Source of the DNA: Planctomycetota bacterium
Lineage (GTDB): Bacteria > Planctomycetota > Phycisphaerae > Phycisphaerales > UBA1924
Direction of reading: 5' to 3'
Assembly: GCA_033763975.1 (NCBI GenBank)
Contig: JANRJM010000013.1
Span: forward strand, 62,001-126,000
DNA: 64,000 bases
The notes beneath the pieces were generated by a model that saw nothing but the letters and a program-made list of their open reading frames with translations, ran no database searches and was not told the DNA's origin. Position 1 is the stretch's first letter. Every line of letters begins with the position of its first letter. A program made the translations under genes and the position numbers. Below, one piece after another: positions 1 through 64,000 of the stretch.

Positions 1-1051
1 CGAAGACCGATCCGGCTTTGCGCTGCGCGAACCGCGACGCCGCGAGCTGGTACGCCGCGTCCGGCAGGGGCACGTAGCGAACCTCCGTCGCGAGCTTCCC
101 CGCGTTGGCCAGGTAGAACTCGACGAACTGGCGCACCTCGGCGCGGGTGTCCGCGCTCTTCTTGTTCACGTAGATGAAGAGCGGGCGCGAGAGCGGCGCG
201 TACGTGCCGTTCAGCACCGTCGCGGGGCTGGGCGTCACCGGGTCCTTCGTCGCCGTGTTCTTGTCCCAGGCGATCGCCACCGGCGTCAGTCGCTCCTGGT
301 GCGCCAGGTAGTAGGCCATGCCGAAGTAGCCCAGCGCGTTCTTGCTGCGCTCCACGCCCGTCACGAGCGTGTTGTCGTCTTCCGAGGGCGTGTAGTCCGG
401 GCGCGAGGCCTTCGCCTTCCCGACGATCGCCTCGGTGAAGTAGTCGAACGTGCCCGAGTCGGCGCCCGGGCCGAACAGGTCGATCGGGGCGTCGGGCCAC
501 TCCGGACGCACCTGGTTCCACCTCGTGATGACGCCCTTGGCCTCCGGCTCCCAGACCTTCTTGAGCTCCGCCACCGTCATGGAGCGGGCCCACGTGTTCT
601 CCTTGTTCACGACCACCGTCAGCGCGTCGTACGCCACCGGCAGCTCGATGAACTCCACCCCCGCCTTCGCGCAGTCCTCGATCTCGGTCTTCGAGATCGG
701 GCGCGACGCATTCGCCACGTCGATCTCACCCCGCGCGAACTTCTTGAACCCGCCCCCGGTCCCGGAGTTCCCCACCGTCGCGCGCAGCCCCTTGTTCGCG
801 ATCTGGAACTCCTCCGCCACCGCCTGCGAGATCAGGAACACCGTGCTCGAGCCGTCCGTCTTCACCACGTTCGACGTGGCCTCGCCCGTGGGCGCGTCCG
901 AGCCCGGGGCCCCCTTGGGCGCCTCGCCGGTCGCCGGCGCCGTCGCGCCAGCGGGCGCTTTCTCCCCGCCCTGCGGCGACTCCCCGCACCCCGACATCCA
1001 GCCCACACACGCCGCCGCCACCACCGCCGCCCATCCGAGCACGCGAGTCAT
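1..1051 (-). CDS. pstS: PstS-like phosphate-binding lipoprotein (3' end outside window)
   Basis: Periplasmic substrate-binding component of a high-affinity phosphate ABC importer. The N-terminus has a lipoprotein signal with Cys about residue 22 in WMSGC. It is followed by a Pro/Ala/Gly linker and a PBP-like domain that opens with VKTDGSSTVFLISQAVAEEF, the usual phosphate-binding start of PstS. Further family-like blocks are GSGTFDYFTEAI-type (here GADSGTFDYFTEAI) and YFGMAYY. The ATG at 1051 has GGGAG eight bases upstream; an in-frame ATG at 1066 is possible. About 350 codons are visible and the C-terminus lies beyond the left edge. Polyphosphate kinase is the upstream neighbour on the same strand, so uptake and storage of phosphate sit together. 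The family call is strong; whether pstCAB follow cannot be seen. Confidence 0.9.
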   Translation of the reverse strand, partial: MTRVLGWAAVVAAACVGWMSGCGESPQGGEKAPAGATAPATGEAPKGAPGSDAPTGEATSNVVKTDGSSTVFLISQAVAEEFQIANKGLRATVGNSGTGGGFKKFARGEIDVANASRPISKTEIEDCAKAGVEFIELPVAYDALTVVVNKENTWARSMTVAELKKVWEPEAKGVITRWNQVRPEWPDAPIDLFGPGADSGTFDYFTEAIVGKAKASRPDYTPSEDDNTLVTGVERSKNALGYFGMAYYLAHQERLTPVAIAWDKNTATKDPVTPSPATVLNGTYAPLSRPLFIYVNKKSADTRAEVRQFVEFYLANAGKLATEVRYVPLPDAAYQLAASRFAQRKAGSVF

Positions 1052-1198
1052 GCCTGCGTCTCCCATTGTTCGAAGCCCCGCCCCAGCACACCGTCCCGAC
1101 CCGACGTCCGTGCGGCTCCGGCACGGGCGTCCGAGAATCCCCCTCACCCTAAGTCTCGTGCGCCCCAGCCGATGGAACCCATGACCAATCTTCGCATT

Positions 1199-1225
1199 GA
1201 GTTCGTGTTGTGTTCGGACGAACTC
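1199..1225. terminator. Hairpin between ppk and pstS
   Basis: Perfect 8-bp inverted repeat GAGTTCGT / ACGAACTC (1199-1206 and 1218-1225) with an 11-base loop, just downstream of the ppk stop and upstream of pstS, both on the minus strand. There is no T-tract. It could be a weak terminator, an mRNA-stabilising element or a protein-binding site in the pstS leader. Confidence 0.3.
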
Positions 1226-1253
1226 TCGCGGATCTTCCCGCCTCGGGCCCCGT

Positions 1254-3521
1254 TCACGCCGTCGGCTGCCCGCCCGCCTCCCGCATCAGCGTCTCGAACG
1301 TGCCGAGCAGTTCCACGCTGTCCGGCGACGCGTCGCGCGGCGGCGCGCGCCGCACGCTGTGCCCCTCCCCGGTCAGGTCCCAGGCGTTCCGGTGGTCCGC
1401 CAGGTGCACCTGCATGATCCGCAGCAGGCGCTCCCGCGCCTCGCGATCGCGCACCGGCACCGCGACCTCCACCCGGTTCGACAGATTCCGGTACATCCAG
1501 TCCGCGCTCCCGAAGTACCAGTCCCCGTCCAGCGGGTCTTCCTGCCCGGACGCGAAGTGGAAGATCCGCGAGTGCTCGAGGAACCGCCCCACCACCGACA
1601 GCACGCGAATGTTCTCCGACATCCCCGGCACCCCCGGACGCAGGCAGCAGAACCCGCGGCAGACGATCGTGATCTGCACGCCCGCCGCGCTCGCCGCGTA
1701 CAGCCGCTCGGTGATGTCCCGGTCCTCGAGCGCGTTGACCTTCACCAGGATCCGCGCCGGGCGACCACGCCGCGCAAACTCCATCTCGCGCTCGATCATC
1801 TGGTTGAACCGCGTGCGCATGGTGAAGGGCGCGACGAGCAGGTTGGGGTACGACGGCGCCGCGGCCATGCCCGTGAGGAAGTTGAACAGGTTCACGAGGT
1901 CCGCCGTGATCTCCGGATCGCACGTGAACAGCCCGCAGTCGGTGTAGAGCTGCGCGGTGCGCGGATGGTAGTTGCCCGTGCCCAGGTGCGCGTAGCAGCG
2001 CAGCCCGTGACGCTCGCGCCGCACCACCAGGCTCGTCTTGCAGTGGGTCTTGAGCCCGGCGACCCCGTACGCCACGTGCACGCCGGCCTTCTCGAGCTGG
2101 CGCGCGAACCGCACGTTGCGCCCCTCGTCGAAGCGCGCCCGCAGTTCGACGAGGCACGCGACCTGCTTCCCGCTCTCGGCCGCTCTCACGAGGTTCTCGA
2201 TGAACGGCGAGTCCGGCGAGGTGCGGTAGAGGGTCTGCTTGATGGTGAGCACGTCCGGGTCCGCCGCGGCCGCCGCGATGAACCGCTCGACGCTCATCCG
2301 GAAGCTCTCGTACGGGTGGTGGACGAGGATGTCCTGCTTGCGGATTGCCGCAAAGAACGCCGCCGACGACTTCTCGCCCGACGCCGCCATCGCCGTCGCG
2401 AGTCGGGGCGGCGTCACGCCCTTCCAGGGCTTGTGGCGCAGGTCCGGGCGCTCCAGGTCGGCCAGCTCCGCGACGAGCTGCGCGCTCGACAGCGCCGGAC
2501 GCTCATACACGTCCTGCGAATCGATGTTCAGCTTGTCCACCAGGCGCCGGCGCAGCTCCTCGCCCGCGCTCTCCTCGATCTCCAGGCGCACCACCCGCGC
2601 AAAGCGGCGCTGCTTCAGGTCGGCCTCGATGGACTGCAGCAGGTTCGCCGTGTCGAGATCGTCGCGCTGGATGCCCGCCGAGCGCGTCACGCGGAACAGC
2701 ACGTGCTCCTCGACCCGCAGCCCGGGGAACAGATCGTCAAGGTTGTGCCGGATGATGTCCTGCAGCAGCGCGTACCGCGCCCCGGCTTCCCGCTCGCCCG
2801 ACGGCAGGCGCACCAGGTGCCGGATCGTCTGCGGGAACTTCAGGCGCGCAAAGCTCGCCTCCGGCCCCGCCCCGGGCAGCGTCTGCGCCGGCGCGGGCTC
2901 GGGCGGCGTCGCCAGCACCGCCAGGTTCTCCGACAGGTTCGAGATGAACGGGAACCGGTGCGTCGGGTTCACCGCCAGGGGCGTCAGCGCCGGGAAGACG
3001 TTCGCCCGGTACCAGTCCTCCGACCACCGGCGCTCCTTCGCCGAAAGCTCCGTGTACCGCAGCATCACGATCCCCGCGCGCTCCAGCAGCGGGACCAGTT
3101 CCCTGTACCGCGCGTCGTGCTCCCCCTGCAGCGCGGTCACGAACTCGCGGCACCCGTTCAGCTGCTGGCGGGGCGTCAGCCCGTCCGGCCCGGGAGCGCT
3201 CACCCCCGCGTGCACCTGGCGCTTCAGCAGCCCCACGCGCTTCATGAAGAACTCGTCCAGGTTGCTCGTGAAGATGCTCAGGAACCGCAGCCGCTCCAGC
3301 AGCGGGAGCGTCTCATCCCCCGCCTGCGCCAGCACCCTCCGGTTGAACTCCAGCCACGACAGATCGCGGTTGAAGAACCGCGCCTGCTCATCGCCGATGA
3401 ACGGCGCTCCGGGGATCCTGCTCACGTTCTTGCGCGCTGTCTGGGGCATCGGAACGTCCGCGGGTCCGCCGGGACGCACGCGGATCGTTGGGGGCGTCGT
3501 GCCCTCGTGCGCGGGTTCCAT
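1254..3521 (-). CDS. ppk1: Polyphosphate kinase 1
   Basis: Makes polyphosphate from the gamma phosphate of ATP (reversible). 755 aa from the ATG at 3521, which has GGAAGGG just upstream; the usual length is about 690-740. The N-terminal PPK domain begins with RFFNRDLSWLEFNRRVL and continues through FTSNLDEFFMKRV. The catalytic half carries LKTHCK (His493, aligned with E. coli His435, the phosphorylated residue), YAHLGTGNYH 19 residues later, and GRFLEHSRIFHF with His650 (aligned with E. coli His592); the 157-residue spacing between the two histidines is conserved. The extra length is a disordered N-terminal extension. It lies upstream of pstS, with a PTPS-family gene ending 26 bp before its start. 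Confidence 0.96.
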   Translation of the reverse strand: MEPAHEGTTPPTIRVRPGGPADVPMPQTARKNVSRIPGAPFIGDEQARFFNRDLSWLEFNRRVLAQAGDETLPLLERLRFLSIFTSNLDEFFMKRVGLLKRQVHAGVSAPGPDGLTPRQQLNGCREFVTALQGEHDARYRELVPLLERAGIVMLRYTELSAKERRWSEDWYRANVFPALTPLAVNPTHRFPFISNLSENLAVLATPPEPAPAQTLPGAGPEASFARLKFPQTIRHLVRLPSGEREAGARYALLQDIIRHNLDDLFPGLRVEEHVLFRVTRSAGIQRDDLDTANLLQSIEADLKQRRFARVVRLEIEESAGEELRRRLVDKLNIDSQDVYERPALSSAQLVAELADLERPDLRHKPWKGVTPPRLATAMAASGEKSSAAFFAAIRKQDILVHHPYESFRMSVERFIAAAAADPDVLTIKQTLYRTSPDSPFIENLVRAAESGKQVACLVELRARFDEGRNVRFARQLEKAGVHVAYGVAGLKTHCKTSLVVRRERHGLRCYAHLGTGNYHPRTAQLYTDCGLFTCDPEITADLVNLFNFLTGMAAAPSYPNLLVAPFTMRTRFNQMIEREMEFARRGRPARILVKVNALEDRDITERLYAASAAGVQITIVCRGFCCLRPGVPGMSENIRVLSVVGRFLEHSRIFHFASGQEDPLDGDWYFGSADWMYRNLSNRVEVAVPVRDREARERLLRIMQVHLADHRNAWDLTGEGHSVRRAPPRDASPDSVELLGTFETLMREAGGQPTA

Positions 3522-3547
3522 GGAGATCCCTTCCAAAATCCGTACAC

Positions 3548-3928
3548 CTACCGCGGGCGGATGTACGTCGCCCCGCACCCGGGCGCCTCGGTCACGCGCA
3601 CCGACCGCACCCGCGCGTGCGGCGCCAGCGATGCGTCGAGGCGCGACGCCAGTTCATCGGCGATGTGACGCGCCACACGCTCCGCGCTCGGGTTGATCGT
3701 CGTGAACGGCGCCACGTCGTTGAGCGATCGGTTGTGGAACGCGCCGGTGATGTCCTCGAGCGCCGCGTGCACCGTGTGAAAGTCGCACACCAGTTCGTCG
3801 CTGTCCAGCGCGTCGCCGACGATGATCGCCGTCACGTGCCAGTTGTGCCCGTGCACGGGCTCGCGCGTGCCGGCGATGGCGAGCGCGTGGGCGGCGGAGA
3901 AGACGTGCTCGACCGAGATCTCGAACAT
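3548..3928 (-). CDS. 6-pyruvoyl-tetrahydropterin synthase / QueD family protein
   Basis: 126 aa, normal length for the tunnelling-fold PTPS/QueD family, whose members act on dihydroneopterin triphosphate in pterin or queuosine-precursor synthesis. The zinc-binding histidines are visible: His14 in FSAAHAL and His26/His28 in VHGHNW. The conserved catalytic Cys that usually lies between these motifs in QueD and PTPS is missing from that segment (only Cys48 and Cys118 occur), so assignment to QueD proper is uncertain. The ATG at 3928 is followed directly by the family N-terminus; the ribosome-binding site is weak. Same strand as ppk, 26 bp upstream of it, and divergent from the mutase gene at 3983. 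Confidence 0.85.
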   Translation of the reverse strand: MFEISVEHVFSAAHALAIAGTREPVHGHNWHVTAIIVGDALDSDELVCDFHTVHAALEDITGAFHNRSLNDVAPFTTINPSAERVARHIADELASRLDASLAPHARVRSVRVTEAPGCGATYIRPR

Positions 3929-3982
3929 GAACCCAGCGTAGCGGAAAGGCCGGCCCGCCGTTGTCGCTACGCTTGCCCTCGC

Positions 3983-5470
3983 ATGAGCAGACTGATGCTG
4001 TCGGTGTCGGGGTGTCGCGGGGTCATCGGGCGGACGCTCACGCCCGAGGTCGCCGCCCGCTTCGCCGGGTGCTTCGGGGCCTTCCTCGTCGAGCGATCCG
4101 CCGGGCGGCCCGTCACCGTCGTGCTCGGACGCGACGGGCGGCGCGGGAGCGAGGTCATCGCCGCCGCCGCCTGCGCCGGGCTGGCCGGCGCCGGCTGTCG
4201 CGTCATCGACCTCGGCGTCGCCGCCACCCCCACCGTCGCGGTCGAGACCGACGTCTTCGCCCGCGCCCGCCCGCCCGCGGCTGGGATGGTCGTCACCGCC
4301 AGCCACAACCCGCAGGATTGGTGCGGGCTCAAGTGCCTCCTCGCCGACGGGGGCGAGTTCGGCTCCGCCGCCTGCGCCCCGCCCGCAGACCTCGCCCGTC
4401 TCATCATCGACCGCTTCGAGCGTGCCCAGCCCGGGACGGCCTCATGGGACGCCATCGGCACCATCGAGCCACTCGCGGGCGCGCACGACGAGCACGTCGA
4501 GCGCCTGGCCGAAGCGCTCGAGGCCGCCGGGCTCGCCGAAGACCCCAGCACGCTGGGCGAGGGGCTGAAGGTCGCGCTGGATTCGGTGAACGCGTCGGGG
4601 GCCGAGGCGGCCCGCGCGTTCCTCGAGGCCGTCGGGTGCGAGGAGATCCTGCACCTGGGCGCCGAGGGCGACGGGATCTTCCGCCACCCGCCCGAGCCGA
4701 CGAGCGAGAACCTGGGCCTGCCCGGCGGGCTGTGCGACGCCGTGCGCGAGAGCGCGAGCGACGTGGGCTTCGCGCAAGACCCCGACGCGGATCGGCTCGC
4801 CATCATCGACGAGCGCGGACGCTACATCGGCGAGGAGTACACGCTCGCGCTGGGCGCGCTCGCGCTTCTGGAGGCCCGGCGCCGGCGGGCCGAGCCCACG
4901 CAGGGCTGCGTGCTCGTCACGAACCTCAGCACCTCGCGCATGCTCGACGATGTCGCCGCCCGGTTCGGGGCGCGCGTCGAACGAACGCCCGTGGGCGAGG
5001 CCCACGTCGTCGAGACGATGAAGCGCCTCGCCGCCGCGGGAACCCCCGTGCTCGCCGGGGGCGAGGGCAACGGCGGGCTCATCTGGCCCCGCGTCACCTA
5101 CGTCCGCGATTCGCTCTCCTCGATGGCGATGATCCTCGCGCTGCTTCGCGACGGCCCCGATCGCCGGCGCGTCTCCGACCTCGTGGCGTCGATCCCCGCG
5201 TACGCGATCGAGAAGCGCAAGGTCGATCTCCCGCGACGCGAGGACGCCGCCCCGGGCCTCGAGCGCGTCGCCAACGCCTTCCGCGCCCAGCGCCTCGACA
5301 CCCGCGACGGCGTGTGGGTCGATTTCACGCACGGGCCCCTCGCCGGACGGGCCTGGCTCCACGTGCGGGCGAGCAACACCGAGCCGATCCTGCGGCTCAT
5401 CGCCGAGGCCCCCACGCCCGCGGCGGCCCGCTCGATTCTGGACGAGGCCGGGCGCGTGCTGAACCAATGA
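3983..5470 (+). CDS. Phosphoglucosamine mutase / phosphomannomutase family
   Basis: 495 aa alpha-D-phosphohexomutase that interconverts 1- and 6-phosphates of hexoses, probably for envelope sugar precursors. All four active-site elements are present: the phosphoserine loop TASHNP (Ser107), the metal loop DPDADR (266-271), the sugar-binding loop GGEGNGG (359-365, where many homologues have GEQSG or GEMSG), and the phosphate-binding loop RASNTEP (462-468). The protein opens with LMLSVSGCRGVIG, matching the usual family start, which supports ATG 3983 (Met5 is an alternative). The substrate cannot be fixed from sequence: GlmM-type enzymes have the same motifs, and the GEGNGG loop resembles archaeal and GlmM-like members. 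Confidence 0.9.
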   Translation: MSRLMLSVSGCRGVIGRTLTPEVAARFAGCFGAFLVERSAGRPVTVVLGRDGRRGSEVIAAAACAGLAGAGCRVIDLGVAATPTVAVETDVFARARPPAAGMVVTASHNPQDWCGLKCLLADGGEFGSAACAPPADLARLIIDRFERAQPGTASWDAIGTIEPLAGAHDEHVERLAEALEAAGLAEDPSTLGEGLKVALDSVNASGAEAARAFLEAVGCEEILHLGAEGDGIFRHPPEPTSENLGLPGGLCDAVRESASDVGFAQDPDADRLAIIDERGRYIGEEYTLALGALALLEARRRRAEPTQGCVLVTNLSTSRMLDDVAARFGARVERTPVGEAHVVETMKRLAAAGTPVLAGGEGNGGLIWPRVTYVRDSLSSMAMILALLRDGPDRRRVSDLVASIPAYAIEKRKVDLPRREDAAPGLERVANAFRAQRLDTRDGVWVDFTHGPLAGRAWLHVRASNTEPILRLIAEAPTPAAARSILDEAGRVLNQ

Positions 5471-5512
5471 AAACACTTGGCATGCTAAGCTCTGCCGGCT
5501 CACCAGCGGATT

Positions 5513-5532
5513 CTTTCAGAATATTCTGAAAG
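5513..5532. promoter_or_regulatory. Perfect 20-bp palindrome, probable operator
   Basis: CTTTCAGAATATTCTGAAAG is an uninterrupted perfect palindrome 39 bp before the start of the GbsR/MarR-type regulator and downstream of the mutase gene. It is AT-rich within a very GC-rich sequence. MarR-family dimers typically bind AT-rich palindromes of about this length in their own promoters, so autoregulation by the gene at 5572 is the natural reading. The binding partner is inferred. Confidence 0.7.
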
Positions 5533-5571
5533 CACGTTGAACCGGCGCCCGCTCGCCGGGATACTGGAGGT

Positions 5572-6162
5572 ATGCCCGACACGCGCGAGCAACTCGCCGC
5601 CGCTCAGGACCGGTTCATCGCGGTCTGGGGCCAGATGGCCGGCGCGTGGGGCGTCTCCCGCACGATGGCCGAGGTGCACGCGCTGCTGTACATCACCGGC
5701 GAGGCGATGAACACCGACGAGGTGATGGACCGCCTGCAGATCTCGCGCGGCAACGCGAGCATGTCGCTGCGGGCGCTGCTCGACTGGGGCATCGTCGAGC
5801 GCACGCACCGCCGGGGCGACCGCAAGGAGTACTTCCGGGGCGAGCAGGACGTCTGGGCGCTCTTCCGCGCGATCGTCCGCGGGCGGCTCACGCGCGAGGT
5901 GGACCCGCTGCTCGCGAGCCTGCACGAGATCCGCGACATGTCGCCCGGCGAGCGGCGCCGGGCCAAGGGCGAGGCGCTGTCCGAGGCCGACCGGGCGCTG
6001 CTCGAGGCGCACAACGCGCGGCTCGATTCCATGGTGGAGTTCTTCAAGATCCTGGAAGGGCTGGCCCAGACGTTCGTGAGCCCGGCGGGACGCGGGCTCC
6101 AGGCCGCCGCGGTGTTGCTGTCCGCGACGCGTCCGCAGGAGGGCCGGGAGGACGTCGCGTGA
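5572..6162 (+). CDS. GbsR/MarR-family transcriptional regulator
   Basis: 196 aa winged-helix protein. A central HTH is readable: NTDEVMDRLQISRGNASMSL is the recognition region (about residues 60-80), followed by a wing containing VERTHRRGDRKEYF. An N-terminal helix (FIAVWGQMAGAWGVSR) and a C-terminal helical dimerisation region complete the GbsR layout, seen in regulators of osmoprotectant and membrane-stress genes. A perfect palindrome sits 39 bp upstream. The stop TGA overlaps a GTG start (GTGA at 6159-6162) of a small gene, so the two are probably translationally coupled. The effector and targets are unknown. Confidence 0.88.
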   Translation: MPDTREQLAAAQDRFIAVWGQMAGAWGVSRTMAEVHALLYITGEAMNTDEVMDRLQISRGNASMSLRALLDWGIVERTHRRGDRKEYFRGEQDVWALFRAIVRGRLTREVDPLLASLHEIRDMSPGERRRAKGEALSEADRALLEAHNARLDSMVEFFKILEGLAQTFVSPAGRGLQAAAVLLSATRPQEGREDVA

Positions 6163-6584
6163 CGCGCACCCGCACCGAGTGCGGCCCGGCACACCCAGAG
6201 GCCGCGCCCCCGCGGCACGCGTGCGTCGCGTGGCAGGTGGGCGCGGGCCCGTGGTGCCCCGGCGGCGTCGCGTGCGAGGTCGTGTGGGACGTGCCCCTGT
6301 CCGAACCTTCGGCGCGCGCCACGTGCCGCGTTGTCGGGCCCGCGGGGTCCAGCGTGCTGCACGACGCGCCGGTGCGCATCACGCGGGACGGATTCGACCA
6401 GGTGCACGCGCACACCGATGACGGCTCGCTGGTGGCGAGCTTCGACGCGAGCGACGGGCGCGTGCTGTACGCCCGCACGACGATGCTGCGAGGCCTGGGC
6501 GTGCCCGGCGGAAGGGCCGAGATCGCACGCCTGCGCACGCCCGAGGCCCGGGCTACGAACGCTTGCCCAGCACCATCCCGATGA
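6159..6584 (+). CDS. Hypothetical protein coupled to the GbsR-type regulator
   Basis: 141 aa, no recognised family. The GTG start at 6159 overlaps the regulator stop as GTGA, the coupling signature seen elsewhere in this window. The middle of the protein reads like a small beta-rich soluble domain (VWDVPLSEPSARATCRVVG, then TDDGSLVASFDASDGRVLYA). There is no signal peptide or membrane segment. The last 32 bases overlap the 3' end of the convergent gene at 6553. The coupling suggests a co-factor or target of the regulator, but no function can be assigned; a non-coding origin is not excluded. Confidence 0.5.
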   Translation: MTRTRTECGPAHPEAAPPRHACVAWQVGAGPWCPGGVACEVVWDVPLSEPSARATCRVVGPAGSSVLHDAPVRITRDGFDQVHAHTDDGSLVASFDASDGRVLYARTTMLRGLGVPGGRAEIARLRTPEARATNACPAPSR

Positions 6585-7368
6585 CCGCGCCGATGACAGT
6601 GACGCCCGCGGCGACGCCGACCAGAATGAAGAAGTTCTCGCCGATCGTCTGCAGCGTCCCGCCGCCGGCCGCGCTCGTGAAGCCCAGGATCAGCGTCGCC
6701 ATGCCGAGCATGAGCGCCACGACCATGCCCACGGCCAGCCCGCCCGCGATGCCCGACCACGTCCCGTCGTAGGGCTCGGCCGCGACCATCACGGGAGCAG
6801 CGACCTCGGTCTCGGACGCGCCGGGCGATTCGAAGAGTGCGCCGCCGCCGTCGCTGGCGCCGGGGATGTCCGCCGTGGTCTGCTGCGCCACGGTGTCCGA
6901 GCCGTAGACGTCGTCCATCAGGCCTTGGCCGAGCGACGTGTCATCGGCTTCCTTCTTGAGATCGAGCAGCCCGCCCGAGCCCGACCCGCTGCGCCCGGGA
7001 TCGTCGAACCCGGCCGTGGGGCTCGTGCTCACCCGCGTGACGGCGTTGGCATCGGCGTCGTCGGTCGCGTCGGCCTCGAAGATCCCGATCGCGCTGCCGT
7101 CGCTGTCCTTGCGCCCGCCCTTGGGCTGGTCGAGCGTCATCCCGGTGCCGCTGGACGAGAGCTTGAGCTCGCCGCTGTCGGCCGCCAGCGGGATCATCCC
7201 GTCGTCGTCGCCTCCCGCCAGCAGGTCCACCTGCTCGCGCTTGAACATCAGCTTGTCGCGATCGCGGAACTCCTGCAACTGCCCGCGCGCGGCCATCTGA
7301 CGCACGTCCTCCACGGACTTGCCGAGCTTCTGGGCGGCTTCTTCGAGCGAATAGAACATCTTGTCCAT
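6553..7368 (-). CDS. Excisionase-like HTH domain fused to a two-helix membrane tail
   Basis: 271 aa. Residues about 3-45 (MFYSLEEAAQKLGKSVEDVR and onward to FKREQVDLL) form a MerR/excisionase-type DNA-binding fold. A long acidic, Gly/Ser-rich disordered linker (about 50-190) follows. Two hydrophobic segments close the protein: GGLAVGMVVALMLGMATLIL (about 200-222) and FFILVGVAAGVTVIGAVIGM (about 246-265). The ATG at 7368 has GGAG six bases upstream; a GTG at 7380 is in frame but is part of that ribosome-binding site. This is a DNA-binding head on a membrane anchor with no known function, and its single-gene context gives no clue. It could tether DNA or act as a membrane-bound regulator. Confidence 0.8.
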   Translation of the reverse strand: MDKMFYSLEEAAQKLGKSVEDVRQMAARGQLQEFRDRDKLMFKREQVDLLAGGDDDGMIPLAADSGELKLSSSGTGMTLDQPKGGRKDSDGSAIGIFEADATDDADANAVTRVSTSPTAGFDDPGRSGSGSGGLLDLKKEADDTSLGQGLMDDVYGSDTVAQQTTADIPGASDGGGALFESPGASETEVAAPVMVAAEPYDGTWSGIAGGLAVGMVVALMLGMATLILGFTSAAGGGTLQTIGENFFILVGVAAGVTVIGAVIGMVLGKRS

Positions 7369-7661
7369 GGCGAACTCCACGTTACGCGTCTGAGCAGCGC
7401 CCCCGTGCCACGTTCACAGCCCGGGAGCGCAAAGGCCCCCAGCATAGCATCAAATCCGATTCTGCGTGCTCGCGGGTTCCGCCCCGTACGGACTTTCTTC
7501 GGGATCGCGTCCCGTCGGCCCGCGCTCCGCGCACGTTGCCGCAACCCGCGCGTCGCACCCTCGGTAGACCTCGTGCCCGCTCCGGCGGGTACACACCCCA
7601 ACGTCGCTCGCGGCGCCCCTCTCGCCTCGAGCGACCTTTGCCGCGGCCCGCACGCTCACGC

Positions 7662-8660
7662 CTACGGGCAGGGCGCGCCGGCGATCACCTGCGCCAGGGC
7701 GCTCAGGTCGTCCTGGTCGACGTTGCCGTCGCGGTTGAAGTCCGGGTCCTGCGCCGAGCACGACGGATCGCCCGCCACGACCTGCGCAAGGCAGCCGACG
7801 TCGTCCTGGTCCACATTCCCGTCCTGGTTGAAGTCCGGCTCGCACGCCACCCCGGGAACGCCGTCGAGCAGGAACGGCAGGTCCTTGCCTAGATCGGCCG
7901 CCTCGGCGGGCTTGCCCGCGTCGACGACCGCGTACCACCCGGCGTGTGCGCGCCCCGCCTCCTGGCGCAGTTGCACCGCGTTGCCCACGGACCGCACGCC
8001 GGGCACCGTCACCGCGGGCGAGTACGCCGGCGTGTTGGGATCCAGGCACACGTACTGCCAGTCGAGCCAGTACTGCCCCTCCGACAGATACACCGAGGGC
8101 AGCGACGCCGTGGTGGCCCACACGAGACGCGTCGTGTCGGGGGCCTGCGGCAGGGGCTGCGCGGTCGTGCTGAAGACGCGGTAGATGCTCGTCGGCTGCG
8201 ACGAGCCCATGCGGTTCGTGACATCGTCGCCGAAGACCACCGCCGCACCCGCATCACCCGGACGCCCGGACCAGATCCGCAGCGTGAGGCCGACGAAGGG
8301 CGACATCGGCCCGGCGGCCCCGGGCTGGTACGCGTACACCGTGACGCCCTGCAGCGTCCAGCCCCCCGCGGGCACGCTGAAGTCGTCGGCGAAGCGGAAC
8401 GCGCCGTCCGCGCCGATGGCGTGCGAGGCAAACCCGCCGACCGCGTCGGCGTGCAGCCCCGCGATGGGCGCTTCGCTCCAGAACGACGCCGTCGGGGCGG
8501 GCACGCCGGACTGCGTGGCCGAGGCGGCGCCCAGCGCGGGCGACGCGGGGTTCGCGCTCCCGTTGCTCAGCAGGGGCTCGGCGCGGGCGAGGGCGCCCAG
8601 CGCAACGGGGAGGGACGCGGCAACGAGCAGGAGGGTGGTTCGCACGGTCGGACTCCGCAT
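7662..8660 (-). CDS. Secreted protein with double dockerin-like C-terminal tail
   Basis: 332 aa. A signal peptide (VRTTLLLVAASLPVALGALA) is followed by a beta-rich region of unrecognised family with WTLQGVTVYAYQPGA and YWLDWQYVCLDPN. The C-terminal 60 residues hold two EF-hand-like DFNxDGNVDQDD units, each followed by a short helix and a Cys (DPSC and APCP), ending exactly in Cys-Pro. The same tail ends two other proteins in this window. Start at ATG 8660 (a longer frame exists, but the signal peptide begins here). It begins 25 bp after the DUF1501 stop on the same strand, so it is probably the last gene of the DUF1800-DUF1501 operon and may be a cargo or partner of that pair. Confidence 0.85.
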   Translation of the reverse strand: MRSPTVRTTLLLVAASLPVALGALARAEPLLSNGSANPASPALGAASATQSGVPAPTASFWSEAPIAGLHADAVGGFASHAIGADGAFRFADDFSVPAGGWTLQGVTVYAYQPGAAGPMSPFVGLTLRIWSGRPGDAGAAVVFGDDVTNRMGSSQPTSIYRVFSTTAQPLPQAPDTTRLVWATTASLPSVYLSEGQYWLDWQYVCLDPNTPAYSPAVTVPGVRSVGNAVQLRQEAGRAHAGWYAVVDAGKPAEAADLGKDLPFLLDGVPGVACEPDFNQDGNVDQDDVGCLAQVVAGDPSCSAQDPDFNRDGNVDQDDLSALAQVIAGAPCP

Positions 8661-8685
8661 CAGGGTCGGCGAATCATGGGGGCGA

Positions 8686-10011
8686 TCAGAGCAGCACGCC
8701 GCGGTCGGTGGGGACAAAGCTCGGGAAGATGGTGCCGAGATCGGTGGCGCCCAGGCGCTGCGAGAGGATCTCGGCCAGCAGGTCGCGGTAATCGATGGTG
8801 ACGTTCAGGTCCAGGCCCTCGTAGCGCTGGTCGGGCGCCAGGCCGGGCCACTGGGCGAGCACGCGCCCGCCGTTGACCGCGTTGCCCATGACGATCGCGC
8901 AGTTGCCGTGCCCGTGGTCGGTGCCCAGGCTCCCGTTCTCCTGCACGCGCCGCCCGAACTCGCTCATGCACACCACGATGTGGCTCGGCTGGACGGCCCC
9001 GCTGTTGAGGTCGGCGTGGAAGGCCGCCAGCCCCTGCGCGACCTGCGCCATCAGGTTCGCCATCGTGCCCGTGAGCGTGCCCTGGTTGGCGTGCGTGTCC
9101 CACCCGCCCAGGTCGATGGCGACCGCCTCGACGCCCACCTGCGCCTTGAGCAGCGCGGCGGTCGACTTCAGCGACGTCCCGAACGTGCCGGTGGGGTACA
9201 CCGCCCCGCCCGTGGGCACGTACCCCGCGAAGTTGATCGTGTTCAGCAGGTCGATGGTCTGCAGCGTCGTGATCGCGGCGGCGTGGATCGGGTCGGGCTG
9301 GTCCTCGTACATGTCCTCGATCGCGCCCCGACGCGCCGGGCGCGTGCCCGACGCCCCGCCCAGGTCGAACGTGTCGAGGTTCGGGATCGGCAGCGTCTGC
9401 GGCGCGCCCACCAGCGTGCGCATGAGCCCCGTGCTGATGCCCACGCCCCGCAGCAGTGCGCCGGGCATCATCGGGTCGATGTTCGCCAGGTGGCGACCCA
9501 GCCAGCCCGTGGCGAGCGTCGGGTCCGCGGGCTTGCCCACCTCCATGAAGCGCTGCGCGTCGAAGTGCGAGCGCGACGGATCGTGCGAGCCCGTGGCGTG
9601 CACGAACAGCAGTTGCCCGGACTGGTACGCCGGGATGAGCGCGGTCATCGCCGGCGGCAGGCCGAAGAACCCGTCCAGGTCGGTCGCGCGGTTCGCCTGC
9701 CCGCTCGAGGGCGCGGGCACCGCGAGATTGGGGCGGGCGGTGTAATACGCCGGGTCGGCGTGCGGCACCACCATGTTGAGCCCGTCGTTCGCGCCGCGCA
9801 GATAGATCGACACGATCACGTCGCGCATCGACGAGCGGTACTCTCGCGCCACCGCGACGCGCGGCAGCCACGCCGGCGTGGCGGCGGCCAGGGCGGTGAC
9901 CCCGCTCGCGGCGATGAACCGGCGGCGTGACAGGGCGAGATATTCCGGGCAGCCGCTCGGACCTCCGGACGGGGCGTCGGCTTGGGGCGCGGGCGGGGGC
10001 TGGGTGCTCAT
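8686..10011 (-). CDS. DUF1501 family secreted protein with Tat signal
   Basis: 441 aa member of the DUF1501 family, related to the alkaline-phosphatase/sulfatase fold and abundant in planctomycetes. A twin-arginine signal is visible at SRRRFIAASGVTALAAATPA (about residues 28-47). The mature part opens with VIVSIYLRGANDGLNMVVPH, characteristic of the family, and has HATGSHDPSRSHFDAQRFME, DLGGWDTHANQG, and MSEFGRRVQENGSLGTDHGH near the metal-like site. The true substrate of the family is unknown. It lies 37 bp after the DUF1800 gene and 25 bp before a dockerin-tailed gene, all on the minus strand. The DUF1800/DUF1501 pairing is a recurrent arrangement. Confidence 0.92.
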   Translation of the reverse strand: MSTQPPPAPQADAPSGGPSGCPEYLALSRRRFIAASGVTALAAATPAWLPRVAVAREYRSSMRDVIVSIYLRGANDGLNMVVPHADPAYYTARPNLAVPAPSSGQANRATDLDGFFGLPPAMTALIPAYQSGQLLFVHATGSHDPSRSHFDAQRFMEVGKPADPTLATGWLGRHLANIDPMMPGALLRGVGISTGLMRTLVGAPQTLPIPNLDTFDLGGASGTRPARRGAIEDMYEDQPDPIHAAAITTLQTIDLLNTINFAGYVPTGGAVYPTGTFGTSLKSTAALLKAQVGVEAVAIDLGGWDTHANQGTLTGTMANLMAQVAQGLAAFHADLNSGAVQPSHIVVCMSEFGRRVQENGSLGTDHGHGNCAIVMGNAVNGGRVLAQWPGLAPDQRYEGLDLNVTIDYRDLLAEILSQRLGATDLGTIFPSFVPTDRGVLL

Positions 10012-10048
10012 CGGGTGTTCTCCGGCTCGGTCGCTCGGCGGGTCAGGA

Positions 10049-11563
10049 CTAGAACCACTGGAAGAACGGGGACGACATGGCCAGCCCCAGCGCCTCGCGC
10101 TGGCGCGTCAGCGTCGGAACATTCGGCAGCATGTAGTTGCGGATCCGGTCGCGCTCCACCGCGGGCATCTCGCCCGCGTAGAACGACTGGTTGATCTTCT
10201 CGACCATCTGGTCAGCCGTCGACAGGCCCGCGAAGAACGCGCCCGCGTCGATCGAGAGACCCGAGATCCCGCTGTTCATGAGGTCCGCGCCGAAGTTCCA
10301 GCGCGGGATGATCAGCCCCACCCAGTAGTCCGTGGCGTCGGGGTAGCCGTCCGGCGTCGGCCAGCCGAAGCGGGGCATCCCCGCCGCCGAAAGGCGCGTG
10401 CGGAACGTCGTCGTGCTGGTGATCGCCGACGGCGCCCCGCGCAGGCACGAGATGAAGTGATGCCACGGACGCTTGTACTTGGGCGCCGCCATCGCCAGGT
10501 TGTTGGGCGCCAGGGCCGCCCGGATCATCGACTTGATGTCCCCGCCGGTCGACGTGAACGCCGCGGCGACCTGGTCGACCACGCCCGCGGGCACGGCGTC
10601 GCCCAGCAGCCAGCGGCAGAGCTTCGAGGAGACGTAGCGCGCGGTGCTCGGGTGGGCCAGCAGGATCGCCATGACGTCGATCCCGTCCTGCATGCCGTTC
10701 GCCGCGGGGCGCGCCGGGATGACCTGCCCCAGCACCACCTTCTGCCCGGTGTCGTGCTGCCCCTGGTTGTAGCGGAAGGTGCCCGAGAGCGCCCCGCTGT
10801 TGTCGTTGTAGAACTGCCACCCGGTGAAGCAGCGCGCCACCTCGGCCACGTCCTGCTGGGTGTACCCGCCGTCCGCGCCCATGGTGTGCAGTTCCATGAT
10901 CTCGCGGGCGTAGTTCTCGTTCGGGTTGCCGGCGGTGCTGATGTTGTTGTCCAGGTAGTCGAGCATCGCCGGGCTGCGGGCGCTCGCCGCCAGCATGTCG
11001 GCGAAGTTGCCCAGCGCGTGCGGGCGGATGACGTCGCGGTCGTCGATCGACTTCAGCCGGCGGAGGCGCCCCCCGTTCATCTCGATGTTGAAGTGGTCGG
11101 TCCAGAACTCGACCATGCGCTCGAAGAACTGGCGCTTCGAGTACGCCGCCCGGATGATCGCCGCCTCGATGCACTCGTTGGCGACCTGCGTGTCGGCCAC
11201 GCCGAGCATCTGCTGGTACGTCATCGGCAGCGTCGCGTACGCCGCCAGGCGCGTGTTCATCGCGCTGTCGTCGATCGCGCCGGCGTTCAGGTGGTATTCC
11301 AGGTACCCCTGGTAGCCGAGCGTCCGTGCGAGCGCGATCTCCTCGGGCGATTCGCCGTACGTCAGCCGGCGCACGAGCCGGTTGAGCAGGCTCGAGGGAT
11401 CGACATCCGCCGACGCGGGCGGCGGGGCCGCCTTCGCCGTCCGCATCCCCGCGGCGAGCGCCGCGAGCATGCCGGCGCTCGCCAGCAACCCGCGCCGCGA
11501 CAGGCCCACTTCCCGACGCGCCGCCTGCATTCGACCCGGCTCTCGCTCCACGGTCTGGCTCAT
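10049..11563 (-). CDS. DUF1800 family secreted protein
   Basis: 504 aa. The N-terminus is a twin-arginine-like signal, LSRRGLLASAGMLAALAAGM (about residues 22-41). DUF1800 hallmarks are present: LLNRLVRRLTYGESPEE near the start, RMVEFWTDHFNIEMN, NYAREIMELHTMGADGGYTQ, DVAEVARCFTGWQF, and a C-terminal RNYMLPNVPTLTRQREALGL. The ATG at 11563 has GAGG six bases upstream; an upstream in-frame Met lacks a signal-like context. First gene of the apparent three-gene operon DUF1800-DUF1501-dockerin-tailed protein. The family has no established biochemical role. Confidence 0.92.
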   Translation of the reverse strand: MSQTVEREPGRMQAARREVGLSRRGLLASAGMLAALAAGMRTAKAAPPPASADVDPSSLLNRLVRRLTYGESPEEIALARTLGYQGYLEYHLNAGAIDDSAMNTRLAAYATLPMTYQQMLGVADTQVANECIEAAIIRAAYSKRQFFERMVEFWTDHFNIEMNGGRLRRLKSIDDRDVIRPHALGNFADMLAASARSPAMLDYLDNNISTAGNPNENYAREIMELHTMGADGGYTQQDVAEVARCFTGWQFYNDNSGALSGTFRYNQGQHDTGQKVVLGQVIPARPAANGMQDGIDVMAILLAHPSTARYVSSKLCRWLLGDAVPAGVVDQVAAAFTSTGGDIKSMIRAALAPNNLAMAAPKYKRPWHHFISCLRGAPSAITSTTTFRTRLSAAGMPRFGWPTPDGYPDATDYWVGLIIPRWNFGADLMNSGISGLSIDAGAFFAGLSTADQMVEKINQSFYAGEMPAVERDRIRNYMLPNVPTLTRQREALGLAMSSPFFQWF

Positions 11564-11717
11564 GGATGCCTCGCTTGTCGTGCGGTTGTTTTCGGACAGC
11601 CAGCGGTTCAACGCCCGGGTCCGTCACCTATTTCACGATACCCATTTCTCATCCGGCGCCAATGCCGATCTCACGTTCCATCGACCGAATGCGACACAAC
11701 CCGCGAAACCGCGAGCA

Positions 11718-12845
11718 CTAGGGGCACGCGCCGCCCGCGACAACCTGCGCGATCGCCTCGATGTCGTTCTGGTCCACGTTGCCGTCCCGTGAAAAGTCCG
11801 GGTCACGCGCCGTGCACGACGTATCGCCCGCCACCGCCTGCGCGATGCACGCGACGTCGTCCTGGTCGACGTTGCCGTCGCCCGTGTAGTCCGCGTCGCA
11901 GCGCGTGAACTGCGCGATCAGGAACGCGCGCGCCGACTCGTGCACGCTCAACGAGAATCCGCCGTGCCCCGCCCCCGCCACTTGGATGAACTCGTGCGCC
12001 ACCCCCGCCGCGCTCAGCGCGCCCGCCATGCGCTCGCTCTGCCCGATCGGCACCGTCGTGTCCGCCGTGCCGTGCACGACCAGGAACGCCGGATCGTCGG
12101 GCGTCACGTGCGTGATCGGGTTGCAGAGCGTCGCGAGCGCCACCAGCGCCGGGAACGGCGGGTTCGGGTTCGTCAGGTTGGCACGCAGCACCCCGATCCC
12201 CTCGCCCGCACCGTCGAACCCCAGCAACCTCGACTCCGCCGATGTGGGCGCATCGTGGTTGATCGCCGAGCCGGGCGGCGTGCGGACGTCGAGCTGCATG
12301 TTGATGAGGTCCGATGGCCCGTAGTAGTCCACCACCGCCATCACGCCGCTGGAATGCGAGGCGTTTCCCCCGCTGGTCCCTTCCGCCGCCGCCACCCCCG
12401 CGCTCGTGCCCAGCAGCGACACCAGGTGACCCCCGGCCGATGACCCCCAGCACGCGATCCGCGCCGGATCGATGTTGAACTGCCCCGCGCGGGCGCGCAG
12501 GAACCGCACGGCCCCCTTCACGTCGTGGATCTGCGCCGGGAAAATCGCCTCCCCGCTCAGCCGGTACCGGGCGCTCGCCACCGCGACACCCTCCCCGAGC
12601 AGTTCGAGCACAAACGTCGGCACCTGGTTGTACGTCCCGCCCTGCCAGCCACCGCCGTGCACCCACAGCACCACCGGCGTCGGCCCGGGCGCGCCCGCCG
12701 GCGTGTACACGTCGATCATGAGCGTGACCGTGCCGCCGTCGTCCCGCGGCACCGCGCCGATCACCACGTCGTTGAACGTCGGCTGCGCGTGGCAGCACGC
12801 GGCCAGCCCCACCCACACGCCCGCCGCCGGCATCCGGCGAACCAT
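11718..12845 (-). CDS. Secreted alpha/beta-hydrolase (esterase) with dockerin-like tail
   Basis: 375 aa. After a short signal peptide (AAGVWVGLAACCHAQ) comes a BD-FAE/carboxylesterase-like alpha/beta hydrolase. It has the oxyanion motif HGGGW (63-67), the nucleophile elbow GSSAGG with Ser136, the acid Asp262 in VVHGTADTTVP and the base His294 in GAGHGGF, so the catalytic triad is complete. The last 55 residues carry two dockerin-like units (YTGDGNVDQDD, FSRDGNVDQND), each followed by a Cys, ending in Cys-Pro. ATG 12845 has GGGAG about nine bases upstream. Likely acts outside the cytoplasm on acyl or feruloyl esters of polysaccharides; the substrate is not predictable. Confidence 0.9.
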   Translation of the reverse strand: MVRRMPAAGVWVGLAACCHAQPTFNDVVIGAVPRDDGGTVTLMIDVYTPAGAPGPTPVVLWVHGGGWQGGTYNQVPTFVLELLGEGVAVASARYRLSGEAIFPAQIHDVKGAVRFLRARAGQFNIDPARIACWGSSAGGHLVSLLGTSAGVAAAEGTSGGNASHSSGVMAVVDYYGPSDLINMQLDVRTPPGSAINHDAPTSAESRLLGFDGAGEGIGVLRANLTNPNPPFPALVALATLCNPITHVTPDDPAFLVVHGTADTTVPIGQSERMAGALSAAGVAHEFIQVAGAGHGGFSLSVHESARAFLIAQFTRCDADYTGDGNVDQDDVACIAQAVAGDTSCTARDPDFSRDGNVDQNDIEAIAQVVAGGACP

Positions 12846-12910
12846 CGCCCGCACTCCCCGTTCAGCCCGGGGGCCCAACGCCCGGGCCGCGCGCGTGTTG
12901 CCGCCCATCG

Positions 12911-12947
12911 CACAAAAAAGAAAGCCCCGGGGGAAGGCCCCCGGGGC
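12911..12947 (-). terminator. Rho-independent terminator of the 12997-16125 gene
   Basis: On the minus strand, a perfect 10-bp GC stem (GCCCCGGGGG and CCCCCGGGGC, 12924-12947) with a 4-base loop is followed by TTTCTTTTTT. It lies about 50 bp past the stop of the dockerin-tailed 1042-aa gene and 66 bp upstream of the esterase start. It is the clearest intrinsic terminator in the window. Confidence 0.88.
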
Positions 12948-12996
12948 GGATTCAGCACAACTTCACAGAACGATCAGACCGACAACCGCCGCGGCC

Positions 12997-15900
12997 TTAC
13001 GGGCAGGGCGAGCCGGCGACGACCTGCTCGAGAATCGAGATGTCGTCCTGGTCGACGTTGCCGTCGCGGTTGAAGTCAGGATCAACCGAGGAGCAGGAGG
13101 GATCGCCCGCGACGACCTGCGCGAGGCAGAAGATGTCGTCCTGGTCGACGTTGCCGTCCTGGTTGAAGTCGGGGTCGCAGGGCGTGCTGCCGGTGATGAT
13201 GTTGAGGTCGTCCTGGTCGACATCGCCGTCGAAGTCGACGTCGCCGCAGCAGTAGGTGGCGTTGGGGGTGCCCATGTTGGCCATCGCGATGGCGATGTCG
13301 GCCGCGTCGCGCGAGCCGTCGAGGTTCACGTCGCCGACCTGGGTGTTCAGGATGTTGACGATGATCTCGACGGCGTCATCGGCGTCGACGTCGAGGTCGG
13401 CGTCCATGTCGGCCGAGATGTCGAAGAGGGCGGCCTCGTCGAGGTCGCTCCAGTTCGCGGCGCCGGTGATGCCGGCCTGGTTGAACTGGCGGACGACGTA
13501 CGACACGTCGACGCAGTCGATCACGCGATCGTTGTTGGTGTTGGTGTCGCCGTTGCCGTCAGCGCCGATGGGCGCCCAGCCGCGGGTCGTGGGGTTGATG
13601 GTGGTGATGCAGCCGTTGATCGCGGCGGCGGCGCCGACGGCGTTCGAGGCGTTGGCCACGTCGGCGCGCGAGTCGCCGGCCGCGTACGTCTCGCCCGCGT
13701 TCGACAGGATCGTGCCGAAGAAGTTGACGTTGCCCAGGACGGTCTGCGAGGCGTTGTCCACCGCCAGGAAGCCCGCCCGGCGATCGAGCTGGCCGTTCAC
13801 CAGCGCCAGGCCGTCGGCCCAGTAGCGGATGTCGAGCCGGTCGAACGAGCCGTTGCCCTCGACGTCGCCGAGGATCTCGATGACGGCCTGCTGGCCCGCG
13901 CCGGCGCCGTAGATGCCGTCCGGCGCCGACCAGGCGGGACCGCCGTTGCGCTGGCTCCACGCGCGGATCGCGTCCGTCGCGTCGGCCGTGCTGCGCACGC
14001 CGTCGCCGTTGAAGTCGAACACGATCTTGTTGCGGGGCGTGACCAGCGTGGTGTAGGTCACGGCGTTGCCGGCCTGGTCGATGTAGTTCTGCCCGCCCGC
14101 GACGCCGTCGGAGTAGACGACGCCGGTGGTGCGGCCCGGGACGCGCCCGCGCGACGCGCTGTTGAACGACACGAACGCCGCATTGAAGTGAACGTTGCCG
14201 TTCGCGGGGTTGCCGATGTAGTCCTGGACCTTCTGGTTGAAGGTGGGGTTGGGGGTCAGCACGGTGTAGTCGAGGTCGCTGTGCAGGTTGTCGAGGGCGG
14301 CCAGCGAGAGGAACTGGCTCGCCGCGAACTCGCCGGGCATGCCGAAGTTCGCGACGTCCGCGGGCACCGACTGGAACGCCGCGATCGAGCGCGAGATGTT
14401 GTTCATGTACAGCGCCGCGGCGGTGTTGCGCATCGGCGGGTTGGTGTTCGTGAGGCCGGCCTCGGCGTTCGTCGCGTCCCACATCCCGTTGCCGTTCAGG
14501 TCGGTGAAGGGCTCGCCCATGTCGTAGGCGTTGTTGTTGTTGGTGTCGACGAAGGGATCGAACGCGCCCGTCCAGCCGATGCCGCCCAGCGCGCACTCGC
14601 GCACCATGCTGCCGTTCTCATCGGTGAACGACTCGCTCGGCTCGCCCACGTCCATGAAGCCGTTGCCGTTGCTGTCGGTGAAGTTGAACGCGCTGTCGGC
14701 CGGGAAGCCGTTGCTGCCGTCGACGAAGAGCTCGCACGCGCGGGGGTCGCCGATGGTGGCGAGCACGGCCTGCCCGCCGATGAGCCAGCCGTCCACGCCG
14801 TTGTTCAGGATGTTGTCGGTCGTCGGGCGGGTGTACGCCGTCCCGCCGTAGATGTCATTCTGCACGTCGGCGATCTCGAGCCAGCCGTTGCTGAGCCACG
14901 AGCCGGTGCCCGAGCCCGTCACGCCGCGCTCGGTGCCGATGTAGCCCACGCCCAGGCGCATGTTGAGCATGGTCGCCTCAACGTCGCCGTTGCCGTTCTT
15001 GTTCGTGGGGATGAAGCCCGCGCCGAGGTTGTTCTGCGTGCCGCCGGAGGAGCGCGGCCCGATGTTGTCGCCGTTGCCCCAGGAGGGGTCAACGCCGGTG
15101 CAGTTGTTGAACGCATTGCGGGTGCCCGAACCGACGTCGCGCGTCACGACGACGAAGTTCTCGCCCGTGTTCGCGCGGCCCGTCACGAAGAGGTGCTGGA
15201 TCTCGGTGATCTTGAGCTGCGTGATGCCCGTGCCCAGGCCGACGACCGGCGCGATGGGGGCGAACAGCAGCTGCGTGTCGAAGATCGTGTTCGCGTCCGC
15301 GGCGCCGGGGTTGGTGGGGTCGAAGAGGTTGCGGCCCTGGAGCGTCAGGAGCTGGCTCGACAGGTTCGCGCCCGAGGTCCCGCCCTGCTTGTTCACGCTG
15401 TTGCGCGGGTTCGTGCCGTAGCCGCCCTCGGCGGGGGCCCGATCCCACTTCGCGACGCCGGGCTTCTGCACGGCGAGGAACGTGGAGACGTCAAGCGGGG
15501 AGACGTCGATCTGGATCCCGCCCGCGCTGCCAATGTCCGGGGTGGCGTAGGTGGCGCGGTACGAGGACTGATCGGCCGCGCGGTTCGGGGCGCCGCCGGG
15601 GTTGCCCTGGTTGTACGCGCCGGTGCGCACGCCCGAGTTCGTGCCGATCGTGATGTACAGATCGCGGTTGTGGTACGCGCCCGTGGCCTGGCCGGGGTTC
15701 GGCAGGCCGGTCGCGGGCGACGCGCCGGGGATGCCCGTCGCCGTCGTGGCGTTCGCGTCGTTCGTGAGGAACTGCGGGGGGCCCCAGCGGAGCAGCTCGT
15801 TGAAGCCGTTCACCGAGCCCGTCACGCGGTACTGCACGACGAGTTCCTGGGCCGTCAGGCTGCCCGAGGTGCCGAAGCCCTGCACGCCGCTCGGCGCGAG

Positions 15901-16125
15901 CTGGTCCGGCACGCCGCCGATGGTGGTGCCCAGGTACCCGCTAATGCCGTCGCCGTCAGCGTCGATGAAGTCGTTCGTCGACGCGCGGCTGGCGCTCCAG
16001 TTCTGGAGCAGCGTGGCGCCCGAGATGTTCACAACACGTCCCTGCTGCAGCTGCGCCATGGCCGGGAGGGCCGTCGCACAGGTTCCGGCCGCCGCGAGCA
16101 GCAGCCACGCACGATTGTTCTTCAT
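12997..16125 (-). CDS. Large secreted PBP-like protein with Ca-binding loops and dockerin-like tail
   Basis: 1042 aa. Signal peptide MKNNRAWLLLAAAGTCATAL ending in AMAQ. The mature N-terminus (NISGATLLQNW, 34-44; LVVQYRVTGSVNGFNELLRW) and TRDVGSGTRNAF (328-339) resemble phosphate-binding PBP-like proteins of the PstS type, whose anion pocket uses an R-x-GSGT loop. Residues about 530-620 contain several Asp/Asn-rich calcium-loop-like stretches (DSNGNGFMDVGE, DTNNNNAYDMGE, DLNGNGMWD). The last third holds acidic dockerin-like modules, ending in the same two DFNxDGNVDQDD units and Cys-Pro terminus as two neighbouring proteins. ATG 16125 has GGAGA upstream. A strong terminator follows. Cell-surface or secreted; the ligand is a guess. 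Confidence 0.85.
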   Translation of the reverse strand: MKNNRAWLLLAAAGTCATALPAMAQLQQGRVVNISGATLLQNWSASRASTNDFIDADGDGISGYLGTTIGGVPDQLAPSGVQGFGTSGSLTAQELVVQYRVTGSVNGFNELLRWGPPQFLTNDANATTATGIPGASPATGLPNPGQATGAYHNRDLYITIGTNSGVRTGAYNQGNPGGAPNRAADQSSYRATYATPDIGSAGGIQIDVSPLDVSTFLAVQKPGVAKWDRAPAEGGYGTNPRNSVNKQGGTSGANLSSQLLTLQGRNLFDPTNPGAADANTIFDTQLLFAPIAPVVGLGTGITQLKITEIQHLFVTGRANTGENFVVVTRDVGSGTRNAFNNCTGVDPSWGNGDNIGPRSSGGTQNNLGAGFIPTNKNGNGDVEATMLNMRLGVGYIGTERGVTGSGTGSWLSNGWLEIADVQNDIYGGTAYTRPTTDNILNNGVDGWLIGGQAVLATIGDPRACELFVDGSNGFPADSAFNFTDSNGNGFMDVGEPSESFTDENGSMVRECALGGIGWTGAFDPFVDTNNNNAYDMGEPFTDLNGNGMWDATNAEAGLTNTNPPMRNTAAALYMNNISRSIAAFQSVPADVANFGMPGEFAASQFLSLAALDNLHSDLDYTVLTPNPTFNQKVQDYIGNPANGNVHFNAAFVSFNSASRGRVPGRTTGVVYSDGVAGGQNYIDQAGNAVTYTTLVTPRNKIVFDFNGDGVRSTADATDAIRAWSQRNGGPAWSAPDGIYGAGAGQQAVIEILGDVEGNGSFDRLDIRYWADGLALVNGQLDRRAGFLAVDNASQTVLGNVNFFGTILSNAGETYAAGDSRADVANASNAVGAAAAINGCITTINPTTRGWAPIGADGNGDTNTNNDRVIDCVDVSYVVRQFNQAGITGAANWSDLDEAALFDISADMDADLDVDADDAVEIIVNILNTQVGDVNLDGSRDAADIAIAMANMGTPNATYCCGDVDFDGDVDQDDLNIITGSTPCDPDFNQDGNVDQDDIFCLAQVVAGDPSCSSVDPDFNRDGNVDQDDISILEQVVAGSPCP

Positions 16126-16368
16126 GGATCTTCTCTCCGAAAAAGGCGTTTGGGGCACGATGGACGGACCGACAGCCGTCATGCCCCGGAGCGAGGACGT
16201 TGTGGTCAGGAACGAGCCACACCCCGTTGGCATGCGGATGCACGCATTGGTTTGCCGGTCTCTCGACCGTCTTCAGTTGTCGTGTTGTCGAAACGCGCGG
16301 CCTGCGCCAGGTTTGAAAACGAACCGAACCCCTCCGAGTTCGGCTCGCGGTGCGCTTCTCACAGTCTC

Positions 16369-17388
16369 TTAGCGCGGTTGCGTGTTCACCCGGTTGTCGC
16401 CCGTCAGGCTCCAGAACCGGTCGCCCCACTTGCGCTTCTCGATCGTCGTTTCAATGTTCGACTGCTCCACGTGCCCGTCCACGTACCCGAAGTTCGCCTG
16501 TCCGCCCTTCGCGTTCTTGGAGCCCGGGTGGTGACGGGCCACCGCGTTCAGCGTCGTGTTCGTCCCGCCGTCGATCGCGCCTTCGGGCACATCGGCCACC
16601 GGCAGGATCTCGTCCAGCAGCGGGTACACGAAGCGCGGGAACGCGCTCGCGCCCAGCGGCTCGTTGTACACGTCCACGCCCGACGAGATGCCGTAGAAAG
16701 GCGTCACCGGGCGGTGGCTCTTGAACAGCCCGCCCGTCTGGATCGCCCGGTAGTCCTTGTCGGGCGTGAACTCCGTCACCAGGATCACGTTCGACGCGTT
16801 GTTGATGTCCGAGTCCTTCACCAGCTTGTTCTTGCGGGCGCCGCCGAACGCCGTCGAGAACTTGTTGCGCGGGAAGATCGCCGCGTTCCCCGTGTACGCG
16901 ATCCGCTTCACCTGCCGGTCCGTCGGCGTCGAGGCCCCGGCCCCCTGGCCCAGGTCGTTCACCTGCTCGGGCTCCCAGTTCGCCTGGTCGGGCCCCGGGT
17001 TCGTCGCCGGCGCCCCGCCCCGCGGCATCGACGGGCACTTGAACGAGTCCTCGTTCACCGCGCCCGTGTTGAACAACGCGTACGACCAGTGCACGTACCC
17101 CGTCGACGGGTTCGGGTTGCTCAGCAACTGCTGCTCGAACTGCCAGTTCGTCGTGCTGTCGTCCGACCCGTACACATAGTGCGGCGGGTAGTACTGCTTC
17201 GCGTCCGTCGAGTACGCGATCACGCCCTGCAGCACGCTGCGGTTGTTCGCGGCGCACTTGATCATCCGCGCCGTCGACCGCGCGTTCCCCAGCGCGGGCA
17301 ACAGAATCCCGATCAGCAGCGCAATGATCGCGATCACGACCAGCAGCTCGATCAGGGTGAAGGCACGCGGGCCGCCCTTGCTTCGCAT
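16369..17388 (-). CDS. Prepilin-type protein with H-x9-DG tail
   Basis: 339 aa type II pseudopilin-like protein. The class III signal [20 protein letters not shown] is placed a few residues after the start (RSKGGPRA), with Phe and Glu5 as the prepilin peptidase expects. The C-terminal half ends with [13 protein letters not shown] and FGYVDGHVE, the H-x9-DG signature common in planctomycete pseudopilins. ATG 17388 is preceded by GGAGATTCCC. Located upstream of the 1042-aa surface protein on the same strand but 243 bp away. Such proteins are numerous in this phylum; the specific role is unknown. Confidence 0.92.
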
Positions 17389-17732
17389 GGGAATCTCCGG
17401 TTCGCCCGCGCGGTGATGCCCCCCGGCCCCCGCCACGGATCGTTCGAGTGAGCCCAGAGGATAGCGCACGACTCTCCAGATTTGAAGCCCTCCCCACTGT
17501 GTTTCAGTGAGAGATCACGCGCTCTTCGTACAGTCTTTATATTTGGGTTGTGTCAAGACCCTTCGCTTACTCGATGTCGCACACATGTTTGTGCCATCGC
17601 GCTTCGTGAAGTACGCCGCGACGCCCTTCACCGCCCCCGCCCGATTTTTCGTCGTTTCCCCCGGCGGCCTCCCTCGTGGCTCCTCCCCGCCCCCTCGCCC
17701 GCGCTCGCCCGCAAGTTCCTACGCTCGGCGGC
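17389..17732. other. Divergent intergenic region (344 bp)
   Basis: Between the minus-strand prepilin start and the plus-strand glycosyltransferase start. On the minus strand a TTGACA is visible at 17556-17551 with a TATAAA (17541-17536) only nine bases away, too close for a standard sigma-70 pair. The half next to the glycosyltransferase is pyrimidine-rich. No gene or structured RNA was recognised. Confidence 0.4.
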
Positions 17733-18485
17733 GTGAAGCTCGCTGTCGTCATCCCCGTCTACAACGAACTCCGGTGGCTCCGCCCGGGAATCGACCGGCT
17801 CCTTGCCACCGCACCCCCCGCCCCTCCCGGCGGCTCGCCCGTCGAACGCACCGTCATCCTCGTCGACGACGGCTCCACCGACGGCACGCGCGACCAGGTC
17901 CGCGAACTCGGCGCGAGCGGACGCGTTGTCGCCGTCCTCCACGACGCCAACCGCGGCAAGGGCGCCGCCCTCCGCACCGGCTTCGCCCGCGCGCTCGACC
18001 TCGGCGCAGACATCATCCTCGTGCACGACGCCGACCTCGAGTACGACCCGCGCGACCACGCCGCGGCGTTGGCCCCGATCCTCGACGGCCGCGCCGACGC
18101 CGTCGTCGGCTCGCGCTTCATCGGGCACACTCACCGCGTCCTCTACTACTGGCATTACCTGGCGAACCGGTTCATCACGACGTGCTGCAACGCCGTCACG
18201 AACCTGAACCTCACCGACGTCGAGTGCTGCACGAAGGCGTTCACCGCCCCGGCCCTCCGCGCCATGACGCTCACCGAAGAACGCTTCGGCATCGAGATCG
18301 AGATGGTCGCGAAGGTCGCGCAGGTGCGCCTGGCGCGTGCCGACGAGCCGCAGTCACCCCCCCGACGCGCCCGCGTGTACGAGGTCGCCGTCTCCTACGA
18401 CGGACGCACGTACGAAGAAGGCAAGAAGATCGGCTGGCAGGACGGCGTCGCGGCCCTGTGGTGCATCCTCAAGCACGGGCTGTAA
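17733..18485 (+). CDS. Family 2 glycosyltransferase (dolichyl/undecaprenyl-phosphate type)
   Basis: 250 aa GT-A enzyme. It starts with the diagnostic KLAVVIPVYNE, followed by ILVDDGSTDGTRD (about 44-56), NRGKGAALRTGF and the metal-binding HDADLEYDP with a D-x-D-like acidic cluster. ADAVVGSRFIG follows, and the central loop LANRFITTCCNAVTNLNLTD is typical of DPM1/GtrB-like transferases that load sugars onto a lipid carrier. No C-terminal membrane pair is present, so it is the short soluble form. The start is a GTG at 17733 directly before KLAVV; the ribosome-binding site is weak. Single-gene unit. Confidence 0.88.
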   Translation: MKLAVVIPVYNELRWLRPGIDRLLATAPPAPPGGSPVERTVILVDDGSTDGTRDQVRELGASGRVVAVLHDANRGKGAALRTGFARALDLGADIILVHDADLEYDPRDHAAALAPILDGRADAVVGSRFIGHTHRVLYYWHYLANRFITTCCNAVTNLNLTDVECCTKAFTAPALRAMTLTEERFGIEIEMVAKVAQVRLARADEPQSPPRRARVYEVAVSYDGRTYEEGKKIGWQDGVAALWCILKHGL

Positions 18486-18606
18486 GGCTCCGCGGCATCT
18501 TTCATCGCAGAAAATCACCGACCCGCGCCGGTGAGCGCGGGCCGGTGAACAGGTCGGGTGCTGCCGCGCCGACCGGCGCGAGGTGGCAGGCCGGAGCGCG
18601 GTTGCG

Positions 18607-18662
18607 GCACCGCGGCACCGCGGCAACGTGGCAACGCGGCAACGCGGCAACGCGGCACCGCG
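18607..18662. repeat. Tandem array of seven 8-bp units
   Basis: Seven contiguous 8-bp units of the form GCAMCGCG (two GCACCGCG, one GCAACGTG, three GCAACGCG, one GCACCGCG) in the space between two convergent genes. It shares its 8-bp period with the larger array at 31352, but the unit is different. No coding potential is inferred. Confidence 0.9.
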
Positions 18663-18678
18663 GCGTGCGCGTGCCACA

Positions 18679-19047
18679 TCACCCCGGGCCCTCGGGACGT
18701 TCGCCCGCGAACTCCGGCAGGCGCGGCCCGACGATGCTCGCCACGAACCCCGCGGGCCCGGGCCCAGGCCCGGACGCGCCCGCCGCGGGCTCGGGCGCCG
18801 CGTCTTCGATGCGCATGTTCATCGCCGGGCCGCCCATGTCGACCTCGCCCGACAGGTACCGCGTCAGCGTCGCCAGCGCGACGTTGTACGTGGCCTGCTC
18901 GCGCGTGGTCAGGTCGCGCGCATGACGCGTCGCCTCGCAGTACGCGCACGGGTTCTCGATCTCGCGGAAGAACTCCAGCGCCCGCAGCGCCGCGTCCACG
19001 CGCCCGGGCACCTGGTCGAACACCATCGTCAGTACGTTCTCGTTCAC
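18679..19047 (-). CDS. Hypothetical protein with a CxxC motif
   Basis: 122 aa, no recognised family. The N-terminal half is helical and carries PCAYCEATRHARDLTTRE, a CxxC motif of possible metal or redox use. The C-terminal third is Pro/Gly/Ala-rich and probably disordered. The start is either GTG 19047 or ATG 19026 (seven codons shorter); neither has a strong ribosome-binding site. Convergent with the glycosyltransferase; a 423-bp non-coding stretch lies upstream. The codon pattern matches its neighbours. Confidence 0.6.
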   Translation of the reverse strand: MNENVLTMVFDQVPGRVDAALRALEFFREIENPCAYCEATRHARDLTTREQATYNVALATLTRYLSGEVDMGGPAMNMRIEDAAPEPAAGASGPGPGPAGFVASIVGPRLPEFAGERPEGPG

Positions 19048-19180
19048 GGTGTCACGTTCGCCCGGTGAAGGCCCGGACGCTCCAAGGTTGTCTCGCGGAT
19101 GGCGTGCATCCGAATAGACGGATCAATCGCGGTCAGATCGGCCGTTATCACGGTGATGGAATGGCCCCACCATGCGCGAC

Positions 19181-19194
19181 TTCGAATATTCGAA
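19181..19194. promoter_or_regulatory. 14-bp perfect palindrome
   Basis: TTCGAATATTCGAA is a perfect AT-rich palindrome in otherwise GC-rich DNA, about 130 bp upstream of the gene starting at 19047. The core AATATT is shared with the palindrome at 5513. It may be an operator; the binding protein is unknown. Confidence 0.4.
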
Positions 19195-19213
19195 TAGATG
19201 GATGAACGGATCG

Positions 19214-19238
19214 GCCTCGCCGGGTTAGCCGGCGAGGC
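19214..19238. terminator. Strong 10-bp hairpin
   Basis: GCCTCGCCGG and CCGGCGAGGC flank a GTTAG loop; the stem is perfect. There is no run of T on either side beyond TT, so it may be a terminator downstream of the LysR gene (minus strand) or part of a structured RNA. Confidence 0.4.
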
Positions 19239-19470
19239 TTCGATCAGAGCCGCGCCACAGCCCGCGCGCGCACATCGGCACGCGTTCTCGGGAGTTCGGC
19301 TTGGTCGCATGGTGCAACACGGCGGGCTCCGGCCCCAATGGAAACCGGCGCAATGCCGGGCTTGGGGGGCTGATGATTCGCGTGTTACCCGCGGGAGTCA
19401 AGGGCGCCACGGTCATGTCAAGTTACGTCAAGTCGTGGCGCGTTCGTGGGGGTCGGGCGTCGGGGCGTCG

Positions 19471-20376
19471 TTACTTCTCGGTGGCCTTGCGTGCGCGCAG
19501 GGCGCGGGCGAACTCCGAGGCCGCGGGCCCGAGCGCGCGGGCGCGTCGCCGCACGAGCGCGAGCGTGCGCGACAGCCGATCATCGCGGCAGGCCAGCCCC
19601 TCGCCCTCGCGCAGCGCGAGGCGGCTCACGAAGCCGATGCCGATGCCCGCGCCCACCATGGCCTTGACGGCCTCGATCGAGCGCACCTCCACGGCCACAT
19701 CCAGCGTGACGCCCGCGCGGGCGGCGGCCCGGTCGATGAGATCGCGCACCGCCGCGCCCGCGGCGAACGCGACCACCGGCTCGCCCCGCAGGTCTTCCCA
19801 GCGGAACGTCGCGGCACGCCGCGCGCGCCCGACCTGCTTCGCGTGGCGGTGACCGGGCGGCACGATGAGCCGCAGTTCGTCTTCGACCAGCGGGTCGACG
19901 AGCAGGTCGCTCTCCACGCCCGGCGGGAGCGGGAGTGTGACAACGCCCAGCTCGAGTTCGCCCGACAGCACGGCCTGTGCCACGCCCGCGCTGCCGGCCT
20001 CGCGGATGAAGAACCGCAGCCCCGGGTGCGCGCGCCGCAGCGCCCCGATCACGGGCGGGAGCAGGTACGTTACCGCGGTCGCGCCGCCGCCGACGCGCAC
20101 GACGCCGCGCTGCAGCCCGAGCAGTTCGCGCACGGACTCGCGCCCTTCCTCGACCGCGCGGAGGGCCTGCTGCGCGCTGTGGAGGAACAGGCGTCCGGCC
20201 TCGGTGAGCTGCACGCCCTTGCTCGTGCGCTCGAGCAGCGGGGCGCCGACCTCGGCTTCGAGCTTGCGGACGACGGCGGAGAGGGCCGGCTGCGTGACGC
20301 CGAGCTCGCGCGCGGCCCGCGTCATGTGCCCGGCCGCGGCGATGGCCGAGAAGTACCGGAGCGGGGTGAGTTCCAT
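19471..20376 (-). CDS. LysR-family transcriptional regulator
   Basis: 301 aa, standard LysR length. The winged HTH is at the N-terminus: MELTPLRYFSAIAAAGHMTR, then AARELGVTQPALSAVVRKLE (about 21-40) and LLERTSKGVQLTEAG. A two-lobed periplasmic-binding-like effector domain follows, with VRVGGGATAVTYLLPPVI, ELELGVVTLPL and GAGIGIGFVSRLAL. ATG 20376 sits at the family start; a longer frame to 20409 is unlikely. LysR regulators usually control a divergent neighbour, but here both flanking genes are on the same strand, so the target is not apparent. Confidence 0.92.
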   Translation of the reverse strand: MELTPLRYFSAIAAAGHMTRAARELGVTQPALSAVVRKLEAEVGAPLLERTSKGVQLTEAGRLFLHSAQQALRAVEEGRESVRELLGLQRGVVRVGGGATAVTYLLPPVIGALRRAHPGLRFFIREAGSAGVAQAVLSGELELGVVTLPLPPGVESDLLVDPLVEDELRLIVPPGHRHAKQVGRARRAATFRWEDLRGEPVVAFAAGAAVRDLIDRAAARAGVTLDVAVEVRSIEAVKAMVGAGIGIGFVSRLALREGEGLACRDDRLSRTLALVRRRARALGPAASEFARALRARKATEK

Positions 20377-20419
20377 GCGGGTGAAGATACGACGGGGCAG
20401 CGCGATCACGCCGGTCTGG

Positions 20420-21451
20420 TCACGGCGCCATGATCCGTCGTACGAGGCCCATCGCCTGCGCGGGCGTCGGCGGGTTCGTGAGGTCCAGCGGCAGGTAGAC
20501 GCCCTTCTCGTGGTCGCTGTTCAGCACCACCGCGTTGGGCGCGACGAACTTCGAACCCTCGGGCGCCTTCTCGTGCCCCAGCACGAACATGTACACGCCC
20601 CACGCCTCGACGAGGTCTTCCAGCCCTTCCTCGTCGTAGCCGCGTCCCCACACCATGAGGTGGGCCGCCCCCTGTCGCGGCGCGTAGTCGGCGATCGTCA
20701 GTTCGCGCGAGAGCACGGTTGTGTCGAACTTGCCCATCACCGCCGCGGGCGGCACGCTGTGCGCGCACAAGATATCGCCCCGGCGCGTGTGCACCCGCAG
20801 CGCCAGCGGCATCGACAGCACGAAGTCGTCGATGGCCGCCTCGACGCGCGACGCGTCCTCGCCGAAGGCGTACGCCAGCCCCTCGCTGAACGCGTCGACG
20901 CAGCGGACGCCGTCCTTGAGGATGCCCGACCGCTGCATCTGCGCGAGCTCGTGGTTGCCCAGCAGCACGTGCACGTGCTCCGGGTAGGCCGCCTTGAGCG
21001 CCGCGACGCGCGCCAGCACGCGGTAGGAGAAGTCCATCCCGTGCAGCAGCCGGTCGCCGTGGATGATCTCGTGCAGCGTCAGGTGCGCGGGGGCCGCGCC
21101 GACGCCGCCATTCCCAGCGCGCCGGGCGCTCCCGTCCATTCCCGCGGCACGCACGAGGATCTCGAAGTGCAGCGGGTTGTCGTGCAGGTCGCCCGTCGCG
21201 ATCAGACGCAGCGCCGTGTCTGCGGGGCGCCCTTCTTCCGGGCGGCTCTCGTCGGGGCGGGGGCGTTCAGGCGCCGGGCGTTCGTCACTCCCGGCGCCGG
21301 TCGCGTCCACCACATCGATCGATCCCCGCCGGCACCGCGCCCCGCGGTTCGCCGCGGCCCCGTCCCGCAGGGCCGCTTCGACCGCGCCGGGATCGCGCAT
21401 GTCGATCGTCGCGCCGGGGTCTGCGCCGCTGGACGCCGAGTCATCCTGCAT
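20420..21451 (-). CDS. Calcineurin-like metallophosphatase (Ser/Thr phosphatase type)
   Basis: 343 aa. After a poorly conserved 80-residue N-terminus, the metallophosphoesterase motifs appear in order: GDLHDN (87-92), IHGDRLLHG (about 130-138) and LLGNHE (163-168). Later histidines are in CAHS and VLGHE, which supply the second metal site. Fold and motifs fit PPP-type protein phosphatases. ATG 21451 follows GGTGGGGG; a GTG at 21463 is also in frame. It starts 18 bp after the stop of a protein kinase on the same strand, so the two probably form a reversible phosphorylation pair. Confidence 0.88.
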   Translation of the reverse strand: MQDDSASSGADPGATIDMRDPGAVEAALRDGAAANRGARCRRGSIDVVDATGAGSDERPAPERPRPDESRPEEGRPADTALRLIATGDLHDNPLHFEILVRAAGMDGSARRAGNGGVGAAPAHLTLHEIIHGDRLLHGMDFSYRVLARVAALKAAYPEHVHVLLGNHELAQMQRSGILKDGVRCVDAFSEGLAYAFGEDASRVEAAIDDFVLSMPLALRVHTRRGDILCAHSVPPAAVMGKFDTTVLSRELTIADYAPRQGAAHLMVWGRGYDEEGLEDLVEAWGVYMFVLGHEKAPEGSKFVAPNAVVLNSDHEKGVYLPLDLTNPPTPAQAMGLVRRIMAP

Positions 21452-21469
21452 GCGCGCCCCCACCGCCGT

Positions 21470-22459
21470 TTACGCCGCCCCGTCCGCGCGGTCCGCGTCG
21501 ACGCGCACGCCGCCCGCCGACCCGCCCCGCGTCACGGGCAGCCCCGCGGAGGAGGCGCTGTTCGCCCGGGCGGCGGCGTCCGACTGCTCGTTGCGGTACC
21601 GCAACTGCCCGAGGATGAGTTCGAGCTTGTCCTTGACGTACGACATGCTCTGCGGGCGATCGTCGGGGTTCACCTCGACGCAGTGCATGATGAGTTCGTT
21701 GAGGCGCGCGGGGATCGCTGAGTTCAGGCTGGACGCCGCCGGGGCCCTGGGGATCAGGGCGTCGTCGAGGCGGCTCACGAGCGCGTCGGGCTTGGTCGAG
21801 AGCGCGTTGGGCACCGCCTTGCCCGTGAGCGTGTAGTACATCGTCGCGCCCAGGTTGTACACGTCGGTCCGCTCGGTGATCGCGCGCCGGTGCACCTGCT
21901 CGGGGGCGATGTAGTCCGGCGTGCCCTGGATCCGCTCCTTCACCGTGCCGAGCGGGCACGACTGGCCGAGGTCGATGATCTTCGCCATCGGGCCCTGGGG
22001 CGTGGGCACCACCAGGATGTTGTTCGGCTTCATGTCCGCGTGCGCGAACCCCCGCGCGTGCATGTGCCCCAGCGCGTCGGCCGCCTGGATGAAGATCGTG
22101 ACGGCGTCGTCGAAGTTCTTCGGCGACTTGCGGTCCATCGAGACCCCGTCGAGCATTTCCATCACCAGGAACACGTCCGTCACGTGCACGAACATCCGCG
22201 TCTTCTTCTCGAGGCGCACGATCTTGCGGATGTTGGGGTGGTCGAGCTGGCTGGCGATCTTGTACTCGTACATCGCCTGCTGCAGGAAGCGGTCGTCCTT
22301 CGAGCTCCCCCGATGCACGTGCTTCAGCGCCCAGATCTGCTTGTTCCGCGGGTCCTGCGCCAGGTACACGACCGACGCCGCCCCCTGCCCGAGCTCGGTG
22401 AGGATCCGAAGACCCTCCACCTCGTCGTTGGCCTTGTAATGGACGAGTTCGTCCGACAT
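21470..22459 (-). CDS. Serine/threonine protein kinase (variant catalytic loop)
   Basis: 329 aa, a whole Hanks-type kinase domain and little else. Gly-rich loop LGQGAASVVY (about 23-32), ATP lysine Lys46 in WALKHV, helix C Glu66, catalytic loop HADMKPNN (140-147; the usual HRD Arg is Ala, Asp142 and Asn147 kept), metal loop DLG (163-165; usual DFG) and activation end GTPDYIAPEQ. The missing RD arginine suggests no activation-loop phosphorylation requirement. There is no membrane segment, unlike many PknB-type kinases, so it is cytosolic. ATG 22459 is 48 bp inside a longer frame. Followed by the metallophosphatase gene. Confidence 0.93.
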   Translation of the reverse strand: MSDELVHYKANDEVEGLRILTELGQGAASVVYLAQDPRNKQIWALKHVHRGSSKDDRFLQQAMYEYKIASQLDHPNIRKIVRLEKKTRMFVHVTDVFLVMEMLDGVSMDRKSPKNFDDAVTIFIQAADALGHMHARGFAHADMKPNNILVVPTPQGPMAKIIDLGQSCPLGTVKERIQGTPDYIAPEQVHRRAITERTDVYNLGATMYYTLTGKAVPNALSTKPDALVSRLDDALIPRAPAASSLNSAIPARLNELIMHCVEVNPDDRPQSMSYVKDKLELILGQLRYRNEQSDAAARANSASSAGLPVTRGGSAGGVRVDADRADGAA

Positions 22460-22790
22460 GCGCTGCTCTGCCCGCTCCTCAGCGTCGCCGGGAAGAACTC
22501 CCGGCACGCACGTTCAAATACCGATCCGTCCCGCCCGTGGCGGCGGGTGCGGCCGACGTCTCCCGCTGCGCTGGAGATGCGGGGAATTCCCGGCCGCTCC
22601 AGACCTCGCCGGCGGCCCCCGCCCCGGCAGCATCCACGATAGGCGTGCCGAACCACGCCCCGACGCACACGCCCAAGGTTCGATGCCGCGAACGGGCCCG
22701 GGCTGCGCGGCACAGAACATCCCGGCCCCCGCGGGGCCGGCCACCGGACGCTCGCACATGGATGGATCGCACACCCGCCCGCGCCCGTCG
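22460..22790. other. Intergenic region upstream of the kinase (331 bp)
   Basis: Separates the amidase-like gene from the kinase gene, both minus strand. It holds a perfect hairpin at 22722-22740 and a short CCGGGAA/CTCCCGG inverted repeat near 22490. No gene was recognised. Confidence 0.4.
22722..22740 (-). terminator. Candidate terminator hairpin after the amidase-like gene
   Basis: Perfect 8-bp stem CCGGCCCC / GGGGCCGG with a CGC loop, 50 bp past the stop of the gene at 22791. No T-tract follows on the minus strand, so it could be Rho-assisted or only a structural element. Confidence 0.35.
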
Positions 22791-23498
22791 CTACCGCACG
22801 CCGGCGATGGCCTGGCGGAACGACGCCTCGGGGAAGAACTTCCCGGGGCTGGGCGTCGAGGCGACTTCGCGATGGAGATACACGCGGTCCGCGGGGATCT
22901 GGCACTCGCGCATCAGCATCTCGACGAGCTGCGCAAGCCGCACCCGCTGGGCCTCGGTGAATGTCGCCCGCTCCCCGTCGCCCACGACGCAGATCCCGAT
23001 CGCGTTGCGGTTCAGCCAATCCGCGTTCTTGCCCGCGGCGTGCGCCCCGGGGTTCTGGCGAAGCCAGCGTCCGCCCACGTGCACCTGCCCGTCGCGCAGG
23101 CCCGAGCCGTTGCCCAGCACGAAGTGGTACCCCAGGCCGCGCAGGCCCAGACGGCGTGCCTGCTCGTCGAGGCTCTCCGGGCTTCCCGAGAGCGTCCCGC
23201 TGTCGTGGATCACGATCGCCTGCCAGCGTCCGCTCTCGATCGGCGTCGGCGTCGAGAGGATGGACTCGAGCCCGCCCGCGCTCGCCATGACGGCCAGCGG
23301 CGGGAGGGAGAAGCCCTCGCCGGTCGAGCGTTCACCCGTGTCGAGCATCACCAGCCCGCCGCCCACGACCGTCATCGAGGCGAGCAGTGCGCCCCAGACA
23401 ACCCGCGTGCGCGACGAGAGGGAGCGCGACGCCACCGAAGCCCGGGCCTTGCCCGCGCCCCGCGTGCCGCGCTTCGACTTCGACGTGTTCCTGGCCAC
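22791..23498 (-). CDS. PGRP/amidase_2-like protein, membrane-anchored
   Basis: 235 aa. A basic cytosolic N-terminus is followed by one transmembrane segment (VVWGALLASMTVVGGGLVML, 33-52) and an N-acetylmuramoyl-L-alanine amidase-type domain: AIVIHDSG with zinc-ligand-like His98, LGYHFVLGNGSGLRDGQVHV, AIGICVVGD, and LHREVASTPSPGKFFP with His209. The third zinc ligand of AmpD (Asp) or PGRP amidases (Cys), which should lie just before Pro-Gly, is Ser217 here. Non-hydrolytic PGRPs carry Ser there, so the protein may bind rather than cut peptidoglycan, or use another ligand. Neighbours are a small lipoprotein gene and a kinase gene on the same strand. Confidence 0.85.
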   Translation of the reverse strand: MARNTSKSKRGTRGAGKARASVASRSLSSRTRVVWGALLASMTVVGGGLVMLDTGERSTGEGFSLPPLAVMASAGGLESILSTPTPIESGRWQAIVIHDSGTLSGSPESLDEQARRLGLRGLGYHFVLGNGSGLRDGQVHVGGRWLRQNPGAHAAGKNADWLNRNAIGICVVGDGERATFTEAQRVRLAQLVEMLMRECQIPADRVYLHREVASTPSPGKFFPEASFRQAIAGVR

Positions 23499-23680
23499 TC
23501 CCGTTCACCCTCGCGTGCGCCCCGCGCGCGGACGACTGTACGACGTCCGCGCACCTGCGCCCATTCAATCGTCACATTCACGCGCGAATGTTCAACCCGC
23601 GCCGCATTTTCGGCCGCCGATCACTGATCTTCAGCCGCGCACGCCCGCACAGTCAAGCAGACGCCGCGTCCGCCGCGCTG

Positions 23681-23908
23681 TTATTCCTGCGCGCCGAGCA
23701 ATCGACCGCGCACGTTCGGGAGACGGTTGCCCTTCTGGTCCCACACGTACGTCGGCGCCCGGCGGTCACGCGCCGCGTCGTTGCGGTCGTACTGGCTGCG
23801 GGGCTCGTTCTCCGAGAGCAGCGGCTTGCCGCACCCGCCCACCGACGCCGCCAGCAGCCCCACCCCGACCATCACCCACACCCCGCCCCTGCTCCGCCGT
23901 GCTTGCAT
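23681..23908 (-). CDS. Small lipoprotein, unknown function
   Basis: 75 aa. The hydrophobic signal GGVWVMVGVGLLAASVGG is followed by the lipobox Cys26 (VGGC). The 49-residue mature part is charged and contains YDRNDAARDRRAPTYVWDQK; no domain was recognised. ATG 23908 is preceded by GAGGGCG. It lies 182 bp upstream of the amidase-like gene on the same strand and may belong to the same envelope unit. Confidence 0.7.
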   Translation of the reverse strand: MQARRSRGGVWVMVGVGLLAASVGGCGKPLLSENEPRSQYDRNDAARDRRAPTYVWDQKGNRLPNVRGRLLGAQE

Positions 23909-23963
23909 CGACGCCGCCCTCACGAAAAAGGGGCCGCGGGGTCACATCGCCCCGACAGCGCCC

Positions 23964-23996
23964 AAAAACAGTGTACCGCCCACACAAGGCGGGCGG
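23964..23996 (-). terminator. Candidate terminator downstream of trmL
   Basis: On the minus strand a 6-bp stem CCGCCC/GGGCGG (23976-23996, 9-base loop) is followed seven bases later by TTTTT. It lies about 125 bp past the trmL stop and before the small lipoprotein start. Weak by stem length. Confidence 0.35.
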
Positions 23997-24122
23997 CACA
24001 CCGGAGGAGAGAGAGAAGACCGGTACGGCGCGTTCGCGCCTCACCATACATCCTTACGCCCGCCCGAACGAAAGGTTCACACGTGGTGCCGCACTTCTCG
24101 GACGATTCTGCTTGAATTGTTT

Positions 24123-24644
24123 CTATGTCAGGCGGCCGTTCGGGTCGATCGTGATCTCGCCCCGCGCGCACGCCTGCCGCACGCCTTCGTACACCACCGC
24201 GCACACCGCCGTCGCCAGGTTCAGGGATCGCTCGCCCACGACCATCGGCATCGTCAGCGTGCGGTCCGCGTACCGCGCGAGCAGGTCGGGCCCGAGCCCC
24301 CGCGTCTCCTTGCCGAAGACCAGCGCGTCGCCGGCCCGCAGGTCGGCGTCGAAGTACAGGCGCCGGGCGTGGGTCGAGAACAGCCAGAGGCGCGTCGCCG
24401 GGTGCTCGCGCGTGAACTCGTCGAACGAGTCGTGCTCGCGCACGCCGAGCCGGGGCCAGTAGTCGAGCCCCGCGCGGCGGCAGGCCTTTTCGCTCGTGTC
24501 GAAGCCCAGCGGGTGGATCAGGTGCAAGGCGCAGCCCGTCGCGACGCAGGTGCGCCCGATGTTGCCCGTGTTGTTCGGGATCTCGGGCTCGACGAGCACC
24601 ACGCGGAACAGGGGGGAACGTCCCACGTGGGCCGCCCGAGTCAC
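24123..24644 (-). CDS. trmL: tRNA (cytidine/uridine-2'-O-)-methyltransferase TrmL
   Basis: 173 aa SPOUT-fold enzyme that 2'-O-methylates the wobble base of certain leucine tRNAs. Family blocks are clear: VLVEPEIPNNTGNIGRTC at the start, HPLGFDTSEKACRRAGLDYW, the knot loop FGKETRGL, and RSLNLATAVCAVVYEG with the SAM-binding asparagine. The GTG start at 24644 overlaps the stop of the upstream thioredoxin-like gene (GTGA), with AAGG just before it. Coupling to an exported thioredoxin-like protein has no obvious functional logic. Confidence 0.92.
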   Translation of the reverse strand: MTRAAHVGRSPLFRVVLVEPEIPNNTGNIGRTCVATGCALHLIHPLGFDTSEKACRRAGLDYWPRLGVREHDSFDEFTREHPATRLWLFSTHARRLYFDADLRAGDALVFGKETRGLGPDLLARYADRTLTMPMVVGERSLNLATAVCAVVYEGVRQACARGEITIDPNGRLT

Positions 24645-25957
24645 TGACCTTCTTTCGAGCGGATGTACGCGGCCTCGGCGGCGCGCCGAGCCAACACGCC
24701 GGGGTCGACCTCGAAGATCCGGTCGAACGCGGCCTGGCCCTTGGGGTCGGCGATCCAGCCCCACCAGCGCATGACGCCGTCCGAGCTGAGGATCGCGACC
24801 CAGGGGAGCGGGAGGGCGCTGTTGTTGTAGAACTTCTGGGCCTGCTGGAAGATCCCGCCGTCGGCGTCGATGAAGATCGAGTGCCCCTGCACGCGGGCCT
24901 TCTGGAACTCCTCGAGCTTCTCGCGGAGCTTCTTGGGGTCGGTCTCCATCTTGAGTTCGCCGCCGCTGTTGTCCTTGAGGGGCGACAGGCAGCCGACGAC
25001 GTTGAGGTCACGCCCGCGCTGGCGCTGGAGCAGGTCGAAGCGGTCCATGCCCTGGAAGGTGAACCGCGACTCGGGGTGCCAGAAGTACAGCAGCGTGATC
25101 CGCCCCTTGAGCTGGGGCTTGGCGGGGAAGAAGTTCGAGTCCGACAGCGCCACCCGGGGCAGGTCCGGCTCGACGGGCTCGCCCGTCGCCGAGGGCTGCT
25201 CGTTGGGGTCTTTGGGCGGCGCGGGCCACTTCGCCTTCTTGTACTCGTCGGGCGTCGGCTCGGTGAAGGGAATCTCGGGCAGCGAGGTCAGGTCCACCCG
25301 CTCGCGGAGCCCCGCCGTCCGGCGAAGGTCCGCGTCGCGCTTGGCGGCGTCGGCCTTGAGCCGATCGTTGATCGCCGCGGCGTCTTCACGCGACTCGGCC
25401 ACCACCGCGGCGCACGCCGCCTCGACCGATTCGGTCGCGATGTCGGCGTAGCGGAGCTGGCCCGCGCGGTCGATCACGTAGAAATCAGGGTCGACGTCCG
25501 AGGACAGTGCGCGACGGAACCCACCGTCGGCGTCGTGCGCGAGCAGGAACGTGCTCCCCTCGGGGGCCGCGCCCTTCGCGACCTTGTCCCACCCCGACGG
25601 CGCGTGCACGCAGACCACGATCAGGCCCTTGGCCGCGTGCTGCTCCGCCATCCGGCGGGCGATCACCAGGCCCCGCTTGCTCTGCGGGACGTAGTCGGTC
25701 CAGGTGAGGATCAGCACGGGCTTGCCGGCGGCGTCGCCCGCCGTCAGCGCCGCGCCGTTGGTCCAGTCCTTCAGCGAGGCGAACGCCGCAAAGTCGAACG
25801 CCTTGAGTTCGCGCGTGTTCAGTTCGGCCCGGCGCGGGCCCTCGCCCTCGCGGATGATCGACGGCTCGACCTGCGCGTGCGCCCACGACGCGAGCCCCGC
25901 CGCCACCCCGGCACAGAGGACAAACGACCGTGCTGCTGACCGGCGTGCGTGACGCAT
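24641..25957 (-). CDS. Secreted protein with two thioredoxin-like domains lacking CxxC
   Basis: 438 aa. Signal peptide SFVLCAGVAAGLASWAHAQ. Two thioredoxin-fold segments: residues about 75-190 (KPVLILTWTDYVPQSKRGL, DPDFYVIDRAGQLRYADI) and about 300-425 (GRITLLYFWHPESRF, LPWVAILSSDGVMRWWGWI). They are joined by a charged linker. Neither domain has the CxxC redox pair at the expected position, so a TlpA-like disulfide reductase activity is not supported; a scaffold or peroxiredoxin-like role is possible. ATG 25957 is preceded by GGAGG. It ends in a GTGA overlap with trmL. Confidence 0.8.
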   Translation of the reverse strand: MRHARRSAARSFVLCAGVAAGLASWAHAQVEPSIIREGEGPRRAELNTRELKAFDFAAFASLKDWTNGAALTAGDAAGKPVLILTWTDYVPQSKRGLVIARRMAEQHAAKGLIVVCVHAPSGWDKVAKGAAPEGSTFLLAHDADGGFRRALSSDVDPDFYVIDRAGQLRYADIATESVEAACAAVVAESREDAAAINDRLKADAAKRDADLRRTAGLRERVDLTSLPEIPFTEPTPDEYKKAKWPAPPKDPNEQPSATGEPVEPDLPRVALSDSNFFPAKPQLKGRITLLYFWHPESRFTFQGMDRFDLLQRQRGRDLNVVGCLSPLKDNSGGELKMETDPKKLREKLEEFQKARVQGHSIFIDADGGIFQQAQKFYNNSALPLPWVAILSSDGVMRWWGWIADPKGQAAFDRIFEVDPGVLARRAAEAAYIRSKEGQ

Positions 25958-26096
25958 CACTTGGATCCTCCACTCGGGAACATCGCGTGCGAACCGGCGG
26001 CGACACCCGCCCCGCCCGGCCCGCGGCCGCCATCCTAGTACGACGCCCCAAACCCCCGGTTGTTCGCGAAAAGAACGGTGATTCCCGGGCCCGGGC

Positions 26097-26711
26097 CTAC
26101 CGCATGATCCAGCGCTTCTCGTCGACCTCGATCGGGCGGCTCCCCTGGTCGCGCAGCTCGCCGTGCGTGGGGTACCGGAGCATGAGCGTCTTGCGCAGGA
26201 GCACCTTCTGCGGGCGGCCGTCCGCCCCGGCGAACTCCACGGCCCGCGTCTCCCCGCTGAACCCCGCCGCGTAGACCACGACCTCGCCCACGTGCGCGTC
26301 CGTCACCGGCCAGATCACCACGCCTTCCTTCGCGTTGGCCTCGCCCTGGGGCAGCACGCCCACGATGCTCGTCTGGTCCTGGATGAACGGGTTCGCCAGG
26401 CGCTGCAGGATGTCGCGCGTGACGGCCTCGGGCACGTCGCGCCCGGACCGGAGCAGCTCGCCCTCGTCGGTGCCCAGCTCGAACATCGGGGTGAAGAGCA
26501 GGTCCTGGTCGGTCGCGTTCGTCACCTTGTACGTCAGGAAGTAATACGGGCGAACGCCCACGCCCTCGACCGAAACGCTCGCGACCCGCAGCGGGCCGAC
26601 GTCCACGCTCAACTGCCAGCGACGCGGGATCGGGTCGGGCTCGGGGGCAAGGGCCACGAGCGACGAGCCGGCGAGCGAAGTGACAGCGAGCACGAACGCG
26701 CGTGAGAGCAT
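26097..26711 (-). CDS. Exported hypothetical protein
   Basis: 204 aa. Signal peptide MLSRAFVLAVTSLAGSSLVA. The mature part looks like an immunoglobulin-like beta sandwich: RPYYFLTYKVTNATDQDLLF and VLRKTLMLRYP-type strands, with NPFIQDQTSIVGVLPQGEAN in between. ATG 26711 follows GAAAGGATCC at good spacing. No family recognised; homologues in related planctomycetes are likely but untested. Single gene, divergent from the acetyltransferase gene at 26817. Confidence 0.75.
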   Translation of the reverse strand: MLSRAFVLAVTSLAGSSLVALAPEPDPIPRRWQLSVDVGPLRVASVSVEGVGVRPYYFLTYKVTNATDQDLLFTPMFELGTDEGELLRSGRDVPEAVTRDILQRLANPFIQDQTSIVGVLPQGEANAKEGVVIWPVTDAHVGEVVVYAAGFSGETRAVEFAGADGRPQKVLLRKTLMLRYPTHGELRDQGSRPIEVDEKRWIMR

Positions 26712-26816
26712 CGGGGATCCTTTCGGGTACGGGGAGACAGTGTACTTGCCGGCGCGCCGGGGTCAAACCGTTCACGTGCCGACCGATGCGCACCGGGCGG
26801 GCGTACGGTTCCGCAC

Positions 26817-27875
26817 GTGACCCGAACCGCCCCCAGCCGCGCCGACGGGAACCACGGCTCGCCCAGGGCCGTCCGGGTCGACCGTGACCTGTTCATGCCC
26901 GCGGCCCGTCGCCTGGTGGCGCAAGAGGGGCACGACGTCGAGGCGGCGGCGCGCCGGCTGGTGGATTCCGCCCCGCGCCACGGGATCGACCTTACCCGGT
27001 GTTTCGTGGTGCTGGACGAGCGCCCCGGTCCGCGCGGGCCGCTCGTGCGTCAGGCGTGCCTGGCCGTCCCCGGCTCGGGGCGCACCGCCATGTTCTTCCT
27101 GAGCGAGCCGCACCCGCGCCGCCCCGAGACGCCCGACGATCTCGGTGAACGCGTGGCGTGCCTGGAGGCGGTGTGCGATCACCTGGAGCACGCCCTGCCC
27201 GAGCGGGTCCGCCTCGCCCAGGCGCTGCCCGAGCCCGACCACGCGTGGGCCCTGGACGCCTTCCGCAGCGCGTCGTTCGTCGACGTCGGCACGCTCGCGT
27301 ACTTGCGCGCCGAGGCGGACGCCCCCGGCGCCCCGTCCGGCACCGACCAGCCGGTGTGGCCGCCCGGCGTCCGCGTGGATCGGCTCAGCGACATCGGCGG
27401 GTCCGGCACGCCCAGCGACCGTCGTGCGGCCGACGAGCACCTGATGCGGGCGCTCGAAGCGACGTACGTCGACACGCTCGACTGCCCGGAGCTGTGCGGG
27501 CTGCGCGACCTGCACGACGTGCTCGACTCGCACCGCTCGACCGGCACGTACGACCCGAGCCTGTGGCATCTGGTGTGGCTCGACGGGCGTCCCGAGGGCG
27601 CCCTGCTGCTCAACCGCTGCCCGGACCAGTTCAGCGTGGAACTCGTGTACCTGGGCCTGTCGCCGGCGCTGCGGCGTCGCGGGCTGGGGCGTCGCTTGCT
27701 GGCGATGGGTATGGCTCGCGTGCGCCGGACACACCCGGCCTGGGCCGTCACCTGCGCGGTCGACGAGCGCAACACGCCCGCGCTGCGCGTGTACGAGTCG
27801 TTGGGGTTCGAGGTGAGCGCCCGGCGCTGTGCGTTGGTGCGCCGGCTCGGATCGTCTGATATCCGGGCGACTTAG
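26817..27875 (+). CDS. GNAT-family acetyltransferase
   Basis: 352 aa. The C-terminal GNAT domain (about 215-345) includes YLGLSPALRRRGLGRRLLAM, the R/Q-x-x-G-x-G/A acetyl-CoA loop, and NTPALRVYESLGFEVSARR, the characteristic last strand-helix. The N-terminal 200 residues look like a second, degenerate GNAT-like domain (ACLAVPGSGRTAMFFLSEPH, then RSASFVDVGTLAYLRAEAD), giving a tandem arrangement as in MshD-type enzymes. GTG start at 26817. Substrate unknown. Confidence 0.87.
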   Translation: MTRTAPSRADGNHGSPRAVRVDRDLFMPAARRLVAQEGHDVEAAARRLVDSAPRHGIDLTRCFVVLDERPGPRGPLVRQACLAVPGSGRTAMFFLSEPHPRRPETPDDLGERVACLEAVCDHLEHALPERVRLAQALPEPDHAWALDAFRSASFVDVGTLAYLRAEADAPGAPSGTDQPVWPPGVRVDRLSDIGGSGTPSDRRAADEHLMRALEATYVDTLDCPELCGLRDLHDVLDSHRSTGTYDPSLWHLVWLDGRPEGALLLNRCPDQFSVELVYLGLSPALRRRGLGRRLLAMGMARVRRTHPAWAVTCAVDERNTPALRVYESLGFEVSARRCALVRRLGSSDIRAT

Positions 27876-28477
27876 CGAGCTGTTCACGAGTTTTGCACAA
27901 TCTTCGCATGCGATGTTGATGATTCGGTGGAGAAAAAAAAACGCGCCGCGCAAGTCATTGCGCCGACGCGTGCGACGTTGAGGCTGGGTCTCGCCGTCTT
28001 GCTCCCCGGAGCGCAGTTCCGTACGTTCTCTCATCGCTCACGAGCCCGGCGCGGACAGCGCGACGGGCCGCGGGCGGACAGTGCATTGGACGGACGATCA
28101 ACGAAGCAGACAGGCCGGGCGGCCGGCGCGGCAGAAGTTCATAACGTCTTGTTTGCAGAGGCTTTCTGGCAGTTGGATCGGCAGGGTGCGGGAGATTGGC
28201 TCGGTCACGGATCGACCGGCGCAGCGTGCATCAATCACGGGCAACCGTGTGCAATCGAATCGCGGGTGAAGGGGCGTTCTCTGCGCTCCGGCGCGGTCGA
28301 ATCCGGTGCATGAGGCGAACGTGAAGGACTCGGCGGATTGAGAACGTGGCCCGTGGGGGCAGGCTCTCGGCGCGCAGACGGACCGCGCCGACCGAGTGCG
28401 GTATCGGTGCGCGCGGGCGCTGCCGAGCACCGCATCCCCGCGAGACACCAGTGCTTTCCGGAGAAGGGCGGACGCCT
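27876..28477. other. 602-bp region upstream of dnaA
   Basis: No credible gene. It is less GC-rich than its surroundings and has an A9-like run near 27931. One good DnaA-box-like site is present (27891-27899). Regions like this upstream of dnaA often hold the replication origin, but only one box was found and dnaN is not adjacent, so an origin is only a possibility. Confidence 0.4.
27891..27899 (+). promoter_or_regulatory. DnaA-box-like nonamer
   Basis: TTTTGCACA matches the relaxed DnaA box TTWTNCACA exactly. It lies about 580 bp upstream of dnaA in the non-coding stretch. Single occurrence; could serve autoregulation or an origin, or be chance. Confidence 0.35.
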
Positions 28478-30070
28478 GTGGAGACGGGCATCACTCACGC
28501 GGGGGCGCGAACGCGGGTTGTCGAGGCGATCGTGGGGCGGGATGCGGGCGATCGCCCCGCCCGGAGCGCGAACCGTCCCGGGCAGGTGCGGGCCGAGGCG
28601 ATCACGCCCGCCGCGTCGGCCGCGCCCGTCTTGGGCGGCGACGGCGTGGGTCCGATCCTCGAGCGTCTCTCGCGCGAGGTCGGCGCGGCACAGTTCGAGC
28701 GGTACTTTCAGGGGCAGGCACGCGTCTCGCTGGCCGACGGGCACCTGCGCGTGACCGTCCCCTCGGGATTCCTCGCCGAACTGCTCAACCGCCGGTTTGG
28801 CGAGCAGATCCGCCGGGCGGCGAACGGGTGCGCGCAGGGCGTGGAGTTCAAGGTCGACCGTGCGGCGTTCGAGGCGGCGTCACGCGCGCAAGCGCGGCCT
28901 GTCGCGCCCCGCGCCACGCCGATCGTCCGCGCGCCCGAGACGAGCCGCTACCGGTTCGACACCTTCCTGGTGGGCCGCTCGAACCGGCTGGCGTTCAGCG
29001 CGTGCCAGCGCGTGGCCGAGGACGACGCGTCGGTGCCGCCGATCTTCCTGCACGGGTCGTGCGGGTTGGGCAAGACGCACCTGCTGCGCGCGTGCGCGTC
29101 GCGGTTCCTGGAGCGTCGCCCGGGCGCGACGGTGCGCTACACGACGGGCGAGCAGTTCACGAACGAGTTCATCCAGGCGGTGCGGGCGGGCAAGATCGAC
29201 TCGTTCCGGCGCGTCTATCGCCGGGTCGATCTGCTGTGCCTCGACGAGGTGAACTTCTTCTCGAACAAGGACGCGACCCAGGCCGAGCTGCTCCACACGC
29301 TGGACGCCGTCGGCATCGACGGGGCGCGCCTGGTGCTGGCGAGCGACGAGCACCCCAAGGAGATCGCGAAGCTGAGCGAGCGGCTGGTCTCTCGCTTCAT
29401 GGCCGGGGCGGTGGTGAAGCTCGACCTGCCCGACCCGGAACTTCGGTCCCGGCTCGTGCGTCACCTGGCGGACCGGCGCGGGCTGGCCCTGGACGAGGGC
29501 GCGGCGGACCTGGTGGCCGAGCGTTCGGCCCGCTCCATGGGCTCGCTGGGCGGGTTCGGGGGGAGCGTGCGCGAGATCGAGGGGCTGCTGAACCAGATCG
29601 ACGCGGTGGCGCGCCTCCTGCCCGAACTGGGACGCCACGACGGGTGCATCGGGGTGATGCTCGTGCGCAAGGCCCTTGGGCTGGACGAGGCGAACGCGCC
29701 GACGCCGGCGTCGCCGAGCCCGGCCCGCCTCCGCCGCCCGGTGACGGCGGAGACGATCATCGGCGAGATCTGCCGCGAGCTGGGCGTGGACCTGCACGAC
29801 TTCATGGGCAAGGGGCGCCACAAGCGCGTGGTGCTCGCGCGGAGCCTGGTGGCGTCGATCTCGCGCCGCCTCACGACGATGAGCTTCCCCGAGATCGCGC
29901 GGGCGATGGGGCGGAGCAACCACTCGACCGTGATCACCGCGCAGAAGCGCCTGGACAAGCAGGTGGCGGACGACCCCGGGCGCCCGCTGACGTCGGACGT
30001 GGCGGGGGCGTACGCCGGGTCGACCCTGCGCGAGGTGTACGAGGCGATGATGCGCAAGGCCCAGGCTTGA
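28478..30070 (+). CDS. dnaA: Chromosomal replication initiator DnaA (divergent)
   Basis: 530 aa from GTG 28478, which has GGAGAAGGG upstream. Domain I (about 55-125) contains ILERLSREVGAAQFERYFQG and LAELLNRRF; a Pro/Ala linker follows. The AAA+ domain has RYRFDTFLVGRSNRLAF, Walker A GSCGLGKTH (193-201) and Walker B LLCLDEVNFF (Asp256, Glu257). The C-terminal DnaA-box-binding helix has MGRSNHSTVITAQKRL. Typical DnaA reads LLIDDIQF at Walker B and GRDHTTV in the signature, so this copy is diverged at both. It could be the chromosomal initiator or a paralogue. A DegT aminotransferase gene follows by 61 bp; dnaN is not next to it. Confidence 0.88.
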   Translation: METGITHAGARTRVVEAIVGRDAGDRPARSANRPGQVRAEAITPAASAAPVLGGDGVGPILERLSREVGAAQFERYFQGQARVSLADGHLRVTVPSGFLAELLNRRFGEQIRRAANGCAQGVEFKVDRAAFEAASRAQARPVAPRATPIVRAPETSRYRFDTFLVGRSNRLAFSACQRVAEDDASVPPIFLHGSCGLGKTHLLRACASRFLERRPGATVRYTTGEQFTNEFIQAVRAGKIDSFRRVYRRVDLLCLDEVNFFSNKDATQAELLHTLDAVGIDGARLVLASDEHPKEIAKLSERLVSRFMAGAVVKLDLPDPELRSRLVRHLADRRGLALDEGAADLVAERSARSMGSLGGFGGSVREIEGLLNQIDAVARLLPELGRHDGCIGVMLVRKALGLDEANAPTPASPSPARLRRPVTAETIIGEICRELGVDLHDFMGKGRHKRVVLARSLVASISRRLTTMSFPEIARAMGRSNHSTVITAQKRLDKQVADDPGRPLTSDVAGAYAGSTLREVYEAMMRKAQA

Positions 30071-30131
30071 GGCGGGCGGGTTCCGACAGCGCGACGGCCC
30101 GACCCGCGCCCGGGGCTTCTACGCTCTGCGC

Positions 30132-31307
<1,176 letters not shown>

Positions 31308-31653
31308 GGAGGGGTAGAACGCAGACGAGGAAAGTGAGACAAGACAGGAATAGCGAGACAGCGAGACAGCGAGACAGCGAGACAGCGAGACAGCGAGACA
31401 GCGAGACAGCGAGGCAGCGAGACAGCGAGACAGCGAGGCAGCGAGGCAGCGAGACAGCGAGGCAGCGAGGCAGCGAGGCAGCGAGGCAGCGAGATAGCGA
31501 GATAGCGAGATAGCGAGGCAGCGAGACAGAGATAGAGACAGAAGCAGTCTGGCTCTGCCTTCCTCTGCGTTCTGATGGTCGAGCCGCGGCGGGCGTGCGC
31601 TCGGCGAGGTCCTTCTCCCGCTCCAACTCTGTCTGCTTCAGTGTTCTGATTCT
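31308..31653. other. Intergenic region dominated by an 8-bp tandem repeat (346 bp)
   Basis: Lies between two convergent genes (aminotransferase and kdsA). Half of it is the 22-unit array annotated separately; the rest has CT-rich sequence and no gene. Open frames through it are simple Arg/Ser or Leu/Ser repeats and are not real proteins. Confidence 0.6.
31352..31527. repeat. 22-copy tandem 8-bp repeat
   Basis: Twenty-two contiguous 8-bp units: twelve... the consensus is AGCGAGAC, with variant units AGCGAGGC and, near the end, three AGCGAGAT. All variation falls at the last two positions of the unit; the AGCGAG core is invariant through all 22. The array fades into AGAGATAG and AGAGACAG. Purine-rich on this strand. 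It sits between convergent genes, where length changes would not alter a protein. Strong candidate for a variable-number tandem repeat. Confidence 0.95.
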
Positions 31654-32508
31654 TCAGCGTGCCGGGGCGTTCACCGCCGCGTGCAGTCGCGCGAGGCTCG
31701 CCAGAAGTTCGGGCACCGATTCGAGCGGGAGCATCGTGCTCGCGTCACTCATCGCCTGGGCGGGCTGCGGGTGGGTCTCCAGGAAGACCGCGTGCACGCC
31801 AGCCGCGACCGCGGCCCGGGCCAGCAGCGGCGCCCGGTCCGGGCGGCCGCCGGTCGTCTCGCCCGCGCCGGGGAGTTGCGTCGAGTGCGTCGCGTCGAAG
31901 CACACGGGCGGGCTCCCGCCCTCGGCCTTGAGGGCCAGAAGATCGCCCATTCCCAGGAAGTCGTTCACCAGGCGCCCGTAGCCGAATGTCGTGCCACGCT
32001 CGGTGAGCAGCACGTTCGTGCACCCCGCCTCGGCGAGCTTGCGCACCGGGTGCGTCATCTCGTGCGGCGCCAGGAACTGGCCCTTCTTGACGTTCACGCC
32101 CCGCCCGTGCGCGGCGGCGGCCACGCCCGCGGCGTGCAGCAGGTCCGTCTGGCGGCAGAGAAACGCGGGGATCTGGAGCAACTCAAGCGCCCGCGCCACG
32201 GGCTCGCACTGCGCGGGCTCGTGCACGTCGGTCGTCGCGGGCACGCCCAGACGCTCGCGGATGGCGCCGAGCCACTCGAGCCCCTGCTCGAGGCCCGGGC
32301 CGCGGGGCGAGCGGATGCTCGAGCGATTGGCCTTGTCGAACGAGGCCTTGAAGATGTACGAGAGGCCCAGCCGCAGGCAGGCCTCGCGGAGGGTCTCGCC
32401 GATGCGCAGCCCCAACTCGAGGGATTCGAGCACGCACGGGCCGCCGATGATCGCGAGCGGGCGATCCGGGCCGATCTCAACGCGTCCGACGGTGCACCGC
32501 CTGGTCAT
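31654..32508 (-). CDS. kdsA: 3-deoxy-8-phosphooctulonate synthase
   Basis: 284 aa. Condenses phosphoenolpyruvate with arabinose 5-phosphate to Kdo-8-phosphate, for lipopolysaccharide or Kdo-containing polymers. TIM-barrel motifs: IIGGPCVLES (22-29), FKASFDKANRSS, TTDVHEPAQ, LQIPAFLCRQTDLL, VKKGQFLAPHEM, ERGTTFGYG and FDATHSTQLPG. Cys25 in GGPC marks the metal-dependent class (as in Aquifex); the metal-free class has Asn there. ATG 32508 is accepted though the upstream ribosome-binding site is poor. Its presence implies Kdo in the envelope of this organism. Divergent from the stress-protein gene. Confidence 0.95.
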   Translation of the reverse strand: MTRRCTVGRVEIGPDRPLAIIGGPCVLESLELGLRIGETLREACLRLGLSYIFKASFDKANRSSIRSPRGPGLEQGLEWLGAIRERLGVPATTDVHEPAQCEPVARALELLQIPAFLCRQTDLLHAAGVAAAAHGRGVNVKKGQFLAPHEMTHPVRKLAEAGCTNVLLTERGTTFGYGRLVNDFLGMGDLLALKAEGGSPPVCFDATHSTQLPGAGETTGGRPDRAPLLARAAVAAGVHAVFLETHPQPAQAMSDASTMLPLESVPELLASLARLHAAVNAPAR

Positions 32509-32585
32509 CGGCGGAGGATAGCGGGCGGCGAGAGAGGCGTCGGCTCGAATAGAATGACGTGCGAGCGGCTGGAAAGGAGCACGGC

Positions 32586-33485
32586 ATGTCCGACACCGGC
32601 TCGATCGTGGTAGGGGTTGATTTCTCGGCGTGTTCCAGCGCGGCCTTGTCGCAGGCGGTGCGGATCGGCGCCTGGACGACCTCGCCGGTGCACGCGGTGC
32701 ACGTGATCGACACCATGGCGCTCGCGGACCTGGAGATGGCGTTCGCGACGATGCTGCCGACGGCGCTGGATGACTTCACGCGCGAGGCGCAGGACGCGTG
32801 GAAGCGCCTGGCCGAGACGATGCCGGGCACGCAGCACGTCGCGTTCGAGGTGGTGCTGAGCGGGCCCCTGCACGGGATCGTGCAGTCGTGCACGAAGCAC
32901 CACGCCTCGATGCTGGTCCTGGGCGTGCACGGCGAATCGCCCCACCGCGGCGCGGGCGTGCTCGCCGGGCAGGCGGTGCGCAGCGCGCCCGCCGACGTGC
33001 TGCTGGTCGAGGAGGGAAAGGCCGGGAAGTTCGGCACCATCGTCGCGTGCATCGACTTTTCGGAGACGTCGCGCCGGGCGCTGGACCGGGCCGTGGCGTT
33101 CGCGGCGGCCGACGGCGCGCAGGTGATCGCGCTGCACGTCTACCGCGCGCCCTGGCGCGGGTTTCATTTCCGCCCGTCGGCGGCGAAGGACGACCCCGGC
33201 GCCCAGGCCCGCTACCGCGACCTGCTGCTGCAGAAACTCGAGGCGTTCTGCCAGCCCGGCAAGGACCCGCCCGCGACCTGGGCCCGCCCGCGGTTCGAAC
33301 TCGTCGAGCACGACAAGCACGGCGTGGGAATCGCCGAGTTCGTGCGGGCGAGCGGGGCGGACCTCGTGGTGCTCGGCACGCGCGGGCGCACGAACCTCCG
33401 CGATGTGCTGCTGGGGAGCACCGCGGAGCGTGTGGTGCGGGAGGCGCCGACCTCGATCCTCGCGGTGCGCCCGGCGGCGGGATGA
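32586..33485 (+). CDS. Tandem universal stress protein (two UspA domains)
   Basis: 299 aa with two UspA folds. Domain 1 (about 5-140): SIVVGVDFSACSSAALSQAV through SMLVLGVHGESPHRGAG and a degenerate nucleotide loop. Domain 2 (about 148-297): TIVACIDFSETSRRALDRAV through DLVVLGTRGRTNLRDVLLGS, the intact G-x2-G-x9-G-S ATP-binding loop, so only the second half is likely to bind nucleotide. ATG 32586 has AAAGGAG upstream; a longer frame to 32559 is unlikely. Convergent with the porin gene. Confidence 0.92.
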   Translation: MSDTGSIVVGVDFSACSSAALSQAVRIGAWTTSPVHAVHVIDTMALADLEMAFATMLPTALDDFTREAQDAWKRLAETMPGTQHVAFEVVLSGPLHGIVQSCTKHHASMLVLGVHGESPHRGAGVLAGQAVRSAPADVLLVEEGKAGKFGTIVACIDFSETSRRALDRAVAFAAADGAQVIALHVYRAPWRGFHFRPSAAKDDPGAQARYRDLLLQKLEAFCQPGKDPPATWARPRFELVEHDKHGVGIAEFVRASGADLVVLGTRGRTNLRDVLLGSTAERVVREAPTSILAVRPAAG

Positions 33486-33513
33486 ACCCGGCGCGTGCGT
33501 GCCGGCGCGTGCC

Positions 33514-34725
33514 TTAGAAGATGATCTGCGCCTGCACGCGCACCGCGACCTGCCCGTCGTCGGGGTCGGCGAGCAGGTTCGAGCCCGTCGTCGGCGAGAC
33601 GAGCGCGTTCTCGCCCTCGGCGTCGAGGTAGTACTGCACGTCCGCGCTGAGCTTGAAGGCGTGGCTGCGGGGCGAGACGTAGTAGTTGACGCCGGCGGTA
33701 ATGGTGTGGAAGTCCTCGCCGTTGGCGTCATCGGCGATGATGGCGTCGTACCGCACGAAGGGCTCGACCTGGTCGGTGACGAACACGCCCCCCTGGAGCA
33801 GCAGCCCGAAGTCGTCGGTCTCGGCGCCGGAGGCGGGCTCGGTGCGCAACCAGTGGGCGGCGGCGAAGAGGTTCCAGCCGTCGCCCTCGAGCGAGAAATC
33901 GACGGTGGCGCTGTACAGGTCGACGTCGGCGGTGCCCCCGGTCTCGCCCCCGGTCTGCACGTGCACCGCGCCCCCGAGCAGCGCTCCCACGCCGCTCTCG
34001 CGCCAGGAGGTGAGGTCCTCGAAGCGCTTGGAGTCGCCCTCGCCCCATCGGAAATCGGCGCGGGCGGTGAAGGCGATGTCGGCCTCGGCCGCGGACGTGA
34101 AGTCGTTGTTCAGGGCGTTCCCGCCGTCGGAGACCATGCCGAAAAGGCGGAATGAGTCGGTCGTGTACGACACCATGACGCCCTGCGTGCGCGTGTACCC
34201 GAAGACGCTGTTGACGGTGGAGCGCTCGATCGCGAGCTGGCGGTTGTCGTTCACGAGCTCCTCGCGGTTGTACGGGAGCTTGAACTGACCCCAGCGGACG
34301 GAGACATCGTCGGTGATGGCGTACTCCCCGAACGCGTCGAGGAACCCCACGGCGCCGGAGGACCGCGACGCGTCGGTGAGCAGGGTAAAGGACAGGTCCT
34401 TGCTCCAGACGGTGCCGCTCAGCGAGAGGCGTGCGCGGCGCATCTGGAACCCCTGCGTGAAGTCGGCGGGGTCGGGCGTGGTGCCCTCGTCGCGCCAGTT
34501 CGAGAGGAACCGGAACTGCATGAACCCGCCGATGTTCAGGCGGTTGGCGCCGCCGTCGGTGATGAAGAACCTGCCCTTGTCCCACCCGCCCCCCTCGTCG
34601 GCCAGGCGGCTGGTGCGCCACGCCGCGTCGTCGCGGAGCGAGACGGCGTCGGCGGGAACGCTCTGCCCGAGCGCGCCCGCGGTCAGGCACGAACCGGCGA
34701 CGATGATCGCGACCGTGTGGGGCAT
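33514..34725 (-). CDS. OprO/OprP-type phosphate/polyphosphate porin
   Basis: 403 aa outer-membrane beta-barrel. Signal peptide AIIVAGSCLTAGALGQ. FMQFRFLSNWR and FQMRRARLSLSGTVWSKDLSF are the typical first strands of the phosphate-selective porin family, then VRWGQFKLPYNREELVN and many alternating amphipathic strands, ending in VRVQAQIIF with the C-terminal Phe of barrel proteins. Selectivity for phosphate is a family label; many members transport other anions. It lies 76 bp downstream of phoU on the same strand, which supports a phosphate link. Confidence 0.9.
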   Translation of the reverse strand: MPHTVAIIVAGSCLTAGALGQSVPADAVSLRDDAAWRTSRLADEGGGWDKGRFFITDGGANRLNIGGFMQFRFLSNWRDEGTTPDPADFTQGFQMRRARLSLSGTVWSKDLSFTLLTDASRSSGAVGFLDAFGEYAITDDVSVRWGQFKLPYNREELVNDNRQLAIERSTVNSVFGYTRTQGVMVSYTTDSFRLFGMVSDGGNALNNDFTSAAEADIAFTARADFRWGEGDSKRFEDLTSWRESGVGALLGGAVHVQTGGETGGTADVDLYSATVDFSLEGDGWNLFAAAHWLRTEPASGAETDDFGLLLQGGVFVTDQVEPFVRYDAIIADDANGEDFHTITAGVNYYVSPRSHAFKLSADVQYYLDAEGENALVSPTTGSNLLADPDDGQVAVRVQAQIIF

Positions 34726-34801
34726 GGATCCTCCTTCGTGAGCGGGCCAATCTACACGATCCGGGCGGGAGGGGCGTCGGGGGCGCGCCGACGCGTTGCG
34801 G

Positions 34802-35548
34802 CTACTGCTTGCCGCGCAGCCGGCGCTTCTCGTGCCGGATGATCTGGCCCGTGCCGACGTACACCACGTCCTCGGCGAGCCCGGCCATGAGATCGCCGAC
34901 GCGCTCCAGCTCGCGCCCCACCCGGTAGATGAGCAGGCCGATCTCCGGGCCGACCCCGGCCGAGCCGTCGTTCATGAGTTCGACCGTCTCTTCGAAGAGG
35001 CGGCGTTCGAGGCGGTCGATCACGACATCGTTCGAAACGAGGCTCCGGGCGGCGACGATGTCTTCCACGAGCACGGTGCGGAGCGCCTCGTGGCACGCCG
35101 CGGGGATGCGCTGGCCCAGTTCCAGCAGGGCGGTCGGCCAGCGCGGGGCGTCGTGCCCGGTGTGGTCGGCGATGCGCTGCACGACTTTGGCGATGGAGCT
35201 GGCGTGGTCCGCGACGCGCTCGACCGTCGCGTTCGCGCGCAGCACGAACGTCACCATGCGAAAGTCGTGCGCGTACGGGGCGCGCAGCGCCAGCACCTCG
35301 TAGCACTCCTGCTCGATCTCGACCTCTTCGGAGTCGATCTGGTCATCGCGCTGGCGCACGGCCTTGGCCGTTTCCACGTCCAGCGTCCAGAGCGCGGACA
35401 ACGCCTGCTCCAGCATCGCGACGGCGACCGTGGCTTCCCGAACCAGGCGGCGCTTCAGGATCGTCACCTTGCGGTCGGTGGCCGGCGCGTGCTCCGAGGC
35501 GGGTGCGGGGCGTGAGGGGCGGGCGGCGGCGGGATCAGGATCGGTCAT
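34802..35548 (-). CDS. phoU: PhoU-like phosphate regulatory protein
   Basis: 248 aa, two three-helix PhoU repeats. First repeat: ILKRRLVREATVAVAMLEQA, SEEVEIEQECYEVLALRAP and HDFRMVTFVLRANATVERVA; second repeat: DVVIDRLERRLFEETVELM and IYRVGRELERVGDLMAGLAE. The D-x-x-E-ERVAD/ERVGD metal-binding helices are both present. PhoU dampens PstSCAB transport and PhoR signalling. Its ATG overlaps the mfd stop (ATGA, 35545-35548), so its translation is probably tied to mfd. The porin gene follows. A 25-residue low-complexity N-terminal extension is unusual. Confidence 0.93.
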   Translation of the reverse strand: MTDPDPAAARPSRPAPASEHAPATDRKVTILKRRLVREATVAVAMLEQALSALWTLDVETAKAVRQRDDQIDSEEVEIEQECYEVLALRAPYAHDFRMVTFVLRANATVERVADHASSIAKVVQRIADHTGHDAPRWPTALLELGQRIPAACHEALRTVLVEDIVAARSLVSNDVVIDRLERRLFEETVELMNDGSAGVGPEIGLLIYRVGRELERVGDLMAGLAEDVVYVGTGQIIRHEKRRLRGKQ

Positions 35549-38500
35549 GATGAAGGCTTCCGACCGGCGCGCGGCCCCGGCCGGGTCGTCGGCTGTGGTT
35601 CCGATGGTTTTCCCGGGATTCTATGCGTCGTTGGGGCGCTCTCCGCCGGCGGCGTCTGTCCGAGGCGCCGGCGCAGCGTTGCCAGCAGCGCCCGAGGATC
35701 CTGCAGCGTTCCCGGGTGCGGGCGCAGGTATATCTCCGCGAGCGACTCGCCCTCCTTGGGGGGCAGCACCCGCACGCCGGTCGTGTCGCTCCGGGGCTGG
35801 GTGCTCCGCAGGAGCGCGGCGAGCGGCGCGGGGTCGGGCGCGAGGAAGACAACGTCCTTCTCGCGGATGGTGAGCGTGCGGACGCCCAGCGGCGCCAGGG
35901 CGGCCCGCAGGTGCGCGACTTCCGCGAGCCGCCGCGTGATCTCCGGGGGCTCGCCGTAGGCGTCGGTGAGGTCGGCGAGGGCCTGGTCGACGCCCTGCGG
36001 CGTCGCCGCGGTGGCCAGTCGCCGGTAGGCCTCGAGGCGGCGTCGGTCGGAGGGGATGTACGCCTTGGGGATCATGCCGCCGACGCCCAGCTCGATGCTC
36101 GTAGAGGACGGCGGCGCGGGCGGACGGTCGTTCGCGAGGTCGTGCACCGCGCGCTCGAGCAGGCGGCAGTACATCTCGTAGCCCACGAGCGCGATGTGCC
36201 CGCTCTGCTCCTGCCCCAGGATGTTCCCCGCGCCGCGGATCTCCAGGTCGCGCATCGCGATCTTGAACCCCGCCCCGAGCATCGAGTACTGCTCGATCGC
36301 CTTGAGCCGCTTCTGCGCCACCTCGCGGATCGTCCGCTCGGGGGGGAGCAGCAGGTAGCAGTACGCGCGGTGCTTGCCCCGCCCCACGCGCCCGCGCAGC
36401 TGGTGCAGCTCGGAGAGCCCGAAGCGGTCGGCGTCGTCGATGATCATCGTGTTCGCGCTCGCGATGTCGATCCCGCTCTCGATGATCGTCGTCGCGACGA
36501 GCACGTCGGCCTCGCGCCGGATGAACGCGAGCATCACCTCTTCCAGTTCGTGCGGCGCCATCTGCCCGTGCCCCACCACCACCCGCGCCTCGGGCACCAG
36601 CTTTCGCACGTCGTCGGCGCGGCTCAGAATGTCGTGCACCCGGTTGTGCACGTAGAACACCTGCCCCTCGCGCGAGAGCTCCCGCAGAATCGCCTGGCGC
36701 ACGCGACGCTCGTTGTACGGGATCACCTCCGTCACGATCGCGCGCCGGTCCAGCGGCGGGGTCGTCAGGCTCGAGATGTCGCGGATCCCCAGCATCGCCA
36801 TGTGCAGCGTCCGCGGGATGGGCGTCGCCGAGAGCGTCAGCACGTCCACCGTCAGGCGCAGTCGCAGCAGCGACTCCTTGTGCTCCACCCCGAAGCGCTG
36901 CTCCTCGTCGATCACCACCAGCCCCAGGTCCGCGAAGCGCACGTCCTTGCTCAGCAGGCGGTGCGTCCCGATGATGACGTCCACGTGCCCGCGCGCGAGC
37001 GCCTCGAGCACCGCACGCACCTCCCCGTCGCTCTTGAAGCGCGAGATGCTCTCCACGCGGAACGGGTACCCCGCGAACCGCGACCGGAACGTCCGCTCGT
37101 GCTGCTCGGCCAGCACGGTGGTCGGCACGAGCACCGCGGCCTGTCGCCCGGACTCGACCGCCTTGAACGCCGCCCGGATCGCCAGTTCCGTCTTGCCGAA
37201 CCCCACGTCGCCGCAGAGCAGGCGGTCCATCGGGCGGGCGCGCTGCATGTCTTTCTTGATCTCGGCCAGGGCCGCGAGCTGGTCCTCGGTCTCGTCGTAC
37301 GGGAACTCTTCCTCGAACTCGCGCTGCCAGGCGGTGTCGGCGGGAAAGGCCGTGCCCGGCAGGTGCTCGCGGGCGGCCCGGACGCGCATGAGCTCGGCCG
37401 CCAGGTCGCGCACGCTCTCCGCGACGCGCTGGGTCTGCGCGCGCCACTTCTGCCCGCCCAGGGTCGAGAGGGGCGGCTTGCCGTGAAAGCCCCCGACGTA
37501 CTTCTGCACCTGGTCGACCTGCGTCGCGGGCACGTGCAGGCGCGACTGCCCCGCGAACTCGAGCGTGAGGTACTCCTCGGACTCGGGCGCGATGCGGGCC
37601 GCCCCGGGCACGCTCTTGACGGGCAAGTCGCGCGGGGTCATCACCTTCAGCCCCACGAACCGCGCGATGCCGTGCTCGGCGTGCACGACGTAGTCCCCCG
37701 GCTCGATGTCGAGGAACGTGTCCATCGCGCGCGACGCACGGACCTTTGCGACGCGCCGACGCACCGAGAACCGCGACAGCAGTTCGTGATAGGGCACGAG
37801 CACGAGCGTCGAGCCACCCTCGTCCCACTGCATCCCGCGGTGCAGGTACGCCTGCGCGATCTCGCAGCGCGCGGGCGGGTCGAGCGCGCCCAGCAGCTCG
37901 CCCAGGCGCTGGCGCTCGCCCGCGTTCTGGCACGCGACGACCACCCGCGACCCGGCGCGCGACATCTCGCCCAGCTCCGCGATCGCCTGGGGGGCGTCGC
38001 CCGGGAACGTCGGCATCGCGCGCGCCGGCAGGTCGAGGCGGACGTCGGCGCCCGACGCCCCGGCCGAGAACTGGTTGATCTCGGCCAGCGCGTGGAAGCG
38101 CGACTCGGCGATCTTCAGCACCGCCGGCGGGCCGTCGATGCCCACCGGCTCGGTCAGGCGCTCGTAGTACCCCCGCGCCTGCTCGACGATCTCCATGGTC
38201 TCGGCGAGCAGCACCACGCACGACGCCGGGAGCAGTTCCAGGAAGTTCACGCCCCCGTCGGCGGGACGCAGCCGGTCGAGATCAACGCCCACGAGATCAG
38301 CGTGCGGGATCGTGCGGTCGCTGGCCATGGAATCCGGATCGACCTCCGCGAGGCGCTCGACGGTGTCGCCGAAGAACTCGAGGCGCACCGGCGCGCCCGG
38401 CGCCCCGGGAGAGAAGACATCCAGGATGCCGCCCCGCAGCGCGAACTGCCCGACTTCTTCCACCGCCTCGACGCGCGTGTACCCGGCGTCGAGCAGCCAC

Positions 38501-39033
38501 TTCGTGAGGCTCGTGAGGTGCACGTCCTCGCCCGCGCGGACACGGCGCAGGAACCGCCCGAGATCGTCGGGTCGGGGGACGCGCTGCATGAGCGCCTGCA
38601 CGGGCGCGACGATCACGCGTCCGCCGGGCGCATCGCCCGCCTCGCGCACGCGTGCGAGACGCTCGACCACGAGGTCGGCGACGGGGTCGCTCTCGCCGGG
38701 CAGCACCTCCAGCGCCGGCAGGCGCCGGACGTCAACGCCCGCGCCGGCGAGTTCGTCGTGCGCCTCGTCCGCGTCGTCGAGGTGCGCGAGCACGAGCACG
38801 ACCGGGCGATCGAGGGTGCGCGCGAGCGCTCCCGCCGCCAGCGCGGTGGACGACCCCGCCACGCCCGTGCAGACGATGCGTCGCCCATCGCGCAGGGCCG
38901 ACGCGAGCGCGCCGACCGCCGGCGAAGCGGTGAAGAGCGAGACGAGGTCGGTGATCACGTGGGCGCCCGCGGAACTCCCGAGCGCGCCGTCGGGCATGGG
39001 CCCGGGCGGCAGGCGTCGGCGTGCAAGCGCCAT
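35545..39033 (-). CDS. mfd: Transcription-repair coupling factor Mfd
   Basis: 1162 aa, normal length. N-terminal UvrB-homology part (ALRGGILDVFSPGAPGAPVR), RNA-polymerase-interacting Tudor-like domain (DIEPGDYVVHAEHGIARFVG), then the RecG-like translocase: Walker A LLCGDVGFGKTELA (about 606-618), DEEQ in VVIDEEQRFGVEHKE, LTLSATPIPRTLHM, RVHDILSRADDVRKL, and TTIIESGIDIASANTMIIDD with QLRGRVGRG. The C-terminal TRCF domain has MIPKAYIPSDRRRLEAYRRL. Removes RNA polymerase stalled at lesions and recruits UvrA. Start ATG 39033 (Met13 is an alternative). It ends in an ATGA overlap with phoU. Confidence 0.97.
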   Translation of the reverse strand: MALARRRLPPGPMPDGALGSSAGAHVITDLVSLFTASPAVGALASALRDGRRIVCTGVAGSSTALAAGALARTLDRPVVLVLAHLDDADEAHDELAGAGVDVRRLPALEVLPGESDPVADLVVERLARVREAGDAPGGRVIVAPVQALMQRVPRPDDLGRFLRRVRAGEDVHLTSLTKWLLDAGYTRVEAVEEVGQFALRGGILDVFSPGAPGAPVRLEFFGDTVERLAEVDPDSMASDRTIPHADLVGVDLDRLRPADGGVNFLELLPASCVVLLAETMEIVEQARGYYERLTEPVGIDGPPAVLKIAESRFHALAEINQFSAGASGADVRLDLPARAMPTFPGDAPQAIAELGEMSRAGSRVVVACQNAGERQRLGELLGALDPPARCEIAQAYLHRGMQWDEGGSTLVLVPYHELLSRFSVRRRVAKVRASRAMDTFLDIEPGDYVVHAEHGIARFVGLKVMTPRDLPVKSVPGAARIAPESEEYLTLEFAGQSRLHVPATQVDQVQKYVGGFHGKPPLSTLGGQKWRAQTQRVAESVRDLAAELMRVRAAREHLPGTAFPADTAWQREFEEEFPYDETEDQLAALAEIKKDMQRARPMDRLLCGDVGFGKTELAIRAAFKAVESGRQAAVLVPTTVLAEQHERTFRSRFAGYPFRVESISRFKSDGEVRAVLEALARGHVDVIIGTHRLLSKDVRFADLGLVVIDEEQRFGVEHKESLLRLRLTVDVLTLSATPIPRTLHMAMLGIRDISSLTTPPLDRRAIVTEVIPYNERRVRQAILRELSREGQVFYVHNRVHDILSRADDVRKLVPEARVVVGHGQMAPHELEEVMLAFIRREADVLVATTIIESGIDIASANTMIIDDADRFGLSELHQLRGRVGRGKHRAYCYLLLPPERTIREVAQKRLKAIEQYSMLGAGFKIAMRDLEIRGAGNILGQEQSGHIALVGYEMYCRLLERAVHDLANDRPPAPPSSTSIELGVGGMIPKAYIPSDRRRLEAYRRLATAATPQGVDQALADLTDAYGEPPEITRRLAEVAHLRAALAPLGVRTLTIREKDVVFLAPDPAPLAALLRSTQPRSDTTGVRVLPPKEGESLAEIYLRPHPGTLQDPRALLATLRRRLGQTPPAESAPTTHRIPGKPSEPQPTTRPGPRAGRKPSS

Positions 39034-39056
39034 CCTATCGCCCGAGTCGGCGGGGG

Positions 39057-39608
39057 CTAGTCAACCGTCACGAGCGGGGCCAGTCGCTCCAGCGTCTTGG
39101 GCCCGATGCCCCGGACCTTGTCGAGGTCCGTGATCGATCGGAACGGCCCGTGCGCAGCGCGATGCTCGAGGATCGCCCGTGCCATCGCCGGGCCGATGCC
39201 CGGGAGCAGTTCGAGTTCGGCCTGCGTCGCGCGGTTGATGTTGAGCCGCCCGGACGGCGCGGGGGCCGCCGGCACCGGCGCGGGCGCCGCAACCACTGCC
39301 GGCGCGCTCGCGTCGGGCGGTGCGTCGCCAACGGGCGGGGGCGTCGGCGGCACCTGCTGCACCGGGGCGGGCGGCGAAACTGTCGAGGGGGCGGGCGGCG
39401 GAAGCGCGATCACCCCGGGCGGCGACACCGGCGGGTTCAACTCGCCGAACGCACCCGCGGGGCGTTCGACGCGCTGCGGGTCCGGGCCGCGCGTGACCAG
39501 TGAGTACGTCAGCCCCGCGCCGGCCAGGCCCGCGACGATCGACACCGCGGCCCACTTCGCCGGGCCCGCGAGCGCACGCACGCTGGTTCCAGTCCCTACC
39601 GGTTCCAT
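39057..39608 (-). CDS. ComEA-like helix-hairpin-helix protein
   Basis: 183 aa. One N-terminal transmembrane segment (WAAVSIVAGLAGAGLTYSLV, 19-38), a 70-residue Pro-rich periplasmic linker, then a double helix-hairpin-helix: LNINRATQAELELLPGIGPA (about 122-141) and ITDLDKVRGIGPKTLERLAP. This is the ComEA plan: a membrane-anchored DNA-binding protein used in DNA uptake. It ends 24 bp before the mfd start on the same strand, so DNA uptake and repair genes are adjacent, but no other competence gene is nearby. Confidence 0.9.
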   Translation of the reverse strand: MEPVGTGTSVRALAGPAKWAAVSIVAGLAGAGLTYSLVTRGPDPQRVERPAGAFGELNPPVSPPGVIALPPPAPSTVSPPAPVQQVPPTPPPVGDAPPDASAPAVVAAPAPVPAAPAPSGRLNINRATQAELELLPGIGPAMARAILEHRAAHGPFRSITDLDKVRGIGPKTLERLAPLVTVD

Positions 39609-39641
39609 GCGTCCAGCATACCCGGCGGCGGGCTCGGCCCG

Positions 39642-41351
39642 TTAGAGCGCGGGCAGGGGGGGGACCTTCCCCTCGCGCAGCGCGCGGCGGAGTTCGACCA
39701 GGCGCGCGAAGATCGGCTTGGGCGCGCCGTTCGGGGCCAGCAGCCCGCCGAAGGGCATCTCCGGCGCGTTCCCCCCCGCCGCGACGTCGGCCAGTTCCTG
39801 CCAGCACACGCTCTGCACGTAGGGCTTGGAGCACGCGATGGCGAGCATGTGCTGCGCCCACGACGCCTGCGCCGATTCGCTCCAGGGCGTCCGCCAGTAG
39901 CCGGGCTCGTACGCGTCTTCCGCGTCCGCGCCGGCGCGGGGGCGGTAGGGCTTGACGGGCACGGGCTGGCTGGGCGCGCCGATCGCGGTGATGGCGATGG
40001 GCTTTTCCAGGGCCGCGTACTTGTCGAGCAGCGCCGAGAAGCTCATGAGGTCGCGCGTCGAGAGCCCCGGCTCGGCGTGCCCCATCTGCACGCGCAGGCC
40101 CAGCGCGTCGACGTTCAGCCCCGCCTGCACCACGGCGTCGGCGTACAGGTAGGGCGGGATCGACCGGCGGTTCGTCGCGTGGTACTCGCCCCAGGGCTGG
40201 GCGATCTCGACCTGGATCTTCGCCGTCGGGTGCAGCTTGCGCACCAGCAGCACGCAGACCCGCGTCAGGTCCATGATCTGCTCGAAACTGATCTTGAAGT
40301 TGGTGTTGACGTGCAGCCCGCTCGCGACGGTCCAGCGCGTCACCGTGCGCCGATAGCGCGTCACCACCGCCTGCACGTGCTCGAACACCAGATCGCGCAG
40401 CGTCTCGTAGTCGTTCTCCCAGATGAACAGCCATTCGGGCACGGCCTGGGGTCGGAAATCGATAATCGGCCCGGCCACCACGGGCATCTTCGCCGTCCGC
40501 ACCGCCCACTCGATCCACCGGTCGGTCGGGCCGAAGGCGTACTTGCCCTCGACGGGTTCCATATCGACCCAGCGCATCGGCATGGTCAGGAAGTCGCACG
40601 ACGCCGCCAGCGCCTTCTGCAGCCCCTCGCCGAACTGCGCGGGGCTCACGGCGCACCCGATCTGCGGGGCGCCCGCGAGCGTGACGTGCCCCGAGCCGGG
40701 CGCGACCACCGGCGCGCCCGCGGGCGGGGTCTCGGGCGTCAACCGGGTCAGGTGCGCGCGGGCGCCGGCGTACTCGCGCCCCGTGACGCGCGACGCCAAC
40801 TGCCGCTCCGCCTGGATCATCGTCAGGTTCTCGCCCGCGTGCATGGCCAGCGCGAGCGCCCGCGCCGCGGCGTGCCCGGCGCCGGGGTTGTACCCGTCCA
40901 CCAGTTGCCCGCTCGGCGGCGGGTCGTACTGGGCGACCAGCGCGGACGTGAACTGCGCCCGCGCTTCCTCGAACTGCTGCATCGCGGGGGTCTCGGGGTC
41001 CAGGTCCACCAGGCCCCAGTCCTCGAGCTTGTTCAGGAACATCATGATCCGGTGGCGGGCCAGCTCGATCGACAGGCAGTACGCCCCGGGCTTGTCGGGC
41101 AGCAGGCACGTCTGGATCGCCAGCAGCCCCAGCCCGTTGGGGCCCACGATCGACGTCTCGGACCGCCCCACCGGCACCTGCACGCCCAGCGCCCCCGCCT
41201 GCGGGGCGCCCTTCTCACCCACCACGTGCCCGGGCGTGATCGTCACCGTGCCCTGGTGCGGGATGTCGTCGGGCCCGATGAGCAGCGCGTGCCGCGGTGG
41301 ATACGTCCCCGCTTCCACCCCGTCCGGCTCGAATACGACAAACTTCAGCAC
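39642..41351 (-). CDS. GH10-xylanase-like protein lacking both catalytic glutamates
   Basis: 569 aa, no signal peptide. Residues about 235-560 follow the GH10 TIM-barrel pattern: FLTMPMRWVDMEPVEGKYAF, DRWIEWA, then VTRWTVASGLHVN, where GH10 has W-D-V-V-N-E, and PIAITAIGAP, where GH10 has I-T-E. Thus the acid/base Glu is Gly345 and the nucleophile Glu is Ala456. The N-terminal 200 residues form a separate domain (IELARHRIMMFLNKLEDWGL). With both glutamates gone, hydrolysis by the GH10 mechanism is not possible; binding of a carbohydrate or another role is more likely. Start ATG 41351; single gene, divergent from purC. Confidence 0.82.
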   Translation of the reverse strand: MLKFVVFEPDGVEAGTYPPRHALLIGPDDIPHQGTVTITPGHVVGEKGAPQAGALGVQVPVGRSETSIVGPNGLGLLAIQTCLLPDKPGAYCLSIELARHRIMMFLNKLEDWGLVDLDPETPAMQQFEEARAQFTSALVAQYDPPPSGQLVDGYNPGAGHAAARALALAMHAGENLTMIQAERQLASRVTGREYAGARAHLTRLTPETPPAGAPVVAPGSGHVTLAGAPQIGCAVSPAQFGEGLQKALAASCDFLTMPMRWVDMEPVEGKYAFGPTDRWIEWAVRTAKMPVVAGPIIDFRPQAVPEWLFIWENDYETLRDLVFEHVQAVVTRYRRTVTRWTVASGLHVNTNFKISFEQIMDLTRVCVLLVRKLHPTAKIQVEIAQPWGEYHATNRRSIPPYLYADAVVQAGLNVDALGLRVQMGHAEPGLSTRDLMSFSALLDKYAALEKPIAITAIGAPSQPVPVKPYRPRAGADAEDAYEPGYWRTPWSESAQASWAQHMLAIACSKPYVQSVCWQELADVAAGGNAPEMPFGGLLAPNGAPKPIFARLVELRRALREGKVPPLPAL

Positions 41352-41449
41352 GTGCGGGGGACCCTCCGGGACGCAGGGGGATGGTTCGGCGGTCGGCGCG
41401 CGAAGTCGAGGCGCGTCCCCGCTTCACCCGTCACGGGTACGCTATCCGG

Positions 41450-42457
41450 ATGCCAGCGACCTCGCCCGCGCCGCTCGCCGCCGCCGACCTCCTCCTGCCG
41501 GGGCTGCGCCGGGGCAAAGTCCGCGACGTCTTCGACCTGCCCCCCGACCCCGCGACCGGCGACCCGCGCCTGCTCATCGTCGCCACCGACCGCATCTCCG
41601 CCTTCGACGTCGTCATGCCCACCCCCATCCCCGGGAAGGGCGCGCTCCTCACCGAGATGGCGGCGTTCTGGCTCGCCTTCGTCCGGGCGCGCGGGCTCTG
41701 CCGCACACACCTGCTCTCGACCGACGCCGCCGACGTGCCCGACAGCGCCTTCCGCCCCGGCGGCACCACGCGCGACGACCTCCGCGGACGCGTCATGATC
41801 GTCCGGCGGGCGCGGGTCGTGCCCATCGAGTGCGTCGCGCGAGGCTACATCGAGGGATCCGGCTGGAAGGACTACCAGCGCACCGGCGCGATCTGCGGCG
41901 TGGCGCTCCCGCCGGGCCTGCGCCAGTGCGACGCCCTCCCCCGCCCGATCTTCACCCCCGCGACCAAGGAGGCGTTCGGGCGCCATGATGAGAACATCGA
42001 CTTCGACCGCGCCTGCGCCATCGCCGGACGCCCGCTGATGGAACACCTGCGGGGCGTCACGCTCGCGATCTACACCGAGGCCGCCGCGTACGCGCGCGAT
42101 CGCGGGATCATCATCGCCGATACCAAGTTCGAGTTCGGGTTCGAGTCCGCGTCGGACTCCGGCCCGGCCGCGATCGGCGGGGGCGCGGACGACCCCCGCG
42201 CGGCGATGCCGCCGGCCTCGATCATGCTGGTCGACGAGGCGCTCACGCCCGACAGCTCGCGGTTCTGGCCCCTCGCCGGGTACGAGCCCGGACGCCCGCA
42301 GCGCAGCTTCGACAAGCAGTACCTGCGGGAGTACCTGGAACGCCTGGTGGCGTCGGGCGCGTGGAACAAGCAGTCGCCCGGGCCCGAACTGCCCGACGAG
42401 ATCGTCCGCGCCACGCTCGACCGCTACCGCGAGGCGCGCGACCGACTGCTGGCGTAG
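41450..42457 (+). CDS. purC: Phosphoribosylaminoimidazole-succinocarboxamide synthase
   Basis: 335 aa SAICAR synthase, joining CAIR and aspartate with ATP in purine synthesis. Motifs: RRGKVRDVFDL (ATP phosphate loop), VATDRISAFDVVMPTPIPGK, PIECVARGYIEGSGWKDYQR, FTPATKEAFGRHDENIDF, IIIADTKFEFGF, and MLVDEALTPDSSRFWP with SFDKQYLREYL near the end. The long form, as in yeast and many planctomycetes, rather than the 240-aa bacterial one. ATG 41450 chosen because the conserved region starts soon after; an upstream frame is antisense to the neighbouring gene start. Confidence 0.96.
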   Translation: MPATSPAPLAAADLLLPGLRRGKVRDVFDLPPDPATGDPRLLIVATDRISAFDVVMPTPIPGKGALLTEMAAFWLAFVRARGLCRTHLLSTDAADVPDSAFRPGGTTRDDLRGRVMIVRRARVVPIECVARGYIEGSGWKDYQRTGAICGVALPPGLRQCDALPRPIFTPATKEAFGRHDENIDFDRACAIAGRPLMEHLRGVTLAIYTEAAAYARDRGIIIADTKFEFGFESASDSGPAAIGGGADDPRAAMPPASIMLVDEALTPDSSRFWPLAGYEPGRPQRSFDKQYLREYLERLVASGAWNKQSPGPELPDEIVRATLDRYREARDRLLA

Positions 42458-42497
42458 TTCCGAGGCGTTGCCGCCTCGCGCTGCGGCACGACGGCGC

Positions 42498-44468
42498 TCA
42501 CTTCTGTTCGAGGTTCGTGTTCAGGCGGCTGCGCGACTCGACGTACGCCTTGACCGCGGCACGCACGGAGGCGAGCGCCTCGGGCTCGGGGAACATCTGG
42601 TCGAACGAGCGCAGCTCGGGGCCCGCGCCCGCCTGGGCCGCTTCTTCCAGTTCCGGGCGGAATCGCTCCGCCAGCATGTCGTAGGCGAAGGCCTTGAGGT
42701 CGTCGGGGGCGGCCTCGTACACGCGTTCGGCGTCGTCGAGCCCGAGCGTCGTCATGAACCCCGCGAACTGCTCGCCCGCGAGCATCTGGAAGTTCTCGGG
42801 CATCTGCTCCATGCGCGCGGTCGTGACGTCCACCGCCACACGCCGCTTCTGCTCCTCGAAGTACATGCGGTGCACCTTCTTCGAGTAGTTCAGCCCGCTG
42901 ACGAACACCTCGGGCTGCCCGCCCAGGAGCCCGGACGCGAACGCCTGCTGCAGGCCCGCGGCGGTCTGCTGGATCGCGATCGCCGGTCGCGTGAGTTCGC
43001 CCCGCATCTCGCGCTCGAAGAACTCGTCGAGCGGGAGCGTCATGAGGTCACGCCGCTCGGCGTCGTGCAGGTTCGAGTACCGGTACGTCAGCAGCTCGGT
43101 GCGCCACTTCTCGGCGTTGCGCATGTCGCCCCGCGCGTAGAAGAAGCAGACCGCGTCCTTCAGGAAGTTCTCGTACCCGCTCGAGAGCGGGGTGGTGCCC
43201 CGTCGCCCGGCGTCGTCGGCCCATGATCGCGCGCGCATCGGGTCGAGGATGCTCTGGTACGACTCGACGAAGTGCGGGTTGGGCACGCCCTGCCACATCG
43301 TGTACATACCCGGGAAGTTGCTCGCGAAGAAGTCGAAGTACAGCTCGCCCGACCGGAACAGGTCCTGCACCGACTGCGCCACGACGCGGTCGGTGTTGAT
43401 GAAGTCGAAGTCGCGCTTGTTCTCTTCGGTCCAGCGTTCCTTCGCCGCGTCCACGCCCTTCTGCGCCCAGTACAGCCCGTGGGCGGCGTGGTGGCGCCAG
43501 TCGATCGGCCCGTACTGGCGCGTGTACGCGATCATCCGCGCCGGCTCCATGTGGTAGCGGCGCACGAGCATCTGCCGCCGGAAGTACGCGACGACCTTCG
43601 GCCAGGTCTCGGCGTACGCCGGGTTGTCGACGATCGCCCCGAACGCGCGCGTCCGGTCCCCCGCCTGCTTCTCCCACACCCGGCGCTGGCTGGAGCGCTG
43701 CAGCGCCTTCCACATCTCGTACCGCGTCAGCAGCTCCAGGTCCGTCGACAGCCCCACCCCCCGCACCTGGTCCAGCAGCTCGCGCGCCCGCGGGTCGGAC
43801 TCGAACAGCCCCTCCAGCGTGTCGGGCGCCTCCGCGACCGGCGTCAGCCAGCCCACGTACTTCTCGATCGCCACGTCGCGGTCGCGGTCCTCGGGCCCCG
43901 CCAGCGGCGGCGGGCCCAGCAGGATCGTCCACTCACGCGCGAGCTGGCGCTTGTAGTACGGGTTCGCGTCGTCCGTGAACCCGCCGATCTTGTGCAGGAA
44001 GATCCACGCGAGCTCCTTGTGGATCATCATGTCGTTCGGGTTCGCCGGCACGCCCTGCCCGCGCAGCAGGTTGATCCCCGCGTTCACCCACTGCCAGCGC
44101 TCCTCGCGCGTGTTCGTGCCGACCGAGATGTTGTACGCCAGGTTCCACGCGTGGAAGACCCACACCCGCGGGAACCGCGGCTGCAGACGCGTGATCGCGT
44201 CGGCCAGCTGGATCGCCTCGTAGTACTTCCCCTGCTCCTTCATGTCGTTGGCGCGCATCCACAGGAAGTTCACGAAGATCCCGCGGAACGCGCCCATCGC
44301 GATGCCGACCGACACCTCCCACGGCTGGCCCTCCTCCGGGCGGTCCGTGTACGTCAGCTTCGCCCGCCCCGCCACGCCCGTCAGCGCGACGGCCAGGGCG
44401 CCCGATCCCGTCAGGAACGAGAGCAGGAAGATCGCGGCGATGATCTGGACCCGGGTGTCGCGGCTCAT
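42498..44468 (-). CDS. Membrane-anchored TPR-like protein of the SPFH-ABC operon
   Basis: 656 aa. One N-terminal transmembrane segment (IIAAIFLLSFLTGSGALAVA, 9-28), then a large, almost entirely helical extracytoplasmic part. MKEQGKYYEAIQLADAITRL with PRFPRVWVFHAWNLAYNISV (about 75-115) looks like a TPR unit. The rest (KELAWIFLHKIGGF, WRHHAAHGLYWAQKGVD, GYENFLKDAVCFFYARGDMR) continues as helical repeats. No enzyme motif. It starts 15 bp after the permease stop and ends the six-gene operon, suggesting an extracytoplasmic adaptor or substrate-binding subunit of the ABC machine. Confidence 0.82.
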   Translation of the reverse strand: MSRDTRVQIIAAIFLLSFLTGSGALAVALTGVAGRAKLTYTDRPEEGQPWEVSVGIAMGAFRGIFVNFLWMRANDMKEQGKYYEAIQLADAITRLQPRFPRVWVFHAWNLAYNISVGTNTREERWQWVNAGINLLRGQGVPANPNDMMIHKELAWIFLHKIGGFTDDANPYYKRQLAREWTILLGPPPLAGPEDRDRDVAIEKYVGWLTPVAEAPDTLEGLFESDPRARELLDQVRGVGLSTDLELLTRYEMWKALQRSSQRRVWEKQAGDRTRAFGAIVDNPAYAETWPKVVAYFRRQMLVRRYHMEPARMIAYTRQYGPIDWRHHAAHGLYWAQKGVDAAKERWTEENKRDFDFINTDRVVAQSVQDLFRSGELYFDFFASNFPGMYTMWQGVPNPHFVESYQSILDPMRARSWADDAGRRGTTPLSSGYENFLKDAVCFFYARGDMRNAEKWRTELLTYRYSNLHDAERRDLMTLPLDEFFEREMRGELTRPAIAIQQTAAGLQQAFASGLLGGQPEVFVSGLNYSKKVHRMYFEEQKRRVAVDVTTARMEQMPENFQMLAGEQFAGFMTTLGLDDAERVYEAAPDDLKAFAYDMLAERFRPELEEAAQAGAGPELRSFDQMFPEPEALASVRAAVKAYVESRSRLNTNLEQK

Positions 44469-44483
44469 ACGTCTCCCACGCTC

Positions 44484-46421
44484 CTACTGCCCCGAATACG
44501 TCGCGAGTTCGCGCCGGCGGAGCGCCAGCGTGCCCCCCGCGAACAGCAGCAGCGTCCACAACGCCGTCACGCCCGTGCCCAGCGCCACGTCTCGCCACGC
44601 CAGGCGCAGCCCTTCCACCAGCTTCGCCGTCGGACGCAGCCCGCCGTACACCTGGAAGACCCACGCCACCACCTCGCCGATCGCCGAGATCGCCAGGTTC
44701 AGGTACAGGGTCTTGCCCTCCTTGTCGGCGGTCCAGTAGTTGTCGAGCGCCGCCCGCAGGAAGGTCGCCCCCTCCGCGGCGAAGAAGATCGTGAGCGACA
44801 CCAGGCACGCGACCGGGAAGCTCAGGAACGTCCCCGCGAACACCCCCACCATCGCGAGGAACCCCAGCTTCACCCACAGCACGCCCATGACGCGGACGTA
44901 GTTCGAGCGGAACGACCCCGCCGCGTAGCTCACGCGCAGCCCGTCGGGCGGGAACGAGATGCTCTCGGGGTTCGAGGTCTCCTGGTACACGTCGCCGTTG
45001 ATCACCTGCACCGCGAGCGTGCCGTCCGGCCCGATCGAGCCGGGCAGCAGCGGGATCGTCTGGGGCTGGCCCAGCACGACCTCCTGCACCTGGGGCTCGG
45101 AGTTCCCGATCTTGAACGTCAGGCGGTAGAGCGCGTCGGGCGCGTTCGAGCCGGCGTTCACGGTAAATCGCAGGAAGAGCGGGTCGGGGCGTTCGCGAGC
45201 CGCGCCCAGCCCGGAGAACGTGTAGTGCTGCCCCAGCCCGGGCGGGATGTTGCGGTACGCCATCTGCACGCTCTTGCGCAGGTCCTTGCGGAGCGACGCG
45301 ATCATCTCCTCGCGCAGGATCTCGCGCGTGGTCGTGGTGCTGAGCGATTCCTGCAGGCGCTGCACCTCGGCCTCGGCGCGGGCGATCAGGTTCTGCTCGA
45401 ACTGGGCCTCGTCCACGGGGAAGGGATCGATGTCGCGTGATTCCCGGGCCGTCAGGATCTGCCGCTCCAGCAGCAGGCGATCTTCGCTCACGCGCCCCTC
45501 GCGGGTCATGTACGCGTCCTGCTCGCCCGCCGCCGGCTGGTGGCGCAGGTACTCGATGAACAGGAACACCCCCGACCCGGCGACCGCGAGCAGCACGCCC
45601 GAGAGCACCCAGACGCCCAGCCACTTGCCCAGCACGTACTGCCACGCCGCCACCGGCTTGGTCATGGTCTGCCAGATCGTCTTGTCGCGCTGGTCGAAAG
45701 TCACCGTCGCGACGGCGAACACCACGGTGAGCAGCGCGATGAGATAGAACGCCCCGCCCGTGCCCCACTGGATGAACGCCTGCACGCGGTAGCGCAGGGG
45801 CTGGGTCTCGTCGAGCAACTGGGGCAGCGCCGCCAGCATGAAGATGAGCAGGACGATGAACACGAGCGAGAGGCGCAGGCGCACCGCCTCCGCCAGCACG
45901 TTCCGCGCGATCGCGAACACGGGGTTCGACGAATCCAGCCCAGCCCGCACCAGGCGCATGAGCGTGACGAACGCGAGCGTCAGCGCCAGCACACCCATCG
46001 AGACCGGCACGACCGACGACCGCCAGCCGGTGGCGAGCGCCACGCCCGTCACCGCCGCCCCCGCCGCCAGCACCGCCAGGTACGTGAGCCCCAGCCCGAG
46101 CCACGCCGCCCCCACGAGCACGAGCGCGCCCAGGACGATCATGACGAAGACGCTCCACGGGTCGCTCCCCGCGGCGACGATCTCCTGCACCATCGCGCGG
46201 GCCGCCTGCTCCGACGCGTCCGTCGATTCGAGCCCCGTGCCCGGCGCCCCCGGGGTCGCGGGCGTCGTCGCGACCTCGGGCGTGCGCGGGGCGGCGATCA
46301 TCGCCCCGTACGCCAGGCACCCCGCCACCGCCGCGGCGGCGATCACCGCCGTCGCGATCCACTTGAACAGACGCTGCTGCTGCAGCAGGTTCAGACGGCC
46401 CAGCAGGGCGCGCGGGTTCAC
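44484..46421 (-). CDS. ABC-2-type permease with large extracytoplasmic insertion
   Basis: 645 aa. At least ten hydrophobic segments. After an N-terminal TM (ATAVIAAAAVAGCLAYGAMI), three TMs lead into the typical ABC-2/NatB-like core: LVFIVLLIFMLAALPQLLDE, FYLIALLTVVFAVATVTFDQ with RDKTIWQTMTKPVAAWQYVL (the coupling segment), and GVWVLSGVLLAVAGSGVFLF. A soluble region of about 200 residues, predicted outside, contains a coiled-coil-like helix (LIARAEAEVQRLQESLSTTT) and a beta domain. Four C-terminal TMs finish it. The ATG overlaps the ATPase stop (ATGA at 46418-46421). Likely the transmembrane half of an ABC exporter. Confidence 0.88.
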   Translation of the reverse strand: MNPRALLGRLNLLQQQRLFKWIATAVIAAAAVAGCLAYGAMIAAPRTPEVATTPATPGAPGTGLESTDASEQAARAMVQEIVAAGSDPWSVFVMIVLGALVLVGAAWLGLGLTYLAVLAAGAAVTGVALATGWRSSVVPVSMGVLALTLAFVTLMRLVRAGLDSSNPVFAIARNVLAEAVRLRLSLVFIVLLIFMLAALPQLLDETQPLRYRVQAFIQWGTGGAFYLIALLTVVFAVATVTFDQRDKTIWQTMTKPVAAWQYVLGKWLGVWVLSGVLLAVAGSGVFLFIEYLRHQPAAGEQDAYMTREGRVSEDRLLLERQILTARESRDIDPFPVDEAQFEQNLIARAEAEVQRLQESLSTTTTREILREEMIASLRKDLRKSVQMAYRNIPPGLGQHYTFSGLGAARERPDPLFLRFTVNAGSNAPDALYRLTFKIGNSEPQVQEVVLGQPQTIPLLPGSIGPDGTLAVQVINGDVYQETSNPESISFPPDGLRVSYAAGSFRSNYVRVMGVLWVKLGFLAMVGVFAGTFLSFPVACLVSLTIFFAAEGATFLRAALDNYWTADKEGKTLYLNLAISAIGEVVAWVFQVYGGLRPTAKLVEGLRLAWRDVALGTGVTALWTLLLFAGGTLALRRRELATYSGQ

Positions 46422-47725
46422 CGGGCGCCTCCCTTCGCGCGGTCGTCATCGCCCCCGCCCAGCAGCGAGTCGATCACCGACGCGTCCACGCTCTTTGGCG
46501 CGCCCGGCGCCGCCGCCCCGCCCGCAGGCCCGTTGCCCGTGCCCGAAACCGTGCCCGCGCCGGATCCCTTGTCTGACTCGGGGCCCGTGTCCGCAGCCCG
46601 ACCCGTGCCGGGGGACTCGTCGCGCACCAGCGAGGCCAGCAGGTCTTCCTCCGGGCGCGGCGTCGGGGGGAGTGCGGGCGGTGCGCCCTCGGCGGGCGCC
46701 GCGGGCGCCTCCGCGGCACGCACCAGGTTCTCGATCAGCACCTCGCCCCGCTCGGGCTCCTCGCCCGCGAGGAACGACGCCGTACGCCCGCCCGCGGTGG
46801 CGCCGCTGGTCGAGAGCTGCTCGGCCCGGGCCTTCTCCACGATGTCGAGGAACAGTTGTTCCAGGGTCTGGCGGGGCTTGGAGACCCGGTCCACGCCCGT
46901 GTGGTTCCCCGTGCGTCCGCGGATGACACGGTCGACCTCGGCGATGGTCGCGTCGTCGAGCTCGTCGGTCTCGATCGTGGTGCGGCCTCGAGTGACGAGC
47001 AGGTCGTCGCACGTGCCCTCGGCCCGGACCTGCCCGCCGTAAAGGATCACCAGGCGGTCCACGCAGTCCTCGACGTCGGCGAGGAGATGGCTGGACAGGA
47101 GGATGGTCTTCCCGCGACGGCCGAGCTGGATGATGAGGTCCTTCACCTGGCGGGTGCCGATGGGGTCCAGGCCGGTGGTCGGCTCGTCGAGGATCAGGAA
47201 ATCGGGGTCGTTGATGAGCGCCTGCGCGATGCCGATGCGGCGCTGCATGCCCTTGGAGTACTCGCGCACGGGGCGGAACTGCGCGCCGGTGAGGCCCACC
47301 ATGTCGAGCAGCTCGTCGATGCGGCGCTGGCGGGTCTTGTAGTCGAGCTCGAACAGCTTCGCGTAGTACTCGAGCGTCTCGCGCGCGTTGAGGAACCCGT
47401 AGAGGTACGACTCTTCGGGCAGGTAGCCGATGCGGGCCTTGACCGAGACGTCCGTCGCGGGCTTGCCGAAGACCGCGACGCGCCCCGACGTGGGGTGCAG
47501 CAGGCCCAGAATCATCTTAATGGTCGTGGACTTGCCCGAGCCGTTGGGCCCCAGGAGCCCGAAGATCTCGCGGGGGCGGATCTCGATCGAGAGGTCGGAC
47601 ACCGCGCGGGCGCGGTCGCGCCGCCAGAAGTCCTTGAACACCTTCGTGAGGTGCTGGCAGATGACGACGCTGTCGCCCCGCGTCGCGTTGCCGATCGAGC
47701 CCGCGCTGGGCGCCGCCTGCGTCAT
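46418..47725 (-). CDS. ABC transporter ATP-binding protein
   Basis: 435 aa; the N-terminal 300 residues form a complete ABC ATPase of the CcmA/NatA type: Walker A GPNGSGKST (59-67), Q/E-loop GYLPEESYLYGFLNARE, signature YSKGMQRR (about 154-161), Walker B FLILDEPTTGLDP and the switch His in LLSSHLLADVE. A C-terminal extension of 130 residues is acidic, Ala/Gly/Pro-rich and probably disordered, which is unusual for this family. It begins 28 bp after an SPFH gene and overlaps the permease gene by four bases. Confidence 0.95.
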   Translation of the reverse strand: MTQAAPSAGSIGNATRGDSVVICQHLTKVFKDFWRRDRARAVSDLSIEIRPREIFGLLGPNGSGKSTTIKMILGLLHPTSGRVAVFGKPATDVSVKARIGYLPEESYLYGFLNARETLEYYAKLFELDYKTRQRRIDELLDMVGLTGAQFRPVREYSKGMQRRIGIAQALINDPDFLILDEPTTGLDPIGTRQVKDLIIQLGRRGKTILLSSHLLADVEDCVDRLVILYGGQVRAEGTCDDLLVTRGRTTIETDELDDATIAEVDRVIRGRTGNHTGVDRVSKPRQTLEQLFLDIVEKARAEQLSTSGATAGGRTASFLAGEEPERGEVLIENLVRAAEAPAAPAEGAPPALPPTPRPEEDLLASLVRDESPGTGRAADTGPESDKGSGAGTVSGTGNGPAGGAAAPGAPKSVDASVIDSLLGGGDDDRAKGGAR

Positions 47726-47753
47726 CGTGTCGCTCCCGTCGCCCCGGGGGAAC

Positions 47754-49250
47754 TCACCCGGGCGTTTCTGTCAGCCCCAGCTCGGTCTTGAACTGCTGCT
47801 CGCGGAGAAGCCGCATGCGTTCCTCGTCGGTCCGCCGGCGCTTCTCGTCGTTCGCCGCCCGCGTGATCTCGCGCATCACGTCCGGATCGTTGTTCAGCAG
47901 CAGCGACATGGTCGTGGTGCCCGGGGGCATCATGAACTGCTGCACGGTCGGCCGCGCGAGGAACGCAAGGCGCGCGTCGGCGAGCTCGCGCTGCAGCATG
48001 ACGCTGGGGTTGACCCGGAACTGCTCGAGCTTGGCCTGGTAGCGGCGCAGGTCGGACTGCGTGCGGTTCACGATCCCCGAGCGGTACGCCGCCGCGTCGG
48101 CGAGGAGGCGCGCCACCTCACCCCCGGAGAGCCCCTCGACCGTGCCGGGCGCGAGATCGCGCGGGCGGCCGCTGACCTCGATCGTGCCCCCGGGCACCTC
48201 GACCGCCTCGCCCAGGAGCAGCCCCTCGATGGTCGCCAGGATGGCGTTCATCTCGCCGTCGGCCGCCGCCACCTTGCCCGCGTCGCCGGCCTGCTCCGCC
48301 GCCCCGCGCCGGGCGGCGGCGTCCTCGTAGGCGCGGATGCGTTCGACGAGGTACGGCCCGGCGCGCCCGGAGATGCCCAGCAGCGTCTGGTCACCCTCGC
48401 CCTCGGCGTTCTCGACGTTCTTGCGCGCGTTGCTCACCGCCGCCTGCACGCGTGCGAAGTCCGCCCGCACGTACAGGGGCGGGATGGTCATGGTGGGGTC
48501 GAGCTGCTCGATCACGATCCCGCTCTGCACGCTGTCGAGCGTCTCCTGCGCCACGCGCTTGGCGTGCGCCCGCACCGACCCGATCTGGTCGGCGCTCTGC
48601 GTGAGCAGTTCGTCGATGGTGACGCGGGCGCAGGCGTGCACGATGCCGCGCTTCACCGCCGCCTTCACCAGCCGGTCTTCCTCTTCCATCGAGAGGATGT
48701 TCTTGGCGTACTGGTCGGCGCCGTTGCGCCGGTAGCCGACGCGCCACTTGGTGTGCGCGATGTTGCCGTCGGCCGTCAGGACGCTCCCGCCCTGCCCGGG
48801 CTTGAGCGACGCCGTCGCCGCCATCTTGTCGGGGCTGGGGTCCTGCCCGTCCTGGTAATAGGGCCAGAAGTCCTTGTCGATGACGAGTTCGCGGAAGCCC
48901 TGGTCGACCTTCACCAGTTCGCCCAGCGGGAACGGCGCGGTGAACGCGAAGCCCGGCTCGAGCGACGCCGACTCGATCCGCCCGAACAGCAGGCGGATGC
49001 CCCGCTCGCCTTCCTTCACGGACTGCAGCCCGCTGATCACGTACAGCCCCGCCAGGACCAGCATCGCGCCCTTCAGCAGGAGCAGCATGATGCGCAGCGC
49101 GTCGGCCAGCGACTGGTTCGCCGGGTCGAGCATCGCGTTGGGATCGTCCGTGTTGCGGTCCGTGCGGAGCGTGACGGACCCCGCGCGCCGCGGCGCGTCC
49201 GGCGGCGGCGGCGTCGGAGACATCTCCGGCGGGAGGTGGAAGTCGCTCAC
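47754..49250 (-). CDS. SPFH-domain protein, HflK-like (third of three)
   Basis: 498 aa. Pro-rich cytosolic N-terminus (about 1-50), one TM segment (IMLLLLKGAMLVLAGLYVIS), then an SPFH/band-7 domain beginning SVKEGERGIRLLFGRIESA and continuing with LEPGFAFTAPFPLGELVKVD, as in HflK. A longer coiled-coil region with DLRRYQAKLEQFRVNPSVML and MMPPGTTTMSLLLNNDP closes the protein. HflK/HflC form large membrane rings around FtsH. Its ATG overlaps the hflC stop (ATGA, 49247-49250). It is a second HflK-type partner in the same operon, so the ring may contain three different subunits. Confidence 0.88.
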   Translation of the reverse strand: MSDFHLPPEMSPTPPPPDAPRRAGSVTLRTDRNTDDPNAMLDPANQSLADALRIMLLLLKGAMLVLAGLYVISGLQSVKEGERGIRLLFGRIESASLEPGFAFTAPFPLGELVKVDQGFRELVIDKDFWPYYQDGQDPSPDKMAATASLKPGQGGSVLTADGNIAHTKWRVGYRRNGADQYAKNILSMEEEDRLVKAAVKRGIVHACARVTIDELLTQSADQIGSVRAHAKRVAQETLDSVQSGIVIEQLDPTMTIPPLYVRADFARVQAAVSNARKNVENAEGEGDQTLLGISGRAGPYLVERIRAYEDAAARRGAAEQAGDAGKVAAADGEMNAILATIEGLLLGEAVEVPGGTIEVSGRPRDLAPGTVEGLSGGEVARLLADAAAYRSGIVNRTQSDLRRYQAKLEQFRVNPSVMLQRELADARLAFLARPTVQQFMMPPGTTTMSLLLNNDPDVMREITRAANDEKRRRTDEERMRLLREQQFKTELGLTETPG

Positions 49251-50293
49251 TTGGAACCCTCCAGCACCGCCGGCAGGTTCGCCTTCGGGGCCTCCTCGAC
49301 CGGCGCCGCGCCCGCGGGCACGCGGGGCAGGGGCACGAGCACCGACGGGATCGTCCCCGCCTGGGCCGCCCGCGAGGCGCTGGGGAACAGCAGGTTCAGC
49401 CCGGGCACCTCTTCCGAGACCACCAGGGTCGTGCGCTTCGCCGTGCTGCTGCGGAGGTAGTCCGTCGCCGACAGGAACACCGCGAGCTCGGGGCGCTCGC
49501 TCATCATCGCGTAGAAGGGCGTCGCCTCACGCTCGCCCCGCGCCCGCAGCTCGTTCGCCAGCGACTGCGCGAACTCGCGGATCTTCTTCGCGTCGCTCTC
49601 CGCCTTCGCGCGGATCGCCTGCGCCTCGGCCTCGCCCCGCGACTCGATCTCCTTCGCCAGGCGATCGCGGCTTCCCTTCATCCGCTCGAACACCGCCTTG
49701 GTCGTCTCCTCGGGGAGCACCACCCGCATCAGCCCGACGCTCGCCACCTCCACGCCCAGCTCCGACAGGTCCACGTTGCTCTTGTCCTCGGGCGAGCGCA
49801 GCCCCGCGAGGATCTGCGCCTCCAGCTCGGAGAGCTGCGACCCCTCGGCCCCGGTCGTGAACAGGTCGTCCATCGTGTACTTGCTCACCACGCCCAGGGC
49901 CGAACGCATCGCCGTGCTCAGCGAGTCCTCGGCCTTGCGGTAGTGGTCCTCCGGGCGCTCGCCCGCGTTCGAGAACTTCCGGAAGAACTTCAGCGGATCG
50001 TTCACCCGCCAGGAGCAGAACGCCTCCACCGCGACCTGCTTCGCGTCCGCCGTCTGCTGCGTCTCGAGCTTCAGCGTGAGCGTCCGCACCCGCGTGTCGT
50101 ACTTCGTGACCGACTCGATCGGGTAGGGCCACTTGAAGTACAGCCCGGGCTCGCGCTTCACGGCGTCCTCGCCCGCGCGCCCGAACATCGTGAGCACCCC
50201 CGCCTCGGTGAAGCGCACCGTGTACGTGCAGGCGAAGGCGAAGAGCGCGAGCAGGAAGACGCCCGCGACCAGGAACCGGATGAACGTTCGCAC
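49247..50293 (-). CDS. hflC: HflC-like SPFH protein
   Basis: 348 aa, the usual HflC length. TM segment FIRFLVAGVFLLALFAFACT (4-23) is followed by the SPFH domain: VRFTEAGVLTMFGRAGEDAV, GLYFKWPYPIESVTKYDTRV, EAFCSWRVNDPLKFFRKF, LGVEVASVGLMRVVLPEETT, then the long SPFH helix SRDRLAKEIESRGEAEAQAI with AESDAKKIREFAQSLANELR. Acts at the membrane; classically modulates FtsH protease. Starts 50 bp after the large HflK-like gene and overlaps the next SPFH gene by four bases. Confidence 0.92.
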   Translation of the reverse strand: MRTFIRFLVAGVFLLALFAFACTYTVRFTEAGVLTMFGRAGEDAVKREPGLYFKWPYPIESVTKYDTRVRTLTLKLETQQTADAKQVAVEAFCSWRVNDPLKFFRKFSNAGERPEDHYRKAEDSLSTAMRSALGVVSKYTMDDLFTTGAEGSQLSELEAQILAGLRSPEDKSNVDLSELGVEVASVGLMRVVLPEETTKAVFERMKGSRDRLAKEIESRGEAEAQAIRAKAESDAKKIREFAQSLANELRARGEREATPFYAMMSERPELAVFLSATDYLRSSTAKRTTLVVSEEVPGLNLLFPSASRAAQAGTIPSVLVPLPRVPAGAAPVEEAPKANLPAVLEGSK

Positions 50294-50343
50294 AAGTCAA
50301 CTCCTGACCACCGCGCCGCCCGGCGCGGGCTAGCCCATCGTTC

Positions 50344-52437
50344 TTACTGCCCGTCTTCCTTCGTGTCGAAGACGTCCACGCCCATGTTGACGTCCTTGAG
50401 GTCGATCACGCCGTTGAGGTCACGCACCGAGTCCGACACCACGTACAGCCGGATGTCGCGCGTCGCGTCGCCGAGCGCCTCGAAGAACCGCGTCACGCGG
50501 AAGAGATCCGGCTGCGCCTCGTACAGCGCCACCTGCCCGCGGTACCGGGCCGCCTCCGCCCGGGCGCCCATGTGCCGGTGCCAGCGGTCGGCCCCGGCCT
50601 CGGCCAGCGCCGCCGCCGCCGCCCCGCCGGCGTCTTCCAGCAGGCGCTGCACGGCGATCTCCTGCTCGACGATCTTCACCGCGTTGGCTTCCTGGTCGCC
50701 CGTGCGCCGGCCGGCCCGGAGCCGGTCGAGCACCTCGATCTCGCGGACGATGCGCCGCGCCAGTTCCACGTCGCCCGCCACCCCGGTGAGCGCCTCGATC
50801 GCGTCGGTCTCCGCCGCGGCCAGGCGCGCCTCGCGACGCTGCGTGGTCTGCACCGGCGCCTCGAAGGCCATCGCGGTCTCCTTCGGCGGGTGCACGCCCG
50901 TGATGCCCAGGAAGTCGATCTGCACGCCCGCGCCCAGCGGCTTCCCGTCGGGCCCGGGGTTCAGCGCGTCGAACGCCGCCTGCACGCGCGTGCGCAGGCG
51001 CCCGGAGAGCACCGCGCGGTCGCCCCCCAGCACCTCGTCCAGGTGCAGCGTCTGGAAGAACCGCGTCACCTCGCGGCGCGCCACCGCCCGCAGCAGTTCG
51101 TCGCGATTCTCCGGCGGGCCGAGCTGGTCGTACACGAACACGTCGCTGATCGTGTACTGCATCGGCAGTTCGATCGAGATCGCCGCGACGTCCGCCAGCC
51201 CGCCCTGCGAGCGCCCCTGCGTCATCCGCACGTACTGCCAGACTTCCTCGCCGATGTGGTCGTTCGTCCACAGGATCGGCTCGGTCGTCGCCGGGGGCAT
51301 CGTGCCCAGCTCCAGCCGGCGCAGCCCCGTCGCCGTGCGGTCCTGCAGCGTCAGGCGCCCCTTGTCGTCGCGCGTGTAGTACTCCGGGATGTACACCGTC
51401 TCGATCGGCCACATCCACTTGAAATGCCACCCCGGCTCGATGTTCATCCGCACCGGCGCACCGAACCGCAGCACCGTCGCCCGCTGGTGCGGCTGCACCA
51501 CGACCACCGCGCTCATCAGCCAGATCACCACCACGCCCACGACCAGCAGCGGCGCGATCCAGCGGCTCAGCAGGCGGTAGCCCCACCCGCCGGTGACATC
51601 GAACCCCAGTTGATAGTTGATCGCGTCGCTGATCGACTGCGCCAGCCGGTCCGGCGCCGCCGCAAAGCCCAGCAGACGCGACTCGAACGCCGCCCGGGGC
51701 ATCTCGCCCGCTCGGCGGGGTCGGTACGCGCCCAGCACGATGTGCAGCACGATCTCGACGCCGATCAGGATGATGAAGCCCGGGATGATCGCGGGCATCC
51801 ACCGGACAAGCGCGTCGGTGCCGACGTAGTCCACCAGGTGGGCCACGGCGATCGCCAGCCAGATGAGCGAGGACCCCACGGCGAACGACGCGCCGGCGCG
51901 CAGGTTCTGCCACACGGGCTGCTTGGCCAGCCCCGCGGCGTACCGCGCCGCGACGAACCCCAACGCCGCGAACGTCACGCCCAGGCCCAGCGCCCAGCCG
52001 GGCTGCGTGGGCATGACCATCCGCGTGCGGAGCATCTCCAGCGCCTGCGTCACGCGCCAGATGCCCAGGCCGATGAGCATCGCCGCGATGAGCAGGGCGG
52101 CGAACGGGAAGAGGAACTTGTACAGCCCCGCGAGGCGGGCCGCCGCAGGGCGGAACTCGTCGCGCCCCTCGAACACCGAGGTGCCCGCCCCCCCGCCGGC
52201 GGCGAGCGCTTCGTTCTCCATCGCCTCGACGCGCTCGCGCCGGTGCTGGTCGTACACGATGCCCAGGACCAGCCACGCGACGATGCCCGCGAGCATGAAG
52301 AGCATGCCCGAGAAGGCCGCGTAGTCCTTCGAGAAAATCGAGTACGTCACCGTCGCAACGGCGAGCACGATCTGGAAGGCGAGGCCCTTGAATGCCGCCG
52401 ACGCGGCGCTGCGATAGGCCTGTAAGTCAGCTCTCAT
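50344..52437 (-). CDS. HflK-like SPFH protein fused to a polytopic membrane domain
   Basis: 697 aa. The first 330 residues have about six predicted TM segments, including AFQIVLAVATVTYSIFSKDY, MLFMLAGIVAWLVLGIVY, FPFAALLIAAMLIGLGIW, GVTFAALGFVAARYAAG, SSLIWLAIAVAHLVD and AIIPGFIILIGVEIVLHIVL. A seventh TM (LLVVGVVVIWLMSAVVVVQP) leads into a standard SPFH domain: QRATVLRFGAPVRMNIEPGW, FKWMWPIETVYIPEYYTRDD, IELPMQYTISDVFVYDQLG and a coiled coil. Ordinary HflK has one TM and about 400 residues, so the N-terminal polytopic module is an unusual fusion. ATG 52437 begins the operon; longer frames lack support. Confidence 0.88.
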   Translation of the reverse strand: MRADLQAYRSAASAAFKGLAFQIVLAVATVTYSIFSKDYAAFSGMLFMLAGIVAWLVLGIVYDQHRRERVEAMENEALAAGGGAGTSVFEGRDEFRPAAARLAGLYKFLFPFAALLIAAMLIGLGIWRVTQALEMLRTRMVMPTQPGWALGLGVTFAALGFVAARYAAGLAKQPVWQNLRAGASFAVGSSLIWLAIAVAHLVDYVGTDALVRWMPAIIPGFIILIGVEIVLHIVLGAYRPRRAGEMPRAAFESRLLGFAAAPDRLAQSISDAINYQLGFDVTGGWGYRLLSRWIAPLLVVGVVVIWLMSAVVVVQPHQRATVLRFGAPVRMNIEPGWHFKWMWPIETVYIPEYYTRDDKGRLTLQDRTATGLRRLELGTMPPATTEPILWTNDHIGEEVWQYVRMTQGRSQGGLADVAAISIELPMQYTISDVFVYDQLGPPENRDELLRAVARREVTRFFQTLHLDEVLGGDRAVLSGRLRTRVQAAFDALNPGPDGKPLGAGVQIDFLGITGVHPPKETAMAFEAPVQTTQRREARLAAAETDAIEALTGVAGDVELARRIVREIEVLDRLRAGRRTGDQEANAVKIVEQEIAVQRLLEDAGGAAAAALAEAGADRWHRHMGARAEAARYRGQVALYEAQPDLFRVTRFFEALGDATRDIRLYVVSDSVRDLNGVIDLKDVNMGVDVFDTKEDGQ

Positions 52438-53004
52438 GCCTGTTCCCGATTGTTCACGCCCCGAGCGGCGTGCGCAACTCTCGGGCGACCCGCGCCGCCC
52501 AGTCCATCCAAGACCTGTTCGACCGGGCATCCGTCGCCCGGCAGGCCCGCACGCCAGAACGGCGCCGCCCGCTCACGCTGTTCCGGGCACCCTCGGCCCC
52601 GGGGGGCGTATTGTGCCACGTTCCCATCCTTCTTTCCACCCGCCCCCGCCCTGCAACCCGGTTGATCGCCCGTCCCGACCCCCGCGATCATCTGTCCAGA
52701 CCCCGCCGCCCGCCGTCCTGCCCGCGCCCCCGCACACCCGATTCGGGCCCGCGCGGGCCCCGGCACATTCCGTCCTGCGGCGGCGAACGCCTTCGGTTCC
52801 ACCGTCGTACTACCGCCTCACCGTCTCCAAGGTTCGCCTCGTCGACGGCGCACCGTCCACGCTCTCGCCTCCCAGCGGATTGATGTACGACGCCCCCCAC
52901 GCTATGTTCGTCTCTCCCGCCGGGAATCTCTCGCCCGTGTGCCCTCCCGGAGGCGCCCACCATCCAGGGACGCTGATCGTCCCGACCGGGTCTCACCTTT
53001 CTCC
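52438..53004. other. Divergent promoter region of the SPFH-ABC locus (567 bp)
   Basis: Lies between the six-gene minus-strand operon and the plus-strand permease gene. No believable gene on either strand; the plus strand is unusually C- and pyrimidine-rich (for example 52630-52740). Both transcription units probably start here. No recognisable operator or RNA element found. Confidence 0.45.
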
Positions 53005-54363
53005 ATGATCACGCAGCTGATCGCCATCGCCAAGAACGCGTTCGTCGAGAGCGTCCGCCAGCCGGTGCTCTTCACGCTCGTGCTGCTCGCCGGCATCATC
53101 CAGGTGTTCAACACCTTCAACGCCGCGTTCAGCATGGCCGATGTCGAAAGTTCGCAGGTCTCGGGCGATACCAAGCTCCTCTTCGACATCGGCCTGGGCA
53201 CCATCTTCGTCATCTCCACGCTGCTCGCGGGGTTCATCGCCACCGCCGTCATCTCGCGCGAGATCGAGAACAAGACCGTCCTCACCGTCATCAGCAAGCC
53301 CATCCCGCGCCCGGTGCTCGTGCTCGGCAAGTTCGCCGGGGTCGCCGGCGCGATGCTGGCGGCCCTGGTCGTGATGCTCGTCTTCCTGCTCCTGGCCGTC
53401 CGGCACGGGGTCATGTCCACCGCCGCCGACGAGCTCGACGGGCCAGTCATCTTCTTCGGCGTCGGCTTCGTCGCCCTCTCCCTCTTCATCGCCGGCTGGT
53501 GCAACTTCTTCTACGGCTGGAACTTCCCGCAGACGCTCGTCACGCTCCTCGTGCCGCTCTCCATCCTCGCCTACGTGCTGGTCCTCTTCGTCGGCAAGAA
53601 GTGGAACCTCCAGCCCCCGCTCACCGACTTCAAGGACCAGGTCATGGTCGCGTCGCTGTGCCTGGGGCTCGCCGTGCTCGTCCTGACCAGCGTGGCCCTC
53701 GCCGCGTCCACCCGCCTCGGGCAGGTCATGACGCTCGTGGTCAGCATGGGCGTCTTCGTCGGCGCCCTGCTCTCCAACCACATGATCGGCCAGCACGTCT
53801 TCGACAACGCCGCCCTGGGACGCATCCAGTCGGTCTCGCCCGAAGATCCCGAGCGCGCCAGCTTCCGGAACCTGGGCGACACCCTCGTCGTGCGACTCTC
53901 GCGCGAGCCACTGGAACGCCCGCGCCCCGGCGACCCCGTGTACTTCTCGCCCGGCCCCAGCGGGTTCCCCATGCTGGCGCCGACCGACTACGCCCGGTTC
54001 TCGGGCGCTCTGAACGAACTCACCGAACAGCTCGCTTCCGAACAGCCCCCGGCGATCATCGTGCTTGATTCGTCCGGCGCCACCCTGCGCGTGCGTCACA
54101 TCGGCGGCCGCCCCCTCGCCATCACCCGGGCTCCGGAGCCCGACGACTATGTCTTCAGCCGCCCCACCTCCATCCGCCCGGTCGCGCTCGCCGCCTGGGG
54201 CGCCATCCCCAACCTCCAGTTCTTCTGGCTCCTCGACGCCGTCTCGCAGAACCGGCGGGTACCCGCTGCGTATGTTGGGCTGGTATCGCTGTATGCGGCG
54301 TGCCAGGTCGGCGTGTTTCTCAGCCTCGCCGTCCTGCTCTTCCAACGCCGCGACGTGGGCTGA
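53005..54363 (+). CDS. ABC-2-type permease, divergent from the SPFH-ABC operon
   Basis: 452 aa. It starts with ITQLIAIAKNAFVESVRQPV, the pre-TM helix of ABC-2 permeases, then LFTLVLLAGIIQVF, FVISTLLAGFIATAVISREI with ENKTVLTVISKPIPRPVLVL (the coupling helix typical of NosY/NatB-like exporters), and four to five further TMs, including MLAALVVMLVFLLLAVRHGV and TLLVPLSILAYVLVLFV. A soluble segment (about 285-400) precedes the last TM. It lacks its own ATPase; the ATPase of the facing operon is the nearest candidate. ATG 53005 is chosen because the family N-terminus begins there. Confidence 0.87.
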   Translation: MITQLIAIAKNAFVESVRQPVLFTLVLLAGIIQVFNTFNAAFSMADVESSQVSGDTKLLFDIGLGTIFVISTLLAGFIATAVISREIENKTVLTVISKPIPRPVLVLGKFAGVAGAMLAALVVMLVFLLLAVRHGVMSTAADELDGPVIFFGVGFVALSLFIAGWCNFFYGWNFPQTLVTLLVPLSILAYVLVLFVGKKWNLQPPLTDFKDQVMVASLCLGLAVLVLTSVALAASTRLGQVMTLVVSMGVFVGALLSNHMIGQHVFDNAALGRIQSVSPEDPERASFRNLGDTLVVRLSREPLERPRPGDPVYFSPGPSGFPMLAPTDYARFSGALNELTEQLASEQPPAIIVLDSSGATLRVRHIGGRPLAITRAPEPDDYVFSRPTSIRPVALAAWGAIPNLQFFWLLDAVSQNRRVPAAYVGLVSLYAACQVGVFLSLAVLLFQRRDVG

Positions 54364-54461
54364 GCACCCGTCCATCCTTCCGCGGGCGGGGTACGATCTC
54401 CCGTCCGGTGTGTTCACGCCCGGTTCAGTTTTCGCGCACGCAATGACAAGGGGATCTTCCC

Positions 54462-54743
54462 GTGGCCCAGAAGCGCAAGTCGTTCGATGATTCCGCGAAG
54501 GGTGTCAAGGCGACGGGGAGCGGCCCGGACAAGAGCGGCACCATCAAGCTCGTCGTCGCCATCGTCGCCCTCGTCGGCGCTTGCGCGTTCCTCGCGTACT
54601 TCTACGGCGTGTTCGATTCGCCCCCCACGCCGCCCCCCACGCTCGAGCAGACCCTCGGCGAAGAGGGCCTCCAGCAGTTGGAAGAGTCCAAGAAGGTCAA
54701 CGAGCGGCTCATGCAGATCCACAAGAAGCCCGCCGGCTCGTAA
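54462..54743 (+). CDS. Small single-pass membrane protein
   Basis: 93 aa. Basic N-terminus (AQKRKSFDD), one TM segment (IKLVVAIVALVGACAFLAYF, 28-47), a Pro-rich stretch and a C-terminal helix EEGLQQLEESKKVNERLMQI. The GTG start at 54462 follows AAGGGG at good spacing. It lies 98 bp after the divergent permease on the same strand and may be a small accessory subunit. Convergent with the lipoprotein gene, with three bases between the stops. No family recognised. Confidence 0.75.
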   Translation: MAQKRKSFDDSAKGVKATGSGPDKSGTIKLVVAIVALVGACAFLAYFYGVFDSPPTPPPTLEQTLGEEGLQQLEESKKVNERLMQIHKKPAGS

Positions 54744-54746
54744 CCT

Positions 54747-55601
54747 TCATCCGCCCGCCGGGCGTGCCTCGTACGGCATCGGAAAAAAGCCCCGCACACG
54801 GGTCACCTTGCCCGTCCCGGTGCGTCGTTCCCACACGCCCTGCGCGGGTGCGATCACCACGCCATCATCACCCGGGTAGTTCGGGTCGTACACCCGCACT
54901 CGCACGCCCGCCTCGCCGGGCTCGTACCCGTACGCCAGCACCTGGTGGTTCTGCCACAGCACGCCCACGCGGCTCTGCGGCGCCCGCGAGTTCGTCCGCG
55001 AACGCACGTACACCAACCCGAGCGGGACCAGCTCGCCCCGGTCCAAACGACGCAGAATCCCGGCCAGTTCGGCACGCGTCAGCGACGCCGTGCTCTCCTC
55101 GTCGGCCCCGCCATCATCCGGCAGGCTCATCCAGCGGCGAAACGCCAGCACCATCACGCCGCCCTCGCCGAACGACTCCAGTTGTCGGGCCGCGATGGCG
55201 TCGTACAGGGGCGTGCCGGGGGCGGGCGGGGTCGTGTCGTCGGGAGGGCGCTGCCCGGCGAGGTAGTAATCCGCCACGAGCAGCGACATGCCCCCGCACA
55301 GCCCGAACTCGGCGGGAACCACCTTCCCGCGCGCCAGCGACGAACCCCGCAGCGCGTCGGGCAGTGGCGAGCCGCTGAATCGGTTGACGAACCGAAGCCC
55401 GTGCACCGACGGGCGGAACGCCTCGCGCGCCGGAATCTCCGGGGGCGTCGATCCCGTGCGCACCGCACCGCTCGACACCACGCGCAACCCCGGCGCGGCC
55501 TTCGCACGCTCACGTGCAGACGACTCGTCCGGCCGACGGTTCGCAACCGGGGAGCACGCCCCGAGTAGAAGCACCACAACAACGGTCGTCCACCGAATCA
55601 T
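54747..55601 (-). CDS. Lipoprotein with papain-like Cys-His-Asp arrangement
   Basis: 284 aa. Signal TTVVVVLLLGAC with lipobox Cys16. In the mature part, FGLCGGMSLLVADYYLAG (99-116) resembles the helix carrying the catalytic Cys of papain-like folds (Cys102). Later, LWQNHQVLAYGYEP supplies a His (His219), and VRVYDPNYPGDD an Asp/Asn (Asp239, Asn241), in the order and spacing seen in C39 and related cysteine peptidases or bacteriocin-type transglutaminases. No annotation is certain; the call rests on this motif order. ATG 55601; divergent from the zinc-ribbon gene by 58 bp. Confidence 0.7.
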   Translation of the reverse strand: MIRWTTVVVVLLLGACSPVANRRPDESSARERAKAAPGLRVVSSGAVRTGSTPPEIPAREAFRPSVHGLRFVNRFSGSPLPDALRGSSLARGKVVPAEFGLCGGMSLLVADYYLAGQRPPDDTTPPAPGTPLYDAIAARQLESFGEGGVMVLAFRRWMSLPDDGGADEESTASLTRAELAGILRRLDRGELVPLGLVYVRSRTNSRAPQSRVGVLWQNHQVLAYGYEPGEAGVRVRVYDPNYPGDDGVVIAPAQGVWERRTGTGKVTRVRGFFPMPYEARPAGG

Positions 55602-55659
55602 GGCGCCAGCCTACCGGCAAGGCCCGGGCGCGGTAGGCTGCGGCCGCGGGGGGTGCAGC

Positions 55660-56826
55660 ATGACGGCGGCGTCAGTCCAACCGTGTGTGCGCTGCGGCAA
55701 CGGCGCCGGCACGCGCCTCGACACGAAAGGCCGCCCGTGGTGCGACGCCTGCTGGTCCGCCTCCGCCACTGTCGCCCCGCGCCAGGCGCCGGATGCTCCG
55801 GCGAGCCCCGTGCGGCCCGACGCGGGCGGCCAGCGGCAGAGCGCGGCGCCCGCCCGCCCACGCCCCAAGGCGCCCAATGAAGCCACCTCCGCGGGCGAGC
55901 CACGGCGCGAGCCCGCCAACGCCCCCGCCGCCGGCACAACCGGCCACGCCGACGATGTCCTGCAACTCAGCGATGACACGTTCGCCGGGAAATCGCGCGC
56001 GCCCTGCCCCAAGTGCGGCGCCGCGATGCGCCCGGGCGTGCCCGCGTGCGTCTGCGGGTTCAACCCGGCCGCACTCCCGCTCGACCCGGAGAAGGTCCGC
56101 CAGATCCTCGGCGACTTCGACCCCGACGCCACCCCGGCGGACCAGCGGCGACCCAAGAAGGCCAAGCCCGCGCCCGCGGTTGCACAGCCGACGTGCGGCG
56201 CGTGCGGGTACGTGCTCACGGGCGTCCCCACCTCGGCGCAGGGGGACGTGACCTGCCCGGAATGCGGCACAACGAAGCGACTGTCGTACCGCAAGCCCGA
56301 GTACGACGAGCTTTCCGCGGAGGTCGCGCGATGGTCGGTGCTGCGCCCGGTGTTCATGATCGCCGGCGGGCTGCTCGTGGTGGTGGGCGTCATGTTCGCC
56401 AACGGATGGGTTCAGGGAGGCATCCGCGGGGCGGCGCTCGGCTGGGTCCGGCCGCCCGGGCAGCGCGGGCTCGGCGTGGCCGGGCCACTGGTGCTCGGCG
56501 GGCTGCTGGTCTACGCGTGGGCGACGCTGGTCGCCTTCGGGGTGACGGCCCTGCTCGGCGTCATGTGGACGGGCGTCTCCACCACGTTCCGCAAGATGCT
56601 CCTCAACGTCGCGGGGCTCGTCGCCGTCGCCCTCGCGATCCGCGTCACCGTCGATCTCATCCCCCTGCCCATCCCGTGGTGGGCGACCGGGATGGTCTGC
56701 GGGGTCATCTACGCGTGGTACCTCGCCGACATGCAGGACCTTGACCTGCAGGAGTCGGCGATCGTCACGTTCTGCACCGCGCTCCTGGTCTGGGTCACGC
56801 TCGCGATCTTCTCGCTGATGCTCTGA
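55660..56826 (+). CDS. Zinc-ribbon membrane protein with three zinc sites
   Basis: 388 aa. Three Cys4 zinc-ribbon-like sites: Cys9/12/28/31 (QPCVRCG and WCDAC), Cys116/119/130/132 (CPKCGAAMRPGVPACVC) and Cys179/182/199/202 (TCGACG and CPECG). Four or five TM segments follow (about 230-388), including VFMIAGGLLVVVGVMFANGW, VLGGLLVYAWATLVAFGVTA and VTFCTALLVWVTLAIFSLML. The segment between the first two sites is a disordered Pro/Ala linker. ATG 55660. A smaller paralogous architecture follows 101 bp downstream. No known function; zinc ribbons in front of membrane domains are common in planctomycetes. Confidence 0.85.
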   Translation: MTAASVQPCVRCGNGAGTRLDTKGRPWCDACWSASATVAPRQAPDAPASPVRPDAGGQRQSAAPARPRPKAPNEATSAGEPRREPANAPAAGTTGHADDVLQLSDDTFAGKSRAPCPKCGAAMRPGVPACVCGFNPAALPLDPEKVRQILGDFDPDATPADQRRPKKAKPAPAVAQPTCGACGYVLTGVPTSAQGDVTCPECGTTKRLSYRKPEYDELSAEVARWSVLRPVFMIAGGLLVVVGVMFANGWVQGGIRGAALGWVRPPGQRGLGVAGPLVLGGLLVYAWATLVAFGVTALLGVMWTGVSTTFRKMLLNVAGLVAVALAIRVTVDLIPLPIPWWATGMVCGVIYAWYLADMQDLDLQESAIVTFCTALLVWVTLAIFSLML

Positions 56827-56927
56827 ACCCGCGGGGGCCGCCGGCAAAGACGGACCGCGGGCCGCGTGGTACGCTTCGCCCCTGGGGCACGCCCGTGGTG
56901 CGGGCGTTGAGGGCGGGGTGGCATTCC

Positions 56928-57686
56928 ATGGCGGACGCTGTACAGAAGACGTGCTCGGTGTGCGGCATTGACGTCAGCGGCAAGCCGCGCGTCAAGGACT
57001 CCGCCGGACGGTACCTCTGCCAGGACTGCGTGGCCAAGGCCAAGGCCGCCCGCGGCGCGCAGACCGCCAAGCCCCCGGCCCCTCCCGCGCGCCCCGGCGC
57101 CGCGGCTCCCGGCGCCGACGACGACAACACCTTCCTCCTCAACATCGGCGGGAAGTCGTCGGTCGCGGAGAAGGGCACGACCCCGTGCCCGGAATGCGGG
57201 CGTCCGCTCGTGGATGGCACCGTCGTGTGCGTCGGCTGCGGGTTCAACACCAAGACGAACAAGCGGACGCAGGTGAAGGTCGAGAAGGCCAAGCCCGCGC
57301 CGGGCGAGAAGGCCGAGTCGTCACGGGGCGGGAACTTCTTCAGCGATCAGCCGCACCTCGTCGGGCTGGGCATGCTGCTGGTCTTCGGCGCGCTGGGCGC
57401 GGGCGTCATGGTCGTGCCCGAGATTCACATTCTGTACCTGATCCTCGCGGGGGTGATGTACCTGGCGTCGCGGGTGTGGGCGCTGTTCGCCGCGTGGCAG
57501 GACGAGACGTGGAAGGGGATCCTGATCCTGATCTCGTGGGTGTTCGGGATTCTGTGGCTGTACGAGCTCTACTGGGTGCTGGTCGAGGCCGAGAACGTGC
57601 TGCTGAAGTGGATGTGGGTCGTGTCGCTGGTCGCGCTGATCGTCGGCTTCTTCCTGAATCCGGAGATTCTCAGCGCGACGCCCTGA
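56928..57686 (+). CDS. Zinc-ribbon membrane protein with two zinc sites
   Basis: 252 aa. Cys9/12/31/34 (KTCSVCG and LCQDC) and Cys87/90/101/104 (CPECGRPLVDGTVVCVGC) give two zinc ribbons, then four TM segments: LVGLGMLLVFGALGAGVMVV, ILYLILAGVMYLASRVWALF, GILILISWVFGILWLYELYW and MWVVSLVALIVGFFL. It has the same plan as the upstream gene, with fewer zinc sites and different TM sequences, so the two look like ancient duplicates or partners. ATG 56928 is 33 bp inside a longer frame. A strong hairpin follows the gene. Confidence 0.85.
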   Translation: MADAVQKTCSVCGIDVSGKPRVKDSAGRYLCQDCVAKAKAARGAQTAKPPAPPARPGAAAPGADDDNTFLLNIGGKSSVAEKGTTPCPECGRPLVDGTVVCVGCGFNTKTNKRTQVKVEKAKPAPGEKAESSRGGNFFSDQPHLVGLGMLLVFGALGAGVMVVPEIHILYLILAGVMYLASRVWALFAAWQDETWKGILILISWVFGILWLYELYWVLVEAENVLLKWMWVVSLVALIVGFFLNPEILSATP

Positions 57687-57758
57687 TCGCGGCGCCCGAC
57701 GCGTCGAGGGGCCGTCCCCTCCCGCGGGTGCCCCCGCCGGTTCGATCTCACCAAACGC

Positions 57759-57789
57759 CGACGCCCCGTCCACTAGGAACGGGGCGTCG
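57759..57789. terminator. Bidirectional terminator hairpin between convergent genes
   Basis: Perfect 11-bp stem CGACGCCCCGT / ACGGGGCGTCG with a 9-base loop, centred between the stops of the zinc-ribbon gene (57686) and the small minus-strand gene (57837). No T-run, but position and stem strength fit a terminator for both. Confidence 0.6.
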
Positions 57790-57836
57790 TGGGGTGTGTC
57801 CGGCCTGAGGGACCGGAGTGTGGCTGGTCAAAGGGT

Positions 57837-58085
57837 CTAGAGGCCGTGCGTGGCGCGCGGGCGAGGTTCGATGTACCCCATGCGCACGAGGAACGCGGCG
57901 GCCTCTTCGACCTCGTATCGCGTGAACTCGCACAGGTCGCGAGGCTGCTCCGGGCTGCCCAGCAGGTCCGTCGGGTAGATCGTCTTCCCGAACTCGGCGG
58001 CGTACTCCTGCGTCGCACGCAGGCAGGCGACCGCGGCCTCGACCAGACGTTCCGGACTAATCTCTTCGCGAGGGTTCGTATTCAT
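57837..58085 (-). CDS. Small hypothetical protein
   Basis: 82 aa, soluble and helical: SPERLVEAAVACLRATQEYA, then YEVEEAAAFLVRMGYIEPRP at the end. The last part looks like a winged or swapped helix pair, but no family was recognised. ATG 58085 is preceded by GGAGGGAG about ten bases upstream, which supports it as a real gene. Divergent from the HDOD-GGDEF gene; a shared regulatory region is possible. Confidence 0.65.
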   Translation of the reverse strand: MNTNPREEISPERLVEAAVACLRATQEYAAEFGKTIYPTDLLGSPEQPRDLCEFTRYEVEEAAAFLVRMGYIEPRPRATHGL

Positions 58086-58399
58086 GTTCGAACGCTCCCT
58101 CCATTCCTGATCGGACGCACACGCGTCCGACATGTTCCTCCGTAGGTACGTCGCAGAACTCTTCGATGTTCGCGGACGCGCGGATGCCGGATTCCGCCTC
58201 GAACATCGCGCCGGGAGCCGGCTCGGGGGGCCCGCCGTCTCCCCAAGCCCGCAGCACGCCGACGCTTGCGAAAAGACACCGGCATAGGTAGTACCACCCG
58301 ATTGTGGGTTTGCGTGACGGGGCAATGTGATTCGTCATCTCACCCGATGCTCTGAGCCGAGCGGTGAATCGACGGTGTTCCCGACCTGCGGTCTGCTTC
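58086..58399. other. Divergent intergenic region (314 bp)
   Basis: Between the 82-aa gene and the HDOD-GGDEF gene. It is less GC-rich than its surroundings and presumably holds both promoters. No gene, repeat or clear operator seen. Confidence 0.4.
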
Positions 58400-60292
58400 A
58401 TGGCCAAACCCACTCTCGACCGAGTTCTGTCTTGCCCCACGCTCCCCTCGCTCCCCGCGGTGGCGCTGCAGGTGCTGGAACTGACGAAAGATCCGAGGGT
58501 ATCGATCGCGCGGATTGCGCAGACGGTGCAGAATGATCCGGCGCTCGCGAGCAAGGTGCTCCGCACCGTCAACTCCAGCTACTACGCGCTGAGCACGCCC
58601 TGCCCCAACATCGGGCGCGCGATGAGCCTGCTGGGGCTGAACACCGTCAAGTCGATCGTGCTCAGCTTCAGCCTGGTAGACACCACCAGCAAGCTCGGGC
58701 TCGACGGCGCGTTCGATCTCGAATCCTACTGGCGGCGTGCCGTGTACAGCGCCGCCGCCGCGCGCGCAATCGCCCAGCACACCCGCGCGTGCGACCCGGA
58801 CGAGGCCTTCGTCGGGGCGCTGCTCCAGGACATCGGGATGCTCGCGTGCTTCACGGCGTTGCGGGGCGAGTACGCCGCCGTCATCGCGAAGGTGGGCGAG
58901 GACCACGACGAATCGGCGGGCGTGGAGCGCGCGACGCTGGGGTTCGATCACGCGGGCGTGGGCGGGCAGCTCGCCGAGCGCTGGCGCCTGCCCGAGCAGC
59001 TCGTCGAGGCCGTCGCGCATCACCACGCCGCCGAGCACGCCTCGGGCCCGCACGCGCGGATGGTGCGGACGGTGGCGCTGGGCGGGATGGTGGCGTCCGC
59101 GCTCACGGTGGCGCGCCCGCAGTCGAAGCTGGGCGCGTTCATCGTCAGCGCGCGCCGGTGGTTCGAGGTGGATTCCGCGACGTCCAAGTCGCTGGTGGAG
59201 TCCACCGCCGCCGGGGCCGCCGAACTCTCGAAACTGCTCGACATCTCCACGGGCCGGCGCCCCGACGTGGGCTCGATCCTTGCCGAGGCGCACGAGCGGA
59301 TGCTCGAGACGCAGGAGGAGATCGCGGCCGAGTCGGCGGCCCTGCGTCGCGACAACGAGGAACTGGCGCGCCGCGCGAACACCGACGGGCTGACCGGGCT
59401 GCACAACCGCGCGTTCTTCGATCGCGAACTGCGCGAGCAGCTCGCCAAGACCCGGGCCGCACGCCACCCCATCACGCTCATCTTCCTGGACGCCGACAAG
59501 TTCAAGGGCGTGAACGACACCCACGGGCACCAGGCCGGCGACGCCGTGCTCATCGAGACGGCCCGGCGTCTGCGCGACGCCATCGGGCGCGTGGGCACCC
59601 TGTGCCGCTACGGCGGGGAAGAGTTCGTCGCGATCCTTCCGCAGATCGACCTCGAGAAGGGCAAGCGGATCGCGGAACTGCTGCGGCGGGCCATCGAGCG
59701 GTCGCCTTTCGACCTCGCGCACTACGACCTGCCGGGGATCGTGCTTCCCCGCACGATCAGCCTGGGCGTGGCGACGAGCGACCCGGCGAACGCGAGCGGG
59801 TCGTGGACGCCCGAGCACCTGACGAAACTCGCGGACGAGGCGGTCTACGCCGCCAAGACCGCCGGTCGCAACTGCGTGCGCTGGGCCGACCCCGGCGCAC
59901 CGTCGCCCGAGAAGGCCGCCGCGCCCGCGCCGGCCGATCTCGCGCCGACGGTCGCCGTCGTCGACCCGGACCCGTTCGCGCGCCGGCTGATCGCCGGGGC
60001 GCTGCTCACGCGGTTCCGCGTCACCGCGACGCCCACGCTCGCGCCCGACGAATCAGCGTCGCTCGTGTTCATCGACGCGGCCCTGCTCCTGGCCGGGTTG
60101 CCCCGGCGCCCGGCCAAGTTCGTGGCGATGACCTCCGACGCCGACCCCGCGATGCGGGCCGCGTGCGAGGCCGCCGGCGCCCTCTGCGTGCTCGACAAGC
60201 TCGAGTTCGCCCAGCGCCCCGGTGAAACCGTGGAACGCTTCCGCGCGATGCTGATCCCGGGGGTCTCCCCGCCCCGCGCGCAGGCGGCGTAG
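58400..60292 (+). CDS. HDOD-GGDEF diguanylate cyclase with receiver-like C-terminus
   Basis: 630 aa, three domains. HDOD (about 10-240): LPSLPAVALQVLELTKDPRV, DPALASKVLRTVNSSYYAL, AFVGALLQDIGMLACF and LPEQLVEAVAHHHA. A coiled coil (ERMLETQEEIAAESAALRRD) links it to GGDEF (about 330-495): TDGLTGLHNRAFFDRELREQ, LIFLDADKFKGVNDTHGHQA and the active site RYGGEEF (405-409), intact, so cyclic-di-GMP synthesis is likely. The inhibitory RxxD site just before it is absent (RVGT). The last 115 residues start TVAVVDPDPFARRLIAGALL, a receiver-like fold that lacks the usual phospho-acceptor Asp in a clear context. ATG 58400. Confidence 0.92.
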   Translation: MAKPTLDRVLSCPTLPSLPAVALQVLELTKDPRVSIARIAQTVQNDPALASKVLRTVNSSYYALSTPCPNIGRAMSLLGLNTVKSIVLSFSLVDTTSKLGLDGAFDLESYWRRAVYSAAAARAIAQHTRACDPDEAFVGALLQDIGMLACFTALRGEYAAVIAKVGEDHDESAGVERATLGFDHAGVGGQLAERWRLPEQLVEAVAHHHAAEHASGPHARMVRTVALGGMVASALTVARPQSKLGAFIVSARRWFEVDSATSKSLVESTAAGAAELSKLLDISTGRRPDVGSILAEAHERMLETQEEIAAESAALRRDNEELARRANTDGLTGLHNRAFFDRELREQLAKTRAARHPITLIFLDADKFKGVNDTHGHQAGDAVLIETARRLRDAIGRVGTLCRYGGEEFVAILPQIDLEKGKRIAELLRRAIERSPFDLAHYDLPGIVLPRTISLGVATSDPANASGSWTPEHLTKLADEAVYAAKTAGRNCVRWADPGAPSPEKAAAPAPADLAPTVAVVDPDPFARRLIAGALLTRFRVTATPTLAPDESASLVFIDAALLLAGLPRRPAKFVAMTSDADPAMRAACEAAGALCVLDKLEFAQRPGETVERFRAMLIPGVSPPRAQAA

Positions 60293-60347
60293 CGGGCGGC
60301 GCGCGGGCCCGCGCCGCGGGCGTACCCTCGTCGCGGGAGGTTCGTCC

Positions 60348-60929
60348 ATGGCACAGCAGGTCCGCATTCTCGCGTTCTCGGGGAGCACCCGCGACGGTTC
60401 GTACAACACGATGCTCGTGAAGGCCGCCAGCGCCGGCGCCACGCGACTGGGCGCTCAGGTCACCGTGCTGAACCTGCGCGACCTCGCGCTGCCGATGTAC
60501 GACGAAGACCTGGAGAAGCGCGAGGGGCTGCCCGCCGGCGTCCGGCGATTCAAGGACGCGCTGCGTGCCGCCCACGGCGTGCTCATCGCGTCGCCCGAGT
60601 ACAACAGCTCGATCAGCGCGGCGTTGAAGAACGCCATCGACTGGGCGAGCCGCCCGGAGAACGACCAGCCCCCGCTCTCGTGCTTCAACGGGAAGGTCGC
60701 GGGGCTGCTCGCCGCGTCGCCCGGCGCGCTGGGCGGGCTGCGCGGGCTGGTGCACCTGCGCAGCATCCTGGGCAACATCGGGGTGATCGTGCTCCCGCAG
60801 CAGTTCGCCCTCTCGAAGTCGCACGAGGCCTTCGCGCCCGACGGCTCGATCAAGGACGAGAAGACCCGCGCCGCGGCCGAGGGCATCGCCGAGGCCGTCG
60901 CCTCGACCTGCGCCAAGCTCGCGGGCTGA
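60348..60929 (+). CDS. NADPH-dependent FMN reductase
   Basis: 193 aa flavodoxin-like quinone/azo/chromate-type reductase. FMN phosphate loop FSGSTRDGSYN (about 10-20), LRDLALPMYDEDLE, and SPEYNSSISAALKNAIDWAS (about 85-104), the conserved flavin-ring segment; GKVAGLLAASPGALGGLRG completes the core. ATG 60348 is preceded by GGGAGG. Cytosolic. Substrate of this copy unknown. Convergent with the glycosyltransferase gene, 12 bp between the stops. Confidence 0.94.
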   Translation: MAQQVRILAFSGSTRDGSYNTMLVKAASAGATRLGAQVTVLNLRDLALPMYDEDLEKREGLPAGVRRFKDALRAAHGVLIASPEYNSSISAALKNAIDWASRPENDQPPLSCFNGKVAGLLAASPGALGGLRGLVHLRSILGNIGVIVLPQQFALSKSHEAFAPDGSIKDEKTRAAAEGIAEAVASTCAKLAG

Positions 60930-60941
60930 TCGGCTCGCTGT

Positions 60942-62459
60942 TCAGGAGCGCCGTTCGCCCGCGCGCATGAGCCCGCGGAAGATCCGCTCGTACGCCCGCG
61001 CGATCACCGGGTAGTCCAGTCGCTCCAGGGCGCGGCGTTGCTGCGCCCGCCCGGCCTCGCGGCGTGCCGCCTCGTCCGTCGCCAGGCGCGTCGCCAGGCG
61101 CCAGTAGTCGTCCAGCGAGTCCACGCCGCCCCAGGCGGGGTCATCGCCCGCCAGGTCCGCGCCGATGCACTCGGCGTGGCGCGGGCCGGCACGCACCGCG
61201 ACCACCGGCACGCCCGCGCCCATCGACTCGATCACGCTGTTCCCGCCCCCCTCGGGGTACTCGTTGAGCAGCAGGTCGCACGCCTTGAGCACCTGGGGCA
61301 CGTCGCGCCGCGCCCCCAGGAACACGCAGCGGGCCGCCACGTCATTGGCCCGGTCTCCCGCGCCCGCCGCGATGGCCCGCGTGAGCCCGTCTGTCTCGCA
61401 GGCGCCCACGCCCACCCACCACGCGTCGGGCGTGCGCGCCAGGAACGCGCCCAGGTCGCGCGCGAACGTCGTCGCGAGCATGCGGCGCTCGAGCGCGTTC
61501 GAGACGCTCGCCAGCACCACCGCCCGCGCGGGCAGCCCGAGCGACGCCCGGGTGCACGCGAGCGCCTGGGCCGCCCCGCCGGCGTCGCCCCCGCTCGTCT
61601 CGACGCCCGCGTCGCGGATGCCCATCGCCGCCAGCCCCGGCGCATCGGCGCGCCGCCGGCGCGGGTTGTTGAAGATCACCGCGTCCACGCCCCGCAGCAC
61701 CAGGGGCGAGCCCACGCTCAGCACGCACTGCGTCGGCGCGACGCGTGCCCAGGCCATCCCCGCCTGCACGGGGCAGGCGCTGCTCGCCACGAACACGGCC
61801 AGGTCGATCGGCGCCTCGCGTGCCAGATCGCGCATGAGCGCCACGCCGTCGCGCGCGCCGTCGACGAAGGTGCCCCCGGCGTGCAGCACGCGCACCGGGG
61901 CGTGCGCGCGGAGTCGCGCGAGCGTCGGAGCGCCCACGCGTTCGGAGGGCGCGTCGGGCTGGCGCAGGAACGTCAGCGCGGGGTCGCGCCGCGTGGCCTC
62001 TTCCGCCACGACCACCACGGGATCGAACGCCCGCCGATCGTGCAACGCGACCAGCCGCGCGATCGTCGCGCTCGCCGCCTGTCCTTCCACCACCGACCCC
62101 ACCACGTACACCAGGCGCGCCGGGCGCCCGCGCGGGATCGGCGCGGCCTCTCGCACGCCCGGGGAAAGCCCCGCCTGCGCGAAGGCCCGCTCGTACAGGC
62201 TCCCGAGCGCCGCCGCCTCGGGCACGCCCCGCAGGAACGCCTGCGAGTACTGCTGGATGTCCGCCACGGCCGCCGCGGCGATCGCCTCGACGGCGTCCGC
62301 ACCTCGGCCGTCCTGCAGCGCGAGCACGGCGTGCTTGAGGCACCCGCCCACGAGCGGCCCCAGCACCGCGCCCCGTGCGCCCCCCGCGCGCTCTCGCTCG
62401 GGAGACCCTTCCCGCGCGTGCGGCGGCGGCTGATCGATCGTGACGCTCATGCCGTTCAT
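60942..62459 (-). CDS. GT-B family glycosyltransferase
   Basis: 505 aa. N-terminal Rossmann-like half (ARLVYVVGSVVEGQAASATI) and C-terminal GT-1-type half with CVFLGARRDVPQVLKACDLL and NEYPEGGGNSVIESMGAGVP, the donor-binding E-x7-E signature, then VVAVRAGPRHAE. The N-terminal 100 residues are Ala-rich helices (KHAVLALQDGRGADAVEAIA). Similar to family 4 or OGT/SPINDLY-type transferases; donor unknown. Start ATG 62459 (ATG 62450 three codons later is equally possible). Divergent from the bactofilin gene. Confidence 0.82.
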   Translation of the reverse strand: MNGMSVTIDQPPPHAREGSPERERAGGARGAVLGPLVGGCLKHAVLALQDGRGADAVEAIAAAAVADIQQYSQAFLRGVPEAAALGSLYERAFAQAGLSPGVREAAPIPRGRPARLVYVVGSVVEGQAASATIARLVALHDRRAFDPVVVVAEEATRRDPALTFLRQPDAPSERVGAPTLARLRAHAPVRVLHAGGTFVDGARDGVALMRDLAREAPIDLAVFVASSACPVQAGMAWARVAPTQCVLSVGSPLVLRGVDAVIFNNPRRRRADAPGLAAMGIRDAGVETSGGDAGGAAQALACTRASLGLPARAVVLASVSNALERRMLATTFARDLGAFLARTPDAWWVGVGACETDGLTRAIAAGAGDRANDVAARCVFLGARRDVPQVLKACDLLLNEYPEGGGNSVIESMGAGVPVVAVRAGPRHAECIGADLAGDDPAWGGVDSLDDYWRLATRLATDEAARREAGRAQQRRALERLDYPVIARAYERIFRGLMRAGERRS

Positions 62460-62600
62460 GCGGCCTATCCATCGGCTGTTTCGGGGATGGGCGTCTGCGA
62501 CGCTGGTTCGGCGGAGAAGTGTGAACGACGATTCCTCAGTTGTCCGATAACGCCGGGTCGGGGGCGGGGGATCCGCCCCGAGTGAGCAGCGGAGACCGTG

Positions 62601-63188
62601 ATGACAGACACCACCACCGTGATCGGGCGCGGCTGCACGTTCAAGGGCGAACTCGTGATCTCGGGGGCATGCCGCGTGCTGGGCACGCTCGAGGGCTCGA
62701 TCCGCGCCGAGCCCGCCCCGGGCGAGGACGCGCCGAGCGAGGTCCGCATCGAGGGGTCGAGCGCCACGAACGCGCGCATCGAGGCCGACCGCGTCGTCGT
62801 CGAGGGCGTGCTGTCGGGCGACGTCGTCGCGCGCACGTCGCTGCACCTGGGGCGCGACGCGCGGGTGAAGGGTGACGTCATCGCCGGGGCGCTCTCCGTC
62901 AGCGAGGGCGCCTCCTTCGAGGGACGCGTCTGCGTCGGGCCCGACGCGGTGCGGACGTTCTCGCCCGCCCCGGCCTCGCCCGAGCGGCGCCCGCTGCCCG
63001 AGGTCGTCGTCCCGGCGAGCAAGCCCGCCGCGGCGCGCCACGCGCCCGCCGGCGCCTCGCTCTCCCCCGCCGCCGCCGGCACCGACGACTGGCTCGCCGA
63101 CGCGCTCAAGACCACACGCGCCGAATCGATCCGCTGGAACGGCGGGGTGAACGGCGGGGTGAACGGCGGCGGGAGCGTCGCGCCGTGA
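62601..63188 (+). CDS. Bactofilin
   Basis: 195 aa bactofilin (polymer-forming cytoskeletal protein). The N-terminal hydrophobic tail is short; the beta-helix starts GRGCTFKGELVISGACRVLG, with LEGSIRAE, IEADRVVVEGVLSGDVVART and DARVKGDVIAGALSVSEGAS as regular rungs. The C-terminal 80 residues are Pro/Ala-rich with a NGGV repeat. ATG 62601 is preceded by GGAGA; the GTG three bases upstream is also in frame. Its stop overlaps the next bactofilin start (GTGA). Bactofilins shape envelope growth zones. Confidence 0.9.
   Translation: MTDTTTVIGRGCTFKGELVISGACRVLGTLEGSIRAEPAPGEDAPSEVRIEGSSATNARIEADRVVVEGVLSGDVVARTSLHLGRDARVKGDVIAGALSVSEGASFEGRVCVGPDAVRTFSPAPASPERRPLPEVVVPASKPAAARHAPAGASLSPAAAGTDDWLADALKTTRAESIRWNGGVNGGVNGGGSVAP
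63137..63172. repeat. Three 12-bp repeats within the bactofilin tail
   Basis: GAACGGCGGGGT occurs twice exactly and a third time with two changes, in frame, giving Asn-Gly-Gly-Val repeats at the C-terminal end of the bactofilin. Length variation here would change only the disordered tail. Confidence 0.85.
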
Positions 63189-63592
63189 GCACGCGCGAAC
63201 TGCTCGCCCCCGCGCACCCGGGGCGACAGGTCGTCTGCCCGCATTGCCGGCGCGTCCTCACCGTCGCCCGACGCGCCATGAGCACCACCTGCGCCTCGTG
63301 CTACAAGGGCGTCACCCTCGAGGACACCGTCGTGCGGGGCGCCTGGTCCGGCCCGGTCGCCACCGGGGGCAACGTCACCGTCGCGCGCGGCGCCTCGTGC
63401 GGCGGGCGGGGCGGGCTCCGCGCCTCGGGCGATGTCGACGTCCAGGGCACCGTGCGGGGCGATGTCGCCAGCGGGGGCTCGGTCCGGGTCTCCAGCCGCG
63501 GCTGCGTCGAAGGGTGCGTCCACGCCACCAGCCTGCTCGTCGAGCCCGGGGGCACGCTCGTCGCGCCCACGGTGCGCATCGCCCCGCCCTGA
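63185..63592 (+). CDS. Zinc-ribbon bactofilin-like protein
   Basis: 135 aa. An N-terminal zinc ribbon (QVVCPHCRRVL and TTCASCYKG; Cys about 18, 21, 36, 39) precedes a beta-helical bactofilin-like part: LEDTVVRGAWSGPVATGGNV, GGLRASGDVDVQGTVRGDVA and GGSVRVSSRGCVEGCVHATS. The GTG start at 63185 overlaps the stop of the bactofilin gene, so the two are coupled and may co-polymerise. A zinc ribbon on a bactofilin is unusual. Confidence 0.85.
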   Translation: MSTRELLAPAHPGRQVVCPHCRRVLTVARRAMSTTCASCYKGVTLEDTVVRGAWSGPVATGGNVTVARGASCGGRGGLRASGDVDVQGTVRGDVASGGSVRVSSRGCVEGCVHATSLLVEPGGTLVAPTVRIAPP

Positions 63593-63642
63593 CGCGCGCC
63601 GGTGCCGGCGAATTCGCACGCCCGCGCGCGGTACGATCGCCC

Positions 63643-64000
63643 GTGCTCCACGTCGCGATGCGCATGCTCTTTGGTGATCGCTCCAAGTACGCCACGCTCG
63701 TGGCGGGCCTGGCGTTCGCCGCGTTGCTCATGTGCCAGCAGGGCGCGATCTTCCTGGGGCTGCTCACGCAGGCGACCGGCCCGCTCCAGAACATCCGCCA
63801 GCCGGACCTGTGGGTCGCCGACCCCGGCATCCAGTGGATCTCGGAGTACAGGGCGCTCTCCGACGAGAAGCTGGCGCGGGTGCGCAGCGTCCCGGGCGTC
63901 AGGTGGGCCGAACCCCTGTTCAACGCCTACGCCGTCACCGAGCTGCCCGACAACAACTTCAAGCGCGTGCAGATCATCGGCATCGCGCGCACGACGCTCG
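63643..64000 (+). CDS. FtsX-like ABC permease (MacB/LolC type), cut by right edge
   Basis: The first 119 codons are visible. It starts LHVAMRMLFGDRSKYATLVA, the N-terminus shared by planctomycete FtsX-like permeases (ALxMLxGDRxKY), then the first TM segment GLAFAALLMCQQGAIFLGLL and the periplasmic MacB-PCD region: PDLWVADPGIQWISEYRALS and VRSVPGVRWAEPLF. Normally pairs with an ABC ATPase and a membrane-fusion protein, not seen here. Start GTG 63643 fits the family pattern; ATG 63658 is an alternative. 3' end beyond the window. Confidence 0.88.
   Translation, partial: MLHVAMRMLFGDRSKYATLVAGLAFAALLMCQQGAIFLGLLTQATGPLQNIRQPDLWVADPGIQWISEYRALSDEKLARVRSVPGVRWAEPLFNAYAVTELPDNNFKRVQIIGIARTTL

Follow-up and report, generated by a model that had tools for sequence, protein, structure and literature searches.

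The window, meaning the whole 64-kb stretch of DNA analyzed (C13:62001-126000), belongs to a 3.27-Mb assembly of 19 contigs that is 97% complete and carries three genes on the minus strand whose products share a C-terminal tail:

7662..8717, minus strand: tagged ORF 1, 351 aa from a TTG at 8717, main domain without a Pfam match
7665..7847, minus strand: dockerin tail of ORF 1, 61 aa, Cys-Pro end
11718..12908, minus strand: tagged ORF 2, 396 aa, esterase-like alpha/beta hydrolase (PF20434)
11721..11903, minus strand: dockerin tail of ORF 2, 61 aa, Cys-Pro end
12997..16233, minus strand: tagged ORF 3, 1078 aa
13000..13182, minus strand: dockerin tail of ORF 3, 61 aa, Cys-Pro end
13192..13342, minus strand: extra dockerin-like EF-hand units of ORF 3, directly upstream of the terminal tail

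The original prediction of a common tail on otherwise different proteins is borne out. The three 61-residue tails align without gaps, tails 2 and 3 being 67% and 82% identical to tail 1, and all three end in Cys-Pro. The main domains differ, with PF20434 in ORF 2 (E = 3.9e-53) and no strong Pfam match outside the tails of ORFs 1 and 3. The tail DNA is also repeated, as predicted, in three copies of 189 nt, two of them at 74% identity to the reference copy, and a 49-nt unit forms an 11-copy family in the DNA repeat search (60% threshold). A six-frame pattern scan of the window finds seven loop motifs, all inside the three ORFs, and the extra EF-hand units of ORF 3 match the tail profile weakly (E 0.007). 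The one cysteine predicted after each repeat unit holds only in part: cysteines are present, and they are placed at C2, C19 (inside helix 1), C30 (in the linker), and C60. An internal ATG ahead of the hydrophobic stretch is a likelier start for ORF 1 than the TTG at 8717, and position 16125 in ORF 3 is an internal ATG followed by a signal-peptide-like stretch. The three proteins may well be secreted, judging by hydrophobic N-termini as read rather than as called by a signal-peptide predictor. None of the three matches a defense family, and plasmid records searched with one tail gave no match.

A genome-wide set of type I dockerins

Searched with a profile built from the three tails, the genome returns 84 matches at E<=10, of which 80 are at E<=1.3e-11, far above chance. 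Collecting the tailed proteins across the genome, as originally suggested, yields 80 distinct tagged ORFs (in 471 kb of fetched stretches plus the window), the weakest scoring 14 bits. The position of the tail is not random, for it reaches the stop codon or falls one residue short in all 80 apart from one ORF that runs off its contig, and 69 of the 76 tagged ORFs that are longer than 60 aa and have a stop end exactly in -CP; the remaining seven end in CPL, CPW, CPV, CPQ, CR, PC, and GGG. On a crude scale, 50 of these 76 have a clear hydrophobic stretch among residues 1-120 of the frame as read from stop to stop, a count that is probably too low because some true starts sit further in. About 75 otherwise unrelated tagged proteins are probably exported. 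A Pfam census of 75 of them returns 68 families at E<=1e-4, none in more than four proteins. The commonest cargoes, with four proteins each, are subtilases, M12B-type peptidases, Rax2-type propellers, and P-domains, and M36, M14, and CHRD are among those found once. Tagged genes are clustered, with 27 neighboring pairs at most 500 bp apart among 79.

The tails are type I dockerins, with two EF-hand-type loops and helices in 61 residues. All 73 tails of this genome that were taken into one alignment (A2; 73 of 80 ORFs) match Pfam Dockerin_1 (PF00404) at E<=0.1, the best at 1.6e-9. Tail 1 on its own scores 24.0 bits against a cut-off of 22.9, and the whole window proteins score 21.8, 15.0, and 17.5, all under it. 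In the 73 aligned tails, loop positions 1, 5, 9, and 12 are invariant Asp in both loops and position 3 is Asn in at least 90%, and the A2 profile matches solved dockerins with a best E of 7.5e-7. The predicted tail model (pLDDT 97.3, pTM 0.84) has helices at residues 14-24 and 45-55, and dockerin or cohesin-dockerin entries fill all of its top 31 Foldseek rows, at a TM by query of 0.54-0.72; the E-values are modest (best 0.034), which we attribute to the shortness of the chain. With VIA-align the highest Z is 8.4 (60 residues, rmsd 2.3), most Z values being around 8 or lower. The tails match cellulosomal type I dockerins in the calcium-ligand residues at positions 1, 3, 5, 9, and 12, the two helices, the repeated recognition positions, and the likeness of the two repeats. 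They differ in that no cohesin was found in the genome, in that the cargo is not mainly plant-polysaccharide enzymes, and in a probable disulfide clasp.

The original prediction offered a sorting or anchoring tag, or a cohesin-binding module of a cell-surface complex. The kind of domain in the second proposal stands, as the PF00404 matches and the dockerin-like model indicate, whereas the cohesin receptor that it implies was not found; a sorting or anchoring function is likely. PEP-CTERM signals consist of a hydrophobic segment and a basic end. The tails are Asp-rich, lack a hydrophobic segment, and end in -CP, and a PEP-CTERM-like sorting signal was rejected. We note that PEP-CTERM-looking signals occur on other proteins of this genome. 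NCBIfam matches of the tails to holin_dep_muram, CelK, and XopAW are weak and look like EF-hand cross-matches. Type IX secretion uses a beta-sandwich C-terminal domain together with its own machinery; the predicted tail model is a helical EF-hand.

At E<=1e-10 the A2 profile is found in all seven genomes of the genus (52-128 copies each) and in one of 34 genomes of other relatives, with two copies. The tails are related to the NCBI 'GC-type dockerin' (NF041540.1, dockerin_GC, 'GC-type dockerin domain-anchored protein'), nearly all of them lying below that model: only three of the 73 match it at E<=1 (best E 0.058), probably far from its curated 29-bit cut-off, and the genome as a whole has two places at E<=0.01 (best 3.3e-6). 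The two share the bacterial order, the extreme C-terminal position, the two-loop build, a Cys before loop 1, a terminal Cys, and, in some genomes, more than 100 copies. They differ in the distance between the loops, which is 31 residues in most tails of this genome (53 of 75) and 27 in the four GC-type genomes measured, and in their endings, mostly -CP here and both -GC and -GCP there. Every one of the 100 family genomes sampled has an NF041540 match (E<=0.01; over cut-off in 97), so the tag of this genus is a variant of a family-wide one, and most family genomes sampled hold dozens of dockerin-tagged proteins. In the literature searched, with most subscription papers outside its coverage, we found no mention of a 'GC-type dockerin' and no description of this tag family.

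Paired cysteines and a predicted clasp

The first Cys is present in 72 of 75 tails of this genome, and the GC-type genomes are alike in this respect; nearly all tails of the tabulated genomes have both a Cys before loop 1 and an end Cys. That these two residues define the GC-type family is our reading rather than NCBI's text. Among 345 two-loop C-terminal tails, 323 have both the first and last Cys, 10 have neither, and 12 have one (the last in 8, the first in 4), in a sample biased toward tails with both, the majority of loci having been retrieved with profiles of this family. Their presence or absence together suggests that they form a disulfide 'clasp'. Such a bond between the domain ends is plausible because in known dockerins stacking keeps the two ends together: in the Cel48S dockerin of Clostridium thermocellum, as described in PMC4728124, the first and last domain residues are joined by stacking of Tyr5 on a C-terminal Pro, Pro66, in place of which our tails would presumably have a disulfide.

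A second cysteine pair, in helix 1 of repeat 1 and in the linker, is common in this species and rare in two relatives. Both residues are present in 67 of 75 tails, neither in 5, and the linker Cys alone in 3. The pair is absent from 56 of 59 tails of the MAG filed as 'Leptolyngbya sp. PLA1' and from 49 of 54 tails of Phycisphaerales SJ502 (present in 2 of 54), two of the named relatives, the third being D1_Bin_30. Of 36 orthologue pairs, 34 have C at position 15 in this genome where the relative has Y. We note that the name 'Leptolyngbya sp. PLA1' looks wrong, as 34 of its tagged proteins are reciprocal best matches with SJ502 at a mean identity of 85%.

Shared changes and lineage-specific residues

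Tails of this genome are 71% identical among themselves and are hardly closer to their orthologues than to random tails of the relatives. Orthologous tails are 60.4% identical to those of PLA1 (18 pairs; random cross-species pairs, 60.3%) and 62.1% to those of SJ502 (18 pairs; random pairs, 59.7%), with the orthologous main domains at about 53% identity. In all 18 pairs with PLA1 and in 17 of 18 with SJ502, paralogous tails are on average nearer than the orthologous one. Orthologous tails of PLA1 and SJ502 are 90.8% identical (34 pairs), and tails therefore keep their orthology over short times. Both members are tailed in 36 reciprocal-best pairs, in a comparison of tagged ORFs in which the relatives' loci had been retrieved through their tails, and in these position 18 is Q here and N in the relative in 28 of 36 pairs (repeat 1) and 25 of 36 (repeat 2). 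Most tails of this genome have thus changed together since the split from PLA1 and SJ502, and selection by one shared partner is the simplest explanation.

In cellulosomal dockerins, loop positions 10, 11, 17, 18, and 22 are described as reading the cohesin (PMC6780208), and the likeness of the two repeats is taken as a sign of dual-mode binding (PMC6780208, PMC5748583). We tabulated positions 10-11 with a pattern that also demanded a Cys among the last eight residues; 9 of 49 labelled genomes gave no tail, leaving 40, of which 24 are represented by one or two tails. Genome labels given by order to loci L268-L296 and L337-L360 were confirmed, the second group coming from 24 different genomes. 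The related-locus alignment (A3) omits 5 of 76 loci (L073, L117, L126, L135, and L139) following a stop in L135. The majority pair is identical in both repeats in 29 of the 40 genomes, with 19 distinct pairs, and differs between repeats or is not matched in the other 11. Among the 15 genomes with at least six tails, 12 have a matching majority pair. This genome, SJ502, and PLA1 have Q-D in both repeats; elsewhere the pairs are Q-G (G198 and D1_Bin_30), F-N (G205), T-Q (G216), T-L (G208), and F-F (G219), and G203 has G-F in seven of seven second repeats and two of seven first repeats. The genus thus has at least the codes Q-D and Q-G, and probably G-F. In other genera, one pair is common to five of seven pairs of same-genus genomes (G208/G274, T-L; G216/G278, T-Q; G219/G279, F-F; G264/G296, G-D; G261/G294, F-F), and G232/G281 and G238/G283 are without a clear shared pair.

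Individual tails are symmetric at positions 10-11 in 286 of 354 cases (109 of 160 when the three largest sets are set aside), and in 301 of 380 when 26 tails are added from four genomes, chosen as those with several listed matches. With this enlargement G296 is uniform for G-D in both repeats of all eight tails, G283 and G238 are A/S mixtures (symmetric tails, 6 of 12 and 5 of 9), and in G281 none of the four tails is symmetric. In the 12 genomes with at least six tails, two tails of one genome agree at positions 10 and 11 at frequencies of 0.84 and 0.72, and tails of different genomes at 0.19 and 0.08. The 10-11 pair therefore appears lineage-specific, and loose in some lineages.

Repeat 1 equals repeat 2 at positions 10, 11, and 14 at frequencies of 0.82, 0.74, and 0.87 within genomes and 0.11, 0.11, and 0.13 between genomes, and in 2,000 permutations of repeat 2 among genomes the agreement at these positions was never as high as observed. 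Every variable position is significant in this test, so it is the size of the excess that counts: normalized, it is 0.79, 0.71, and 0.85 at positions 10, 11, and 14, 0.65, 0.48, and 0.55 at 17, 18, and 21, and 0.39, 0.25, 0.20, and 0.30 at 7, 15, 19, and 22. Position 20, with an excess of 0.76, is probably part of the core. The published contact position 22 is not very symmetric, and symmetry extends beyond the published contacts, since 14 and 20 equal 10 in this respect and 18 and 22 fall behind it. Some of the signal therefore reflects a general likeness of the two repeats. The positions that are both symmetric and variable (10, 11, 14, 18, and 21) are consistent with one helix face.

A shared receptor and competing explanations

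Taken together, we favor an explanation that, as a whole, we think has somewhat better than even prospects. Each tail, a type I dockerin, would serve as a general docking tag, its ends tied by a disulfide between the first and last Cys as a covalent counterpart of the Tyr-Pro stacking in Cel48S, with a second Cys pair added in this species between helix 1 and the linker. One helix face (loop positions 10, 11, 14, 17/18, and 21) would bind a shared receptor outside the cytoplasm, and as both halves carry the same face the domain could bind in two orientations. A change in the receptor would drag all tails and both halves with it, and lineage-specific codes would arise because every tail in a genome has to suit the one receptor. 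The receptor, which would not be a recognizable cohesin, is the missing part; we propose that it is a very diverged cohesin or something else that co-evolves with the tails. Exported peptidases, esterases, beta-propeller proteins, and others would likely be held at the cell surface or in a matrix. The tag is ordinary in kind; the coupling of the clasp cysteines, the lineage codes, and the family-wide presence of dockerins beside so few recognizable cohesins go beyond existing annotation. With its orphan state and lineage codes, the receptor question is testable, and if there is one code per lineage, common to tags and halves, then finding the destination of these proteins becomes a search for a single co-evolving receptor. 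It is a tentative extension, which we would put at rather below even, that a universal dockerin surface tag occurs family-wide with a non-cohesin receptor and has co-evolved through up to 19 two-fold symmetric codes, amounting to a natural series of orthogonal docking pairs with a partner of unrecognized fold. One code per lineage, if it holds, would also mean that a large stock of docking domains exists ready-made, disulfide-clasped, and perhaps orthogonal to one another.

A co-occurring cohesin-like receptor, as the original prediction anticipated, was searched for, and none was found in this genome or over cut-off in the genus. Pfam cohesin PF00963 has no match in the genome at E<=10, and in a search of 41 genomes it is over cut-off in none of the seven from the genus, where the weak match in G198 (E 0.086, 14 bits) lies in a protein that is itself tailed. 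In the fetched stretches and the window a simple G+C rule called 359 genes; among these, the best cohesin match by hmmsearch --max has E 0.016 and lies in a protein that carries the tag (the reversed control reaches 1.7), and hhalign gives a best probability of 2.7%. Ten untagged neighbors were rejected as receptors, being GH17, GH16+CBM6, alpha-amylase, GH31, LptF/G, HSP70, a sub-threshold VWA, and three without any assignment. Pseudopilins were likewise set aside as partners, their enrichment near tagged genes being weak and post hoc.

It is possible, if unlikely, that the receptor is an ordinary cohesin scaffold too diverged for profile searches, in a standard complex like the 'planctosome' proposed for other, freshwater planctomycetes (PMC6461901). 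As outlined there, that model shares with ours a planctomycete host, dockerins on peptidases, and a proposed anchoring outside the cell, and differs in having cohesin proteins, of which we found none in this genome. PF00963 is present in 26 of 198 genomes of the class (E<=0.001) and in 9 of 100 genomes of the family over cut-off (12 of 100 at E<=0.01), and these cohesins are very diverse, with 24% mean column identity in their alignment (A4), as a diverged scaffold would lead one to expect. However, the best that the class-specific A4 profile gives in the seven genus genomes is E 0.07, gaps in one assembly being no explanation for an absence from all seven, and dockerins occur in all 100 family genomes sampled. 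The cohesin-bearing proteins of other family genomes do not offer a general answer either: the three that are complete (L260, L361, and L366) have dockerin-like EF-hand ends without a terminal Cys, and the others run off their loci.

The shared receptor fares better than the improbable alternative that there is none, in which the tails are calcium- and disulfide-stabilized C-terminal caps kept alike by gene conversion. The tails are repeated DNA, contigs C12 and C13 each start with the same 138-base tail match, and the code is loose in some lineages, all of which would fit conversion. Codon identity points the same way, at 0.738 against 0.687 expected from codon usage (52 of the 73 tails, ungapped) and, in the loops, 0.787 when repeats are compared (0.700 expected) and 0.777 when tails are compared (0.704 expected). 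This is only moderately above expectation, and recent conversion is thus not the whole cause of the likeness, with synonymous sites just modestly more alike than codon usage predicts; some DNA-level homogenization may contribute. Conversion should moreover level all positions, whereas positions 7, 15, 19, and 22 differ between repeats far more than 10, 11, and 14.

We regard as decidedly improbable that the tail is an export signal for a secretion machine rather than an anchor. Counts of pseudopilin-like genes close to tagged genes are somewhat higher than circular shifts give, with 11 within 1.5 kb (shift mean 5.2, p 0.03), 12 within 3 kb (7.2, p 0.08), and 19 within 5 kb (9.7, p 0.014), but this enrichment is weak and post hoc, with 51 of 60 matches used and one contig's extent guessed, and many tagged proteins already have signal-peptide-like N-termini.

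Very improbable is a reading of Cys-Pro itself as the sorting signal, with the Cys joined to another thiol or the protein cut at Cys-Pro by a peptidase and covalently anchored; the ending is more constant (69 of 76) than a simple fold needs, yet in the members ending CPL, CPW, CPV, CPQ, CR, and PC the Pro gives way to another residue, is lacking, or has a further residue after it, there is no hydrophobic segment or basic end, the terminal Cys goes together with the first, and a C-terminal Pro fits the known clasp, as Pro66 of the Cel48S dockerin is described (PMC4728124).

Untagged neighbors of the tagged genes

Two genes situated between tagged genes of the window, one of DUF1501 and one of DUF1800, do not carry the dockerin tail, and another gene is directly upstream of the third tagged ORF (12997-16233, minus strand):

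8686-10011 and 10049-11611, minus strand, DUF1501 and DUF1800 genes without the tail
16369-17469, minus strand, pseudopilin-like N_methyl gene

The DUF1559 match of the pseudopilin-like gene is below the DUF1559 cut-off, and genes of this type are mildly enriched close to tagged genes.

Half-dockerin ends and contig starts

Two tagged proteins of the same genome (G000) have as their C-terminal end half a dockerin, which consists of one loop and helix with a Cys residue on either side and may pair with another half:

G000:C10:57691-60345, minus strand, tagged protein with half-dockerin end
G000:C1:215872-217968, plus strand, tagged protein with half-dockerin end

Contigs C12 and C13 start with an identical tail stretch (G000:C12:1-138 and G000:C13:1-138), and the repeated tails seem to have broken the assembly.

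Possible other C-terminal signals and an apparently misnamed relative

Untagged proteins close to tagged ones have PEP-CTERM-like tails (P-[TA]-P-G, a hydrophobic run, and then RRRR), and from this pattern a second, membrane-type C-terminal signal seems to be present in the genome:

G000:C12:179213-179971, plus strand, untagged protein with PEP-CTERM-like tail
G000:C13:3614-4504, plus strand, same tail pattern
G000:C9:7100-8173, plus strand, same tail pattern

An untagged GH16+CBM6 protein (G000:C12:164079-166142, plus strand) ends in an EF-hand-like stretch unlike the tail, perhaps a second docking class. Among the related loci examined, the QWIH contigs, which belong to a MAG with the public name 'Leptolyngbya sp. 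PLA1,' code for close relatives of Phycisphaerales SJ502 proteins; this name looks wrong.
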